From Takashimella koratensis (Eukaryota; Basidiomycota; Tremellomycetes; Trichosporonales; Tetragoniomycetaceae), in NCBI GenBank assembly GCA_003116875.1, contig BCKT01000006.1, forward strand, positions 310,001 to 374,000: DNA of 64,000 nucleotides, read 5' to 3'. Shown piece after piece: positions 1 to 64,000 of the stretch; position 1 is the first letter of the stretch; each line of letters opens with the position of its first letter. Made by a program: the position numbers and the translations under genes. A model generated the notes under the pieces. That model was given only the letters and a program-made list of their open reading frames with translations. It did not search any database and was not told the origin of the DNA.

Positions 1-3000
1 CGTCGAGCACCTCCTTCCAGTGCTAGGCAAAATGGCGTGAGTAATGAGCTTCCGGGCACATTACTGATCTTTTACAGAGGTTTCACCAAGAAGATCATCG
101 CGGAAAAGTCTCAAAAAGCGCTCACCGCCATCCTCACGCACACAACCTGTGCCCCGAAACACTTTATTGCCCACATCATGGCTGCTACGGCGGACAAAAA
201 CGTTCAGACTCGGCAATACGGTATGAGCCACTTGAAGATGTTCTGCACCATCCAAGGCACCCGGGCCAAGTCTGCGATCGAGAGCACACACGGCGGACTG
301 GAACAATTTGAAGCGGCGATCAAGAAGGGGCTCGCAGATGTGAACCCGCAGGTGCGCGAGATGACGCGCGCGGCATTTTGGGCATTCGAGGCTGTCTGGC
401 CGACACAGGGTCAGGCGCTCATGGGCGAGCTCGACGGGATGTCCAGAAAACAATTAGAGAAGGCGAATCCGAATGGAGCGGATAGCGGATCAGCGGCGAC
501 AGGGAAGGCGGCGGCACCGAGGACTAGGCAACCGTCAGCGTCGAGCGCGATCTTGGCCATGAAACGAGCTAAAGCGGCGGAAATGGCAAATGCACGCGCC
601 GCCGCAGACCGCGCTGTGACCTCCCCGATCCCAGGGTCTCCATCGATCCCATCAGCAGAGACAGTTACATCTCCGACCCCAGCCACGTCGCACATCCCGC
701 GATCGACGTCGAATTCCTCAGTCCCACCATCAGAGAAACCGTCGCCTGCAAAGCCGCTCCCGAGGACATCGGCCCAGCCTCTTCCGCGAAGCAGTGTTAC
801 ATCACCTATTGGCTCCGGCTCACCGAGTCTGAGCAACCGGACCTTGCCTCGGCCAACGCCTACAACGACTCCTCGTCCGCTCGCACACTCCACCCTGACC
901 TCGCCTCGCGATCCGTTCGGTGTCGGCGCACCTCGCTCGCGGTCGTCTAGCCTCGCAAGGACGCTGTCGCACAGCCCGCCGTCGTCTCGCGACTCACCGA
1001 CGAGCAAGACTTCTCCGTTAAGGCAGACAACAGCAATGCCGCCAGCGAGTATCCGCTCGACGGCATCGTCCTCTGCCACTTCGGCAAACGCCACGTCCAA
1101 CGCGACCTCCCTCCGCACACCTGTGCAGGCCCGGCACCCGCTCCCTGCGAAACTCGTCCATTCTCCCCGGACTTCAGGCGGTCTCAGTGGGGAATTCACC
1201 AATGGGAGTGGGAGTGGGATCGCCCGCGCTCGTGTACCGACGGGGGGATCAGCGGCCTCGGACGAATCGAGAATCGATATCGCGGTTTGGAGCCAGTCCG
1301 TCACGCCCGACCGACCTACTGCTACAGTCTCGGGTGCTGTCGCCTCTGACCCTGTTGACGAAGCTCGCCGTGCGCAGGCTGCGCAGGGCATCTCTGCCGC
1401 TCAGCAGCTGCTCGAGTTCACACACGACGGGCAGCCGGCCGCGCCGAGTTTCCCAATCACCCCAGTACGACCTAGCGGGTCGAACGGGGCCATGGGCGGG
1501 ATTGTGCAGGGTCTGAGAACGCCGGGACTCAGAACGCCGGGGCTCAGGACTCCAGGCTTAAGAACGCCGACGACGAATGGGCAGTGGGAGCCCTGGCAGG
1601 ATTCACCAAGGACCATGTCGCCGAAGATTTTGAAAGATCTCAAAGCGAGGAATTCGGAGCGCAGTTGGTGGAATAAACGCAAACAACGTGAGTCCAGGTG
1701 TTTGCTGCATCGGCACTAGTATCACTATTATAACTCGCGAGAAGATGGAAGAGAGCGACGAGTGTCCATCTTGAGTGATTGTGGAGCGTTGCTGATACTC
1801 GCTCCTCCAGATGTCGCCGCGGCCACGCCACTGAAATCAACGACTCTCTCTGGTTCGCCGACGCTCGAACCAGACATTGCCGCACTGCAAGCTGGGAAAC
1901 CCGTCAAGAACTCGATGCTGCGCCTGATCGCGTTCTCGCAGACGAACAAGATCACCCTCCCGTCAGAGATCACGGACGAAGAGACCCTGGCGGAGGAGAA
2001 GGAGGTCTGGGAGACTGGAAGGTTGTTTGAGAGGCTGTTCGAGGCGTTGATGGCGTTCTTGCAAGCTGACAAGGTGGGTCAAAGTTGGCTTTCAGCTTGG
2101 AAGGAAGAGTGGGAAGGTGGGAGAGTGATAGTGTGAAGAAGTGGTGAAAGTGGTAGATTGGTGCTGATCCTGATTTATTCACAGCCCGTCGGATTGGTCG
2201 AGCAGGGTTTGATTCTGCTTTGGGAGATGATCGAGAACCAGTGGTTATTGGTCGAGGGACACGAGGATGTCTTGTGCGATGCTCTGTTCCGCCTTCGAGC
2301 GTGTGACAACGGTGTTGTAAGTTCTCCCGAGGACAAGCGCTCTTCTGTCTTACGACACGGGTGTGAACTCAGTGAATGTGATCCCTGACCTCATCTGTTT
2401 ACAGGTTCTCGAAGCGACCAACGCCATTGTCTTCTTATTGATCGACGTCCTTGACCTTCACTTCCTCTTAACGACCCTACGTGTTTCCCTTGAGAAATTC
2501 ATCTCGATCCACGCCAACGATCTTGAGCCGTCCACGCCTAATCCGTCCCGAACGACGAGCGGGAGCACGTCGGGAGAGTTTGCGACACCGCGGCCATTAT
2601 CGATGGACGATGATCCGGGGTCGGTGCATGTGCTTCTTGGACAAGCGGCGAGGAAGTCGGCGTTGACTTTTGGATTGGGAGCAATGGGTTGTTGTGTACT
2701 CGAAGTACCGAGGGAGTCGATCGAGCTAGAGGCAAGGTTGTTCGAGCCGCTCGTCATGGCGGTGAGTTTTGACGTCCAGTGCAAAGCCATTTTGGCTTTA
2801 TGGCTGGGATTGATAATTGATCATTTGGAGTGAGGACGAGTGCTGATGCGTAAATTATGTGAATTCGCAGGCGCTGAGGATGCAAGAAGACAGCGTGACA
2901 GCTCGTCAAGCTGCTCACCGACTAATCCTCGCCGTCCAATGTGTGTTGATGGACGATACCCGAACACTTTCGCTATTCCCATTACTGGACGCGACCCAAA

Positions 3001-3239
3001 GGGCTATCTGCACTTACTTGATGAAACAGAGCAAGATCCTCCCCGATGCATCCGGAGCGAACTCGGGAGGTGTCAATGGAGCTGTGGGTGGGAGAGGGAG
3101 CGGGAGTGGGAATGGGAATGGGAATGGATTGGGAGATGGAGAGGAGGAAGAAGAGGAAGGGAGGAGTTTGGTGCATGCCGAATTGGTAGAGTCGATTACG
3201 AAGAGCGCAAAGACGAAGCGAGAGGGGAAGGAGACGTGA
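1..3239 (+). CDS. CLASP-family microtubule-stabilising protein, 3' part
   Basis: Exons 1-36, 78-1687, 1811-2073, 2185-2316, 2405-2761 and 2871-3239 join without breaking frame (921 residues visible; the 5' end lies outside the window). The first residues form an alpha-helical TOG-like repeat (FTKKIIAEKSQKALTAIL, then HIMAATADKNVQTRQYG). Next comes SSAILAMKRAKAAEMANAR, the helix that follows the TOG domain in fungal CLASP/Stu1 proteins. A roughly 370-residue Ser/Pro-rich linker of the microtubule-binding type contains four GLRTP repeats near 1510-1570. The C-terminal exons encode a second helical repeat block. CLASPs bind tubulin and promote microtubule rescue at spindles and kinetochores. The first intron is only 41 nt. 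The protein ends in an acidic, Lys-rich tail. Family assignment is by pattern; I did not assign an orthologue name. Confidence 0.85.
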
Positions 3240-3715
3240 GGAAGTGTCAGGTGTGGGGGAGGCGAGGTGGGCGGAGGTGATAAGTAGTTGGAAGGGCAAA
3301 ACGCATGGTTAAAACGAGGACTTAACGAGTTGAAAAGAGGGGACGACAGTGTCTTCTACATACTACGGTTTATACATAATCTACCCTTAGTCGGGTAGGA
3401 CTTGTTTCAACGTTGTCACAATGTACATATTGCTTTCAGGTATTAAGGTAGACGTCAAACATCGACCGACGCGGGCGTCACGAGATCACGAAGCGTCATG
3501 ACGCAAGGAAGGAACGAATAGAGCCCAAATGGGTATGCATGTTTATACTGTATGGGTTAAGGAAGCGAGAGGGAGACCGAAAAGACCAGGAAAAGGGGAC
3601 AGACAAGCCAATGTGCGCGAGAAGACAGGACCAAGAAGTGAACCCCGGGTAGAGACGAGGAGGGGGAGGGCATGAGCCGGAAGAGATCGAGAAGTGAAGT
3701 GAATAAGAATCTGCG
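3240..3715. other. convergent intergenic region, no gene seen
   Basis: This stretch lies between the 3' ends of the CLASP gene and the SNF5/SFH1 gene. It should hold both 3' untranslated regions. I see no conserved reading frame or structured RNA in it. Confidence 0.5.
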
Positions 3716-5853
3716 TTATCGCCTGCCGCGCTTGGTAGTGAGTGTTCGCATAAGTCGCCTGTTGCAGATGTGAAGAACCAACTGTCAGTACGATCCTCAT
3801 TACCGCATGTTGGCAAACTCCAAGTGTCCACTGCTTGACCACTGTACTCACCTGGCTTCACGTGTCCTCTCAAGTTCTCGTTTCTCCATCTCTTCCGTAC
3901 TCAGTTCGACCAAAACCGGACCAAACTCTTCACGTTCCCACCAATCCCTCCAAGCGGCCGTGATTGGTCTGGCCCCATGCCTACTCGTCGTCCTGGGCAC
4001 ACCGCTCCCTCCTCGCTCCCATTTCGCCTGCTCATGAGGGTGAGTTTGAGAGAACAGGTCAAGGTCAAGCGCGTCACGTTTGTGTCGGATCAGTTCGTCG
4101 TGGATCGCATGGGCAACGAGAGGGATAGCTTCTCCGGAAAGACCGAGTTCGGCGCAGTAGTGTTTTGCGAAAGAAGTTGGGGAGAGGCGAGAGGATAGAT
4201 CCCATTCGATTCGGTCTCGAAGGATACAGGTGAAAATTTGGACGTCGAGCTGAGGGATTGGGAAAGAGGACGGGTTAGTCTTATGTAGAGAAAGAAAAAG
4301 ACAGCCAACACACAACGGAGAACAGATCGGAAGATGGGGGCAGGATGGTGAGAAGACGTCGTGATCTACGGACTAGACCACATCACTCACGTTGACAATA
4401 ATACGACAATCCGCTTCCTTCCACTCCACATCCACTTCCATCTCCTCTTGTTCATCTTCCTCATCGCTCCACCTCACATCCTCCTCTGTGACCTCTTCGT
4501 CGGCGACATCAATCTCCACCGCGTTTTGAGCCTCATCAATCTGAGCCTGGATGAGTTCCGCCATCGTCGCTGCATATGGGTTGACGGGGATATCCACATC
4601 TTCGCAGAAGGTTGTGGCGAAATCCAGAGGTGTGAGGAAGGGCTCGTTGGCGTTCCATAGGAATCGATCTTTGATCTTGATCCCACCACCGGTTTCTTCA
4701 GGGTTAGGGGAGGCGACGTCAAAGTCGACCGTAATGGGGACAAGGAGCTCGGGTCGGTCTTTCTCCCGCTCGAGCATTTCCTCGGGTCTGTAGTGGAGGA
4801 GGAATTGGCAAGAGGGATAACGAAGAAAAAGAGGTGGGGAAATAATGTGTCAACGAAGAGGACAACAAACATTCACGCTCTCTTGATGTCAAAGAGATGA
4901 GAAATGACTTACACAGGCTGATACCGTGTCTGTTTAGCTCGCTGCGTCTGCACACGATCCGCTGGAACTCTATCCCCCAACCATGTCCAACCTCTTTCCA
5001 ACTCGTCTCTTCTCCGCCTCATCCTCCCTGCCTTGTTCGCGAGGTCCTCTGACTGTTTCCTCCCTGACCCTGGCGGCCGTCCTGGGCCCCTTTTCACAGG
5101 AACGACCGGCACCGGTTCCTCATCCTCATCCTCATCGTCGTCATCATCTCCATCCTCTGTATCCTCCTCGTCGTCCGAGTCCTTCTCGGCATAGTTCACG
5201 CGCCCGCCCAGCCTGCGACCGGAGAACGAGGTGCGCGGGAACGTGGCGGACGCCGAGGCGGAAAGAGACATTCGGGGTGGTGCAGGGCTCTCCAGTCGGG
5301 GCGTAGATGCGCCAGAAGAGCGAGTCGCGAAGAGTTCTCGATCAAGTTCGGCGAGGATAGCTTCCCGCTCTTTAGGACCGCCAGTGATGATCTCGGGTTG
5401 GATGAGGTTGGTGACCCCCGCGCGCAGGCGAGAAGGGTAGGTCGTATATAAGCCTTGGGTGGAGGGCGGGAGGGAGAATGTTGGGTCGCGCGTGGTTTGG
5501 TTTTGAGGAGCGAGGAAGAATGGGAGCGCGCCGGATGAGACAACGGTAGGGCGGGGAACGGGCTCGGGGCGGGAAGGGTGGACAGGGCGGCCAGCGGAGG
5601 GGCCACCGGAGGGACCCTGGGGGTGGTAGTTGGGTACACCCCGGGCCATATTGGGATTGTACCCTGGTGGGTAGGCTGGGAAGGTGAGCCAAGGCGAAGG
5701 AGGTTAGGTGTTGTTAGGAGAGGGTAAGGGGAACGCGGTTGCTAGCAAGTACTCACGATGAGAACCTCCACCGTTGACAGCTGGACTCCCATTGCCTGCA
5801 CCTCCACTATTTGTCCCCCTGACCGAGCGCGTTCGCGTTGAATATGTCGACAT
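3716..5853 (-). CDS. SNF5/SFH1 (SMARCB1) chromatin-remodelling subunit
   Basis: Exons (minus strand) 5853-5757, 5675-4913, 4787-4391, 4249-3852 and 3758-3716 give 565 residues. The N-terminal half is Pro/Ser-rich, followed by an acidic run and an AT-hook-like VKRGPGRPPGSGRK. The SNF5 domain starts in exon 3 (LLVPITVDFDVASPNPEE, then FLWNANEPFLTPLDFATTF) and its second repeat is in exon 4 (LDVQIFTCILRDRIEWDLSS, then FAKHYCAELGL). The protein ends in a short basic tail from a 43-nt last exon. SNF5 and SFH1 are core subunits of SWI/SNF and RSC remodellers respectively; I cannot tell which this is. The next gene, RIB5, is divergent from a shared upstream region. Confidence 0.9.
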
Positions 5854-6380
5854 CGTGATATGAGTCTATCAACTGTCGCGGTGGTCCAGACTATGCTCGT
5901 GCGTGCGGGCGACGGTTGGTACAAGCACGTGTGGGCTTCCGTTCGCCTCTGATAGATCTGTTTCTCGTGCAGACGTGTGGATATGAGTCGAGCGGCGGCA
6001 GAGACCAGGCTTGAAGATGCTACGCTAGCCGCTGGGGTGGATGGCGCGCGCGAGGAGGGGAGGGGGGAGGGGGGATGGGGGGAGATGGGTCGGGGGGGAT
6101 TGACGAGAAGGGGGCGTTTGTTGTCTCGAGTAATGAGGCGAGTCTAAGTGCGGGGTGTAGATAGAGAAATATCGGATTAGCTTTTGGATTAGACTCGGAC
6201 ACGTGGCTGATTTGTCATTTTTGTAATTCCACTTTTGGGTCGGATCCCGGCTCGGTCTCGAGTCGATGGGATGCGTTGGTCAGACTCGCCAGACTCTTCA
6301 ACATTGTCAACAACATCGTCCAGACTACCACCTAACTCTCGACACAGCAGCTTAGCTCAGCTCCTAAACCATCTGCAACC
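5854..6380. promoter_or_regulatory. divergent promoter region SNF5/RIB5 with G-rich tract
   Basis: This is the shared upstream region of two divergent genes. A dense G-tract on the plus strand at about 6054-6105 has several GGGG runs and could fold as a G-quadruplex. A pyrimidine-rich leader precedes RIB5. No TATA box is obvious. Confidence 0.4.
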
Positions 6381-7513
6381 ATGTTCACCGGTCTCGTACG
6401 TCTCTGACGCCTCCGCTCATGGCCTCGTTCCAATCTCTGCTCTCCTTTCGCTCATCACTCTACTCCCGCCAAAGTTCAACTCTCTAACAATCTCCAGGTT
6501 GAGCACATCGCGACGGTCTCGCACGTCTCCCCTTCCACATCAACAACCGAACACGTCCTGACCCTCTCCAACGCCTCTCCTATCCTCGGAGACTGCAACA
6601 TTGGCGACTCGATCTGTATCAACGGCGCGTGCTTGACAGTGCTCGAGTTTGACGCCGACTCGTTCAAGGTTGGGCTGGCGGTGGAGACCCTGAACCGGAC
6701 GAATCTGGGACTGTTACAAGTTGGGAGTCAAGTTAATTGCGAGCGGGCGATGGCGGCGCACACGAGGTTTGGGGGACATGTCGTGCAGGTGAGTAACCCT
6801 AGGCCCGAGCTCCCGGCGTAGCGAGGTCCGAGGAAGTGTCAGGTGATGTCAAGACAAGCAGTCCATGGGGCAAGTAGTGTCAACACTGGAATGGGATTCA
6901 TCGATATCGTCACAGATAGATGAAAGATCACGAGAAACGAATGCTAACTCTACGTAAAGGGCCACGTCGACGCGACAGCGACCATCACCTCTATTGTCCC
7001 TGACGGAGCCTCTTTACGCTACACATTTACCTTCCCTGCTGAATCCGCACATATGATGCCCTACGTTATCGAGAAGGGCTACGTAACTGTTGACGGGGCT
7101 TCGTTGACGCTTACGCACGTGGACGACGCCAGCAGGTCGTTTGGGATCATGTTGATTCAGCATAGTCAAGGGAAGTTGACGTTGACGAAGAAGGCGGTGA
7201 GTGAGCGCGACCCCGCGCGAAAAGGGAGCACGGGCTGCAAGCGCAGGTCGGAGGAGAGCGGAAAGAGAAACGGAAGAGGCTGAGGAGGCTGGGGAGGCAG
7301 GGGAGGTAGAGGGGGCGAGGTTGGAAAAGTGGGAAGGGAAAGTTGAAATGGAATCAAGCTGACGATACTGACGTTTGAACGTAGCCTGGGGACACGGTCA
7401 ATATCGAAGCCGACTGCGTGGGGAAATACATTCTCGGCCCTGAAGCTCGAATCGCAGCTCTTGTTGAGCGGATCGTTGATGAGAAACTTCGTGCTGCCGG
7501 GGCCAAAGTGTAA
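6381..7513 (+). CDS. RIB5: riboflavin synthase
   Basis: Exons 6381-6395, 6498-6788, 6960-7196 and 7385-7513 give 223 residues, the usual length. The enzyme dismutates two 6,7-dimethyl-8-ribityllumazine molecules to riboflavin, the last step of vitamin B2 synthesis. The protein starts MFTGLVEHI, the conserved start of the family, and contains two lumazine-binding repeats. Repeat 1 includes GDSICINGACLTV and FKVGLAVETLNRTNLG; repeat 2 includes GHVDATATI, YVTVDGASLTLT and PGDTVNIEADCVGKYI. The first exon encodes only MFTGL. All junctions are phase 0. The next gene, DRN1, is convergent. Confidence 0.96.
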
Positions 7514-8056
7514 AATCTTTGTGTGGTTACGTAGACGTTTCGTCGGATGTGGTTTGTGGTTTGAGAGAGTTGGGGTTGACACCTTGAAGTAAAGGTAATG
7601 GGGCGTAGAGGACGTGAGGCGTAGGCAGTGGTTCGGTGGGTGTTGGTGAGGAGGATGTTGTATGAACATGAACAGGCAAGAAATCTAGAGGAAAGGATTA
7701 GTAGTCGAACATAGGTCGAGACAATGCATACATTGGCAGAACAGGCAACGTCATGCTCATCGACATGCAGAATACGCGACATAAGCATGGCATGACATGA
7801 CATGACATGACATGAAATGACATAGATATCCGCACAGCCCACTGCGCTTTATCTGAGACCGACGATACGTCTGATGCGATGTAACACGATACGATACGAT
7901 TACTGGATTTTTACTTGTACGTACCCAACTAACGCCTTCTCACTCCCGCATTCCCCGTTCCCTCTTCCCCTCTTGACTCATTGCTCCATCCCCACACCTC
8001 TCCTGGATCGTTTGGTAGACCCAGCCTTTTGATATACACCACGACCATCGACGGTA
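7514..8056. other. convergent intergenic region, no gene seen
   Basis: 3' regions of RIB5 and the DRN1-like gene meet here. Apart from a pentamer repeat near 7789 and a short GATAC repeat near 7889 I see no structure. Confidence 0.5.
7786..7825. repeat. ATGAC pentamer microsatellite
   Basis: About six imperfect copies of a CATGA/ATGAC pentamer lie in the intergenic region. Confidence 0.8.
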
Positions 8057-11326
<3,270 letters not shown>

Positions 11327-11912
11327 CGTGAATAGGAGAGGGAAAGAGGTAGAGGTTTGTTTGTGGACTGATGAAGGCTGGGTAAATCAGACGATGGGCC
11401 GGTTGGAGATTGAGAGGCCGAGATGAACCAGGTGCTGAGGATTTAGGAAGAGCTCGGGTGAGGATGTAGGAGTAAGAAGCAAGTGAAGATGATGATGATG
11501 ATGATGAAGATCAAGTCAAAAGTCTACTCGTACTTTACAAGTACGGTGTTTAAACAATTTCCAACCGGCGGTTGGTGCTGGTCCCCTCAACCCGTTTTTG
11601 TTTTTTGGTCAAGGGCGAGCCGAGGTATTGCAATCGGCTTCGAGCTCGAACTCAGTATCAACCTCGACCTGGTCACATCCTGTTTGGTCCTTCTCCTTCT
11701 CCCGTCTTCTGAATCCATGTGTTCTCGACCTAGATGGCACAGGGTATCTAATGCATGGTACATTTTCATCTTGTCCATCTTTCTTCACTTCAAAAGGATC
11801 CACTACCGATCGCCTCGACTATTCCTACCTTCGAACCTACCAGGTCTTATCCATTTCCCTACCTTTTTGAGAAGAGAGTATTGTTCACTTCCCCTATTCC
11901 CCAGTTCCACGA
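11327..11912. promoter_or_regulatory. upstream region of the DRN1-like gene / 3' region of the RNPS1-like gene
   Basis: Both neighbours are on the minus strand, so this stretch holds the 3' end of the RNPS1-like gene and the promoter of the DRN1-like gene. A short GAT trinucleotide run lies near 11487-11510. No other gene is seen. Confidence 0.4.
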
Positions 11913-13819
11913 TTACGGACTCCCCTTCCTCCTCTTCGCAGGCGGACTCTGACTCCTCATACTCCTATCTCCACTCCTACTCCTACTCCTGCTCAAACTC
12001 CTACTATAACTCTTCCTCCTCCTTGGGCTCAAACTCCTTGTCCTACTTTTACTCCTTGTCACACTCCTACTCACACTCCTCCTGGGACTTCTGCTCCTGC
12101 TCAAGCTCCTTGACCGACTCCTACTCAAACTCCTACTCCTACTCCTACTCAAACTTCGACTCTCACTTCTCATTCGTCCACCTTTCGCCCCTCGGGCTCG
12201 ATACGGGCTCCTACTCATACTCCTGCTTCTGCTTCTGGACCGACTCCTACTTCTGAACCTGCTCAGACTTCTGCTCCTACTACTCCTCGCTCCCCGCCTG
12301 ATCGGGCTCCTCGATCTGGACCGACCACCACGTACGTAGTCTGGACTGGCTCGACGACGCTGGCCAGCCCCAAGAGGAGGGGGTGACCACCTCCCTCCAC
12401 CTGGACCACCGCCAGGACCTTGTCGACCTCCTCGCCCTCCACCCGGTGCGAACCTGTGATGAGGAGGTGCGTCGTATCTCCCACCAGGGCCACCAGGCCC
12501 ACCAGGTCCACCGCCGTATCCTCGCGGTCCACGCCCCCCAAACCCACCTCCTCCAAACCCACCACCCCCAGCGCTCATACCCGATCCTGGGCCATACGCT
12601 CGTTCGCCACGTTGGCCTCGTTCAGACCCTCCAGGTTCACCGGGTCCTCCAGGGAACCGCTGATTCCCTCCCGACCCAGGCCCATACGCCGGCGGTCTGC
12701 GCGAGAAAGGTGACGGCGATCGCCTGCGCGGAGGCGGGGGCGGAGACCTTGATCGAGATCGAGATCGAGAACGAGAGACACCTCGGCGCGAATGAGGAGG
12801 GAGATCGCGGTGGCTGTCCCTGTCGCGTCGATGGGGACTAGGGGAGCGTGCGCGACGAGGAGAAAGAGGTGAAGGTGGACGAGGAGCAGGAAGGGGGTGT
12901 TCCGAGATCTGCACAAAGGTCAGCGCAGCTCAGAGAATAGAAATCGACATCGGAGGATACTTGAGGGGTGTGTTGACAAATGGAGATTGGGTAAAAGATA
13001 GGGGAAGGAGGTGAAAATGGAGGAAAAGGGGAAAGTGGGCAAAAAAGGGGTAAAGCTCACCTCGACACGAAGGGTAGAACCATCAAGTGCTCCGCCGTCC
13101 ATATGTGAAACGGCCAACTCGGCCGCAGAGGGGGACGCGAACTCGATCGCTGCTTTACCGCGGTTCAGACCGGCTGTGAAAAGTGTGAGAGAAGAGAAAA
13201 AGAGGAACAGGAACATTGAGAAAGCGAGGGTGAGGTGAAGTCAGCATGTCTGTCAGAACTGGCATGTTCACGTCTGTCTTCTGCTCCCTCTTGCAACGCT
13301 TCACACCCCACTCCATTCTAACATCGATGCGATGGCTCTTCGCCCACTGAGCTATGTTCTTTTCACATCCACATCTCTACCCGGTTCGCCCTCATCTCAC
13401 CTCTTCCAACCTCTTCCAACTCTCTTCGCCGCTCGTCCTCTCACCTCATCTCACCTCTTCCAACCTCTTCCAACTCTCCTCTCTACATTTTTCCTTCCCC
13501 ATCTCCTCCCCCGGTACCCAGCCCACTCACAAACTTTAAACAGTGGCAAATCCAATCCTGTGACTTCTCCATAAGCCCCAAAGACGCTTTTCAGATGCAC
13601 GATCTCGACGTTCTTGCTTAGGCCCGAGACGACGATAACTCTGTGACCCGAGGTTGTCTCGGTCTCAGCTGCCTTGGAGGCGCCGTGGGTTGTGTGTCCG
13701 TTGCCATGGCCGTTGAGTGGGGGAGAGTCGATCCGGGACCTGGACGAACCAGGAGAGGCAGGGGAGGTAGGGGATCGAGGGGTGAGTGGTTTAGGCGAGG
13801 TCGAACGGCCTCGAGACAT
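11913..13819 (-). CDS. RNPS1-like RRM and RS-domain splicing factor
   Basis: Exons (minus) 13819-13531, 13173-13061 and 12908-11913 give 465 residues. A short Ser/Pro N-terminus leads into one RRM split by an intron: RVIVVSGLSKNVEIVHL, VFGAYGEVTGLDLPL, then GKAAIEFASPSAAELAV and HMDGGALDG. The HMDGG pattern is typical of RNPS1, a subunit of the exon-junction-associated ASAP/PSAP complexes. The large last exon encodes an SR/RS-rich, Gly-rich region with long arrays of SRSRS dipeptides and RGG-like GGFGGG stretches, ending in a basic KRRK tail. The repetitive RS codons create a long Ser/Tyr-rich open frame on the opposite strand that is not a gene. It is expected to be nuclear. Assignment rests on the RRM pattern plus RS tail. 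Confidence 0.85.
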
Positions 13820-14507
13820 GCTTGATGTCGAAGATTGGGTAAGGTGAAGGTTGAACGCCAAACGAAAGATGTCAACCCAGTCTGAATGACTTTTGAAACT
13901 GCAAACGGGTGATGGTGTAATCTCGGAGTTATAGGCATCCTATTAGAATTGTGGCACCTGGTGTTAATCCCCGTGCCTTGGGGAAGCTAATACCTTGGAT
14001 CCAAGACGGGAGCAGGTGGAAAGGTTCTGGCATCATCTGCTCTTCCGTCTCTCTGGCCCGTGCTTCCTAGGTCCAGCCGTTCACAATCCGGTCAACAACA
14101 CGACACGTGTTAGTCAGTCTCCTGCCCCAGACCCATGTCGCGTCAACACCTGCCCCGCGTCCGCAGTCCTGCAACAGTAGCTAAACGCGACCGCGCCTCG
14201 ACGCCGCCTCAATCTTATTGTGCAACGACTGCATGACTTTCTTTTATGTTTCTTTCGATTTACGGGTCGGGAGGTGGAACTCCCCCTATCCCCCTTCAAC
14301 TCTTCAACTTCGACTGTATTTTCCTGCACGAGCTACCAGAGAGTGGATGGGAATGCGATATGGGGCAGAGGGGTAAAAGGGTTAAGGGTGAAGGGTAGTA
14401 GATGTGAGAGTTGGCGAGAGGGATATAGGCAGAGTAGCATTAGAAGCAGTAGGAATCAACAAACAATGACAGGCGGGACGCAAGGGACAGCGATCGCGTG
14501 AACATGT
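13820..14507. other. intergenic between RNPS1-like and porin genes
   Basis: Both neighbours are on the minus strand. The stretch should contain the RNPS1-like promoter (about 13820-14050) and the porin 3' region. No protein or tRNA gene is recognisable. Confidence 0.4.
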
Positions 14508-15843
14508 TTACGAGTTGAAGGTGAACGAAGCGCCGACCTTGTGGGCGGCAGCGCCGGCGGTAGCGTCGTTGAGCTTGGTGGTGTCGAGGGCGAGACCGAA
14601 CGAAGCCTGAGGGTGTGGTCAGTAATCATTCTTAAGTCTTTCAAGGTTTTGAACCCACCTTGACACCGGGGCGGAGGGCCTGGGTGTAGCCGAGGCAGAG
14701 AACACCAGCGTTGTTGATCTTGGCCTTGACGAACGCGGCGTTGTCCTGTGAATTGGTCAGCCTCAAATTTCGTCTAACGCTTCGCTTCACTACTCACAAG
14801 GTAAGCCTTGGCGCCGACCTCGAGGGAGACACCGCCGGTGGTCGACTTGGTGTCGTAGACAGCCTTGGCGCCAGCCTCGACGTCCTTGGAGACCTTGTGG
14901 TAGTACGAGGCCGAGAAGGTCGAGAGGTTGCCGAGACCGTGGAGGGTGATGGCGTACTCGGGGGCCGAGAAGCCAACGGCACCGGCGTAGCGGGTGATGG
15001 CGCCGGCAAGGACGTCGTACGACGCCTCGGCACCGACAAGGAAGCCGTCACGGCCGACAACGGCGTCGGCGGTGAAGGTGGGGCCCTGAAGGGGGAAATC
15101 AGCGGTGAAAGTGGCAAGGAGAGAGGTAGCCTTGCGCTTTCTGGGAGGCAAGAATAGAGGGATCACCAACTCACCTTGAAGATGTCGGCAACGGCACGGG
15201 TGTGGACCGAGGGCTGCTTGTAGATGGCAGTGATGATGGCCGACTTCTGGGCCTTGGCCGGGTTAAGGGTGGTGGCGAGGTCGAGCTTGAGGCCCTTGGC
15301 GATCTGGTTCTCGAGCTCGATCTGGGTGCGGAGGAGGTTGGTGGTGGTCCAAGCCTGCGAGGTGCGTGTTAGTGCAAGTCCGGCGCGGAGAAAAGCGCAG
15401 TTGGAACGGAAGGTAGAGGATGTGTCGAAGAGATGTTTAGGGTTTGGGGGTTGTTACTGGGGTGCGAGGAGATGGGTATCTGGGCCAATGCTTACCTGAG
15501 TGAAGGTCAAGCCGTTCTTGAAGTCGGTGTACTTGCCCTCAATGTCGCCGGCAATGGCGTTGGACTTGGAGTCACGGGTACCAGCGACCTTGAAGGTGAC
15601 GTTGGAAGGGGTGAGGGTCTTGACCTCGAGGGAGGTGCCCTGGATGGGGTAGTCCTTGAGGAGGAGGTCGGAGGACGACTTGCCGAGGTCCTGCGGGAGG
15701 GGGAAGGGTTAGTGGTGGTCGAGAAAGGGGAACGATGGCATGAGAGGCATACACGTGCTCGGCACGGTTTGGGAAGGAGGTGAGAGGGAAGGGGAGGTGG
15801 GGAAGAGACGTACGCGCCACGAAGGGGGAACAGGCTGGGCCAT
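14508..15843 (-). CDS. POR1: mitochondrial outer-membrane porin (VDAC)
   Basis: Exons (minus) 15843-15814, 15690-15496, 15354-15175, 15085-14798, 14745-14659 and 14606-14508 give 292 residues, the normal VDAC size; all junctions are phase 0. The protein begins MAQPVPPSWRDLGKSSSDLL, matching the N-terminal helix region of fungal porins, and continues as alternating beta strands (GTSLEVKTLTPSNVTFKV, GLTFTQAWTTTNLL, KLDLATTLNP). It ends KVGASFTFN plus Ser, the terminal strand and eukaryotic porin motif. It forms the voltage-gated channel for metabolites in the mitochondrial outer membrane. Codon use is strongly biased to C-ending codons, as in a highly expressed gene. The leader upstream is pyrimidine-rich with a possible donor (GTGAGT) near 16122, so a 5' UTR intron is possible. 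Confidence 0.95.
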
Positions 15844-17793
15844 TGTGGATCTGTTGTTTGTTAGTAGGGGAGGAGGAGGGTGAGGTGAGGGAGATGAGTG
15901 GAGATGAGAAAGGTAGAAGAAGGGAGACTAAACAAGATGAGATGGTGCAAGGTAAAGGAGAGACGCGACGACGGGGTTTTTTTTTCGACCCGTTCCGTCT
16001 ACCCCGTCGTCATCTCCGACTAGACCCGTGCGGTGAGATGTAGGCGCAGAGACGGAGATGTGCGCGGGGGACGAGGCGAGGGGAGGGGGTGGGGAGGAGT
16101 GGGAGGGGCGAGAGGGGAGATACTCACGATATGTGCAGGTGGGTGGTGGTGGTGATGGTGGTGGTGAGTGAGGTGGTGGCGGGAGATGGGGAAGAGAGAA
16201 GAAGGAAGGTGAGCCTTGTTTATGAGGGGGGAAGGGGGGCAGGGCAAGGGGGAGCCGGGGGAAGGGGATCAGTCACTGGCATCATCTTTCATCTTGCCGA
16301 GTCAAGTAACAGGCAACAGTTCAGCGAATGACGGAAGTAAACCCGATTCCGTCACTGGGCCGGCTGCACGGCACATCCATCCCCTACTCCCAACCGCCTC
16401 GTGCTCGGAGTTATCTCGGTCCCCATTCACTCGCTCACCCATTCTAAAACGCCGCTCAGTAGTCAGGCTCGGGAATCCCCTGGTTGCTAGCCGACACACC
16501 GGTCGGATCATGCACACCCAAGCACACCCAAGCACACCCAAGCACACCCAAACACACCCAAACACACCTGGGTCAACACCTACAGACAGCTGCTCACTCA
16601 CGAGTCACATCTGAGACCTAGCATCCTCCCCGTGCTCACGCCACCGCCCCTCTACCCCAAAAGATCTGCAAAGATCCCGTGACCACGTCTCTCAGATGCA
16701 GCAATAGAATGGAGTCTACTCTGGGTCTTCTCCCTTCCCAGTGGCAAATGGCCACAACGCATGTCTGAGACACCAGAAGCAGTTAGCAAAGGCAGCCGTG
16801 TCGGTGATCACTGCTACAACTGGTCAACAGGTCACGAGTCTCACCGCTGGCTACCGGACACAGGCAACACTGCCGGGGGTCTGGCGTCATCGTCGAGGCG
16901 AGAGCTACGTCGATGACCCAGCTGCCACGAAATGGTTACCAGATTGCCGGACCAGTGAGCGAGCGGTACCTCCCTCGTGCCGAGCGGCGAGGGTGTGATC
17001 CTCGCCGCTGGATTCTAGTCCCTTGCCAAACAGCCGTGGTTCGGCCTCCTTTCACGTGGACAGTTGAACCATAGGACTGTGTGGGAATAGCAGCAGAAGC
17101 AGGGGCAAGGGAAGGGGGCAGGGAGCGGGGGTCAAGGGGCGGGCGGCAAGGGGGAGGTCATGATGGCTGTGGTGATCGTGACAGCGTGTCTGCGGTGACT
17201 ACCCAGGCGCTGGGCGCTGGAATGCAGGCTGGTCTCTAATCCCACGCGACGTGCCACCTATGCCCCACCCCCACTTACGAGTACAGTACTTGACCCACCT
17301 TTCTCAGAATCTAAGCATGCATGCATACGTACTTACCCACATGCCACTCCCTATCCGCCTTGGATTCCAAGCTGGGGTCCCCCCTAGGCGGTTTATGTCA
17401 TGTTTTGGTACCTCTCTGTTAATTGTTACCCGCGTGTGCCACGGTGACTGTGTGTGTGTGTGTGTGTGTCTCGGAGGCTATCTGCTACGGTGGTTGTTTG
17501 AAACGCTCCGGCATTGGTCCGAGGGGCCGAGGGAACCGAAGGAGCAAGGAACTGTGCATGGCGCGCAGCATCCCCTTGTCTTGCATCTCCTCCTTTCATC
17601 TCATCCCTCTTCTCCTCACCAACTCTATCACCCCACCCTCACATCGCTCCATGCGTCCACCCTTTGGCTTTTAACCCCTCATACCCTCTCCCCCTCTCCC
17701 CACCCCCCACTTCCCCTGCCCTCTTCTTCCATCTCTCCATCTCCCCACTCTCCATCTCTCTTTTCCTCCCATTCACCACCCACCCCTCGCGCC
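15844..17793. other. long intergenic region (divergent porin / glycosyltransferase)
   Basis: 1.95 kb upstream of two divergent genes. It contains the porin leader, a 10-bp tandem repeat at 16511-16568, a TG run near 17449-17469 and a long C/T-rich leader at 17580-17790 before the glycosyltransferase. I see no coding region. Confidence 0.45.
16511..16568. repeat. 10-bp tandem repeat
   Basis: Nearly six tandem copies of a decamer of the form AGCACACCCA, with a G-to-A change in the later copies, lie between the porin and glycosyltransferase genes. Confidence 0.9.
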
Positions 17794-20283
17794 ATGCCGA
17801 CGACCCCTTCGTCCGATAGGCGCAGACTCACAGTCAACACCAACACGGCCGCCGACTACTCGGGCGGTGAGAGCGGGAGCGGAGCAGAGAGCAGTAATCC
17901 GAGCAATCCGGGCTGGTCAGACTCGGGATGGTGAGTACCGTCTAGCGTGCACCCTCCACTAGTTTGAGTTTTAGGATCGAGGTTTCGTGTTTTGTCGCGT
18001 GTATCGTCTCATAATCCCGCGCCTGGGTAACTCAATACACTCTTCGAGTTGTCGCGAGTGTGCGATGACCTTGTCTCTACTTGATTGAAGCATGGAGCAT
18101 ACCGCTCAAGTCTTGTTTACTCGAAAAACACCGTTGTTAGGACTCCGCTGACAGGTCGCGTGCGCATTGCCGTAACCAGGGCTGGCGGGTCAGATGCACG
18201 ACCATCGACATCGTCAAGCGACGATGTACGTGACGACCATGTTCAGCCTGATGACCGGCTCGCGACTCCACGGCATGTCTCGTTCTCCCCTTCGTCAATG
18301 GGGATGCAGCGGCGCGTTGTGCCTTCACGACTGAGCGTCTCTACAGGCTCGAACGGCGGGAACGGCAGCGGAGGAGCCGGTGGGAGCGCAAGTGGGAGCG
18401 GGAACAACAGCGGGACAGGGAGCGGTAATAACGGTGGGAATGGGAATAGCAATACGGGCTCTGGCGTAGGGAGTAGTAATATGATCAATATTGGGTCAAG
18501 CAGTGGGATCGCACGTAGCCTCAACTTGGTACTCGATTCGCACCCTCACGCACTACCGCCTCCGATGTCGGCCCCGCCGGCGTACCCTTACGAGGCTGGA
18601 GACTACCTTATCGACGTGACTGCGTCTCCGGGTGCGCTTACCTCCCCTGCGTCTGGCTCGTTCCTCGGCGGAATGCTCAATTCCGCATCGACCGGTATCT
18701 CTGGTCCGGGCGTCAACACCGCCGGTCACCGCGCGCGCCGCAAGTCGCTATCGACAGCGCCCCTGCTCTTGCCGGAGACAGACGACGACACGGACCACGG
18801 GACAGCGACGAAGAAGAAGCAGCGGCGCGCGAGGGCAGGAAGTTTCAGCTACCTCCCGTTCCACCGCCGCAAGCGCGCGAGCGGGTCGACCAGCGGCGGA
18901 GGCAGCGCCGGCGCAGGTCACGGGTCGTGGCTGAATTGGTTGTGGTGGTGGTGGTACCTCCGTACCCCAACTCGGATCCGTAAACGCATCACCGTCCCCA
19001 TCTTCCTCGCTCTACTCGGTCTCTTCGGGGTCTACATCTTCGGTCGAGGCTACGAGGTACAATTTGAGTACTCGATCTATTCGAACAAATGGGTCCGGGA
19101 CGAAGTCGATTTGATCCAGCCCTTGAAAGGTTGTTTCGATCCACACCATATCTCAGCCGACTATAACCTCACTGCCCACCGAGAACCGCGCAACCACCTC
19201 TTGAGCCCGGGAATTGCTCTTCGACGCGGGCTCGCGTGTTACGATTTCGCAGCAACGATCCAGGACGACGGGGACGAGCCTACCCATGAACTCCTGTACC
19301 ACACCTATTGGCGATCCGACCTGATGGCGTTCGGCCCTCGTCAGGTCTCCACGCTTTCCGCGTTCCTCGCTACACAGCCGTTGACACACTCCCGGATGGT
19401 CCTGTGGTCGAATGGCGCTGACGTGATTCGGAACAACGAGCACCTTCGACCTTTGCTCGAGGACTGGGCGGGGACGATCGAGGTCCGACAGGTGGATATG
19501 ACGGCCCTCACGAGAGGGACCGAGTTGGAGGGTCTGATAAGTGGAGCAGACGGGGCAGGGCTGTACGATCGACGCGCATGGGTAGATGGTGACGCGGTAA
19601 GGTTGTTGGTGCTCTGGCATTATGGGGGTCTGTGGATGGACATGGACCAGATCCTCACGAGGGATCTCCACCCGCTCACCGAGAGCGAGTTTGTAACCCA
19701 GTGGGACTGCTACGGTGGGTGCAGACTTTCATCTTGTCTCATACCTTCCTCTCTTACCCTCGCTCGTCTTTACATATTCACCTGACCGATCACTGACCAT
19801 CTACCCCTAGACAAACCCTACTTCCAGCTGAACGGGGCTATCATGCACTTCCGGAAACACTCTCCGTACCTGTGTGAAGCCTTCCACATCATGGCCTCTT
19901 CACCTTTACCCAAACCCAACACTTTCACCTGGGGTTCTCACCTCTACTCCAAACTCCACCGTCGTCTCCTGGCCGCCCGAGTCCAACCCTTTGCCGTACT
20001 CCCATGGTGTTTCTCCGACCCGCGGAACTGTCGATCCGACGTACGTTTCCCGGATCCGTTCAAGGGTGACCCAGGGTACTGGGCCGGAAGGCGTTGGGAC
20101 GGTCACGGAGAGGTAGGAAGGAGTGGGAGGGAATTGTTGGAGGAGAAGTTGGGAAGTGTTTGGAGTGTACATCTGCATAATCAGTGGACCAAAGGGTTCC
20201 CGAAAGGAGGTTGGATGGAGAGGTTGTTGGAAGGTTACAAAGAGGATGTGAGGAAGATGGTCGTTGGGGGGAAGAGTGGGTAA
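17794..20283 (+). CDS. type II membrane glycosyltransferase with DxD motif (GT32/A4GALT-like)
   Basis: Exons 17794-17930, 18141-19714 and 19811-20283 give 727 residues; the exon 2 start is my best phase-consistent choice. The first 320 residues are low-complexity, with long Gly/Ser/Asn tracts, and are presumably cytosolic. One membrane segment (VPIFLALLGLFGVYIFG, about residues 330-348) follows a basic stretch, giving type II topology typical of Golgi enzymes. The catalytic part contains the sugar-nucleotide motif LLVLWHYGGLWMDMD (about 534-548), which matches the conserved R/L-YGG-x-x-D-x-D block of GT32 and alpha-1,4-glycosyltransferases. The last exon includes FQLNGAIMHF and a Trp/Pro-rich end. 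The probable role is protein or lipid glycosylation in the Golgi; the sugar is unknown. Confidence 0.82.
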
Positions 20284-20954
20284 GGCGGGCGTCAGAGAGG
20301 GGATAGCGAGGATGGGCTGGGTCGTGGAGAGATGGAGAGTTTGAGGGATTGGGAGGGAGCGTGTACTTGGCAAGTCAAGACGTTCGCCCTTTCGATATCA
20401 TCGTTAAAACGGCCTCTCGATTGCGAACCTCGGAACCGCGATCCTGACTGAGCCTCACAAAAGTATACACATATATCAAGGGGTTTGGTCATATGGGTTT
20501 TTCTTTCTTCTTCTTCTTGTCTAATCTCATCTCATCGCTACCTTGTCTATCATCTCAAGAATCAAGAAAGGATCTCACCGTTAGAAACGTAATAAAAAGA
20601 CGTTAGTGAAAAAGGTATCTTCCCTAATTTCTCGATACCAAAGGTCACCCACCACCACCTGGTCAGTCCTTCCTTGTCTTCTTGTGTTATAATCCCGCCC
20701 CCGCTCCTATCACGGAATCTCTTGTTCTCTTAACCCTCGCTTCAAGCTCTCACAAGCCCCCAAAAATAGTTGTCCTCGATTTCGTTCTCTCAATCAATGC
20801 ATTGTTGCATCAGTGTTTGCCTAACGAGACCTAGCATGACTACATTGTCCTTCACTCCATTTGCAAGCCGCAATGAAGGTCGGCGAAAATTCAGCTACCA
20901 GTCTCCTCCTGTGCTCATGTGCTCACGCAGTGGACTGGGTCAATTCGAATGTGC
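20284..20954. other. boundary between conserved left flank and paralog array
   Basis: 3' side of the glycosyltransferase gene, convergent with array copy 1. No gene is recognised; the base composition becomes less GC-rich from about 20470. Confidence 0.4.
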
Positions 20955-21419
20955 CTATCTCGATCTTGTCCCGGGGTCCAAGATTAGGTAACTCCTCTGT
21001 CCGTACCGCTCAAGAGGTAAGCGTACCCTATCACCTGTATCATTGGCCATATCTAGATACTCATCACCAGCGATTATTCCAACTTCAGAAAGCCGAGCTC
21101 TTGAGAGCAAGTAGAACTTCAACGATTGGACAAAGTAAATTCGCTTAAGAGTGAGCTCTAGCCACCCATGATGAGGCTTGTCGATTTCCACGACAGCTTT
21201 CAAACTCCCTACTTCCTTACTCTGGATCAAAGAACCGTCCATCTGTGAGAATGACCGTTGACAGGTACGAATCAAAGTCAAAAGGTCTCGACCCCCAATG
21301 GGATGCGCGGGGGATAAATTGCTGATGATAATTCCAGTGTTGTCGTTCAAAGGCGGGAGAGAAGCCCGATTGATCACGACGACGATAATAATAGGTATGG
21401 AGAAGCCTAAGGAGGTCAT
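20955..21419 (-). CDS. array copy 1: inactive Copia-retropepsin-like protein
   Basis: Single-exon frame of 154 residues from the ATG at 21419. It follows the array pattern: SLPPLNDNTGIIIS, then ISNLSPAHPIGG in place of the aspartic-protease site, VGSLKAVVEI, LKRIYFVQSLKFYLLSRARL and VRLPLERYGQRSYLILDPG. By alignment on the conserved His, the catalytic Asp position is Ser. It is the most diverged copy with an intact frame, and its N-terminal 20 residues are hydrophobic (IPIIIVVVI). A TATA-like TTTATAT lies at 21752-21758, rather far upstream. Function unknown; the family assignment comes from comparison with the other copies. Confidence 0.6.
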   Translation of the reverse strand: MTSLGFSIPIIIVVVINRASLPPLNDNTGIIISNLSPAHPIGGRDLLTLIRTCQRSFSQMDGSLIQSKEVGSLKAVVEIDKPHHGWLELTLKRIYFVQSLKFYLLSRARLSEVGIIAGDEYLDMANDTGDRVRLPLERYGQRSYLILDPGTRSR

Positions 21420-21752
21420 AGTTGAGCAACTAAATCTATAACGTCGGAAGGGTGTCGTTCGACAGGTGTAAAAATTACTTGGTAGTTGGTAGTTGATAGT
21501 TGGCGGCGAGAAGATAAGGTCATAAAGCTGTGGGCTGAGGCCTTTGCGAGCATCCACCACCGAGAGAGATCGACAGCAAACTTGTTTCACAAAGACTTGC
21601 ACCCCTTGGTTCTCAATTTCACATGTTCACTTGACTCTGCCATTATTCTCACGAGGAGCAACAGCCTTTACGACAAACATTTTCGATGAGACAACGAGCA
21701 AGAGACCAGCTTACGAATATCAGTTGCCCAATGAAGAGGAAGAAGAGGATCT

Positions 21753-22479
21753 TTATATGAATCTTTCTCTTCTTCTGTTTGTCCGGCTGGATAAGAAACC
21801 CATACATCGACCTGCTCTTGCCCAAACTGATCCTTGTAAACCTGACACGGAAAATGTATGTAAAAAACGATTTATCCGCTGCGACCCTTCAATCCTCTCC
21901 TTCACTCCCGTGTCACTTTTCACTCTCCCTGCTCCCCTCGGCTGTCGTCCGCGTGACCGCCTGTACAATCGTCCGAGTGAAGGGTCAGTGGTGTCAGGTC
22001 GAGTGAGCCGATCTGGAACTCGTCGTGGGCCGCTGGCGGGCATTGACGAACAAGGCGCTGCCGTGCGTTTCCAGTGAAACGCGGACACGGTTGGAATCTC
22101 GAAGTCGGAGGTAGGGAGCACTTTCCGGGGCAGTCGGGGTGATGACTTGGATTCACGTTTCTTGGAGAGGACGCTGACGATCACATGAGGAAGGACGAAC
22201 ACATTGTCGATGTCCACAGGGATGCGAGAATCTGAGTTCGGCTTGGATACCCAGGCTCTGATAGTGCCAAATTCTTTGCTCTGGGAAATCATGCCGATGA
22301 AGTCTTTGAATTTTTTTTTGGCATGATTGGGTCGTATGACCTAGGACCCACTTGTCGGTCTCAGTCACAAAGTGGTCGGTCGCGTGATCCATGATGAGAA
22401 AGCGAGTGCAGCCGTCCGAGGGGATGAAGTCGGGAACGAAGCAGCCAGTGAACCCCGTACTCTCGAAGACAGTCGTCAT
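21753..22479 (-). pseudogene. array copy 2: frameshifted at a homopolymer
   Basis: The frame opens at ATG 22479 with the array signature (TGFTGCFVPDFIPSDG, then RFLIMDHATDHFVTE). It then leaves the family frame at a run of nine A (minus strand; T run at 22311-22319). The adjacent frame continues the family pattern exactly (SKEFGTIRAWV, DNVFVLPHVIVSVLS), so a one-base length change in the run separates the halves. The C-terminal PLE-YG-YLN block is not recognisable. The active-site position is Met. A TATA-like box lies at 22666-22674. This could be a real pseudogene or a sequencing error in the homopolymer. Confidence 0.7.
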
Positions 22480-22604
22480 GATCTCGTAGTTCTTGGAATT
22501 GCCGGTCGTAGAACGATTCGCGGTGACTGCGGTATTGACTGTGGCTACAGTGTGCAGGTACGTTTGTTGGTGGGAACGCTAGTCGCTAAGAAGGGGTGAG
22601 ACTT

Positions 22605-23062
22605 GGTCACTTGAGAGAAGAGGAGAAAGAGAAAGTGTAGGGAGTGAATCTGGAGGGGAAGGGAGATTATATAGCTGCGAGTGGGTGGGGACATTACTCA
22701 ACGTCCAGGGGCAAGTGGAGTACCTTTCCTTGGTGCTCATGTTCAGCTGTTTGCTGCGGCCTTCGACTTGGCCGACGCCGATATTGGACTAGTGGCACCT
22801 GTTCAGTGCAGGCAGGTGGGCAGAGCAAAACGTCAGAGCCTCACCACAAGCGCCGCGCCCACTGGCCAAGCTGTCTATTGCAAATGTTTGCTCATAAAGG
22901 AGAGAACAACTGCTGGGATATGACTAATGCACTTGTATGACGAATGAAGTGTATAAGCATGTACATTTGCTGATTTGCAATCGGCCTTCCACCTGTGCTA
23001 TGCACTGCCAGTAGTCAGTGCCCTATCTCTGCAAGGGAAAGAGCGCCTAAGCGCCTGGACTG
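22605..23062. repeat. intergenic module R1, copy a
   Basis: Starts with a GAGAGAAGAGGAGAAAGAGA stretch and the TATA-like box, then runs through the blocks GTGGCACCTGTTCAGTGCAG, CCAAGCTGTCTATTGCAAAT and TGATTTGCAATCGGCC. The same blocks occur in the same order at 31300-31765 and, more diverged, at 29930-30235. The module is promoter plus spacer DNA duplicated along with the array genes. Confidence 0.85.
22666..22674 (-). promoter_or_regulatory. TATA-like box of copy 2
   Basis: CTATATAAT on the minus strand, about 190 nt upstream of the copy 2 ATG, just inside repeat module R1. Confidence 0.5.
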
Positions 23063-23547
23063 GCACTAGTGCAAATGAAGGTCTGAGACGGCTTTTCAAA
23101 AGCAGCAGCTCCAACATGAGCAAGCAAACCCTTTGCGGCGGACCTCGCAACAAATGCCACTTCGCCTGGTGTACTGTACTGAAGGCTATCTCCCCGCAAC
23201 TTTTCGCCGAGCTTCCTATCAACCAAGCCCTCCCCACAGTCTTGGGAAAGCACGTTGAAGTTTGCATCGGGGATCACGTACGTGTCATTAAGGCAGACCT
23301 TGACCGTACAGTCTGACTCTAGTGCATCCATTAGAAGATACAGGTGCATGGTTGCAATTGCAGTGCTTTTGACGACGTAACCAAACAGAAGTAGGAAAGA
23401 TTTCACTTCGACGGAGGAGCTGGTGGGCAGAAGAAATGAAGTATCGTTGACCATGTGGTGAGTCGCTTTAAAATTGATGACGAACCGGTCCGAAGGGATT
23501 AAACCAGGAGTGAAGACGCCGCCAAGGTACCCGGCAGAGGACGTCAT
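23047..23547 (-). CDS. array copy 3: Copia-retropepsin-like protein with replaced C-terminus
   Basis: A 166-residue frame from ATG 23547. The N-terminus matches the array (AGYLGGVFTPGLIPSD, INFKATHHMVND) and the active-site position is Asn. The second core motif is recognisable (VKVCLNDTYVIPDANFNVLS). After this the family C-terminus is missing; the last 50 or so residues are read from intergenic module R2, whose antisense is also open near 31740. The protein is therefore likely truncated or chimeric. No TATA-like box is obvious upstream. It is an intact frame but may be decaying. Confidence 0.5.
   Translation of the reverse strand: MTSSAGYLGGVFTPGLIPSDRFVINFKATHHMVNDTSFLLPTSSSVEVKSFLLLFGYVVKSTAIATMHLYLLMDALESDCTVKVCLNDTYVIPDANFNVLSQDCGEGLVDRKLGEKLRGDSLQYSTPGEVAFVARSAAKGLLAHVGAAAFEKPSQTFICTSASPGA
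23064..23172. repeat. intergenic module R2, copy a
   Basis: Contains AGCAGCTCCAACATGAGCAA, also found at 25178-25265 and, modified, at 31728-31830. Here the module runs into the 3' end of array copy 3 and supplies its C-terminal codons. Confidence 0.85.
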
Positions 23548-24235
23548 GAGGATCAGATCGTGCGACCGAAGGGACGTGGTAGTAGGGTAGAGGTGTCCTG
23601 TGGCAGTATCAGTTATCGAGGGGCCGGTGCCGACGTGTGTTGACTTTATCGGTCGTGTGCCTAACCAGGGTACTTGGTTGGGTACAGGAAGAGGGTGCAG
23701 AACGGGGAATCGAGTGGAAAATGAGGGGAGAACAAAGTGTCTTGAGGAGAGCGGTAAGATGTTAGATCAAACCACTGGCTTTCCACCTATACTCATACAC
23801 AGGCGCACCATCGCTCCGTTGTGTTCAGAGCTGGCTCTTTCCTTCAAGCTTTTCTGCTTATCCAGCCTGAACGACGACCTATGAGGCCGTGCATGCGTGC
23901 GTTGTTGGAAACAAAGTAGGATTCTTGGCCTTCGCACTACACCCACCACCGTCTCTTCTGCAGCTGGGGAGCGGGCCCAGATTAGGGCTCTCGCTTGCCC
24001 ACATAGTGTTCTATCCGTACTTATTGCTAGATTTTAGGCAAGGCGCTTTCTGTCAACTTAAATGATGCATCGCCATTGACATATACTACACATTACTTCT
24101 ACCTTGCATCCTCCTCCTTCCTTACTTGCTTCTCACCGTTCCACTCTGCCCTCTGAATTCGACAATCGCCTTCTGTCTGTCTTGGCGTCGATCAGTTGAA
24201 GATCACGTTGCCTCGCCGGAGGGAATCTTCTACTC
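23548..24235. other. spacer between array copies 3 and 4
   Basis: No additional family copy, other gene or R1/R2/R3 module is recognisable in these roughly 690 bases. Confidence 0.4.
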
Positions 24236-24685
24236 CTACTCCTTCTTGCCAATGTTAAGATATGAGACTTTCTCAATGATATCTAGAGGCCACCTTGCAC
24301 GATTCGCCGTCAAAATGTATCCACGGGGTTCACCGTCTGGTTGCGCCTCGTACACGATTTGAGCCCCCATTTCCCGTAGCCGAATTTCAGAAAGCGCATT
24401 GCGTTTGGCAGAAGGGATGAAGTGTACCCCGTCTACGCTTCCGTTGACCGCGGACGATCCAACGTACGAAGGTATCGAGAAGTTCAAAGACCCGATGGTA
24501 GTGCATAGGAAAGAGCGATTTGAAGAGTCTTGGAGCGTCTTTGAGCACGATTGCGTCGAACTCAAAAGGCTTTCATCGTTGATAACATGTTCGGTCACCC
24601 CCTTAGTAAGTTGGAAGCGAATGTTACCATCTGACAAAATAGATTCAGCGGTCTTAGCGCTGGATGCTTGAGAAGTGGAAGCCAT
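24236..24685 (-). CDS. array copy 4: inactive Copia-retropepsin-like protein
   Basis: 149 residues from ATG 24685, chosen because a strong TATA-like box (24787-24797) lies about 105 nt upstream. Family blocks in order: ESILSDGNIRFQLTKG, TEHVINDESLL, TIGSLNFSIPS, VDGVHFIPSAKRNALSEIRL and a C-terminus ending VSYLNIG. The active-site position is Thr. The same frame stays open upstream without a stop into copy 5 (to 25621), so a two-domain product of about 460 residues could be read, but no ATG exists for it. Function unknown. Confidence 0.65.
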   Translation of the reverse strand: MASTSQASSAKTAESILSDGNIRFQLTKGVTEHVINDESLLSSTQSCSKTLQDSSNRSFLCTTIGSLNFSIPSYVGSSAVNGSVDGVHFIPSAKRNALSEIRLREMGAQIVYEAQPDGEPRGYILTANRARWPLDIIEKVSYLNIGKKE

Positions 24686-24786
24686 TGCTGAGTCTCTGTT
24701 GATGCACTCTCTCCGTTTGACTGAGCAGGTGAATGTAGTGTTGAAGTGAAGATGTGGTGAGAGCGTTGGAGGGCGAAAGAGAGGGC

Positions 24787-24797
24787 GATATATATAG
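24787..24797 (-). promoter_or_regulatory. TATA-like box of copy 4
   Basis: ACTATATATAT on the minus strand, about 105 nt upstream of the copy 4 ATG. Confidence 0.6.
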
Positions 24798-24948
24798 TAT
24801 CGTCGAGTCATGGTTGGAGTCACGGAGGCAATCAAAAGTCCAAGGATATCTTGAAGTCGCTTTGCTGCTCCTTTGCAACGATGTGCACCCGATTTGTTGC
24901 CGATTTCAAACATGAGAGAAAGGACGACAACTTCAAAGGAGTTATGTG

Positions 24949-25165
24949 GAAGCCCCAAGCCTTCAACTCTCTCGCCAACTTTGTCGTCAGAAGAAACATC
25001 GGCAGTATCTCGGTCGCGCACTGCTCTCGGACCCAAATCGGAAAAAATACAAGGGATAGTTTGAATATCCCAAGCCTTCAACTCGTCGCCAACGGTGTCG
25101 TCAAAGGAAACATGGCAGCAGCTCGGGTGCGCATTGCTCCCGGACCCAAAGCAGCGAAGGGACTG
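24949..25165. repeat. 113-bp tandem repeat R3 (two units)
   Basis: Two diverged units begin at 24949 and 25062, each starting near CCCAAGCCTTCAACTC and ending in GGACCCAAA. Related single fragments occur near 28785-28850 and 28915-28960. They lie between array copies and read open in one minus frame only by chance. Confidence 0.8.
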
Positions 25166-25177
25166 CTCAAAAGGAAT

Positions 25178-25265
25178 CGGCACTAGTGCAAATGAAGGTC
25201 TCATAGAGCCTTTCAAAAAGCAGCAGCTCCAACATGAGCAAGCAGTACCGTCCACGGTTGCGGGA
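25178..25265. repeat. intergenic module R2, copy b
   Basis: Nearly identical to 23064-23145 over GCACTAGTGCAAATGAAGGT and AGCAGCTCCAACATGAGCAA. It sits directly 3' of array copy 5 and replaces its C-terminal coding end, as at copy 3. Confidence 0.85.
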
Positions 25266-25621
25266 GGGATGATGCTGATTTCTGCTTCTACGAGTCGTTT
25301 TTCTGACAGTATGTTGAACTTGAGCCTAGTGAGGTAATACACCCTGTCAATGCAGACCCGGTCAATAGACGAGCGGGGTGATTTGGAGATCAATGAGCCG
25401 ACCATTGACTCCGTCTCCTCACCGATGAAATTGACACCGGCGGCATCGATGAGCTCCTCCCGTTCGCACGACGAGACAGAGCTTATAAGCTCTCGGTTCC
25501 CTACAAGGTGTTCAGTCGATACAACGCTGATGCGAAACCAAACATTGTGCTCAGAATCAGAGAAGGCGGAAATGACTCCACATGCGGTCCAAATCCAATG
25601 TATATTGTTAGGTTTCTTCAC
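25240..25621 (-). pseudogene. array copy 5: missing start and C-terminus
   Basis: The family core is clear (WFRISVVSTEHLVGNREL, SMVGSLISK, IDRVYYLTRLKFNILSEKRL) and the active-site position is Ser. There is no in-frame ATG before the upstream stop near 25665, unless an unrecognised 5' exon exists. The usual PLE-YG-YLN-GP end is absent, because the frame passes into modules R2 and R3 and then into copy 4. A TATA-like box at 25829-25837 suggests it was once transcribed on its own. I treat it as a degraded copy. Confidence 0.6.
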
Positions 25622-25828
25622 TCGATCTGGGGAATCCTTCGCTCGACGCTCTACAGACTGCTATCTATCCCTCTGTCACTCTCTCCTCAGCTCCCCCTGG
25701 CCGTGTCTCAGTCCCATGCTACCCCTGGTGGCGTTGGACCTGCGCCACCCCGCTCGGGTCGCTCTCGTCACTCGAGGTACTTCGGTACCGCACGGATCGC
25801 CTCCGCAGTCCTCGGCCGTAATATCTGA

Positions 25829-25837
25829 CATATATAG
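25829..25837 (-). promoter_or_regulatory. TATA-like box of copy 5
   Basis: CTATATATG on the minus strand, upstream of array copy 5. Confidence 0.4.
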
Positions 25838-26325
25838 CCTCAAACGAAGAGGAAGAGGACATGGTGTTGTGCTTGAGAGCTAGACGTTGTTGATAAGAAA
25901 GAAGTGAGTTGAAGGAGTTTCGTTAATGAGCGAGGGCTAACACAGATACAGTGTGAACAGCATATAGAAGACGGGGAATGTTGACTGGTTCCAGCATTAA
26001 CCGTTGTGTTTCATCTCCCAGCTCTCTGACTCGGCTCCTTAGTACTCGGTTCTCTCGCGGGTTTCACCAGTAGTCCCAGCTCTGTCGACAACTTTGCGTT
26101 TCAGTATGTCAGTTCTTTTGTAAGCAAAATCCAGATTTGGACGTTTCAGAGGGGCAAATAGTGGGGAACAAAGGACTACATCTAAGCCTTGATGTTCAAT
26201 CCATCCGTGAGAGGGATGTCCCCCGCTCAAGTCAAAATCAATCCCAATAGTAGTTGGTAGCTGCCAGAGATCGCTCTCCCCCCTCCCACCGTCCGATGAT
26301 CAAATCTCACAAGCCTCACTCGGCT
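25838..26325. other. spacer between array copies 5 and 6
   Basis: No convincing gene. A 63-residue minus frame at 26039-26230 has a faint resemblance to the middle of copy 1 but not enough to call. Confidence 0.35.
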
Positions 26326-26883
26326 TCAGCAGGCGCTGGTTGTCGGCGTTGACCTCGGCGTTGACGACTCCAGCTCTGTCGAGAGCGCCCATGCTTCACT
26401 CGAGCGCCTAGGGCCAATATTGAGATACCATTGGCCGCCATAGGCTTCCATGGGCAAACATACGTCTTTTGAAACCTGTACGTCAGCCCTACCCCCCTGT
26501 CCAGCAGGAGGGATGATGTGTATGTCCATCTCGGCGAGCTTCACAGCGGAGAGAATATTGTATTTCAGCGAAGGAATGTAGTAGACCTCATCGAGTTTAA
26601 TTGTGGTTGTAGCAGATTCTCTCGATCCGGGCAAGCGTGAAGAGCTGTTCAGCACCAATGCCTGGATAGATCCAACATGGGTACTATCAATCAAATCTCC
26701 CGTAAAAGTTATGAAGGTTTGTTTCTTCGATGATAGTGTTGATGGCTCCAAAAGGCTCCACTCACCGATAACGTGTACTGATGGCCCGTTGCTGATCAGA
26801 AAACGGACATCATTGTCTGAAGGGGGAATAGATTCGAGCCTGAGTAGACCTCCGAGGTAAATAGGTTCAGACGAAGAATCCAT
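26326..26883 (-). CDS. array copy 6: inactive Copia-retropepsin-like protein
   Basis: 185 residues from ATG 26883. One of the best-preserved members: IYLGGLLRLESIPPSD, VRFLISNGPSVHVIGEWSLL, STHVGSIQALVL, IKLDEVYYIPSLKYNILSAV, KLAEMDIHIIPP, LPMEAYGGQWYLNIGPR, then a Ser/Thr-rich tail of about 25 residues. The active-site Asp position is Ser. A TATA-like GTTATATG at 27043-27050 lies 160 nt upstream, directly beside a run of 17 G. The DEVYYIPSLKYNILS block is the part most like the DVLYVP-NLLS segment of Copia Pol. Confidence 0.75.
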   Translation of the reverse strand: MDSSSEPIYLGGLLRLESIPPSDNDVRFLISNGPSVHVIGEWSLLEPSTLSSKKQTFITFTGDLIDSTHVGSIQALVLNSSSRLPGSRESATTTIKLDEVYYIPSLKYNILSAVKLAEMDIHIIPPAGQGGRADVQVSKDVCLPMEAYGGQWYLNIGPRRSSEAWALSTELESSTPRSTPTTSAC

Positions 26884-27024
26884 GCTTGTGTCACCTCTGA
26901 TCAGGGATGTGGTTGGTGGCGTCGTCAACGAGACAGTCGCGAGGTCGAAATTGTCGTGTTTGGATATGCCAGTTCAAGGTGCCAAGCCTCTTGTTGGAAA
27001 GTAGAGTAAAAACTGTAGTGAGTT

Positions 27025-27041
27025 GGGGGGGGGGGGGGGGG
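27025..27041. repeat. homopolymer of 17 G
   Basis: A run of 17 G on the plus strand immediately precedes the TATA-like sequence of array copy 6. The length may be uncertain for sequencing reasons. Confidence 0.8.
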
Positions 27042-27042
27042 C

Positions 27043-27050
27043 GTTATATG
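27043..27050 (-). promoter_or_regulatory. TATA-like box of copy 6
   Basis: CATATAAC on the minus strand, about 160 nt upstream of the copy 6 ATG. Confidence 0.5.
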
Positions 27051-27584
27051 CTGGGCAATGAGCTTGAGCATACAGCAGTACTCGTTTTGCTCCCATATCC
27101 TAAACAAACTCCACGGCATCACCTTTCACAAACTCGCTCATGCTCCCGTTCGGCATCTAATCATGGGCTTGCCCGGTCTTTTGTCTTTGGTCTGCATGAT
27201 CTTCAATGGAATATTCAGCAGCATCTCGGAGTCAAAACCGAACTCGGCATCAGAGAGTGTTGGGCCATAGCGGTCAGGTTAAAAACAAGTATACAGTGTG
27301 CTCAGCGGTGAGTGGAAGCATTCAACGCGGGTCTGCCCGCAGCAGTTGACGTTGAGGCCAGGCAAGGAATCCAACAGAGACTACTCGGCTATGCACCAGA
27401 AATGTGGCTGGGAGGAAGGTAGGAGACGCATGGACAGCAGGTCCCCGTGCCCCTTTAAATCAGTGCATCGTCCCAAAATTGTCATGAAAACCCCTGCCCC
27501 AGATGATTCTGCCCCCTCCCACCACGTTTTTGACCTCTCCACATTCTACCGATATTCCATTTCTGCACGTGTGGATGTTGGTGC
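27051..27584. other. spacer between array copies 6 and 7
   Basis: No gene recognised in about 530 bases. Confidence 0.4.
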
Positions 27585-28070
27585 TCACTGCTTCGAGCTC
27601 TCCGGTTCAGTCTTGAGTGTGGTGAGCTGACTGAGCTTGAGATACGGCATTCCGTTGATTGCCTCCAGGGGCATCTTCACACCCTCGGGGGTCTCAATGT
27701 ATGAGTTAACCCCGGGACTGCTGCCAAATTCCACCTTCATCCCGGCACTTTCTAGCGCAGATTGGGAAAGCACATTGGCTCTTGACTTGGGGGTAAAGTA
27801 CACCTCTTGCACGCATACTAGAACCGTGTCCGTGCCCGACCCGCTGGGCAAGGCGAACTCAAGAGATCCAACCATGGTGCTTCCACAAGTATTTCCAAAC
27901 GTATCAAAGAAAACTCGGCTGCAGGACGAGGTCTTGGTCAAAAGCGTCTCATCATTAACGATGTGTTTTGGTGTCCCCGTGCTGATAAGAAATCGGATAT
28001 TGCCATCTGAGGGGAGAGACTGGGATCCGAAAGCGGTCCCGACAAACGTTGACTTAGGCAAAGGAGTCAT
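27585..28070 (-). CDS. array copy 7: inactive Copia-retropepsin-like protein
   Basis: 161 residues from ATG 28070. It is the cleanest match to the Copia Pol beta-barrel segment: LPSDGNIRFLISTGTPKHIV, NDETLL, MVGSLEFALPSGSG, VQEVYFTPKSRANVLSQSAL, ESAGMKVEFG, GVKMPLEAINGMPYLKLS. Alignment on the conserved His puts Ser at the catalytic Asp position, within STG instead of DSG. A TATA-like box (28513-28522) lies about 440 nt upstream, and a GTGAGT donor on the minus strand near 28350 suggests a 5' UTR intron. The frame upstream of the ATG stays open without a clear family match. Function unknown. Confidence 0.75.
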   Translation of the reverse strand: MTPLPKSTFVGTAFGSQSLPSDGNIRFLISTGTPKHIVNDETLLTKTSSCSRVFFDTFGNTCGSTMVGSLEFALPSGSGTDTVLVCVQEVYFTPKSRANVLSQSALESAGMKVEFGSSPGVNSYIETPEGVKMPLEAINGMPYLKLSQLTTLKTEPESSKQ

Positions 28071-28512
28071 GGTTGCACCTCCTCGTCCTCCTGCATCTTG
28101 GCCATGGGTGCATCGGTCCTGCTTGCCTGGGCAGGGCGGAAACATGCAGCTATGAAACTTATGGAACGCTGTGACACACACACAAAGTAACGGACTACAA
28201 AAACTACGAGAGAGAAGGGAGAGGGATCTACATGTAGGGCGGGCGGGAGGTCTTTTCAGCCCAGGATGGTCCTCAGAGGGTCTTGGATGAGCGATGGTGC
28301 AATGGAGGGATGCTAGATCCTCTACAGTGCACTCTTCTCTCGTTCGACTACTCACGTGACCATCCAAGCGTTGCTGGTCGACTGCATTCTGTCTTGGCGA
28401 GCGTTGAACGTGTAGGTGAAGTGGTAAGATTGCCGTTGTTGAAATGAGGCTTGTCAGCGTGAATGCCGGTTTGGATAACAAAGAGCAAGAGGCTTAGAGC
28501 TGGGGTGATGTG

Positions 28513-28522
28513 TTTATATAGC
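28513..28522 (-). promoter_or_regulatory. TATA-like box of copy 7
   Basis: GCTATATAAA on the minus strand, about 440 nt upstream of the copy 7 ATG. Confidence 0.5.
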
Positions 28523-29321
28523 TCAAAGGCTAGAGTAAGCCAGTACGATAGTCTAGCGTAGACGAGCATGTCGAACAGACTCCGTGAGGTTCCTTTCTGT
28601 GTTTGTGTTTTGCAATACCTCCACTTTGTACGTCATAGTCAATGGAAGTCAAGGCTTTCTCTCGGGAGCGTATGTATCTGAACTCGATCTCAGATTTGAA
28701 CCACAAAGGTGACCTATATAACAAGGGTGATCGCGAACATCGAGGTAGAATACATGTATGTTGATGGCCGGACCATAAGTGAGTGTTGTCGTCAAAAGAA
28801 ACCCCGGCAGCAGCTCCGGCGCGCATTGCTCCCAGACCCAAAATGGCAAAAAANAAAAAAAAAAAAAAAAAAACAGTCGAAAGAAATGAACCCGACTCCT
28901 TAAGTTTTTGACGCTCTCGTCAACGTCATTGTCAAAAGAAACTCGTGAGCAGCTCGGTAGCGGTTTGAACACGGCTTCAAACAATTGTGAGAGGCCGCCT
29001 CGTAGCCTAAGTAATCGGAACACAGGTATGCACCCAAAATATCGGGGAAGGAGGGAGGGAATCACGTTGAGGGGATGGTAGGGGGCAGAAGATTACAAAG
29101 TAGTGGGGGAAGGAGCAAAGATGTTGAGGCTAGCGAAAATAGTCCTCAACAAATCCTAATGTGAGCATCGTACTGGCAGAGAGAAGTCATTTCGCGGGAT
29201 ATTTTCCATCAATCCTGGCTCAATACATTCTCGTAAGCTGTAATATGAATAACACCTCCCCTCCCCCTCCCGCATCTCCTGCTTTATGCCCTGAAAGCTT
29301 GTCTCTGTCCCTCCTCCGCGC
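28523..29321. other. spacer with R3 fragments and ambiguous poly-A
   Basis: Holds single R3-type fragments near 28785-28850 and 28915-28960, and a poly-A run (28850-28873) containing one N at about 28854. No gene recognised. Confidence 0.5.
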
Positions 29322-29966
29322 TCACAATTCTCGAGGTCGCCGTGTGTTCTGAGCCTTGCTGGCGCTCATGTCGGTGTCTGCATCGTCGATCCGAAAGCGA
29401 GCTGATCTCGACTCCATGCTCCCTGAGTCGACGTCTCTTGGTGGGAGCGGACCGATATTGAGGTAATGACCGTCGCCATACGTCTCCAGAGGTACTCACA
29501 CGTCAAATTTGCCGATCTCGAGGTAGTAGGTGTTGTCGGGTGTGACGCTGTGGACGAGATGAGCGCCCATGCGAGCAAGTTGGTGCGTCGATAGGAGATT
29601 ATGAGGGCCATCGGGGATGTAGTCCACCTCCTTAAGGCTGATCGGAGTTACTCTCATTCCCTCGGGGGTGTGATCAGGCAGCACCGCGCGTATGGCGCCG
29701 ACGCTGGACTTGTGCGACCAATGACATGGGGCAGCCTCGGAACGGACGTCGACAGATCCCATCTCGCTGGTTGCTCATTGCATGGCCTCTGTGGTGTTTT
29801 CTAACACAGGTGATAGAAGCCAGATGGGATTGAGTGATCCAACATGGGAACTCCGGTATACCATGAACTTGTCGCCTTCGAGCTCGAGTACGTGAGTCTT
29901 GGGTGACTTCCCCCCGCAAGGGTCGCATAGTGGCACTTCCTCAGTGAAGGCAAGGGGGCAGAGCAA
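29322..29966 (-). pseudogene. array copy 8: 5'-truncated, frameshifted, in-frame TGA
   Basis: The N-terminal GG-LPSD and active-site segments are absent. Recognisable parts are a RSSHVGSLNPIWLLSPV block in one frame, then in another frame SSVGAIRAVL, LKEVDYIPDGPHNLLSTHQL and ARMGAHLV. The family frame then meets TGA (29498-29496) exactly where other copies encode Arg or Lys before VPLE, and continues afterwards as VPLETYGDGHYLNIGPLPP to a stop at 29322. At least two lesions plus the missing 5' end make it a pseudogene. Confidence 0.75.
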
Positions 29967-30235
29967 ACGTCAAAGCCTCACAGCAAGCGTGTTTCGGACA
30001 AGCTGTCTTTTCCAAATATTCACACACAAAGGACCGAACAAAGGCTGGGGTATGACAAATGCAATTGCGTGACGCATGAGGTTGTGAACGAGGCTATTGC
30101 TTATTTGAAATAGGCCTTGCGGGCGCTCTGTACCGGCAGGGTCTGTATCCTGATTATCCAAGGGAAAGAGCATGTCCACCGACGGGAATGATATCAGTTT
30201 AGACGTTTTGTGAACATAGCAGCTTCAACGTGAGT
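29930..30235. repeat. intergenic module R1, copy b (diverged)
   Basis: Shares the order of blocks with 22792-23050 and 31483-31700: GTGGCACTTCCTCAGTGAAG, then CAGAGCAAACGTCAAAGCCT, a CAAGCTGTCTTTTCCAAAT block and an AAGGGAAAGAGC block. It lies upstream of copy 8 and overlaps the place where its N-terminal codons should be. Confidence 0.75.
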
Positions 30236-30511
30236 GAACGAGCCTATCGGTCGGGTCAGGCGCTCCGTACGAACACCTGGATGCGAGCCTCCCAACCAAT
30301 GCATTCTGGAGCAAGGTACTGTAGAACTCCCACCTCCCTATCCCTCCTCCCCTCCTCCCCTCCTCTCCCCTCACCTCGCCTTCTTTGTGTCGCAAACTCC
30401 CATACTGATGCAGTCTCCCCGCTGGTGCTGTTCAAGGCCGAAGACGGCGGGTGTCGCCCATCGTCGTCGAAACGCTGTGGTCCCCGCTGTTCACTTGGCG
30501 CCAGTCGAGAG

Positions 30512-31192
30512 CTAGTGGGACATGCCGTCCACCACTCCGATTTCGTCTTTCTTGAGAGGGGGCTTGCCGAAATTGAGGTACATGTCTCGGTTGTGGGCGA
30601 AGCGCTGGTCAAATTCAAGCTGGACGCGGACGCCTTCGGATTCGAAGGAAAGCCATGTGGGATCCTTGTCCGAGACTGGAATTCCCTGATCACGAAGCAG
30701 ATCCGTGGAGAAGTCGTTGATGTTGGACGAAGGGTTGCAGTACACATTCTGGAATCTGATGGGAGTGATGGTCATTTCCGCCGCCTCCTCTTTCGACGGC
30801 TGCCGGATGCGTATCACTCCGGTCTGGAAGTCAGGCGACTCGCAGGTAATGTTCTCGCCGGTTGACTTCCTGGGGTTCGAATCCTCGGGAGTGCCCGTCC
30901 CGTCGTTCGTGAAAGTCCCCTTGGTGGAATTACCCGTAGGCGTCTTGGGAACGAGTAACCAGGCAGCAAGGGTGCCGACATGGCTGCACTCGTGCTCGTA
31001 GCCGTAGCCGCTGTTAATTGTCTTCGTGGTATTCTCCGTGGGCGACTCCAGCAAAGTTTCATCATTCACGACATGATGCGAGATGTAGTCGTTGAGGAAG
31101 AAGCGCACGTTTCCGTCTTTCTTGGGCACATCAGTCGAGTCGAAAAATGTCGGTTGAAGGACAAGCGGCGTCGTTCCAGGATTCGATGACAT
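30512..31192 (-). CDS. array copy 9: Copia-retropepsin-like protein with long loop
   Basis: 226 residues from ATG 31192. Blocks: FFDSTDVPKKDGNVRFFLN, YISHHVVNDETLL, SHVGTLAAWLLVPKTP, then an insertion of about 55 residues absent from short copies (Thr/Asn/Glu-rich), then ITPIRFQNVYCNPSSNINDF, VRVQLEFDQRF and MYLNFGKPP. The active-site position is Asn. A TATA-like box at 31359-31367 lies about 170 nt upstream inside module R1. With copy 10 it forms a long-loop subgroup. Function unknown. Confidence 0.7.
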   Translation of the reverse strand: MSSNPGTTPLVLQPTFFDSTDVPKKDGNVRFFLNDYISHHVVNDETLLESPTENTTKTINSGYGYEHECSHVGTLAAWLLVPKTPTGNSTKGTFTNDGTGTPEDSNPRKSTGENITCESPDFQTGVIRIRQPSKEEAAEMTITPIRFQNVYCNPSSNINDFSTDLLRDQGIPVSDKDPTWLSFESEGVRVQLEFDQRFAHNRDMYLNFGKPPLKKDEIGVVDGMSH

Positions 31193-31299
31193 GATCGTAT
31201 CACTTGTCCCGTGTAGCAGTCGTGCTTAGGTCGGCCTAAGTTGTGTCGATTGTGAAAGTATGTGAGCGTATCTGGTGATTGGGTAGGGGGTAGGGTTGA

Positions 31300-31765
31300 G
31301 CAGCTTGAGAGAAGAGGAAAAGAGAAAGAGAAAGAAAAGGGAGGCTCGGGGAAGGGGGAATAAATAGCTCAGAGACTTTGGGGAGACTTATGGGCATGGA
31401 CATGCATGTCAAGCAACGCTCCTTGGTGCGCATGTTATCCATTCATTGCGGCTTTCGAAGTTGCCTCCCCCAGTAGTAGCTTGTGGCACCTGCTCAGTGA
31501 AGGCAGGTGGGCAGAGCAAAATGTCAGAGCTCACTGCAAGTGTCCACCGGCCAAGCTGTCTATTGCAAATGTTTACTCACAAAGGAGAGAATGACCAATG
31601 AGCTTGTATGACGCATGGAGTGAATGAGGATGTATACTGATTTGCAATCGGCCTCCAACCTGCGCTCTGAACTCGCAGGGTGAGTGTCCTATCCCTGCAA
31701 GTGAAAGAGCGCCTTTATCGGCGCCGGTGCAAATGGGGGTCTGAGATGTCATTTTGAAAACATCA
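31300..31765. repeat. intergenic module R1, copy c
   Basis: Contains the GAGAGAAGAGGAAAAGAGAA stretch, the TATA-like box of copy 9, then GTGGCACCTGCTCAGTGAAG, CCAAGCTGTCTATTGCAAAT and TGATTTGCAATCGGCCTCC. It is the closest match to the copy at 22605-23062. Confidence 0.85.
31359..31367 (-). promoter_or_regulatory. TATA-like box of copy 9
   Basis: CTATTTATT on the minus strand, about 170 nt upstream of the copy 9 ATG. It is followed by AGCTCAGAG on the plus strand, exactly as at copy 10. Confidence 0.55.
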
Positions 31766-31830
31766 GCTCCAACATGAGCAGACAACCCCTTTGCACTGGC
31801 CGCCCTCGTAACAAATGCATCTCCATCTGG
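31728..31830. repeat. intergenic module R2, copy c
   Basis: ATCAGCTCCAACATGAGCAG and its surroundings match 23064-23170; it adjoins R1 here as it does at copy a. Confidence 0.75.
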
Positions 31831-32033
31831 TGTATTGAACCTCCTCCACGCAACTCTAATCCTTCTTCCTGTCGACCCAACCTTCCGCACGATCGATGAG
31901 CCCTCGGATTGTCGCACAGTCTCTCCCTCTTTCTTGTCGGATGCCGAAGACTGCACGTGTCATTCATTGTTGTCGCACTGACCGTCGGCAACGCCGTTTG
32001 TTTGGTGTTGATCGAAAGTCAGTCGAATGTCGG

Positions 32034-32693
32034 TCACGTTGTCGAAGCCCCCGAGTTCGAATTCTGCGAGCGGATTGGGCCGATGTTGAGGTAAGGGCGA
32101 CCCCAATCGGTTTCACCTTGGTATTTCTCCAAGGGCACGCGCACCATTGCCGATTTGATGCAAAGGTACTCGCTTCTGTACCTCGGGAAGCATGGATCTC
32201 CGCGGGGATGGAAAAGCATCGTTGCCAGGATATTGTAGGGGAAGGACTCGGCGAGGTACACGCCGTGAATGTTGATTTCAGTGACCTCCATTCTTTCAGT
32301 GACTGCTCCCGTCGGGCGGTAGGGGTAGATGGATCCGATGGGGAAACTGTCGAAGTCGACGGGAGGAGGAGGAGCAGGGGGCACGCGAGCACGGTGACTT
32401 CGGAAACGACCGAAGAGGCTTGGTCTGGGTTCACTGGTGTTTGGAAGAGTACCCCACCACTCAATCGCAGTCCTCTTTTCGATGGCATTGGATTCGGGAG
32501 CAACTAGCCATAGCTGAACCGTTCCAACCGCGGTGGTCCGGACGTCCCTGCCCAACTCGTCTTCGATCGACCGTTCAACAATAACATATTGCTGAAAAAG
32601 TCTCTCGTCATTCACAACATGAAATGTCATGCCTCCGCTCAGAAAGAAACGACAGTGGCCAGCCTCGGAGGGGTAGGATTCGTCGAAAGACAT
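32034..32693 (-). CDS. array copy 10: Copia-retropepsin-like protein with long loop
   Basis: 219 residues from ATG 32693 (MSFDESYPSEAGHCRFFLS). Blocks: GGMTFHVVNDERLF, TAVGTVQLWLVAPES, a Pro/Arg-rich insertion of about 60 residues, ITEIN-like ITE replaced by VTEINIHGVYLAESFPYNIL, VRVPLEKYQGE, RPYLNIGPI. The active-site position is Ser. A TATA-like box at 32916-32924 lies about 225 nt upstream in the same local context as that of copy 9. It is close to copy 9 in architecture but the two are diverged in sequence. Function unknown. Confidence 0.7.
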   Translation of the reverse strand: MSFDESYPSEAGHCRFFLSGGMTFHVVNDERLFQQYVIVERSIEDELGRDVRTTAVGTVQLWLVAPESNAIEKRTAIEWWGTLPNTSEPRPSLFGRFRSHRARVPPAPPPPVDFDSFPIGSIYPYRPTGAVTERMEVTEINIHGVYLAESFPYNILATMLFHPRGDPCFPRYRSEYLCIKSAMVRVPLEKYQGETDWGRPYLNIGPIRSQNSNSGASTT

Positions 32694-32854
32694 CGGCTCG
32701 TGACGAAAGGGCTCTGTTCCGGACGAAGACGAGAGGCTGGTGAAATGTCCCTGGACGAGGCGTCGTGAAATGCGTTGGGGTAAGGCGTGGTGGTGGGGTA
32801 AGTGTATGGCTGTGTCGGTGTATTCGGATGCTGGTTCGCCAGGAGGGGCAGAAT

Positions 32855-32990
32855 CGGGCTGGTTGAGAGAAGAGGAAAAGAGAAAGAGCGGCAAGGGGGA
32901 CTTGGGGAAGGGGGAGTAAATAGCTCAGAGTCTTTGGGGGGATTCATGAGCATGGACATACATGTCAAGCAACGCTCCTTGGTGCCCCTA
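32855..32990. repeat. promoter part of module R1, copy d
   Basis: GAGAGAAGAGGAAAAGAGAA, a TAAATAGCTCAGAG block and CATGTCAAGCAACGCTCCTT are shared almost exactly with 31305-31430. The remainder of R1 is not recognisable here. Confidence 0.85.
32916..32924 (-). promoter_or_regulatory. TATA-like box of copy 10
   Basis: CTATTTAC on the minus strand within R1 copy d, about 225 nt upstream of the copy 10 ATG. Confidence 0.5.
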
Positions 32991-33170
32991 TTTCACATTC
33001 TTGATCCTCCTTTGACTAGGCTCATGTGAGTGGCACCTCAGCTTCACCTCAGCGGACGCGCCTAGCTTGACAAATGGACAGAATTTGTCTTCGATGTTTC
33101 TGTTCGGAGTAGGCCTAGAGGTCGAGGTGAGTTTTGAAAATGCCGCTCACAAAGGAGAGAGCTCCTCTCA

Positions 33171-33687
33171 TCAATGACCAATCGAGTCGCCTGGATCTGC
33201 GCGAGCCCGCCGGAATGGGTAGAGTCGTGACACACTCGGGACGTGGGCGAGGTTGAGGTGCCATGCACCTCCATGACACTCTAACAGCACCTGTACTTCC
33301 TCTGATATCTGCACATAGGCATGCCTCCCCGGATATGTGCAAACAAGTTCAACACCCATCTCGCTAAGACGGCGCAGAGAGAGATCGCAGCTAGCAAGAG
33401 AAGGGAGGAGATACACATTGTCCAGGCCGCCGTGGTGCCATGTCTCCTTCCAGCTCAGCTTGGAGGAAGACTTGTATCCAGCCATTCTGGGTACTTTTCA
33501 GAGATCCAGCAAGAGTCACGAATGTTTTTGCGCAATCGGAGTGCTCTTGCAGAAGACTGTAATCGCTCACAATGTGATCAGATACAGAGAAGTTAAGTAA
33601 AAATCCGACATCGTCCGACTTGAAACCAAAACTAGGGTGAAAGAGGAGACCAACGTAGCCAGAGTCCATTTGTTCGTCTGTGCGCAT
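33171..33687 (-). pseudogene. array copy 11: frameshifted
   Basis: ATG 33687 opens the family frame (SGYVGLLFHPSFGFKSDD, VGFLLNFSVSDHIVSDYSLL). The frame is lost between about 33490 and 33430: the first frame ends at 33391, while the second carries the rest of the family pattern (GLDNVYLLPSLASCDLSLRR, LSEMGVELV, VLLECHGGAWHLNLAHVP). The active-site position is Asn. No convincing intron fits the junction. A TATA-like box (33827-33835) is 140 nt upstream, so it may still be transcribed. Confidence 0.7.
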
Positions 33688-33826
33688 GCTGGTGTCTGAA
33701 GAGCATGGCGTGGGTGTGAGCCTGTCAGCTGAGAGGCGTGAAGGCTTTGCGCGTTGACTGTTTGGGTGATCTAGCTGGTATCAAGCTGTGACTGTTTACG
33801 TGGACGGTAGGCGGCCGCGGCTAGCT

Positions 33827-33835
33827 CATATATCG
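33827..33835 (-). promoter_or_regulatory. TATA-like box of copy 11
   Basis: CGATATATG on the minus strand, about 140 nt upstream of the copy 11 ATG. Confidence 0.45.
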
Positions 33836-34293
33836 ACAAGGCTTTGCATGCCATACGTGGGGATGATCACAGATACACCGAGAAGAGTTCGACATGAGGT
33901 CTCACACTCTCAAATTGTCTCGTCGCCTTCACCCTCGAATGCAGCCGCGAGAGCAATTCCCAAATCAAAGTCTCGGAGCAGCACAGCATCCAGCGACGAG
34001 GGTGGAAGAGTTTTCTTCTCACGAAGCGTTGGGCTCAAGTGTTTGACTCGTGAGAAATGGTGGATCTCAAAGGATCAAACAAACGATTGACTCAAGTCTC
34101 ATACATGGTAAATGCAGTTCGCATGCACCAAACGTCCAAATCTGTGCGCTATGTAGATCCATGCAGGTTGGGGGTGGGTGTACGTGGGATAAACTGGTTA
34201 TCGATCAGCCCAGACGACGGGATCCGGGCTGACATAGGCGTGATGCTCACCGTTCACTCGGCGTGGACAACCCGGAGCGGCAACCTTTGGTAG
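33836..34293. other. spacer between array copies 11 and 12
   Basis: No gene recognised; no clear R1-R3 block. Confidence 0.4.
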
Positions 34294-34791
34294 CTAACTT
34301 CGACTCCTTGCTTTGGCGTGCACCTTTTGTCGCGGACCGATATTGATAAAGAATGGATTCCCGTCGTACTCCTCCATATACAACTTGGCCCCTCCTGGAA
34401 TATCAAGACGTTTTGCTCCAAAGTCGACGTTGATCCCCATCTCTGCCAGCCGCATCGCCGAGAGCTGATTCCAGAAGACGTTGGGGACGACTTTTACCCT
34501 CTCGAGACGTAAGATCGTGCCCGCGCCGCCGGTGAGGGGGATATCAAGACATCCGACCTCGTGGGATACGTATTGGTTAGCGCGATTGTAGCCAACAAAC
34601 CGATTGGTGGTTGAGGAGAGGTGGTGTAACAGGTTTCGGTCCTTTACGATGTGTTCGGTGACCGCCGTTTGGATGAGGAAGTAGACATTGCCGTCGTCCG
34701 CAGGGAGAGGCTTGGCAATTCGGAGTCCCCCGATGAACCCAGTTTCCTCAGATCCAGGGTTCGCTCTCGGATTGGGTTGTCGTCTCGGCAT
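34294..34791 (-). CDS. array copy 12: inactive Copia-retropepsin-like protein
   Basis: 165 residues from ATG 34791. Blocks: TGFIGGLRIAKPLPADDGN, VYFLIQTAVTEHIVKDRNLL, HEVGCLDIPLTGGAGT, LRLERVKVVPNVFWNQLSAM, RLAEMGINVDFG, LDIPGGAKLYMEEYDGN and FFINIGPRQ. The active-site position is Gln. It has the GFIGG N-terminus and NQLS (instead of NILS) that also mark copies 13 and 14. A TATA-like ATAAAATAGG at 34870-34879 lies 80 nt upstream. Function unknown. Confidence 0.75.
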   Translation of the reverse strand: MPRRQPNPRANPGSEETGFIGGLRIAKPLPADDGNVYFLIQTAVTEHIVKDRNLLHHLSSTTNRFVGYNRANQYVSHEVGCLDIPLTGGAGTILRLERVKVVPNVFWNQLSAMRLAEMGINVDFGAKRLDIPGGAKLYMEEYDGNPFFINIGPRQKVHAKARSRS

Positions 34792-34869
34792 CAAGGGCAA
34801 TGACTGATCGTTCGCTATGGACAATCAGTCCAATGTCGACTGAGGACCGCTGCGGATAGCTCACAGAGG

Positions 34870-34879
34870 GATAAAATAG
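34870..34879 (-). promoter_or_regulatory. TATA-like box of copy 12
   Basis: CTATTTTAT on the minus strand, about 80 nt upstream of the copy 12 ATG. Confidence 0.45.
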
Positions 34880-34989
34880 GAAGTTGGCGGACAACGACCA
34901 AGACAAGCTAGGAGGAGGGTTAAATGACCGGAACGTGACACTGCTATGTCAAGTCCCCGAGATCACATTCATGCACATCTCATTCTTTT

Positions 34990-35260
34990 CTACATCCTGG
35001 TACACAATAAAGCCTGCCAAGAGCTCTCGGCGTACACTGCCTCTTCAAAGCTGGCACAGTCGGCTTCTTGTGGGGAAAGGGGCTCGATGTTGAGGGACTG
35101 GGGTTTCCTGAAAGTCGTTCCGTTGTGATCCCAAACGGCGTAGGATTCCAACGGGACTTTTACCCGTGCAGATGCGACACCTTAAACGACCAAACAGTGA
35201 GACAAAGATGAGCTCAGTCTCAAGGCGTAGAGCCATCGCCATGCGGAATTCTGAAAAGAG
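34990..35260 (-). pseudogene. array copy 15: C-terminal fragment
   Basis: A minus-strand frame reads RVKVPLESYAVWDHNGTTF and then PQSLNIEPLSPQEA to a TAG at 34992, matching the C-terminal block of copies 8 and 10 (VPLE-Y, then LNIGP). A short piece further upstream (LFSEFRMAMALRLETELIF, another frame) resembles the N-LS---L segment. No N-terminal half or start is present. It is a relic only, not previously apparent as an open frame of useful length. Confidence 0.55.
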
Positions 35261-35489
35261 TCAGTTGTTAGAGCACAGCTCGGACGTCAGGCGTTTACTT
35301 GAAGACAAAGGGTTGATCAAAGGACTGATCAAAGGGTCGATCGAGTCAAGATAAGCTATGTACTGCTCATACTGCGCTGGCTATCGAGTCATGTGCGCCT
35401 GGGGGGAAACCCGACGTAGTTAGGGAAGTCCACCGTTGAGGTGGGCTGCTCGTCGGGTTTGGGGTGGGTAGGGAGAGAGAGAGAGTGAG

Positions 35490-36026
35490 TTAACTACTAT
35501 CTATGGCCGCCGTTTGCCGCCCAGCTCGTTGACTATGGCTGCCATTTTGTCCTCGCGCTGCACTTATCTCTCGGGGCCCGATATTCAAACACGGCAACCC
35601 CGCAAACCTCTCCATCTGCGACCTCACACCTCCTGGTATCTCAAGGTACCCACACTTCTCTTCCTCCCACTCAAATACAACATGCACTCCCATCTCTTCC
35701 AGTCGGACAGGTGAAAGCTGGTTAAAATGGAGGGAAGGCACGACGTGAAGCCTTTCGAGTCGAAGCACCGTTCCGCCGCCGGATCCGGGTCCTGTCGTGG
35801 GTAGTGGAATATGAAGAGCGCCAACTTCGGTGCCGTGGTGTCGAAGGTCAAAGTAGGAGTGGAAGATCTTGTGGAACGGTAAAGGAGAGATTAGGAGAGT
35901 TCGGTCATAAACGACGTGCTCGGTTGTAGCGGTGCTGATGAGGAATCGGACATGGCCGTCGTCGATAGAGGGAAGGGCGTCGGTACGAACCATGCCGCCG
36001 ATGAACCCGGCACCGGACGATGCCAT
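35490..36026 (-). CDS. array copy 13: inactive Copia-retropepsin-like protein
   Basis: 178 residues from ATG 36026. Blocks: MASSGAGFIGGMVRTDALPS, VRFLISTATTEHVVYDRTLL, GTEVGALHIPLPTTGPGSGG, LRLERLHVVPSLHFNQLSPV, RLEEMGVHVVFEWEEEK, YLEIPGGVRSQMERFAGLPC and LNIGPREIS, then a basic Ser/Gln tail. The active-site position is Ser. A TATA-like ACATATATGG at 36233-36242 lies about 205 nt upstream. It is most similar to copy 14, its upstream neighbour. Function unknown. Confidence 0.78.
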   Translation of the reverse strand: MASSGAGFIGGMVRTDALPSIDDGHVRFLISTATTEHVVYDRTLLISPLPFHKIFHSYFDLRHHGTEVGALHIPLPTTGPGSGGGTVLRLERLHVVPSLHFNQLSPVRLEEMGVHVVFEWEEEKCGYLEIPGGVRSQMERFAGLPCLNIGPREISAARGQNGSHSQRAGRQTAAIDSS

Positions 36027-36232
36027 GGTGACGACGAACGACGATCCTTTTGGCGGCGGTTGCAGCTTGGATGAAACAAGAGAAATGGTAATCATTCTCA
36101 CCGGTTAAGTGGGCAGCGATCCGTTGCTCCGTTGCGTGGCAAAAGTTGTTCGACAGGACGAGAAGACAAACGACAACTCCAACCGCCTCCGGTAGAGGTC
36201 CTGAGTAGCCAGCCTTTCTTTCATGCATGCAT

Positions 36233-36242
36233 ACATATATGG
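36233..36242 (-). promoter_or_regulatory. TATA-like box of copy 13
   Basis: CCATATATGT on the minus strand, about 205 nt upstream of the copy 13 ATG. Confidence 0.5.
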
Positions 36243-36386
36243 CTTATCGAAAAGGAGGTCCAAGCACATAGAGGATGAAGTTTCGAGAGGGAAAAATATA
36301 TTTGGTAATATGGAAAAGGGGTGAAAAGTCAAGCGTCGACAGCTTCCTTCGCCTTCTGCTCGCTGCGGCTCTCGAACGAGTTGCGA

Positions 36387-36890
36387 TCACGACGTCGAGT
36401 TCTTAGGATCGGTCGAAATCTGTGGTCGTGGAGAGAGTTTGAACATCGGCAATCCATTGAACGTCTCCAACGGCAATCGAGCGCCACCGGGAATGTCAAG
36501 GTATCCAGCGCTTTTCATGTCTGGAGGGTAGATATGAACCTTGATCCCAGCGAGAGCGAGTTGGGCCGGAGACAGCTGGTTGTATCGTCACGAAGAGACG
36601 ACATACACCTTGTCGAGGCGGAGGGTGGTACCAGCGCCTGATCCGGACCCGGTCGTAGGAAGTGGAATGTGAAGACACCCTACTTCGGTGCTCTTGAGAG
36701 CCGGGGGGAAATAGGATTCGAAGCGTTTCTCGGATGACGAGAGGTCGTGGAGGAACGTTTGACTGTATACGACGTGTTCAGTCGTTGCAGAGCTGACGAG
36801 GAAACGAATGTAGTCGTCTCCATCAATCGAGGCAGGAAAATCGTGAGTGAAGAGGCCACCGATGAATCCCGGTGCGGACGAGGACGGCAT
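36387..36890 (-). pseudogene. array copy 14: full-length frame with one in-frame TGA
   Basis: ATG 36890 to stop 36387 is 168 codons in a single frame with one internal TGA at 36590-36588. Before it: PGFIGGLFTHDFPASIDGDD, IRFLVSSATTEHVVYSQTFL, TEVGCLHIPLPTTGSGSG, LRLDKVYVVSS. After it: RYNQLSPAQLALAGIKVHIY, YLDIPGGARLPLETFNGLPM, FKLSPR. Everything else is intact, so either the gene is newly dead or the TGA (followed by C) is read through. The active-site position is Ser. A TATA-like box (37013-37021) lies 123 nt upstream. Confidence 0.75.
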
Positions 36891-37012
36891 GGTGGGTGGG
36901 CTCAGTTTTGGTCGATTTGACTTGTTTCTCGCGTATCCTCGTTTGTCGCGACCGCTTCCGGAGAAAGGTAGAAAGTCATACGATAGCCCAAGCGACCTCG
37001 AGAAGCAAGGGC

Positions 37013-37021
37013 GTTATAAAG
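37013..37021 (-). promoter_or_regulatory. TATA-like box of copy 14
   Basis: CTTTATAAC on the minus strand, about 123 nt upstream of the copy 14 ATG. Confidence 0.55.
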
Positions 37022-37587
37022 CTAGTCGAGGGGGTTGCGATGACGGATTACGAAGTAAGATAGCTAGTTGGTGATAGATTTTGCCGTCGCGATGTCTTTT
37101 TTTCGGCGCGTAGGGATTGGCGTGAAAGTGAGAGGATAGCTTGATTACCGAGACCTTCTGTACTCAAAGTGGTACGGGGTACGTGCGTCCGTCCCAGTGG
37201 GCTGGTCGCTACGCCAGAGAGAAGTTTTCACTGCTCGGGCAATGGCGATGAGGGTCAAAGGACGTTGGTTGATGGGGAATGACGGGATTAATGGGGACCG
37301 AGCGAGTGGGCAAGATAAACCGTGGGTCAAAGCGACGCTGATCGGGGAGTCGAATCGACAGCCGTCTGCAAGAGGATTTTGCAAGCGACAAGGACTGGTC
37401 GTGTCTGATCGGCAAAGGGGGACGGGTAGGGGGTTCCAGGCAGTGATCATCACTGACAAGGGGGTCAGCTCTGCCATTTCATTACCACTGTCAGCTGGAT
37501 CTGCGCATGTCGCGATGACTGCGGCTACTCACGGGCATCGTTCTATTAGCGACTGATCGGCCACGACACCCTGAGTACTGGGGACCA
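37022..37587. other. right boundary of the paralog array
   Basis: No gene or array module recognised. This is where the array ends and conserved-type genes resume. Confidence 0.4.
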
Positions 37588-37992
37588 CTACTTCCCCGCG
37601 TCATCGTCCTCTTCCTCTGCGGCCGGAGCGGGCGCCAAGAGACTTTGCCTCTCATTCGGCAGTCCCGAGTTCGACAACGCCGGAGATGCGGGAGCGAACA
37701 GTGGTGTCGCACACCTGACGGGCGTCATGAGTCCGGTAACGAACGACGATGCGCTTGCGGCGAGGGCGAGGGCGGGAGTCGGAGCTGGAGACGCGAAGGA
37801 AGAAGGAGAAGGAGAAGGAGAGGGAATAGGGGCGGCGGTAGCGACGGGGGCAGGGGTGGAGCCGTAGTGCGGATGAGGAGTCGGGTGGTGGAGAGGCACG
37901 AGGTTGACAACTACAGGTGCGGGTTGAGCGGGCTCTGGAGGGGACGGGCGGAAGAGGAAAGAAAGGAAGGAGAAGGCGGTGATTGTGTCCAT
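37588..37992 (-). CDS. small Pro/Ala-rich hypothetical protein
   Basis: A single frame of 134 residues from ATG 37992. It begins MDTITAFSFLSFLFRPSPPE, a hydrophobic start that could be a signal or anchor segment, continues as Pro/Ala/Ser-rich low complexity, and ends in an acidic EEEDDDAGK tail. A CT-rich leader precedes the ATG, as in other genes of the window. I do not recognise a family. Codon use is like the neighbouring genes, but the low-complexity composition means it could be a chance frame. Confidence 0.4.
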   Translation of the reverse strand: MDTITAFSFLSFLFRPSPPEPAQPAPVVVNLVPLHHPTPHPHYGSTPAPVATAAPIPSPSPSPSSFASPAPTPALALAASASSFVTGLMTPVRCATPLFAPASPALSNSGLPNERQSLLAPAPAAEEEDDDAGK

Positions 37993-38652
37993 AGTGAATA
38001 GAGAGCAGAGGTGGTGAGCGATGAAGAGGTAGAGAGATAGAGAAAGAGAGATGGGGATGTGGTGGATCGAGATCTGGGTTTGTCTCTGACTGACGGAGAA
38101 TTTGGACGGCAGACAAACAGCAATCACCTCGGCGCAGCAGCCAAGAGAACCAACCACTGAACCCCCAGAGTGCACGTCTACGTCTAATCCCCCGCCAGTG
38201 GTTGGTTGGTTATACTACTCTCTCGGCCGTCAGCCGTGCGTAAGGCTTTGTTTGGCTCAACTGTCTCGTGCTCGTCTGCCACGGTGCATACCGGCAAAAA
38301 AGAAGACCCGCACACCGCAGGGCTCATATTTGCAGTGGGAGTCTACATCCCTGGAACGCTATGCATGCAGACTCGTGAGCCGTATGCATGCATGACCACG
38401 CTGAGAACATAAGGTGACTGCTCCAGGGGGTTTGAGTGTTCGCTGTGTCTATGGTGAATGACCGGTCATGAGCGGTGGTTGATACCCGATACATCCGACA
38501 ACGTCACCGCCTGCCTTCCATACCAACATCCATCCTCTTATCCTCTCTTCATCCAACATCTCCCTCTCTACATCTCCCCATCTACATTCTTGCCACCACA
38601 GCCCACCTGCTCCAGCTCATCCCTCGCCGCTCTCCTCCCTCCCAGCTTCACT
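37993..38652. promoter_or_regulatory. divergent region before the TMEM14-like gene
   Basis: Lies between the hypothetical at 37588-37992 (-) and the TMEM14-like gene (+). C/T-rich leader sequence at 38515-38650; no other gene. Confidence 0.4.
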
Positions 38653-39476
38653 ATGGTAAGTCATTTGCCAAGGCAATTAGGCTGGTCGGGCACAGGCGAC
38701 AGGCGACTAGCCCGGCCCGTGGTCGCCGCCGCAGTCGTTGTCGCTGTTGCTCACTGTACTGACGATCCCAGTCTCACAAACCAGCAGCCGCGGTAGGTAG
38801 ATCTGTCTCATCAACGTCTAGCCTCCAGTGTCCACTCTCACGGCACACAAGGCCTCGTATCCCCCCCGTCCCCCAACTGGGGTGATATGCTGATACACTT
38901 TCCTCTCCTCCCCCTTGTCCAAATCCCGTCAACCCACATCTATCTCTCCCTCATCGTCGCACCACCCCGACCCCAACCCCAACCCCAACCCCAGATGTCC
39001 GGCGTCTCCCTACTTGGGGGTATCACCGCCTACACGCGATACAACTCCTTCCCAGCCCTCGTCGCGTCCTTCGCTATCGGCGGGGCTATGGCCGTCTCGT
39101 CTATGCGGATCAAGGATAACATGGAGGGCGGGATCGAGGGGGCGGCAATCAGTAGTGGCGTCTTGATGGTGCCGACGTTGAGGTGAGTCATATCCCAGCG
39201 GAGCGAGGTCGTGGGGGATTATTGGAAGCGGCGACAAGTCGATGTTGGTTGAGGAGTATACCCTGGGAGGGAAGGGAGAAACAACATGAAGCAGAATGGT
39301 CTCTGACAAGCCCTTCCTTCGCCCTTGCCCAAATTCGTTGTCCGATTCGATCTCAACGAAACAGGCGCGCAGTAATCACCCGTTTCGCTCCGATTCCCGT
39401 AGTAGTCGCTGGTCTCGCGGTGGCCAGTACCGCGTACTACGGAATGACCTGGTACGATGGGCACCATCTCCTTTAA
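38653..39476 (+). CDS. TMEM14-family small membrane protein
   Basis: Exons 38653-38655, 38772-38792, 38995-39182 and 39365-39476 give 107 residues, the normal family size. The first coding exon is only the ATG; exon 2 encodes SHKPAAA. Exon 3 begins MSGVSLLGGITAYTRYNS, and the remaining sequence holds three to four short hydrophobic segments rich in Gly/Ala (FPALVASFAIGGAMAV, AAISSGVLMVPTL, FAPIPVVVAGLAVAST). The GG-x-x-Y and G-S-x-P-x-L-like spacing fits TMEM14 (UPF0136) proteins, some of which act in mitochondrial inner-membrane transport. If the two mini-exons are wrong, translation could start at ATG 38995, giving 99 residues. Confidence 0.82.
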
Positions 39477-39883
39477 AGTCACACGTCAGAGGAGAGTTGG
39501 GGACAGTTTAGGTGGAAGGGAGGTGGTCGTTGGTTTGGTCAGGAAGTGATCAGATCGGCAAAAGGTTGAGGAAGACGGCAAGGTCTGGGAGGATTGCCAG
39601 GGTCTGTGGATATAATGTATCAATATAGTTGTCGCTATTAGTCCACGGATGATGGCCGTTGGACGAGAAGATCAACGGACAGGATTGGATTCAAGCAAGG
39701 TCTCATATCTCATCGTATGCAAATGAAAAGGGTATCAACGTGCACGGTATAACGGTCGCCCAAAGTTCTCGCCCAAGATTTTGTAGTCCTCGATCTTATG
39801 CCCTCGTGCCGAGCCACATTGATGTTCGGCAGTACCTTGCCTACGCCACCTCCTCCAGTCGCACTGCTTCCTGGTTGTGTAAC
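39477..39883. other. convergent intergenic region
   Basis: 3' regions of the TMEM14-like and ALKBH7-like genes; no gene seen. Confidence 0.45.
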
Positions 39884-41078
39884 CTACTTCCCATCCTGAT
39901 CGAGCAGAGCAGATCGTCACGAGCAAATTGGATCATGGAGAAGAGCACCTTGTCAGCGCTGTCGGTAAACCAAAAGCAAACTCCAGCGGCCAGACTCACC
40001 CGAACCATGAGGCTGACGCGGTGGCCGCGCTGTAGTCGTTGTCCGTCCCATTGGCTCGATTCATGGTCGTAAGGCAAGATAGAGTGGGCGTATTCGTACC
40101 TTACCCTTCCTCTGCGTCTGGTCAGTGACGATTCCATCAAGAAAGTATCTACCCATACTTCACACCCCTTCCATTCTCACTCCGGGCGCAACCTCCTTCA
40201 CCGCAATACTACACGAGACCTGGCTCAACTCACGACTGAACATACACCGACCCAGAAGGAAGCAACACGTCCCACCCCTCTCCCCCTTCTCCGTCCCCTC
40301 CACCTCCTTCACTCCCCTTTCGCTCAAGCCGGAGTATCCGCGCCGCGCCAAGAGAAGCACCTACAATACTCCCGCCCGATGCCTCGATGTTATCCACGTG
40401 CGCAAGGATCTCGCCACGAGGTGCGAGATGTAGCGCGTGTGTCGTAGATCCGGGGCGCATGACCGAGGTCGGGTCCGGGGCGAGGGAAGGTGACGATTGG
40501 GTCGGTGAAGGAGAAGGGTTGGGAGTGGAGGGAGCAGCAGAGGTCGAGTTTGGGAGGAGATCATGGAGTCGAGATAAGAGCGGAGGAAGGAGTGGGTCTG
40601 AAGGGAGGGTAGTGATCAAGTTCTCGCGATAATAGTGGATCACAGAATCGAAATGCCCTTCTTCGAATCCGTACTGGTTCTCGGTATCGAACATGTCTTG
40701 CAGTGCTGCGAAGACTCGGGATCCGGGTTCCACCGACACACTCTCGCTTGACTCGGTTTGCTGCACGTTACTGGCAGACGACGATGGAGATGAGGCTTGT
40801 TCCTTGACGCTATCACTTGATCTAGAGCTGTTGGCCAGCCTAGATCGACGACGAGACAGGCGTCGACGAACACCGTCTGCGCTGTCTAGCTTCCATAGTG
40901 CGGCAGATAAGAGAACCCGCGTCTCGGCTGGCGTGAAGAACGATGGGAAAAGGGTGAATTCAGTGTCGAGGTTGGATCGTACTGTGGGCTGAGATGGCGG
41001 TCGTGCTGTGCGAACGAGGGCGAGAGGGCGGATGAATGAGGTAGAGAGGGAGGAAGAAGGGAGGTGGAGGCGAAGCAT
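39884..41078 (-). CDS. ALKBH7-like mitochondrial 2-oxoglutarate/Fe(II) dioxygenase
   Basis: Exons (minus) 41078-40234, 40117-40000 and 39895-39884 give 324 residues; the last coding exon is only 12 nt (DGK and stop). The N-terminus (MLRLHLPSSSLSTSFIRPLA) is rich in Arg/Ser/Leu without acids, as in a mitochondrial targeting sequence. The family opening LFPSFFTPAETRVLLSAAL is followed by a low-complexity insertion. The catalytic core is THALHLAPRGEILAHVDNIE, with iron ligands His227 and Asp229, then GGSIVGASLGAARILRL. The second exon reads RYEYAHSILPYDH with the distal His293 and ends RGHRVSLMVR with the 2-oxoglutarate Arg. This matches ALKBH7, which lacks the nucleotide-recognition lid of other AlkB proteins. 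The substrate here is unknown. Confidence 0.88.
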
Positions 41079-41941
41079 GGGATTAGGGGAACATGAAGGG
41101 GTGACAGTGAGGGGCCGGGGAGGAGGGCCGAGAGTGAGCAAAGGGGAGAAGACGCTGTCGAAACCGCCGTCGATGTGGTGTAGATGGATGTAGAGAGAGG
41201 CAGGTCTGGAGGGATGTCAAAAGCCAGAAACCCAATCGCCACGGCTACGGGCTAATTTCTTTCGGCCGCGCGCATAGCGAATCGCGACGTCATCCACCTA
41301 AGTCAGCACCGTCTCCTCCCCACATCTCCCTTCCTCTCCTCTCCTCACATCTCACATCTCTCATCTCGTATCTCACTTTACATCATCCCCATTCCCATCC
41401 TCACTCACTCTCATCGCTATAGACCTCAGCGATCGGCACGTCTACACGAGCGCACAGTGATCACTACGCCGAGTGTAACGACCTCTCGACTCTGATCAGA
41501 GGCCAAAGCGTACCGCCTCAATCTCCTCCACTCTCGGTACCTCCCTTTGCACCCAACCACGACCGCAACAGACTGACGACGACGACCTCGACCACATCAT
41601 CGTTCAGACATCATCGCTCTTTCGCTCAGACTTGACCGAAGTCTCCGACTGTTCGTATCGCATTCGACACACGAGGTCCGAGACACCGCCCTTGCCTAGC
41701 TACTTTGCTCTAGCGTATCACTGCGATTTCAAGCTAAGGGAGCCAAGACAAGAGGGGAAGAGGTCCTCCGCAGCAACTTGGTAGTGATCATCATTCGTCT
41801 TTCGGTACCACCACCCGACCTCACACCAACGGCACACTCTGTCCGACTCATCCCTTCGACACTCCATCGTCGCATCCGATCACATACATAGCTGCCAACA
41901 GTCCAGTCCCCGTCCACTACCCAACTCTCCCACCCGCGACA
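41079..41941. promoter_or_regulatory. divergent promoter region with long pyrimidine-rich leader
   Basis: Shared upstream region of the ALKBH7-like and PX-domain genes. A TCTCC/TCACATC-rich stretch at 41310-41400 suggests transcription starts for the plus-strand gene. No other gene. Confidence 0.4.
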
Positions 41942-44900
41942 ATGGACGCCCAGCGGCAGGTCCCATACCAGCCTCGGCGCCAGAAATCTCGCCCCGACCG
42001 AGCGCTCCCGGCTGTCCCTCCTCCTGAAGAGGACGTGGGCGCTGTCAACGCCTTTGAGCAGGCGCAGTTCTTCGCATCCCCTCCTTCTCCACCACCTCTT
42101 CACTCCTCTCTCGACTCGGCGGCAACCCCTTTCGACGATGCACCTGCCGAACCCACCTCCACCTCTACCTCGACGACCTCCGAGAACGCCGAGCCCAAGC
42201 GAGTCCGCCCGCCTGTTCCCAAAACCCCAATGGCATTCATCTCCTCCCCTCCTGGAGGCATCCAGTCTGCTGGCGCGCAGACCTCGGCCTCCCATCTCAA
42301 CCCATACCACTCCACCCTCCCCGAAGGTGTCGTCCCGCCAACCACGCTCACTCCTCTTCGCGCCCACTACTTGAAGAAAGTCCTCGTCAACCAGCAAATC
42401 AGCTACGAGCTCAACCTCATCACGCACCCTGTCCTTGGAGCCGACGCTCTCGGGCTCCTCGGCGACCCCTTCACCCTCTCCGAGAAAGCCAAAAGCGACG
42501 CGGTAGCTGTCGGTGCGAGCCGGGGAGACCTCCCGTTTATGCGGTACTTATTCCACCAGTTCTTCCTCCCCTTTCCATTCCTCGCGACCGCCCCGCCAAC
42601 ATTCTGGTCCGCCAAGGTCCAGCCTTTCCTCTCAAGCTTCCTCGCGACCACCGGGGTCGCGCAACACACGATCCTCTCCGAAGGCGAGCGCGAGATCGCA
42701 GAGTCCCTCATGACCAAGGAAGAGCGTAAAGAGGCCGAAGACAGGCGTAAAATCTGGGCAAAGATTGAAAAACACCTCGCGCTCATGGTCGGCGTAGGCA
42801 TCAAGCTCACAGGAGGGGAAGAGGTGGTTAGGATAGGTCAAGCAGAGTTGAGGAGACTGGAAGCGCTCCAAGAGGAGAGAAGGCAAAAGTATTTGCAGCA
42901 ACACCCGCAGGGCGATATGAGCCAGGCGATTCAGTTTGACGTCAATGTCGTCGGGGTCCGCGTTGTTACGGAAAAGGGCAGGGTGAGGAGCAAGAACCAC
43001 GAGGTGAGTCATTAAGAGGAGCTTTACAAGTATTCAGGCGCTTACGCATCTTTGCAGGAGTTTATTATTAGGACGAGCCGGACAGGTGTCAAGGATGTCT
43101 TCGTCTCTCGTCGCTACGGCGACTTTAGGCGTCTGGCGGAGGAGGTGGGCATAGCATTGCGGCTCAAACAGATACTGGACACGTGCTAACTCCATCTCCA
43201 GCTGCGCATCGCATTCCCTGATCACAACCTCCCCAACCCGCCGCCGAAGGACAAGTCCGCCGCCGCTGCACCCGTTGTCCAGCCTCAGACGACGTACAGC
43301 TACTACAACCCCCTCCGAGCCATCTACGGTTCAGGTGCCCCACCTGCTTCTGGCCCCTCTTCTAGCCCTGGCCGACCTTCGTCCCCTGCCTCTTCCTCGC
43401 CGCGAGCGAGCGAAGATCTGCAGTCCCCAGGAGGCGGGACCACCCCCCTTTCCCGGGAGAAGAATCGCCTCACTCTTCGCGCCTATATGAAGAACATCAT
43501 CTCCCAGCCATACGTTATCGACTCTCAAGTCCTCCGCTCGTTCCTCCTCTCCAACCCAACCCCACTGACTCCGCCCGAAGCAGCGGACATTCAGCGCCGG
43601 CTAGAAGCGGACGCGGTAAGGGAGGAAGGGAGGAAGAGGTTTAGGCAAGAAGCAGAGAGGAGGGTGGAAGCTCTCAGAGAAGGGTTGGCGAGGTTTAGAG
43701 GAGATGTGTTGTCGAAAGAGGGAGGACTCAAAGCGGTCTTTGATGTCGTCAAGAGAGTGGAGAAGGTGGAGGATCTGCCAGAGGCAGAGAGGAGTGTCCT
43801 GGAATGGGGGAAGATCTCGTGAGTGGCGTTTTCGTGCTGAGCCGTGAACGTCTCCTAGCGGTTGTAAACGCATATCTTAGTCTTTGTGTTTTGGAGTAGG
43901 CCGAGTTGAACAGGTGACTGACAACCTTCACAGACTCGCAGCGACAATCTTCCAGCTCTATGTAGCTTCCGATACGGCGTCCGAGACACTTGCGGGGCTC
44001 AAGAGGCTGCACGGCCTCATGCCTTACTTTGTGCTCAAGGGGATTCTCAAAATTTCGAATCCAATGGCTATGATCAGAGGTGAGTGAGGATAAGTGGGTT
44101 GCGCGTCCTGATTGTGGATCTGGCTGACGGTGAACTCGTGCAGGTGTGCTCGATCTGTTCCTTGCCCGTCCATTTGGCGGGCAAAGTCTACTCCAAAGGT
44201 GTGTCCCTTTTCCAACCTCATTTCTGTATTTTGACCACACCCTGCACCTCTCTTGCCCTGTTCACATATTGATCCGTCTTAGGATGTTCTCCACCTCATT
44301 GAACGAAGACGTCCGCCTCCTTGCTGAAGACATCCAAACCGTTTCCGAAAAGATTGACGATCCTGTAATCTGTGCCAAAGTCGCACAATACGTTGACGCT
44401 CCCTTTGAGATCCAAGAAGTCATCCGGCGCGACGCTTTGAGCGAGAACGTAGACTTGCTCGTCGTTATCCTCCGATCTCCCGATATGCCGGTCCTCACTC
44501 GCCCGCAGTTTCAGAGAGTCGCGAGGGCGTCGAGAGCGTTCAAGGAGTATAAAGCTCAGCAGGCGGAAATGGATGATTCAGACGATGATGAAGGACCGGA
44601 TAACGAGGATGCGTGGTTGTTTGAGGATTTGAGTATTTTGATGAAGTTGATGTTGAGGAAAAAGGAGAAAGAGGCATTGGTGGCGCTCATCTTTGAGGTG
44701 AGTTTGGGTCTGAGTTGCGGTTTGGGGGTGTAGGCCGCAGGGTATAGAGGATGGCAGGATCGACGAGGACGTATCAGAAGCAGGGTAGCGATCTGCTGTA
44801 CATTGAAGGAACTGACAAACGTCTCAGGGAACCACCGCCGAGCTGCTCAAGGATATCATTACCATATTTTACGCTCCGTTGGCACAGGTCTACAAAGCAG

Positions 44901-46319
44901 CGAGTATCGCTGATTCCCTGGGCGACTTGCAAAACTTCCTCAACGATATGATCCGGACTGTCGAGGCGGTGGAAGAGCGTGAGTCGGGTTGTGATCTTTA
45001 CGAGCTTTCATCTGGCTCCTCGATTCTTTGGGCCCGTCCAAGCTGACCATCACATCTACGTGCGTTTACCCTTCTCACGTCACCAGTCTCACAAGAAGAC
45101 CCTGGTCGGACTGTACAAACGTTCATCGACCTTGTCGAGCGACATGAGCAATCTTTCTACTCGTTCGTCCACAACGTGCACTCCAAGGGTCACGGTCTCT
45201 TTGACGCCCTCATGTCCTGGATTGAGCTTTTCCTCTCTTACGCACGCGACGGTCTCCCTTCCAAACTCGACCTCGAGATCCTACTCCCACACACTGGTGC
45301 GGAACGGGAGACGATCATGCGTGAAGTCGACCTGGTCGCGCAGTACCATTACCGCCTGAAAGTCGCACACGAGGAGAAAGTCCGACGTCGGTTTGTGAAT
45401 GCTCGAGCTGCACAAGGAGGCGGAGAGCTCACGGATGAACAGCAGCAACAGTTGGAGGAGGAACAGTTGGTTAGTTCCGTCATGGCGAGTTTGAGTATCG
45501 GGGATACCGCTGTCAATGAGGCTGGCGAGATCGCGGATGAAGAAGAGGAAGAGGAAGAGGAGGAAGATGATGAGGACGAGGATGAGGACGAGGATGAAGA
45601 GTCGTTATTGGACGACGCGAGTGAAGCGGGTCACGGACAAGGACAAGTCTCGAAAGTACCTCAGGCTGTACGTCCAGAACCGAAGGACGCCGCCGAAGCC
45701 GCTCGAAGGGGATCCGACTCGTCTCGCCGCTCATCACTCGACAAGATCCGATCCTCTCTGGATCTGAAACGTCGACTCTCTCCTAACGGCTCCAACCCCG
45801 TCACACCAGCCGATTCCGACGCCCCACCGCCTGTCCCGCCTAAAGACGCTCGATCAGCTCGCAGTAAACAAAGCGGTAGAGCCTACGCGAATAACCCACC
45901 GCCACCAGGTCAAAGTGGACAAGGCGGGCAAAGTGGGAAGAACAAGAAGAAGAAGAGAAGGGACGCGAAGAAGAAAAAAGTCGAGGAGATGTTGGTCCCA
46001 CCCGAGACAAAGGCGATTGATGAGCTTCGACCACTATTTGTTGAGATTGTGAGTAACGCCCTAGGTTGTTGATTAGGTCTTATGAGCAAGGAGGGATATG
46101 GCTGGTAGGGACGTAGCAAGGTTAGAGGCCAAGAGGAGGGATAGGATGGGAAGGTTTATGCCTTATTGAGAATAGAGCTGACGTATGATTTCCGTACGCT
46201 TCTCTGACGTCGTCTCGCTACCCTTCGCTTCGACTTGACTATGACTTCAATTTCGTACCCGACCTGGCTCCCGATCTCAGGTCCGACCACTACTCGTCGT
46301 CAAGCCACTCAGACCATGA
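41942..46319 (+). CDS. PXB-PX-DUF3818 lipid-binding protein (yeast Ypr097w/Lec1-like)
   Basis: Exons 41942-43003, 43058-43144, 43202-43818, 43934-44079, 44144-44198, 44283-44697, 44828-44978, 45087-46048 and, less surely, 46281-46319; 1177 residues. After a Pro/Ser-rich start comes the PX-associated PXB helical domain (LTPLRAHYLKKVLVNQQISY to the region around residue 300). A PX domain follows, split over exons 1-3 (FDVNVVGVRVVTEKG, EFIIRTSRTGVKDVFVSRRY, GDFRRLAEELRIAFPDHNLP), with a Ser/Pro insertion before its last helices (LTLRAYMKNIISQPYV). The DUF3818 region is in exons 4-8 (MPYFVLKGILKISNPMAMIR, VLDLFLARPFGGQSLLQRMF). The tail has acidic and Lys-rich runs. It probably binds phosphoinositides on internal membranes and affects lipid distribution. 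The last exon choice is uncertain. Confidence 0.88.
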
Positions 46320-46805
46320 TCAGTGTCATTATAGACCAGATCTAGCTTTTGGTTCAAGTACCACCAAGACCGCGACCAATGTCATGTTCGTCAAGCCAGG
46401 AATACACGATTCGCCCAAGTTTGCACTGTTGTTTTTTTGGAGAAAGGAATTTGGTTTCGTCCGTTTTTTTGTTTTGTTTGTTTTATGGTTCCGTATTTTC
46501 TTACGAAGCGAGCACACTTCACCTTTCAGTCTCTCTCTACCTAGCCTTTCCCTCTTTGTTGGTTTGTGAAAAGGACAGTACCTCGGTACGTGTCCAGTCT
46601 CGGCTCGGTGATGGCAGTGTTTGTGCTGCGTACTTTATACACTCGGAATATTCAGCCTATGATGATAATGACATGAAGCTTTCGTATAAACACCTAGAAA
46701 GCTAACAGTGTACACGGTCGCTGATGAGATGATGATGCTGGACACTCGTAGGTAGTGAAGTAGGACTGGCGATAGTGCGCGACAAATCTCGTCCAAGGAA
46801 GCAAA
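46320..46805. other. convergent intergenic region
   Basis: 3' regions of the PX-domain and SEN2 genes, T-rich at 46430-46500; no gene seen. Confidence 0.45.
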
Positions 46806-49104
46806 TCAGTCGCGGCGTCGAGCGGGTCCGAACCGGGTCTGAGAGGAGGTCGTGATACCGAGCAAATGAACAAAAGACAAGAAGATAGATACAACAAAAA
46901 GTCAGCTTGAGAATCTATTTGATATGGGTTACACGGAGAGAAGAAGACTTACCAAAGCGACTTCACGGATATGGTACCGTGACATCAAACCACGCATTCC
47001 GTTCGAAGACCAGTTCCGTACGTCGAGCCCGCCAGGTCGGCTCTCTTCGCTATTGTCCTCGTCGTTGCTTGGAGATAAGCGGTGGCGAGCAGGGAACGAG
47101 CTTCGTGCTGGGATCGTGACGTAGACTAGGATAATAGTCTGGACAGGACATAAAAAAAACGGTCATCGACCAAAGCCCTGACATACTTGACAACAACACT
47201 TCATCCCACACTTCAAAATAAAAAAAACCTCTTCACTTACCTTTTGGACCAATGAGTTGACTCGGACGATCGTGTTCATCCATTTCCAGCTGAGGCGGTC
47301 ACGGTACCAATCTGTATCGCGATACGGACTTGTCTCTCGATCCGATTCATCTTCATACTCTGGTATCATGACGATCGAGAACCTAGATCCCAACCGGTGC
47401 GCCAAGAATAGTCAGCTTTCGTCTTCTCCACCGACCGAATCTTTGGATCTTGAGATCGTTTGGAGATGTGCGGTAGGAACTCGACTTACGCGGAATGGGA
47501 GAAGACAGGACCCCGGCGATACAGCAGCCAGTCGACGCAAAACTTGACACCGTCACGAACAACCCAGCCGAGAGAACGGAAGTGGTGGTAGACCGCATAA
47601 GAGACGAGTAGGGGGTCGTCTGGGTACAGTGCGGCCGGCGGAGATTGGGGCACCGTTGGGTTGAGAGTTGGAGTGGGGGTAAGGAGGAGCGGGAGGACGT
47701 TGGAGAATGGAGCGTAGGTTTGCTGAAGGGTACGAGTCAGCGCCGTAATTCTTGGTATTCAAGAAAGACTTGGACAATGAGTCGGAGGCAGGTAAATGAA
47801 GAAATTGGACAGGAAGTTGATAGAAGATTTCAGAACTTACCGAGACTGGGTCAAAGATACGCAACACCCCTAGACCTTCCGAGAGGAACCAAGCCTCTTC
47901 CAACCCCAATTGGAGATGTTCCATATCTTTCACAATCTCCTCGTCCAACTCAAACTCGTCTTCTTCCTCTTCGTCTTCTCCTTCTTCCCCATTCCCTACA
48001 ACCTGAATGGCCTGCTGCTGCCTTTGTTGTTGTTGTTGTTGTTGTTGTTGTCCGCCTTGTCCTTGAACCTGACCTGTATTCCCTTGTTGCGCAGGAGGAG
48101 CGGGACGACGCTTGAATGCTTTACGACCACGGTTACGATTCGCGTCTGGTCGAGTGGGACGGACGAGGAAGGTCTGAGGCGTGAGTTGGGTCCCAGCGGG
48201 GAGTGTGGTCCCTGTCGCGCTGGTCGCTAGTGTGGTGGTCGAGAGTGCCGGTGATGCTGGTCTAGGCACTTGGTCGGACTCTCCCTCCATCCCTCCCTGG
48301 TCGACATCACCAAGTATCGGGTCCGACTCCAGAATACCTTCAAAAGCACTTGCACCTGCCTCAATCCCACCCGCCTCTCCCCCGCTAGCTGCAATACAAG
48401 AGGCCGAGTCGAAATCGAGTTGACCGGTAAGTACCGCCTCTGCTTTCTTTGCTGCATCCATCATTGCCGCCGCTCGATCTATCTTGAACTTTTTCCGCTC
48501 TTCACGACGTTTCTGTCGAATCTGCTCGGCGGCAAAGGCTAAGGGAATCTGTTAGTGAACTGATCAACAGAAGAGGAAGATCATGAAATAGTCCCTCGGT
48601 AGACCAAAACTCACTTGCGCCGCCTTTAAGCAAATCCACTCTAGTCTTCTGCCACGTCGGCTCACTCCGACTCAATGTCCCCTTCCCAAAGAACCCTCGA
48701 TCAAACAACACTTCCCTATCTGCGGGATCCGTCACCCATACCGACCGAGTATCTGGGTCAAAAGTTCCGTGGATCTGCGGTGTGATAGGTCGGCTGATAC
48801 CTTGGGAGAACGGAAGGAAGGCTCCTAGCGCGGAAAGAGTACTGAGCGGGCTGGATGTGCTGGATTTCGATGACGACGAAATGGGTTGTGAGGTGGATTT
48901 TGAAGGTTTTGAGGAAGAGGAAGAACCAACAGCGCTCGAGCCGGCAGTCGGGAGTGGGTCGGGTCGATAAGCCGGATGAAGGGGTGAGGAAGGGAGTAAG
49001 ATCGGGAGAGGGGTACCGTACTTGAGATTATTCTTGTTCCGCGCTCCACCGCCACCTTTCGACTGAAACCCTCCAGGCGCGACAGTCCCTCCTGCTGCAG
49101 GCAT
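46806..49104 (-). CDS. SEN2: tRNA-splicing endonuclease catalytic subunit
   Basis: Exons (minus) 49104-48615, 48538-47841, 47722-47490, 47382-47241, 47138-46953 and 46838-46806 give 593 residues. The N-terminal half contains [18 protein letters not shown], a conserved SEN2 motif, and a basic helix ([18 protein letters not shown]). Low-complexity regions follow, including a poly-Gln tract (CAA repeats near 48032-48055) and an acidic run. The C-terminal nuclease domain reads [45 protein letters not shown], then [16 protein letters not shown]. The catalytic triad is Tyr464, His472 and Lys521, with the canonical eight-residue Tyr-His spacing. The last residues, RFGPARRRD, fit the family C-terminus. 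It cleaves the 5' splice site of pre-tRNA introns. Confidence 0.93.
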
Positions 49105-49482
49105 GTTGTCGGTGTTAAGATGGGGGGCGGGGTTGGTAGTGATGAGGATGAAGGGATAGCCAAACAGAGGTGGTGATGTCGAGTCGAGCGAGAAGAGGTG
49201 AATCCCAAAATTCTTTACTACGAGTACTGTAACCTGTGGATTTCATATTCCCACGGTAGACCCAGTGGCGACGGACTAAACGCTGCCGCGATATCCGAAA
49301 GTGGCAATTTCTGGCTTAGTCGGTCGTTGTCTCCTCGCGTCTCAGTTGCACATCAATACCACATCACCTCGATATCCACAACATCCACATATATCTCGGC
49401 CTCTCTTGTCTCTCCACCTCACCCTCACCCTCACCCTCCCTCACCCACTCTCGTCGCTTCGTCGTACACTAGCCTATCCAGC
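49105..49482. promoter_or_regulatory. divergent promoter region SEN2/RIM1
   Basis: Shared upstream region of two divergent genes; a CACCCTCACCCT-type repeat lies in the RIM1 leader at about 49415-49445. Confidence 0.4.
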
Positions 49483-50739
49483 ATGCTCTCCACCGCCCTC
49501 CGTACTTCGCTCAAAGCGACCCGCGTAAGTCGACCCGACACCCGTCCGTCCCCTCTTCCATCTCATCCTCACCCACTCACTAAATCAACTCGCATTGAAC
49601 CTACCTTGCCCTTGCCTATTCCACTCTTCCAACCGCTCTTTTTTAGTCTACACCTGTACATCCAAGTTTTCGTCCCCTAACTGATCCCCTCAGTCCTTCT
49701 CCACCTCCCGCGCGGCGCTCGACGTCTCCCGCGTCACCCTCGTTGGCCGACTCGGTGCCGACCCCGTCTTGCGTGAAGTGAGTGACCTATCCTCCACTCT
49801 CGACCACAGAGTCAAAGAGTCAGCGACGTCTTCTGCCTGCCTAGCTGATAACCCACCAGACCAGCACGGGCAAACCGTACTACGTGTAAGTGTTCCCCGT
49901 TCGCGAACCCGTCCACGTGCTTTACCATCCAGGGACGGTCGATCGACATTCTCGTCCATCTGGTCTTGGTCCTACCTATTGAACTCTCGGCTGATACTAC
50001 CCAGCTACTCTGTCGCCACTTCCATTGGTATTCCCACCGCCGATGAGGCAGGCAGTACGTCTCCTCTCCTCTTCTCTTCGCCTCTTCGCCTCTTCGCCTC
50101 TTCGTTATTCCCTTCCCCTTCATCGATCCACCGACCACCCACCACGCTCTACCCTTTACTGCTGCTAGCCACCCTGCATCATCCCTTGGAGCACCGCTGA
50201 CCTTGACCTTCGCAGACCGTGTCGACCCCCCGACTTCTTGGCACAACGTGTTTGCTTTCAACGAGGGCTCGCACAAGACGCTTGCGCGCGTTGGCAAGGG
50301 GTGAGTTAGGGCTGTCCATGTTCCATTCCCCATCGTCCTGAACCCGTCTTTCTCTGCGTTGGCTCCGCCATATCTTTCTTAACTCAGCTTCACTCCTTCT
50401 CAATGCCAAAGAGTTCAATCTTGGCTTGCGCAGAAGTCGAAGACATGGCTAATACAACCCAGATCGACCGTCTTCGTCGAGGCCGACTTTGAGATGCGAC
50501 CCGGTGGCGCGGCCGCTGACGGTTCTGCACTCCCTGACAAGCCTCTCCTCAAACACCGTAAGTCGCAGCTTGTCCTATCCGCGCTAGCTGTCTACCTCGC
50601 TTCGGTACCGTACTTGCCCACCTCTGGGCCGCTCTCACGTGTCGATCATGTCGGCTGATTCTTCACAGGCACGATGAACGTGATCAACCGCCTCAAGCCA
50701 CAGACCGACGCCGAGGAATCCGCCGAGGACGAGGAGTAG
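49483..50739 (+). CDS. RIM1: mitochondrial single-stranded DNA-binding protein
   Basis: Seven exons: 49483-49524, 49694-49777, 49860-49885, 50005-50054, 50216-50300, 50463-50557 and 50669-50739; 150 residues. The presequence MLSTALRTSLKATR-SFSTSR is a typical mitochondrial targeting signal with an Arg/Ser pattern. The OB fold follows: VSRVTLVGRLGADPVLRE, TSTGKPYYVYSVATSIG, SWHNVFAFNEGSHKTLARV and TVFVEADFEMR. The protein ends with an acidic tail (SAEDEE). mtSSB/Rim1 forms tetramers that coat single-stranded mitochondrial DNA during replication. It is densely interrupted, with exons as short as 26 nt. Confidence 0.95.
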
Positions 50740-51190
50740 CTGCTCTAGCACTGTACTTGGATGCGATGGACTTTGCTCGCTCTGGTAGGAAAGGTGCAAG
50801 GGTGGGAGGTAATTGAGAGGGATGAAGGAAAGGGCAACGATTGCCTGTCTGTCAATTTTAGATACATCGATATGCTCTCGTCGTTGAAATTCACGACTCT
50901 ACAATGCACTGCTTTATCTAAAGTGCTCATCTTCTATATCTATCGATGTTGTTCACAGTATGTGCGTCATCGGGGCGCTCGCAGTGAGCGGCTGTACGGA
51001 GTCAGGCGGGGTAGCATGTGCTTTGAACAGGTCTCGAGGTTGCTCCTCCAAGAAGAAGGCGGGTCAGAACCTAAACTCGACACGTATCGGCGCCGAGGGC
51101 TATATGACGATCTCTCAAAGGCTTTGAGTTGATTGATCCAAGCCGCAAACGGGGAATCGTACCCGGTCGCTCTGGTATAGTGCTCCCGGA
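50740..51190. other. convergent intergenic region
   Basis: 3' regions of RIM1 and the MED9-like gene. A 123-residue plus frame here (50761-51132) has no recognisable features and overlaps the likely 3' UTR. Confidence 0.4.
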
Positions 51191-51930
51191 CTAGGCGGGA
51201 GTCTCGATGGTCTCTTGTTCTGCAACGGGGACAGAGTTCGCTGTGGGTGTCGGCAACGCCGCGAGTCTGCGTAGTATTTCGCTATATTATCGAAGAGTCA
51301 TCAGCTTGAATACACGTTGTTAATCAAATTGAGATAGAATTTTGTTAAAGTTGAGAAATAAGATGAGATTGAACCCGACCCACCGTCTCGATTCGGCCTG
51401 AGCCTCGAGGGCCTGCGCTAGCTCGTCCACCTCGGAAGTACGCATGTCTCCCCCCGGAAGGGCGATGGCGGCTGATCGCATTGCCTTGATGTGGGCGTTG
51501 ATTTCCTTTATCTGCGCGTGGGGTGAGCGAGGCGAAGAGGTAAGAGAAGTGTGATAAGGGGAGGTGTAGAGCGAGACGATGATCAGCGTCAACCTTGTTA
51601 ATTTCCCAGCTAACCCAGCTAACCCTGTCCCTGGTCTCCTTCCCATCACAAAGCCAGATTATCAAAGCCACTCACCTTCTCAACAACCATCTCCGACCCG
51701 TCTCCTCCGTCTGTCCCCTCCGCGAGCGAATGGATGAGCTCCAAGACCTCGTCGACTAGCGGTACGAGTGGGGTCCTGAATGTCGAACCTGGAACGACTG
51801 GACGAGCGGATAGCGCCGCGAGCGAGGTGGGGCCCGCGGTGGAAGAGAAGGGAACGGCGGAGGAGGAGGAGGTGGGGAGAGGGGTCGTCCCTACTTGGAC
51901 GAGGCCGGGGGTCACGGGCGTGGATAACAT
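51191..51930 (-). CDS. MED9-like Mediator subunit
   Basis: Exons (minus) 51930-51676, 51511-51384 and 51281-51191 give 157 residues. After a Ser/Pro-rich N-terminus the sequence has two helices: LVPLVDEVLELIHSLAEG and IKEINAHIKAMRSAAIALPG. Then comes GDMRTSEVDELAQALEAQAE, leading into a coiled coil that ends SRREILRRLAALP. The order helix, helix, LPG-(I/M)-x-S, then E-x-L coiled coil and the small size fit MED9 of the Mediator middle module. Similarity is short and low-complexity, so another small coiled-coil protein remains possible. The CTU2 gene is divergent 214 nt away. Confidence 0.6.
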
Positions 51931-52144
51931 TGTTGGGTAAGGTGGATGGGAGTGTTCAAGGTCAAGGCCAAGAACACGAGCGACAACAGAAGACGAAGAG
52001 CAGGGGACTGCAAGTAGTCAGTTTGACATTGATGCGGAGTAATTGGCTCGTCGTGCCTGGATCCAGCCAGTTCAAGATTTTGACAAGTGAACTGGATCCA
52101 ACCTCGACACTTGATTCATCATCACCACCAACAACAACACCAAC

Positions 52145-54359
52145 ATGGACGTCCCGTCTTGCTCCAATGCTCCAGACGGGGACGAGTCCGAGCTAATGCC
52201 TCGTGTGTACCGTGGACCTCATCTTCCCTGCTCTCCACTCTCCCTTTCTCCCTCTCCCCGATTCGCGCTAACCTCTCCTTAGGTCGCCGCCCGTTGCGCC
52301 GCGACAAGACCACCTGTTACCGCTGCAACACTGCCCGCAGCTTGATAGTCTCCCGATTCGTCGCCTACTGCGGGCCATGTTTCGAGCGCAACGTCTCTCC
52401 TCGACTCTTTCGTGTTCTCCACCCTGCTCTAGCTACCACCTCTCACCTACTTTCCGCTCCTTCTCCCTCTTCCTCGTCCGGCACGACAGCGCGCCCCAAC
52501 CCCAAGCCTGCGAAACGGGACAAAGCCTCTACCCCAAGCGGTATCCACATCCGACCCCGCACTCAACCTGGCTCGCTCCTCCTCGCGCTTTCAGGGGGAG
52601 CAGGTAGCACGGCGATGATGGATATATTGAATAAGATGGAGTACTATGCCCACCCAGGTCAGGCGAAGAGGGATAAGAAGAAAGGAGAGAAGGAACCGGT
52701 CTGGATGAAGGCTTGGGGGGTTTATGTGGATTTCCAAGGGGTAGTCGGGGAGTTGCATCGGCGAGCGGGCGGTGGGACGGGGAGTGGGATTTCGGGTGGG
52801 GAGGAGAGAAGGAAAGGAGAGCAAGAGGTACAGAGGGTGAGGGCAGTGGCGGAGAAGGGAGGGCTAGAGTTTGTCTGTATTAGAGCAGAGGAAGTGTTTG
52901 ATCCACAGCTGGGAGAGAGGCTAGCTCAGGTCAGCAGAGGAGGGGCCGGCGGGGCGCGGGTAAATGAGGCGATCGAGACGGGCAAACCACAAGCTGGGCA
53001 CCCGTCACAAGTCCTAGTCAATCTCGCTGATCCTGGTAAGTCTTTCTCTGCTGTCGGAATGCTCCATCCAGCTGACACGACCCCAGCCCTTCCTCTCACG
53101 TTCCCTTCGACTTCCACGCCGAACATCGACTCCACCACACCCGAGTCTGCCCAGACCGCGCCCTCGGCCCACCTCGACACGCTCGTCACCCTCCTCCTCT
53201 CCGTCCCACCTCCTTCACGCCCCTCAATCCTCTCCCAGGTCCTCGACACACTCCTCCTCGCTGCTTCCCAGGGCTTGCCGCAGATCAGCCACCTCCTCGT
53301 TGGTGAAACGAGCACACGCGAAGCTGCGCGGGTTGTCAGTGCCACTGCGGCTGGACGAGGCTGGGCGCTCCCTCTTGAACTGAGTCCGGCCAGGATGGTG
53401 ATCCCCACCGAAAACGGACTCGAGAAGGAGGAAGGTAATGGAGAAACCAAGGCGGAGCAGGTCCGTGCAAGTCACGCACGATTCCCAGTGGTCAAGATTA
53501 AACCGATGAAGGACATTTCGATAAAAGAAGCGGCATTCTGGTGTTACCTCGCCAAATTGGAGACTGTCAATCAACGTCGTTGGGATTCGGGACCGAGGGA
53601 CCGACGCGGTGCCCGTGGATCCGCAGCAGGCAGTATCGAGGCGTTGACAGAGCGTGAGTCGGGTGGTTGATCGTGGAGGGTTGGAAAGGGATTAAATAGA
53701 TCGATCACGAAACGGTCGACTAACTTCCTGACCAGAGTTCATCGCAACGTTGAACACTTCACATCCGTCGACTGTGTCTACGATTAATAAGACGGGAGAT
53801 AAACTCGTTTTCCCTGGTTCAACGGGACAGGATCAACCCCCGCTTTGTCCCTTCTGTCAAATGTGAGTTGAGGTGTAGAAATAGGCGCTTGAGTAGCTGC
53901 AAAGCAACATCTGGGAAAGGGTTGAGCTGATGAAATGCTAGGCCTGTTGACCCGTCTGCCCTGGCATGGAAATCGAGCACGTCACTCACTTCACTCTCGT
54001 CAACTTTGCGGATCGACGACTCCTCTACCAGCGCGCCATCGCTCTCAACCCCGCAGTCTGACCTTACCACTCCCACCACATTACCCAGACCCAGACCTTC
54101 ATCCTCCTCAATCCCACTCGCGCCTCTCCTATGTTACGCGTGCTTGACGACCTTCACACCCCTTACGGCTCACTCTAAAGACTCGCTGACTTCGCACCCG
54201 GTCGAACTTCCGCTTTGGGTTGGGGCCCAGGTCCAGCGTCGATTAGGTGGTGGTGGACGGGTGCGTGAGAGTGAGAGTGAGAGGGAGAAGGAGAGAGAAA
54301 GGGCGAGGGAGGAGCAAAAGGAGATTGTCAAGGAGTTTATGATAGATCAGGAGGAATGA
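52145..54359 (+). CDS. NCS2: cytoplasmic tRNA 2-thiolation protein 2
   Basis: Exons 52145-52202, 52283-53035, 53087-53653, 53736-53862 and 53942-54359 give 640 residues. N-terminal zinc-binding pair: CYRCNTARSLIV and FVAYCGPCF. The nucleotide-binding loop reads GSLLLALSGGAGSTAMMDIL, the degenerate PP-loop that marks CTU2/NCS2 as the partner of catalytic CTU1/NCS6. Central motifs are QISHLLVGETSTREAARVVS and FPVVKIKPMKDISIKEAAFW, and the C-terminal cysteine pairs are PLCPFCQMP and LLCYACL. The complex thiolates the wobble uridine of cytosolic tRNA Lys, Glu and Gln. The 51-nt intron at 53036-53086 is a multiple of three without stops, so its retention would still give an open frame. The tail is Glu/Arg-rich. 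Confidence 0.92.
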
Positions 54360-54852
54360 GAGGGATGAGAGCATGGACAAGGGATGGAGTGTATTGTAGT
54401 GGTGGCGGCGGGTGGTAGAGTGGCGTGGGTGTGGCATCTAGTCGTGATGACTGGGAGCATGTCGTAGTGAGCGAGGATGAAGGAGTATATCGTATAGCAT
54501 ATTGTATAGCATATCAAGGTGGTTGGTCTTCCATGAGATCCGAATGTATCTTGCATCTTGCATCTGGGTCATGGGATATGGGTCATGGGTCGTGGATGTG
54601 TGTGATCGAATGTTTTCTTTTCGTCGTCGCCATCAAAGTGACTCTTGCTCTTCTCCCTCCTCTTACTCTTCCCCTTCTTTCCCTTCTTCCCCTTCTTCCC
54701 CCTCTTCCCCCTCTTCCCCCTCTTCCTCATCTCCTTCTATACCAACCCTCGCCCCTCTCCCACTCATCCTCTGACCCGCCCACATCTAATCCTCCTCTCT
54801 CCTCTTTCACCACCTTCCCTCTTATCTTGTCCTCCTCTCCTTACCACTCATC
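54360..54852. promoter_or_regulatory. spacer and pyrimidine-rich leader before the F-box-like gene
   Basis: Contains short direct repeats (TCTTGCATCT twice near 54545, GGGTCATGGG twice near 54566) and a repeated CTTCCCC tract at about 54667-54735 upstream of the next ATG. No gene. Confidence 0.45.
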
Positions 54853-57281
54853 ATGTCCTTCCCCAACCTTCCCTTCTATCTCGACCCTGCCCTACTCATC
54901 TTACCCCGACCCTCTCTTCCACCCCCTCCTCGTCACCCCTCCCCCCAATCTCCCCTCCCACACTCCACCCCTCCAACCTCATCTACCCCTTCAAATCCTT
55001 CCCCTCATAGCCGTTCCCGTCGCCTCTCACGCTCCTATGACCTGGGACCACCGTTCACCCGTTCCCCACTTACTTTTCCTACCCCTTCCTACCCGGCTGT
55101 ACCTCCCGCTCCTCCTTCTGCACCCATTCTCACACCTACGACCCCCGAGTCACCCTGTCTCCCTATTAATCTCAATCTCACCCTGCCCAACTCAACCTTT
55201 TTGTCTCCCACCACCCCTCTTCACCCCCACCCAGGACCTCGTCCATTTGCCCGGGGAAGGAAGAGGAGCTCGTCTTTCGCGCCCGTTTCCCCACATGCCG
55301 TTCGGCAAGGACTGAACTCGCCCTTCTCTCGTGGACCGCTCTTAAACCGAGTCGTCTCGGCGCCGATCAACCCGGCTCCTGGGGCCGAGGTATATCCGCA
55401 ACAGGGAGGTATCGGGACAGAAAAAGTTCGTCTTTGGTCCATGCTTGGTATTCAGTCCGAGTTCACCGAATCTACCGAGGCGACCGAACTCGTCCCCTCC
55501 GCCGACTCCATTGACCTTACTCGACCCACCATCTCCCACCTTGTCAGATCGATCACCCCCGTCCTATCCGAGATGCTCAGCTCCCCTCCACCCCCGTTAT
55601 CCCCTTCCTCCGACCCGGACCGGTCTGAGGCGCAAGGACGAGTCAAACGCAGGCGGATAGGCGGTCGCGCGACCACACCCAAGCCTGAGACCGTTGATAG
55701 CGCTGGTCAAGAGAACCTCGACGAGCGCGTTGAAGGATCCCAATCCACCGAATTGGCTCTACGCACTCCGACCTCGGGGTCGTCTGGTACCCCTCCACTC
55801 CGTACGCCTCGGTCTCAACATGAACCTGAATCAGCCCCTGCGCGGGAGAGAGGCAAGCGCAAACGTGGCTCCGAGCCTGCTCCTCCGATTGAGCCTTCTG
55901 CACTCGCCTCACAAGCCAGGCCTTTGGACTCGACCTTGCCCCCGGACCCTCCCGAGACCGGCAACTCCATCTTCCACGCTACCTTCACTGCCTCTCCCGA
56001 CCTCATGACCCCCCCTTCCACCACCTCACCTTCCCCTGTCCTCTCGTCCGAGCGCAAAGCCTCGAACATCTTCAACCTCCTCTCCGCTCACCTTTCTACA
56101 CACAACCTCCGCTCCCCCCTCTCTGGCCTCTCATGCACCTGCAAGCTTGCCAACAGGATCTGCACACCACGCCTGTACCACACGATCGCAATCAACAGTC
56201 CTCAGGGGCTCCACCGTCTTGTTCAAGATCTGATCCCCGCGGACCTTGAAACCTCTTCCCCTGGCAGCTCCGGCTCCGTGAAGGTACAAGCTCTTTCAGC
56301 GATGAACAACGACCGGGTGCTCCGTCGGCTATGGTTACTGCGGTGCACCAGACGGCTGTTGATCTCCACCCTCGGCGACCCAACCCTGCGGCTCCTCGCT
56401 GACCGCGCACCGTGGAAGGCCTTTGGGAACGTCCAGTACGTCTCAATCGATTTGGGCGCCATCAGTAACAGTTGTGCCTCGGGAGCAAGCGGGCGAGGGA
56501 GCACCTGGTGGCTAGAGGGAGTAGAGACGCTCAAGAGGTTTTTGGAGAGGTGTACAAACGTGAAACATCTTTGTCTCCGCTGGGAACCTCATGGCGAATC
56601 GAGGTCCTGCCGAGTTGCAAGTATCTTTCAAGTGAGTTAATGGAGGGAGACCTAGGCCAGGTGCTCGACGTGATTCGGAACCTGGTATCAGATAGGACTG
56701 GGGTAGCATTACCTGTTGCTGACTCTTTGACACAGCTCGCACATGCGTTAGCTCCCGTGCTTACCCGCCAGATATATCCGACCCTCTCGATCCACCACGT
56801 CCACAGCGCCGATGCGGATTCTCTCCCTCATTTGCTGAACACATCTTACCGCCTCTTCTTCTCGCCCTACCCTCCTTCTAATTCAGGAGAAGATACAGCT
56901 TCGGCGCGGACATGCAGCGATACGCTATTATCCTGGATCGGGTTCTGCCTCCGCCAACTCGTCTTCGCCCCGACCCTCGCTCCGTCAGTAACACCGAAGA
57001 GGCCAATCACACTAGCCCAGGCTCCCCAGACTGTCCACGCGCCGCGAATTGCGATCGATATCGTAGGTCTCGGCATCGATAGGCTCGGATGGACCAGGAA
57101 GGAGGTTTGGGAGGAAGGGTACATGGATGAGGAGAGTGTGCTTGGGTCGACAGAGGAACAGTGGATCGAGTTTTTGAATTACGTGGCCGATTCGTTTATT
57201 GGATCGGAAGAGAGGGAGAGAGTGGGGTTCAGGAGGAGAGAGAACGTGTACCCGTATACATGCTGTGGACGGGTGGATTGA
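54853..57281 (+). CDS. F-box-like hypothetical protein
   Basis: A long frame from ATG 54853 followed by a second frame to 57281. The junction I prefer is a 35-nt intron (56621-56655, GTATCT to CTAG), which restores phase and gives 797 residues; a one-base sequencing error is the alternative. The first 390 residues are Pro/Ser-rich with basic patches (GRVKRRRIGGR, GKRKRGS), suggesting nuclear location. SNIFNLLSAHLSTHNLRSPL, SGLSCTCKLANRICTPRLYH and TIAI match the hydrophobic pattern of fungal F-box motifs. After it comes a leucine-rich segment (LKRFLERCTNVKHLCLRW) typical of the regions behind fungal F-boxes. It would serve as a substrate adaptor of an SCF ubiquitin ligase. No finer assignment. 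Confidence 0.6.
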
Positions 57282-58031
57282 GGGTGGGTAGAGAGGTGAG
57301 GGAGTGAAGGAGGTGTGAAGAGAGAGACAGAAGGTAAGGCGGAACAGTTGTTTAGTTGTGAGTGGTTCTCAGGGGGTGTTGAGTCAACTCGGCCGGTCAC
57401 TTGAAACCAAGCTCGGGTCCAGACTTGACCGACGTATCTTGTAGCTAGTACCATGTATCCCACTTACTGGGTTGGACTGCACAGGTCCTGTCGTGAGTGA
57501 GTAAGTCGATAGCGATCGGTCGAGTCTGAGAAATAAAGACCATGACGAAGGGATATTGGATACGGACATTTCGGCCGACTTGGATGGACTCGCATGGTTC
57601 AATTGCTTTTATCAGATAACGACCCCACTCGGTGATGGCGAGGGTCACCGAGGTCGAGCGTCCCTTGCCCCTCACCTCTCCTCCTTCCCCACGCTTCCTT
57701 CTCTTGGACTGCGCGCATAGACCTTGAGCCTTGTCGCTCTTCCCTTACCCTCTCACTTCCAATACCGACCCAGATCGCCGCATTGCGCCTCTGACCTGGC
57801 GAAAACTGCGACTGCGGCGACTTCCACATGACTGGGTTGGGGTCCGTTTTTTGTTTCTCTCCGACCTACTGTACTGTACCGCCTACCGCACTGGGCCGAA
57901 TACTAGATTTAGGCGACATACTCCGTTTACTCTGTATGAGGTGCTTGATTATCAACCCATGAGAAGGAGAAGGGCGAAACGAGACAAGGCTCAGTCCTCC
58001 TTTGCTCACCCGCCGCTGTCTCCGCTTGGCG
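57282..58031. other. intergenic between F-box-like and AIFM2-like genes
   Basis: 750 bases in tandem arrangement; no gene recognised. The promoter of the AIFM2-like gene should lie here. Confidence 0.4.
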
Positions 58032-59982
58032 ATGCCGAGGAGACGCGAGTCGGGCCGAAGAGCTGAGACTCGTAGGGAGGGGCAGTTCGGCCGGTCATTG
58101 TATGTCTCGGTCACGGGTATCCTCGCCTCGGTCCTCTTCGCCTGTTTATCTATCCTCTACCCCTCGCTCTTACCCTCGTTGTCCGATCTACTCAACTACC
58201 CCACCACCGCCACCACCACCACCACCACCACCAGCAGTACCTCCCACACCAGCCAAAGCGAGCTAGAGAGCACCTTTCGAACCGTTGGCAATCTTGATAG
58301 TATGACGATCACGTCGACAGCGATGAAGAATGTCGTGGTGGTGGGCGGGTCGTATGTCGGTTGCGTAAGTACAGGCTTGATATACACGATACTAGCAAGA
58401 GGAAGAGGAGGGTGAGGGGGAAAGTCGGATACAGATAGGAGAGAGACGGAGAGAGCTGACTTGAGACTACAGGCAACCGCACAGCAACTTGCGGCGATCT
58501 TGCCCCCGACGCACCGAGTGAGTCGAGAGCCAAGGGACTTCCAAGCTGTGATAGTGAAATCTGGCTAACCCCGCCCAGGTCCTGTTGGTGGAACCTCACT
58601 CGCACTTTAACCACCTCTTCACCTTTGTGAGTCGCCCTGTCCCCAAGCTCGCTCTCACTGCTTGTGACCTGCTAGGACCGGCTCTAACATTAGCTTACCT
58701 CCTTATCCAGCCCCGCTTCGCTGTGGTCCCTTCACACGAGCACAAAGCGTTCATTCCCTACACTTACGAGTTTCACAAAGAGACCATCCCGAACCCTTCA
58801 CTGCACTCTGTCGTGCGTGCCCGAGTCCTCTCAGTCTCGCCAGACCACGTCACCCTCGACCGTGCGTGGCAGGGGTCCACCACTTTACCGTTCGAGTACC
58901 TTGCCATCGCGACGGGGACCCGCCTCCGCCCGCCTGGGAACATGGAGAGCGACGACAAGCTCCCCTCGGTCGAGTACTTCAAGACACACCAGTCCCGTAT
59001 CGCCTCGGCCGACAAGATCACCATCGTCGGCGGCGGCGCGGTAGGCGTCCAGATGGCCACGGATATCAAGGAAGTGTACCCGACCAAAGAGGTGACGGTG
59101 ATCCAATCCCGAGAGAGGGTAATGCCCCGCTTCCACCCGCACATGCACGAGATTGTCTCCGCTCGGTTCACGGAGCTGGGGATCAACCTCATCACTGGCA
59201 CCCGGGTGGTTTTCCCACCCGAAGGATTCCCTTTAGACGGGTCGGAATTCACCCTCGTGCTCAACGACGGGCGCAGCGTACGCACTAACCTCGTCGTCGC
59301 TGCCACTGGCCAAGTAGCGAACAACGAGCTCCTCGCCTCCCTCCCGACCTCCAAGCCTGACGGGATCATTAATCCCGACAACGGGTTCATTCGCGTCCTT
59401 CCGACAATGCAGTTCCAGGAGAGTCAGTACCCGAACATGTTTGCGGTTGGGGATATCGCAGACACGAAGGCGCACAAGGCGGCAAGAGCGGGAGCGGCTC
59501 AGGCAGCCGTATTGGCGCAGAACGTGGCAAGTATGGTAGATGGGAAACCACCGGTGGCTGAGATCGAAGTCGGCCCAGCGGGGATCCACATGACTTTGGG
59601 CCTGGTGAGTGAGATACGGGACGGGGAAGGAGTGGTGGGCATAAGGCAATGGATGTAGGGCAATAACATATGGGCTGATGGGTAACTTTGTAGCAAAAGA
59701 ATATTCTGTTCAGAAACCCTGCTCCAGGCGAGTCCGACCCCTTCGTCAAATGGAAAGACGAGTGAGTCGTTGTTTACAACCTAACCAGCTCTAGTGGAGA
59801 CCTGTGCTGACTCTTCTCGTCTCCAACCCACTTTTGGTAACCCGGAATTTCCGCTCGTCTCGTCTACCTCGTGCACTCCTCGATGGTTACCCTCGCTCAG
59901 CGGGTCCGCGGACATGCACGTCGATGGGATCTGGGGTCGACGCGGGTTCAAAATCACAGGTCCGGCCGACTACCACCTGTAG
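58032..59982 (+). CDS. AIFM2/FSP1-like FAD-dependent oxidoreductase, membrane-anchored
   Basis: Exons 58032-58364, 58473-58517, 58579-58626, 58711-59604, 59694-59761 and 59901-59982 give 489 residues. Positions 20-50 form a hydrophobic anchor (SVTGILASVLFACLSILYPS) not usual for AIFM2, followed by a poly-Thr linker encoded by CAC/ACC repeats. The FAD-binding Rossmann motif VVVGGSYVGCATAQQL comes next, then VLLVEPHSHFNHLF, AIATGTRLRPPG, a second nucleotide-binding motif ITIVGGGAVGVQMATDI, the ATGQ block and NMFAVGDIADTKAHKAARAG. The end (WKDD-GSADMHVDGIW) is the family terminus. Relatives reduce quinones with NAD(P)H. ATG 58302 is an alternative start that would drop the anchor. Confidence 0.88.
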
Positions 59983-61462
59983 TCTGAGTGCGGATAGAGC
60001 AGCCTCGATACAGTCCAAGTGCTATCATAGACGCTAAGCCGCGCCCTACACTCTGCCTGAATGCAGACATGGAGGTGCAGGTTCTGTCCTTGTACGTACG
60101 TCGGTAGTGGCTACGCAAGCTTGATCGGTCCCTGACAAATACTTGAGTGGTATGCATGTGGACAAGGTTGTGCTGTTAGTACCTCTCTGGAAGCGAGAGC
60201 ACGGATGAGTTGTCGTAAATGGTGCACTGTCGTTCGTGAATAGTCTGACGCAGTTGTGGTGTAGCATGTCAGTTGATATATGCACCAGCGAGTCATCGAG
60301 AATGTACAGTACATGCGATGCTGCAGGTGCTGCGGAACCCCAGCCCAAGATATCGGTAAGAGCTAAATACCATATCCCTGCGGCCCGTGTCCTTGGGTCT
60401 CGCGGTAATGGCGGATCCATGTGCCAACGAGGTGCTAGACTAGGAACGAGGTAGGCAAGGGGATAGGGGATGGTAATCGATCGGTAGTGTGCAGTCATTA
60501 CCTCTTGTTAATTTTGCTTCCATCCCCAAGACATGCTCCCCACAGAAACTGAGACCTGCGTCTCGGTTCTGGATTCTGGGTTCTGGGTCTGTCTCGCCTT
60601 TCCAAGCATCGACTCGACTCGATGGTCGCATGGTCAAGTGGAGTGGAGGGAGTAGAGGGGGTGGGAAAAGGATGACGGGGTTCCTCAATCTATCAAGCCA
60701 ATCCATCAGACAATCCCATACGAGCACCCCTGCCAATGTACGTCCCCCTCCTCCCACACTCGTTTCGTCTCGTCTCGTCTCGTCTCGCCTCGCTTGCTGC
60801 ATCTCCTTTGTACGCGCCATCCGTTGTACTCTACTCTGCTGTGTTGTCAATGCGATTGCACATCTTGTGGACGGGGACTAGGCCGCATGCATGGCAGTAG
60901 ACCAGGTGCAGGGCGGTGTGGTGAAAGCCTGGAGCCTGGTGGGGTGGGCGGGACCGGTGTATGGTGAGCCGGTCTCCCAGGCAGAGGCTCTAGGGGGCCC
61001 TGGACCGGTCCGGGGGCTGCTGCGGGGTGTGTGTGTGTGTGTGTATGTAGACCAAATTGGTTCCGCTTATTCGCAGCAAAAATGATGCACTGAGCTCAGA
61101 TTTGATCCTCTGCTCCCTCACAACCGCCCACTATTCAGACCACCAACACCATCGTCTACCCCATCTCACACCTGGCCTGGCCTCCCTCTCCTGCAGCCTC
61201 TTCTGCATCAAGACAGGCAAACAGTCTACAGCGGCTACCACCCACCGACCCCACAGAAAGCCCTCGACTCTTGAGCTAGGTACTCGAGACCGCCTTCTAG
61301 CGCCATCACAACATCACAACCAAACAGCTAGTCATTTGCGCCCCGGCGGTGGATCCATCGTCTTGTCTCCTTCTTCCTACTTGTATCACTGTATCCAATC
61401 TTCACTTCCTCTTTTCCTTCTCATTTCTCAACTACCCCTTCAAACCTACCAAGCTACCCACC
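59983..61462. other. long intergenic region before the PDK1-like gene
   Basis: 1.48 kb with a TCTCG pentamer repeat (about 60763-60795), a TG run (61027-61045) and a C/T-rich leader from 61130 onward. No gene recognised. Confidence 0.45.
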
Positions 61463-64000
61463 ATGGCAACGACATTACACGCGAGCCTCGTACCCCCTCC
61501 TTCCTCGACGACGGCGTCTACACCTCCACCTCCCTCGACTCCACTCTCTCGCCTTGCCCAACTACCCTCCTCCACCTCTTCCGGCCCTGGGTCCTCCAGA
61601 TCCAGTCCACCGCCTGGGTCTCCCGGCGGCATTGGCGGCGGATACGGCCCGACCTCACTCCAACGAAACGCCTCCACTGCGTCTTCTAGATCCAACACCA
61701 CATCCGAATCCACGTCTTCCTCCCTCGTGGCCGTCCCGATCCGCCCACCCCCAATCCAAACCCGGACAGCAGCAACCAGCGAGGCGCAGCTCCCGTCCCC
61801 GGGCGTCGACGTAGCCCCATATAGCAGCTTCATCGACCGACATGGCTCCCACGCGCAGGGTTACTTCCACGGTCATCACGGCAAGCACGACGGTCACGGG
61901 AACGGCAACGGGTACGGGACCCCCGGTGAGGAGTACGGATATGGGGTACCGAGCACGACAGGGAGCTACGGGTACGGTTCGGACTGGGAGTCGAACGAGC
62001 AGCAGCACGGAACATACTACGGCGGTCGAGGGTTTATGCGTAACGGACCTCGTATGGGTCGACAAAATACCGCTCCTCTCCTCCCGTCCATCATCACCTC
62101 GTCGTCCTCACCGTCCTTATGTGAACCCGACCGCCCGCTCTCCCCGCTCGCTCCTCCAATCAGGCCATCGACCACCGCTCCTGGCACAACAATCAGCCCA
62201 ACAACACCGCGCGCCCCCCGCCTGCCGCTCCCTGGTCAACCGGTGCACTCGCGCTCCGACTCGGTATCCTCTCCTACCCAACCCCGCGTGACCATCTCCC
62301 TCGACCCGACCGAAGCGCTACCTCCTCCATCCCCAGTCTCTCCAGTTCGCAGCCGGCCCAGCTCCGGGTCCATACCCAACTCCCCCGTGATCAGGGGCAG
62401 GTTCGACAAGGCCAAGGACAGGACGTTGAGTGTCGACGGAGTTCCAGAAGGTATGGCGGTCAGGTCACATGCGGCATCGGCAAGGTCGGCGTCGGCGGAT
62501 CGAGAACGGAGGCAAAGTCAGGTCTCGACGCATTCAAACTCGTCAAAGAAGCCCTCTCTCAAGGATTACATCCTTGGCGAGGAGCTGGGAAGGGGCAGCT
62601 ACAGTACGGTAAGTGCGCGCTTTGACCTCAATATCTACTGTTTCTCCGACTGGTTCCCTGCGCTGACATCCTCTAGGTGGTACGCGCGACGCTCGCCCCG
62701 ACGTCCAACATGTTCCCAACCAGCCCTAGTTCCACCGACCGGCATTACGCGATCAAGATCATGAATCAGGCGCATCTCGTGCAAGAGAAGAAGATCAAGT
62801 ATGCGCATATTGAGCGCGACGCCCTTATTCGCCTTTCCCAACCACGTCAAGTCTCGCCGACATCCCGTACCCACCGCCGGGGGGTCTCGTCCTCTTCTTC
62901 GGCGGGCTTAATAAATGCAGGTGTTGCGACGTCGAAACGCAAGTCGAACAACAGCGTCGGCTCGTCATCTGGGATCTCTGGGGCGCTGGTAGTCAAGCGG
63001 CGGGATAGCACGGGCACTTCGGGTGTAGGCAGCTCACCTACTCCGATTCCGGGGACAGGGAGGGAGCTGTTGAGCGTCGTCACTGCGCTGAGCGATAGCT
63101 CGTCCTCCGCCGGATCCAACATCATGACCCCACTCTCACCAGTCCTTGCCGCTGGTCGGAGGCCGTCCCGTAGCGCTGAGCCGCCTGAGCGTGTCGACGA
63201 GCGCGGCGAGCCCGACGACCCTCACGACCAGGGCGACCATAAGGAGATACTCACTCCTCCTCGAGTTATCTCGCGCCCCCCTTCCCCAGTGAAAGAAGAG
63301 CCCTCGACCCCGGAGTACAACGAGGCAAGCACGAGGCTACGAACTCGTTCTACACCCGGTGGCGATATCGACTCGTCGGTGCACCTCTCGCCTACCTCGG
63401 CGGTCTCCCAAGTTAATGTGCAGGCGTCGCCGATGGCGATTGAACGAGATAGGGAGAGGGAGAAGTCAAAGACACCAGGGAAGAGGAGGACATCGTTAGC
63501 TCCCTCTGAGAGGAGTGTCAAGTCTACTTCGACTTCCGGAATGGCAGGCGTCGGTCACCCAGGTATCATTCGCTTATACTGCACGTTTGCAGACAAGACC
63601 AGTGTCTGTGAGTCAAAGCGGGTTTCGCTGGTGTTTTTGATCAGAGTCTAATGCTTGTCATGACCAGTCTACGTGCTTGACCTTGCGAGCAATGGAGAAC
63701 TTGCATCGTTCATCCGCAAATATGGATCACTGGATACCAATTCGGCAAGGTACTATGCTGCCCAGATCGTGGACACTATCGAGTTTGTACACGAGCGTGA
63801 GATCATCCACCGTGATCTCAAGCCTGAAAAGTAAGTCAAGCCTCTTGCTTCTATCAAATCAGGACTTGACATAGTCCTACAATATCGGTTCAATGCTGAT
63901 GAGTGCTTCTGCAGTGTTCTGCTGGACGACGATATGAGGATCAAGTTGACTGATTTTGGGAGTGCCAAGATTTTGGGGAAAGAGAGCGAGCCGAGTGAGA
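61463..64000 (+). CDS. PDK1/PKH-type AGC protein kinase, 5' part
   Basis: Exons 61463-62608, 62677-63607, 63668-63830 and 63915 to beyond the window. The first 365 residues are low-complexity (Ser/Pro, then His/Gly). The kinase begins LKDYILGEELGRGSYST-VVRATL (Gly-rich loop), then YAIKIMNQAHLVQEKKIKY (Lys409) and AHIERDALIRLSQ (Glu428 of helix C). A low-complexity insertion of about 240 residues (436-673) follows before GHPGIIRLYCTFADKTSVFY. Then YVLDLASNGELASFIRKYGS, IIHRDLKPENVLLDDD and LTDFGSAKIL complete the visible catalytic motifs. The FAD-K and ASNGEL blocks are typical of PDK1 and yeast Pkh1/2, which phosphorylate activation loops of AGC kinases in sphingolipid and cell-integrity signalling. 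The C-terminal PH region lies outside the window. Confidence 0.92.

Follow-up and report, generated by a model that had tools for sequence, protein, structure and literature searches.

A tandem array of Copia-protease-like genes without the catalytic aspartate in a fungal genome

The array, its copies and its spacers

The window analysed here is a stretch of 64,000 nt on contig C6 of a genome of 25.1 Mb in 24 contigs. Between positions 20955 and 36890 it carries 15 related copies of a short gene, all on the minus strand (Table 1). Eight of these keep an open frame between ATG and stop (c2, c3, c5, c6, c8, c9, c11 and c14), six are damaged (c1, c4, c7, c10, c12 and c13) and one is a C-terminal remnant, which is probably the copy 3 that the preliminary description had regarded as chimeric. 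The copy frames are stand-alone and uninterrupted, with a length of about 150-225 codons. The preliminary description had reported a tandem array of 15 copies, with eight intact frames and six damaged ones, and our recount arrived at the same figures; the conserved blocks that it named are visible in the alignment of the copies. The array itself is borne out by tblastn and by pair scores. The minus-strand matches obtained on searching the window with seven array frames mark related copies between 36.9 and 20.97 kb. One weak match lay on the plus strand inside the array (36856-36960, E 0.041), and the three matches outside it, two at 5.3-5.9 kb and one at 59.1 kb, all had an E of 0.5 or more. 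The best 40 copy pairs gave alignment scores from 83 to 282, far above the maximum of 53.5 found in 200 codon-shuffled controls. A tree of 11 copies grouped c1-c2-c3 and c8-c11 with moderate support and c5-c6-c12 weakly, with no fork at the strong-support mark. On the left flank, the glycosyltransferase noted earlier was confirmed as a DXD glycosyltransferase frame (Gly_transf_sug, Pfam), and on the right an exon at 39.1 kb is TMEM14-like, as judged by eye only.

Table 1. Copies and shared spacers of the array (positions within the window).
Feature	Position	Strand	Description
c1	36390..36890	-	damaged, one in-frame stop; 57% amino acid identity to c2 over 97 codons
c2	35490..36026	-	intact, 178 aa; no Pfam match when scanned alone
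C-terminal remnant of a further copy	35030..35260	-	identified by eye from the three-frame translation
c3	34294..34791	-	intact, 165 aa from ATG; Pol_BBD 22.1 bits; AF2 model pLDDT 83.5
c4	33171..33687	-	damaged, frame change
c5	32034..32693	-	intact, 219 aa, long insert; no Pfam match alone
c6	30512..31192	-	intact, 226 aa, long insert; lower-confidence structure model; no Pfam match alone
c7	29390..29880	-	damaged, at least one in-frame stop; N-terminus unrecognisable
c8	27585..28070	-	intact, 161 aa; Pol_BBD 22.6 bits
c9	26326..26883	-	intact, 185 aa; Pol_BBD 22.4 bits
c10	25240..25621	-	lacks the C-terminal part; one open frame joint with c11
c11	24236..24685	-	intact, 149 aa; Pol_BBD 19.2 bits alone
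c12	23047..23547	-	C-terminal part replaced by spacer sequence
c13	22030..22479	-	damaged, frame change at an A run
c14	20955..21419	-	intact, 154 aa; Pol_BBD 16.2 bits
Spacer c5-c6	31304..31840		72% identical to the c12-c13 spacer over 575 columns
Spacer c12-c13	22610..23179		start overlaps the end of the c12 frame

The copies also have spacers in common. The longest direct repeat at the array is the spacer that c5-c6 and c12-c13 share; spacer pieces are 70-91% identical to each other, and a 401-nt piece of this repeat matched nowhere but the array. The regions upstream of c5 and of c6 share 85% identity over 143 columns, against a coding pS of 0.63 for the same pair. Spacers more alike than genes could suggest diversifying selection, which we rejected because the synonymous sites are saturated too; homogenisation, or constraint (on promoters, for example), are the likelier candidates. 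The spacers near c10/c11 (24954-25150) and c7/c8 (28786-28852) contain repeats of a short unit some 50-85 nt long. In eight of 11 copies (c1, c5, c6, c8, c9, c11, c13 and c14) a TATA-like box stands 111-450 nt before the scanned start, and c2, c3 and c12 have none within 600 nt upstream. The box of c8 is the one 450 nt from its ATG, and a GTGAGT site seen by eye stands in between (28070-28520, minus strand), so that c8 may have a 5' exon.

Copies c10 and c11, together with the 570-nt spacer that separates them, form an uninterrupted frame of 461 codons (24236-25621, minus strand) with two Pol_BBD stretches. The probability of such an open spacer frame arising by chance was 0.00065 in 20000 resamples, or about 1% over 13 spacers. 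We considered a two-domain protein and set it aside because c12, as judged by eye, reads the spacer piece that they share in a different frame. Coincidence is more likely here than a single chain that would possibly fold into a double barrel.

Predicted fold, Copia kinship and the catalytic site

Below an E of 0.1, the only Pfam family matched by the array frames was Pol_BBD (PF22936), the beta-barrel protease domain of Ty1/Copia Pol. When the eight intact copies were scanned alone, none reached the curated cut-off of 27 bits; five matched Pol_BBD with E values from 1.4e-4 to 0.013 and three gave no match. The joint c10-c11 frame passed the cut-off with 30.8 bits over its two stretches, and nine of 16 aligned rows, three of the 16 being Copia controls, matched at E<=0.1. 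A direct comparison of ten array rows with three rows of Copia protease domains from the same genome gave an hhalign probability of 95.7% and a pairwise E of 9.5e-9 over 94 columns.

Searching solved structures by sequence yielded nothing meaningful (3 matches, best E 0.14). The AF2 model of c3, built from array copies alone, is a predicted retropepsin barrel, in keeping with the fold proposed for the copies in the preliminary description, and in structure comparison it matches retropepsins, DDI1 and retroviral proteases. Support for this fold was weaker in the model of the divergent copy c6. The array proteins have in common with Pol_BBD of Copia the extent of the barrel, the conserved blocks and the His of the D-S-G-A-x-x-H motif. 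They differ from it in being stand-alone frames in tandem, in the low identity of c3 to the resident Copia elements (20-22%) and, above all, in the catalytic site.

In an alignment with three Copia domains, the catalytic Asp is absent from all 13 array copies that carry this stretch; c7 and the C-terminal remnant are without it and hence fall outside the testable copies. The Asp column reads Q, S, S, S, T, N, S, S, S, N, S, M and N in the array and D, D and N in the three Copia elements. For c3 and c8, the sole intact copies whose Pfam match covers the site, the Pfam register agrees on its position. The Copia His, six residues after the Asp column, is kept in every one of the 16 rows (13 array, 3 Copia), and the Gly of the D-S-G triad in four of the 13 array copies, being lost in nine. 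As a separate observation, the N in the Copia rows means that one of the three resident elements itself has N instead of the catalytic Asp.

Judged from their sequences, the array proteins are pseudo-retropepsins, and since no testable copy has the catalytic Asp, they are not expected to cut as ordinary aspartic proteases. This loss had not been noted in the preliminary description, to which it is the most useful addition. Active proteases relying on another acidic residue could be imagined, with the Asp four residues past the invariant His as the candidate, since eight of the 13 copies have one; we consider this very improbable, because that residue is not part of the D-S-G turn and the other five copies lack it, and because the triad Gly has so often been lost.

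A single locus, old divergence and selection

In whole-genome searches, all matches to c2 (at least 10), c9 (at least 13) and c6 (at least 7) fell within the array. RVT_2 matched three places, all of them on contig C1, as did Retrotran_gag_2; these three were also matched by Pol_BBD, which had four further matches in the array. The six RVT_1 matches lay on C1, C7, C19 and C24, and none on C6, the contig of the window. Three Copia elements were thus found in the 25 Mb (L021, L022 and L023, all on C1), whose flanking direct repeats are 100, 99.0 and 97.8% identical. We take these repeats as LTRs, and their near-identity indicates that the elements are probably young, the array by contrast being old. 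No LTR pair was recognisable at the array, and Pfam scans of ten array frames detected no integrase or RNase H domain. These results uphold the earlier statement that no gag or reverse transcriptase frame and no LTR was seen at the array, and for RNase H and integrase the ten scanned frames agree with it. Nowhere else in the genome did c2, c9, c6 or the Pol_BBD model, used as queries, reveal an element with array sequences. Neither of the two observations that the preliminary description had named as refuting it, an unrelated predicted fold or elements of this kind elsewhere, was thus made.

Given the similarity to Pol_BBD and the presence of genuine Copia elements in the genome, the array might be read as fragments of several independent Copia insertions instead of a host gene family. 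This reading is already contradicted, and we hold it to be wrong almost certainly: all copies occupy one locus on one strand, they have spacers in common, including the 401-nt piece confined to the array, they lack the Asp wherever it can be scored, and neither gag, reverse transcriptase nor a recognisable LTR pair accompanies them.

The copies have diverged strongly. In the best 40 copy pairs protein identity is 29-57% and synonymous difference 0.61-0.91, which is near or beyond saturation. Codon position 2 is kept over position 3 in three of four disjoint pairs, although protein-guided alignment somewhat favours positions 1 and 2: discordant codons favour position 2 by 59 to 17 in c2/c3 (p 1.4e-6), by 53 to 17 in c8/c11 (p 1.9e-5) and by 63 to 11 in c9/c14 (p 5e-10). 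The fourth pair, c5/c6, gave no significant signal (52 versus 36, p 0.11). When c2 was evolved neutrally in silico, by substitutions alone, 0.15% of the 2000 simulated frames were still open at 0.7 changes per site.

Eight open frames, together with the conservation of second positions despite synonymous saturation, point to long selection on the protein. As no testable copy has kept the Asp, this is unlikely to have been selection on the protease of a mobile element, and the frames that show the pattern lie outside any element; selection probably acted after the gene had left the element. It could still be argued that a family once useful, or merely amplified, has become a graveyard in which some frames are open by chance, for seven of the 15 copies are broken or partial and c5/c6 lacks a significant codon signal. 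We regard this as improbable, because eight frames are open at a divergence where so few simulated neutral frames survive, and because second positions have been kept in the other three pairs.

The preliminary description had suggested that a single Pol domain was domesticated and then amplified locally, and this is supported, as it fits both the codon pattern and the single locus. According to this scenario, the protease (Pol_BBD) domain of a Copia-type retrotransposon would have become a stand-alone host gene; its tandem amplification at one locus would date far back, and selection would have kept it since. That the array is a domesticated family of pseudo-retropepsins we consider very probable.

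Possible role and comparison with known systems

An active retropepsin is a dimer to which each half contributes one Asp. With the barrel and the Copia His kept and the Asp lost, the array proteins most likely act by binding. Among possible binding roles, trans-dominant interference would suit these features best. We infer a course of events consisting of binding, dimerisation and Copia as the target: because retropepsin dimers need one Asp per half, an Asp-less half still able to pair could poison the protease dimer of incoming Copia elements in a trans-dominant manner. Alternatively, the Asp-less protein might occupy the Gag-Pol target of the Copia protease. An Asp-less dimer could still bind peptides, and several diverged versions in one host may meet several targets. 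Interference of the array proteins with Copia elements, a putative role drawn by analogy, is possible but rather doubtful. We think it unlikely that the array would form an antitransposon system in which a set of tandem genes supplies Asp-less Copia protease subunits as trans-dominant poisons of retrotransposon protease dimers, each paralogue directed against a different Copia lineage.

The same domesticated family may instead have a task in the host that is unrelated to Copia; its members could, for instance, be scaffolds in protein turnover that bind peptides or dimerise, the paralogues being specialised for different partners. Asp loss, the predicted barrel and the strong divergence among copies would suit such a role; the closest solved folds include the retropepsin domain of DDI1, a host protein, and c3 is far from the resident Copia domains. 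The scanned frames contain no second Pfam domain, which argues in the other direction. We give this alternative slightly more weight than interference with Copia, though well short of even odds. The reading as a whole, namely a domesticated, tandemly amplified family of Asp-less proteins, kept by selection and acting by binding, perhaps against Copia, is put forward tentatively, our confidence in it falling a little short of an even balance.

In order to look for relatives, an alignment of the array copies was compared with proteins, and none of 2870 scored candidates reached E<=0.01; c9 alone gave none among 78 candidates at E<=10. As a control, the flanking oxidoreductase retrieved 611 proteins among 7998 scored candidates, the listed species being fungi (Penicillium, Cryptococcus, Vanrija and others). 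The search depends on shared five-residue words, and no match of the control exceeded 63% identity among the 120 listed, so that close relatives may be missing from it and unannotated relatives may exist in poorly sampled fungi. Among the literature matches listed, nothing dealt with a fungal array derived from a Copia protease. Domesticated retrotransposon genes as such are known; what appears to be new, as far as these searches show, is one that derives from the protease, is predicted to be catalytically dead and stands in tandem.

Retropepsin folds in host genes are also found in the retropepsin domain of DDI1 and the PEG10 protease. The DDI1 domain keeps its catalytic Asp, unlike the array, and to our knowledge neither DDI1 nor PEG10 is Copia-type or arranged in tandem arrays. 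The PEG10 protease is reported to be retrotransposon-derived, with an Asp-Ser-Gly motif (PMC7212762). Among the pseudoenzymes, the array would be a further case, one arranged in tandem and from a family without relatives in the two protein searches, and it makes a direct question testable, namely whether pseudo-retropepsins block Copia maturation.

Another parallel is offered by DRT2 of Saccharomyces, a domesticated Ty1' gag located at relic 2, which comes from the C-terminal domain of the capsid and has been shown to restrict Ty1' retromobility (PMC10951436). As proposed for the array, a piece of a Ty1-type element has there become a fungal host gene, but DRT2 is capsid-derived, whereas the array would be protease-derived and restriction by it is putative. 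Ty1 p22, a trans-dominant inhibitor, would share with the proposed role of the array the trans-dominant negative logic of an element fragment (PMC4599808). Neither DRT2 nor p22 uses a protease, unlike the array. Retrotransposon pieces that restrain their own kind have been described from the capsid, such as these two from yeast, and a multicopy family of Asp-less proteases would be a different solution.
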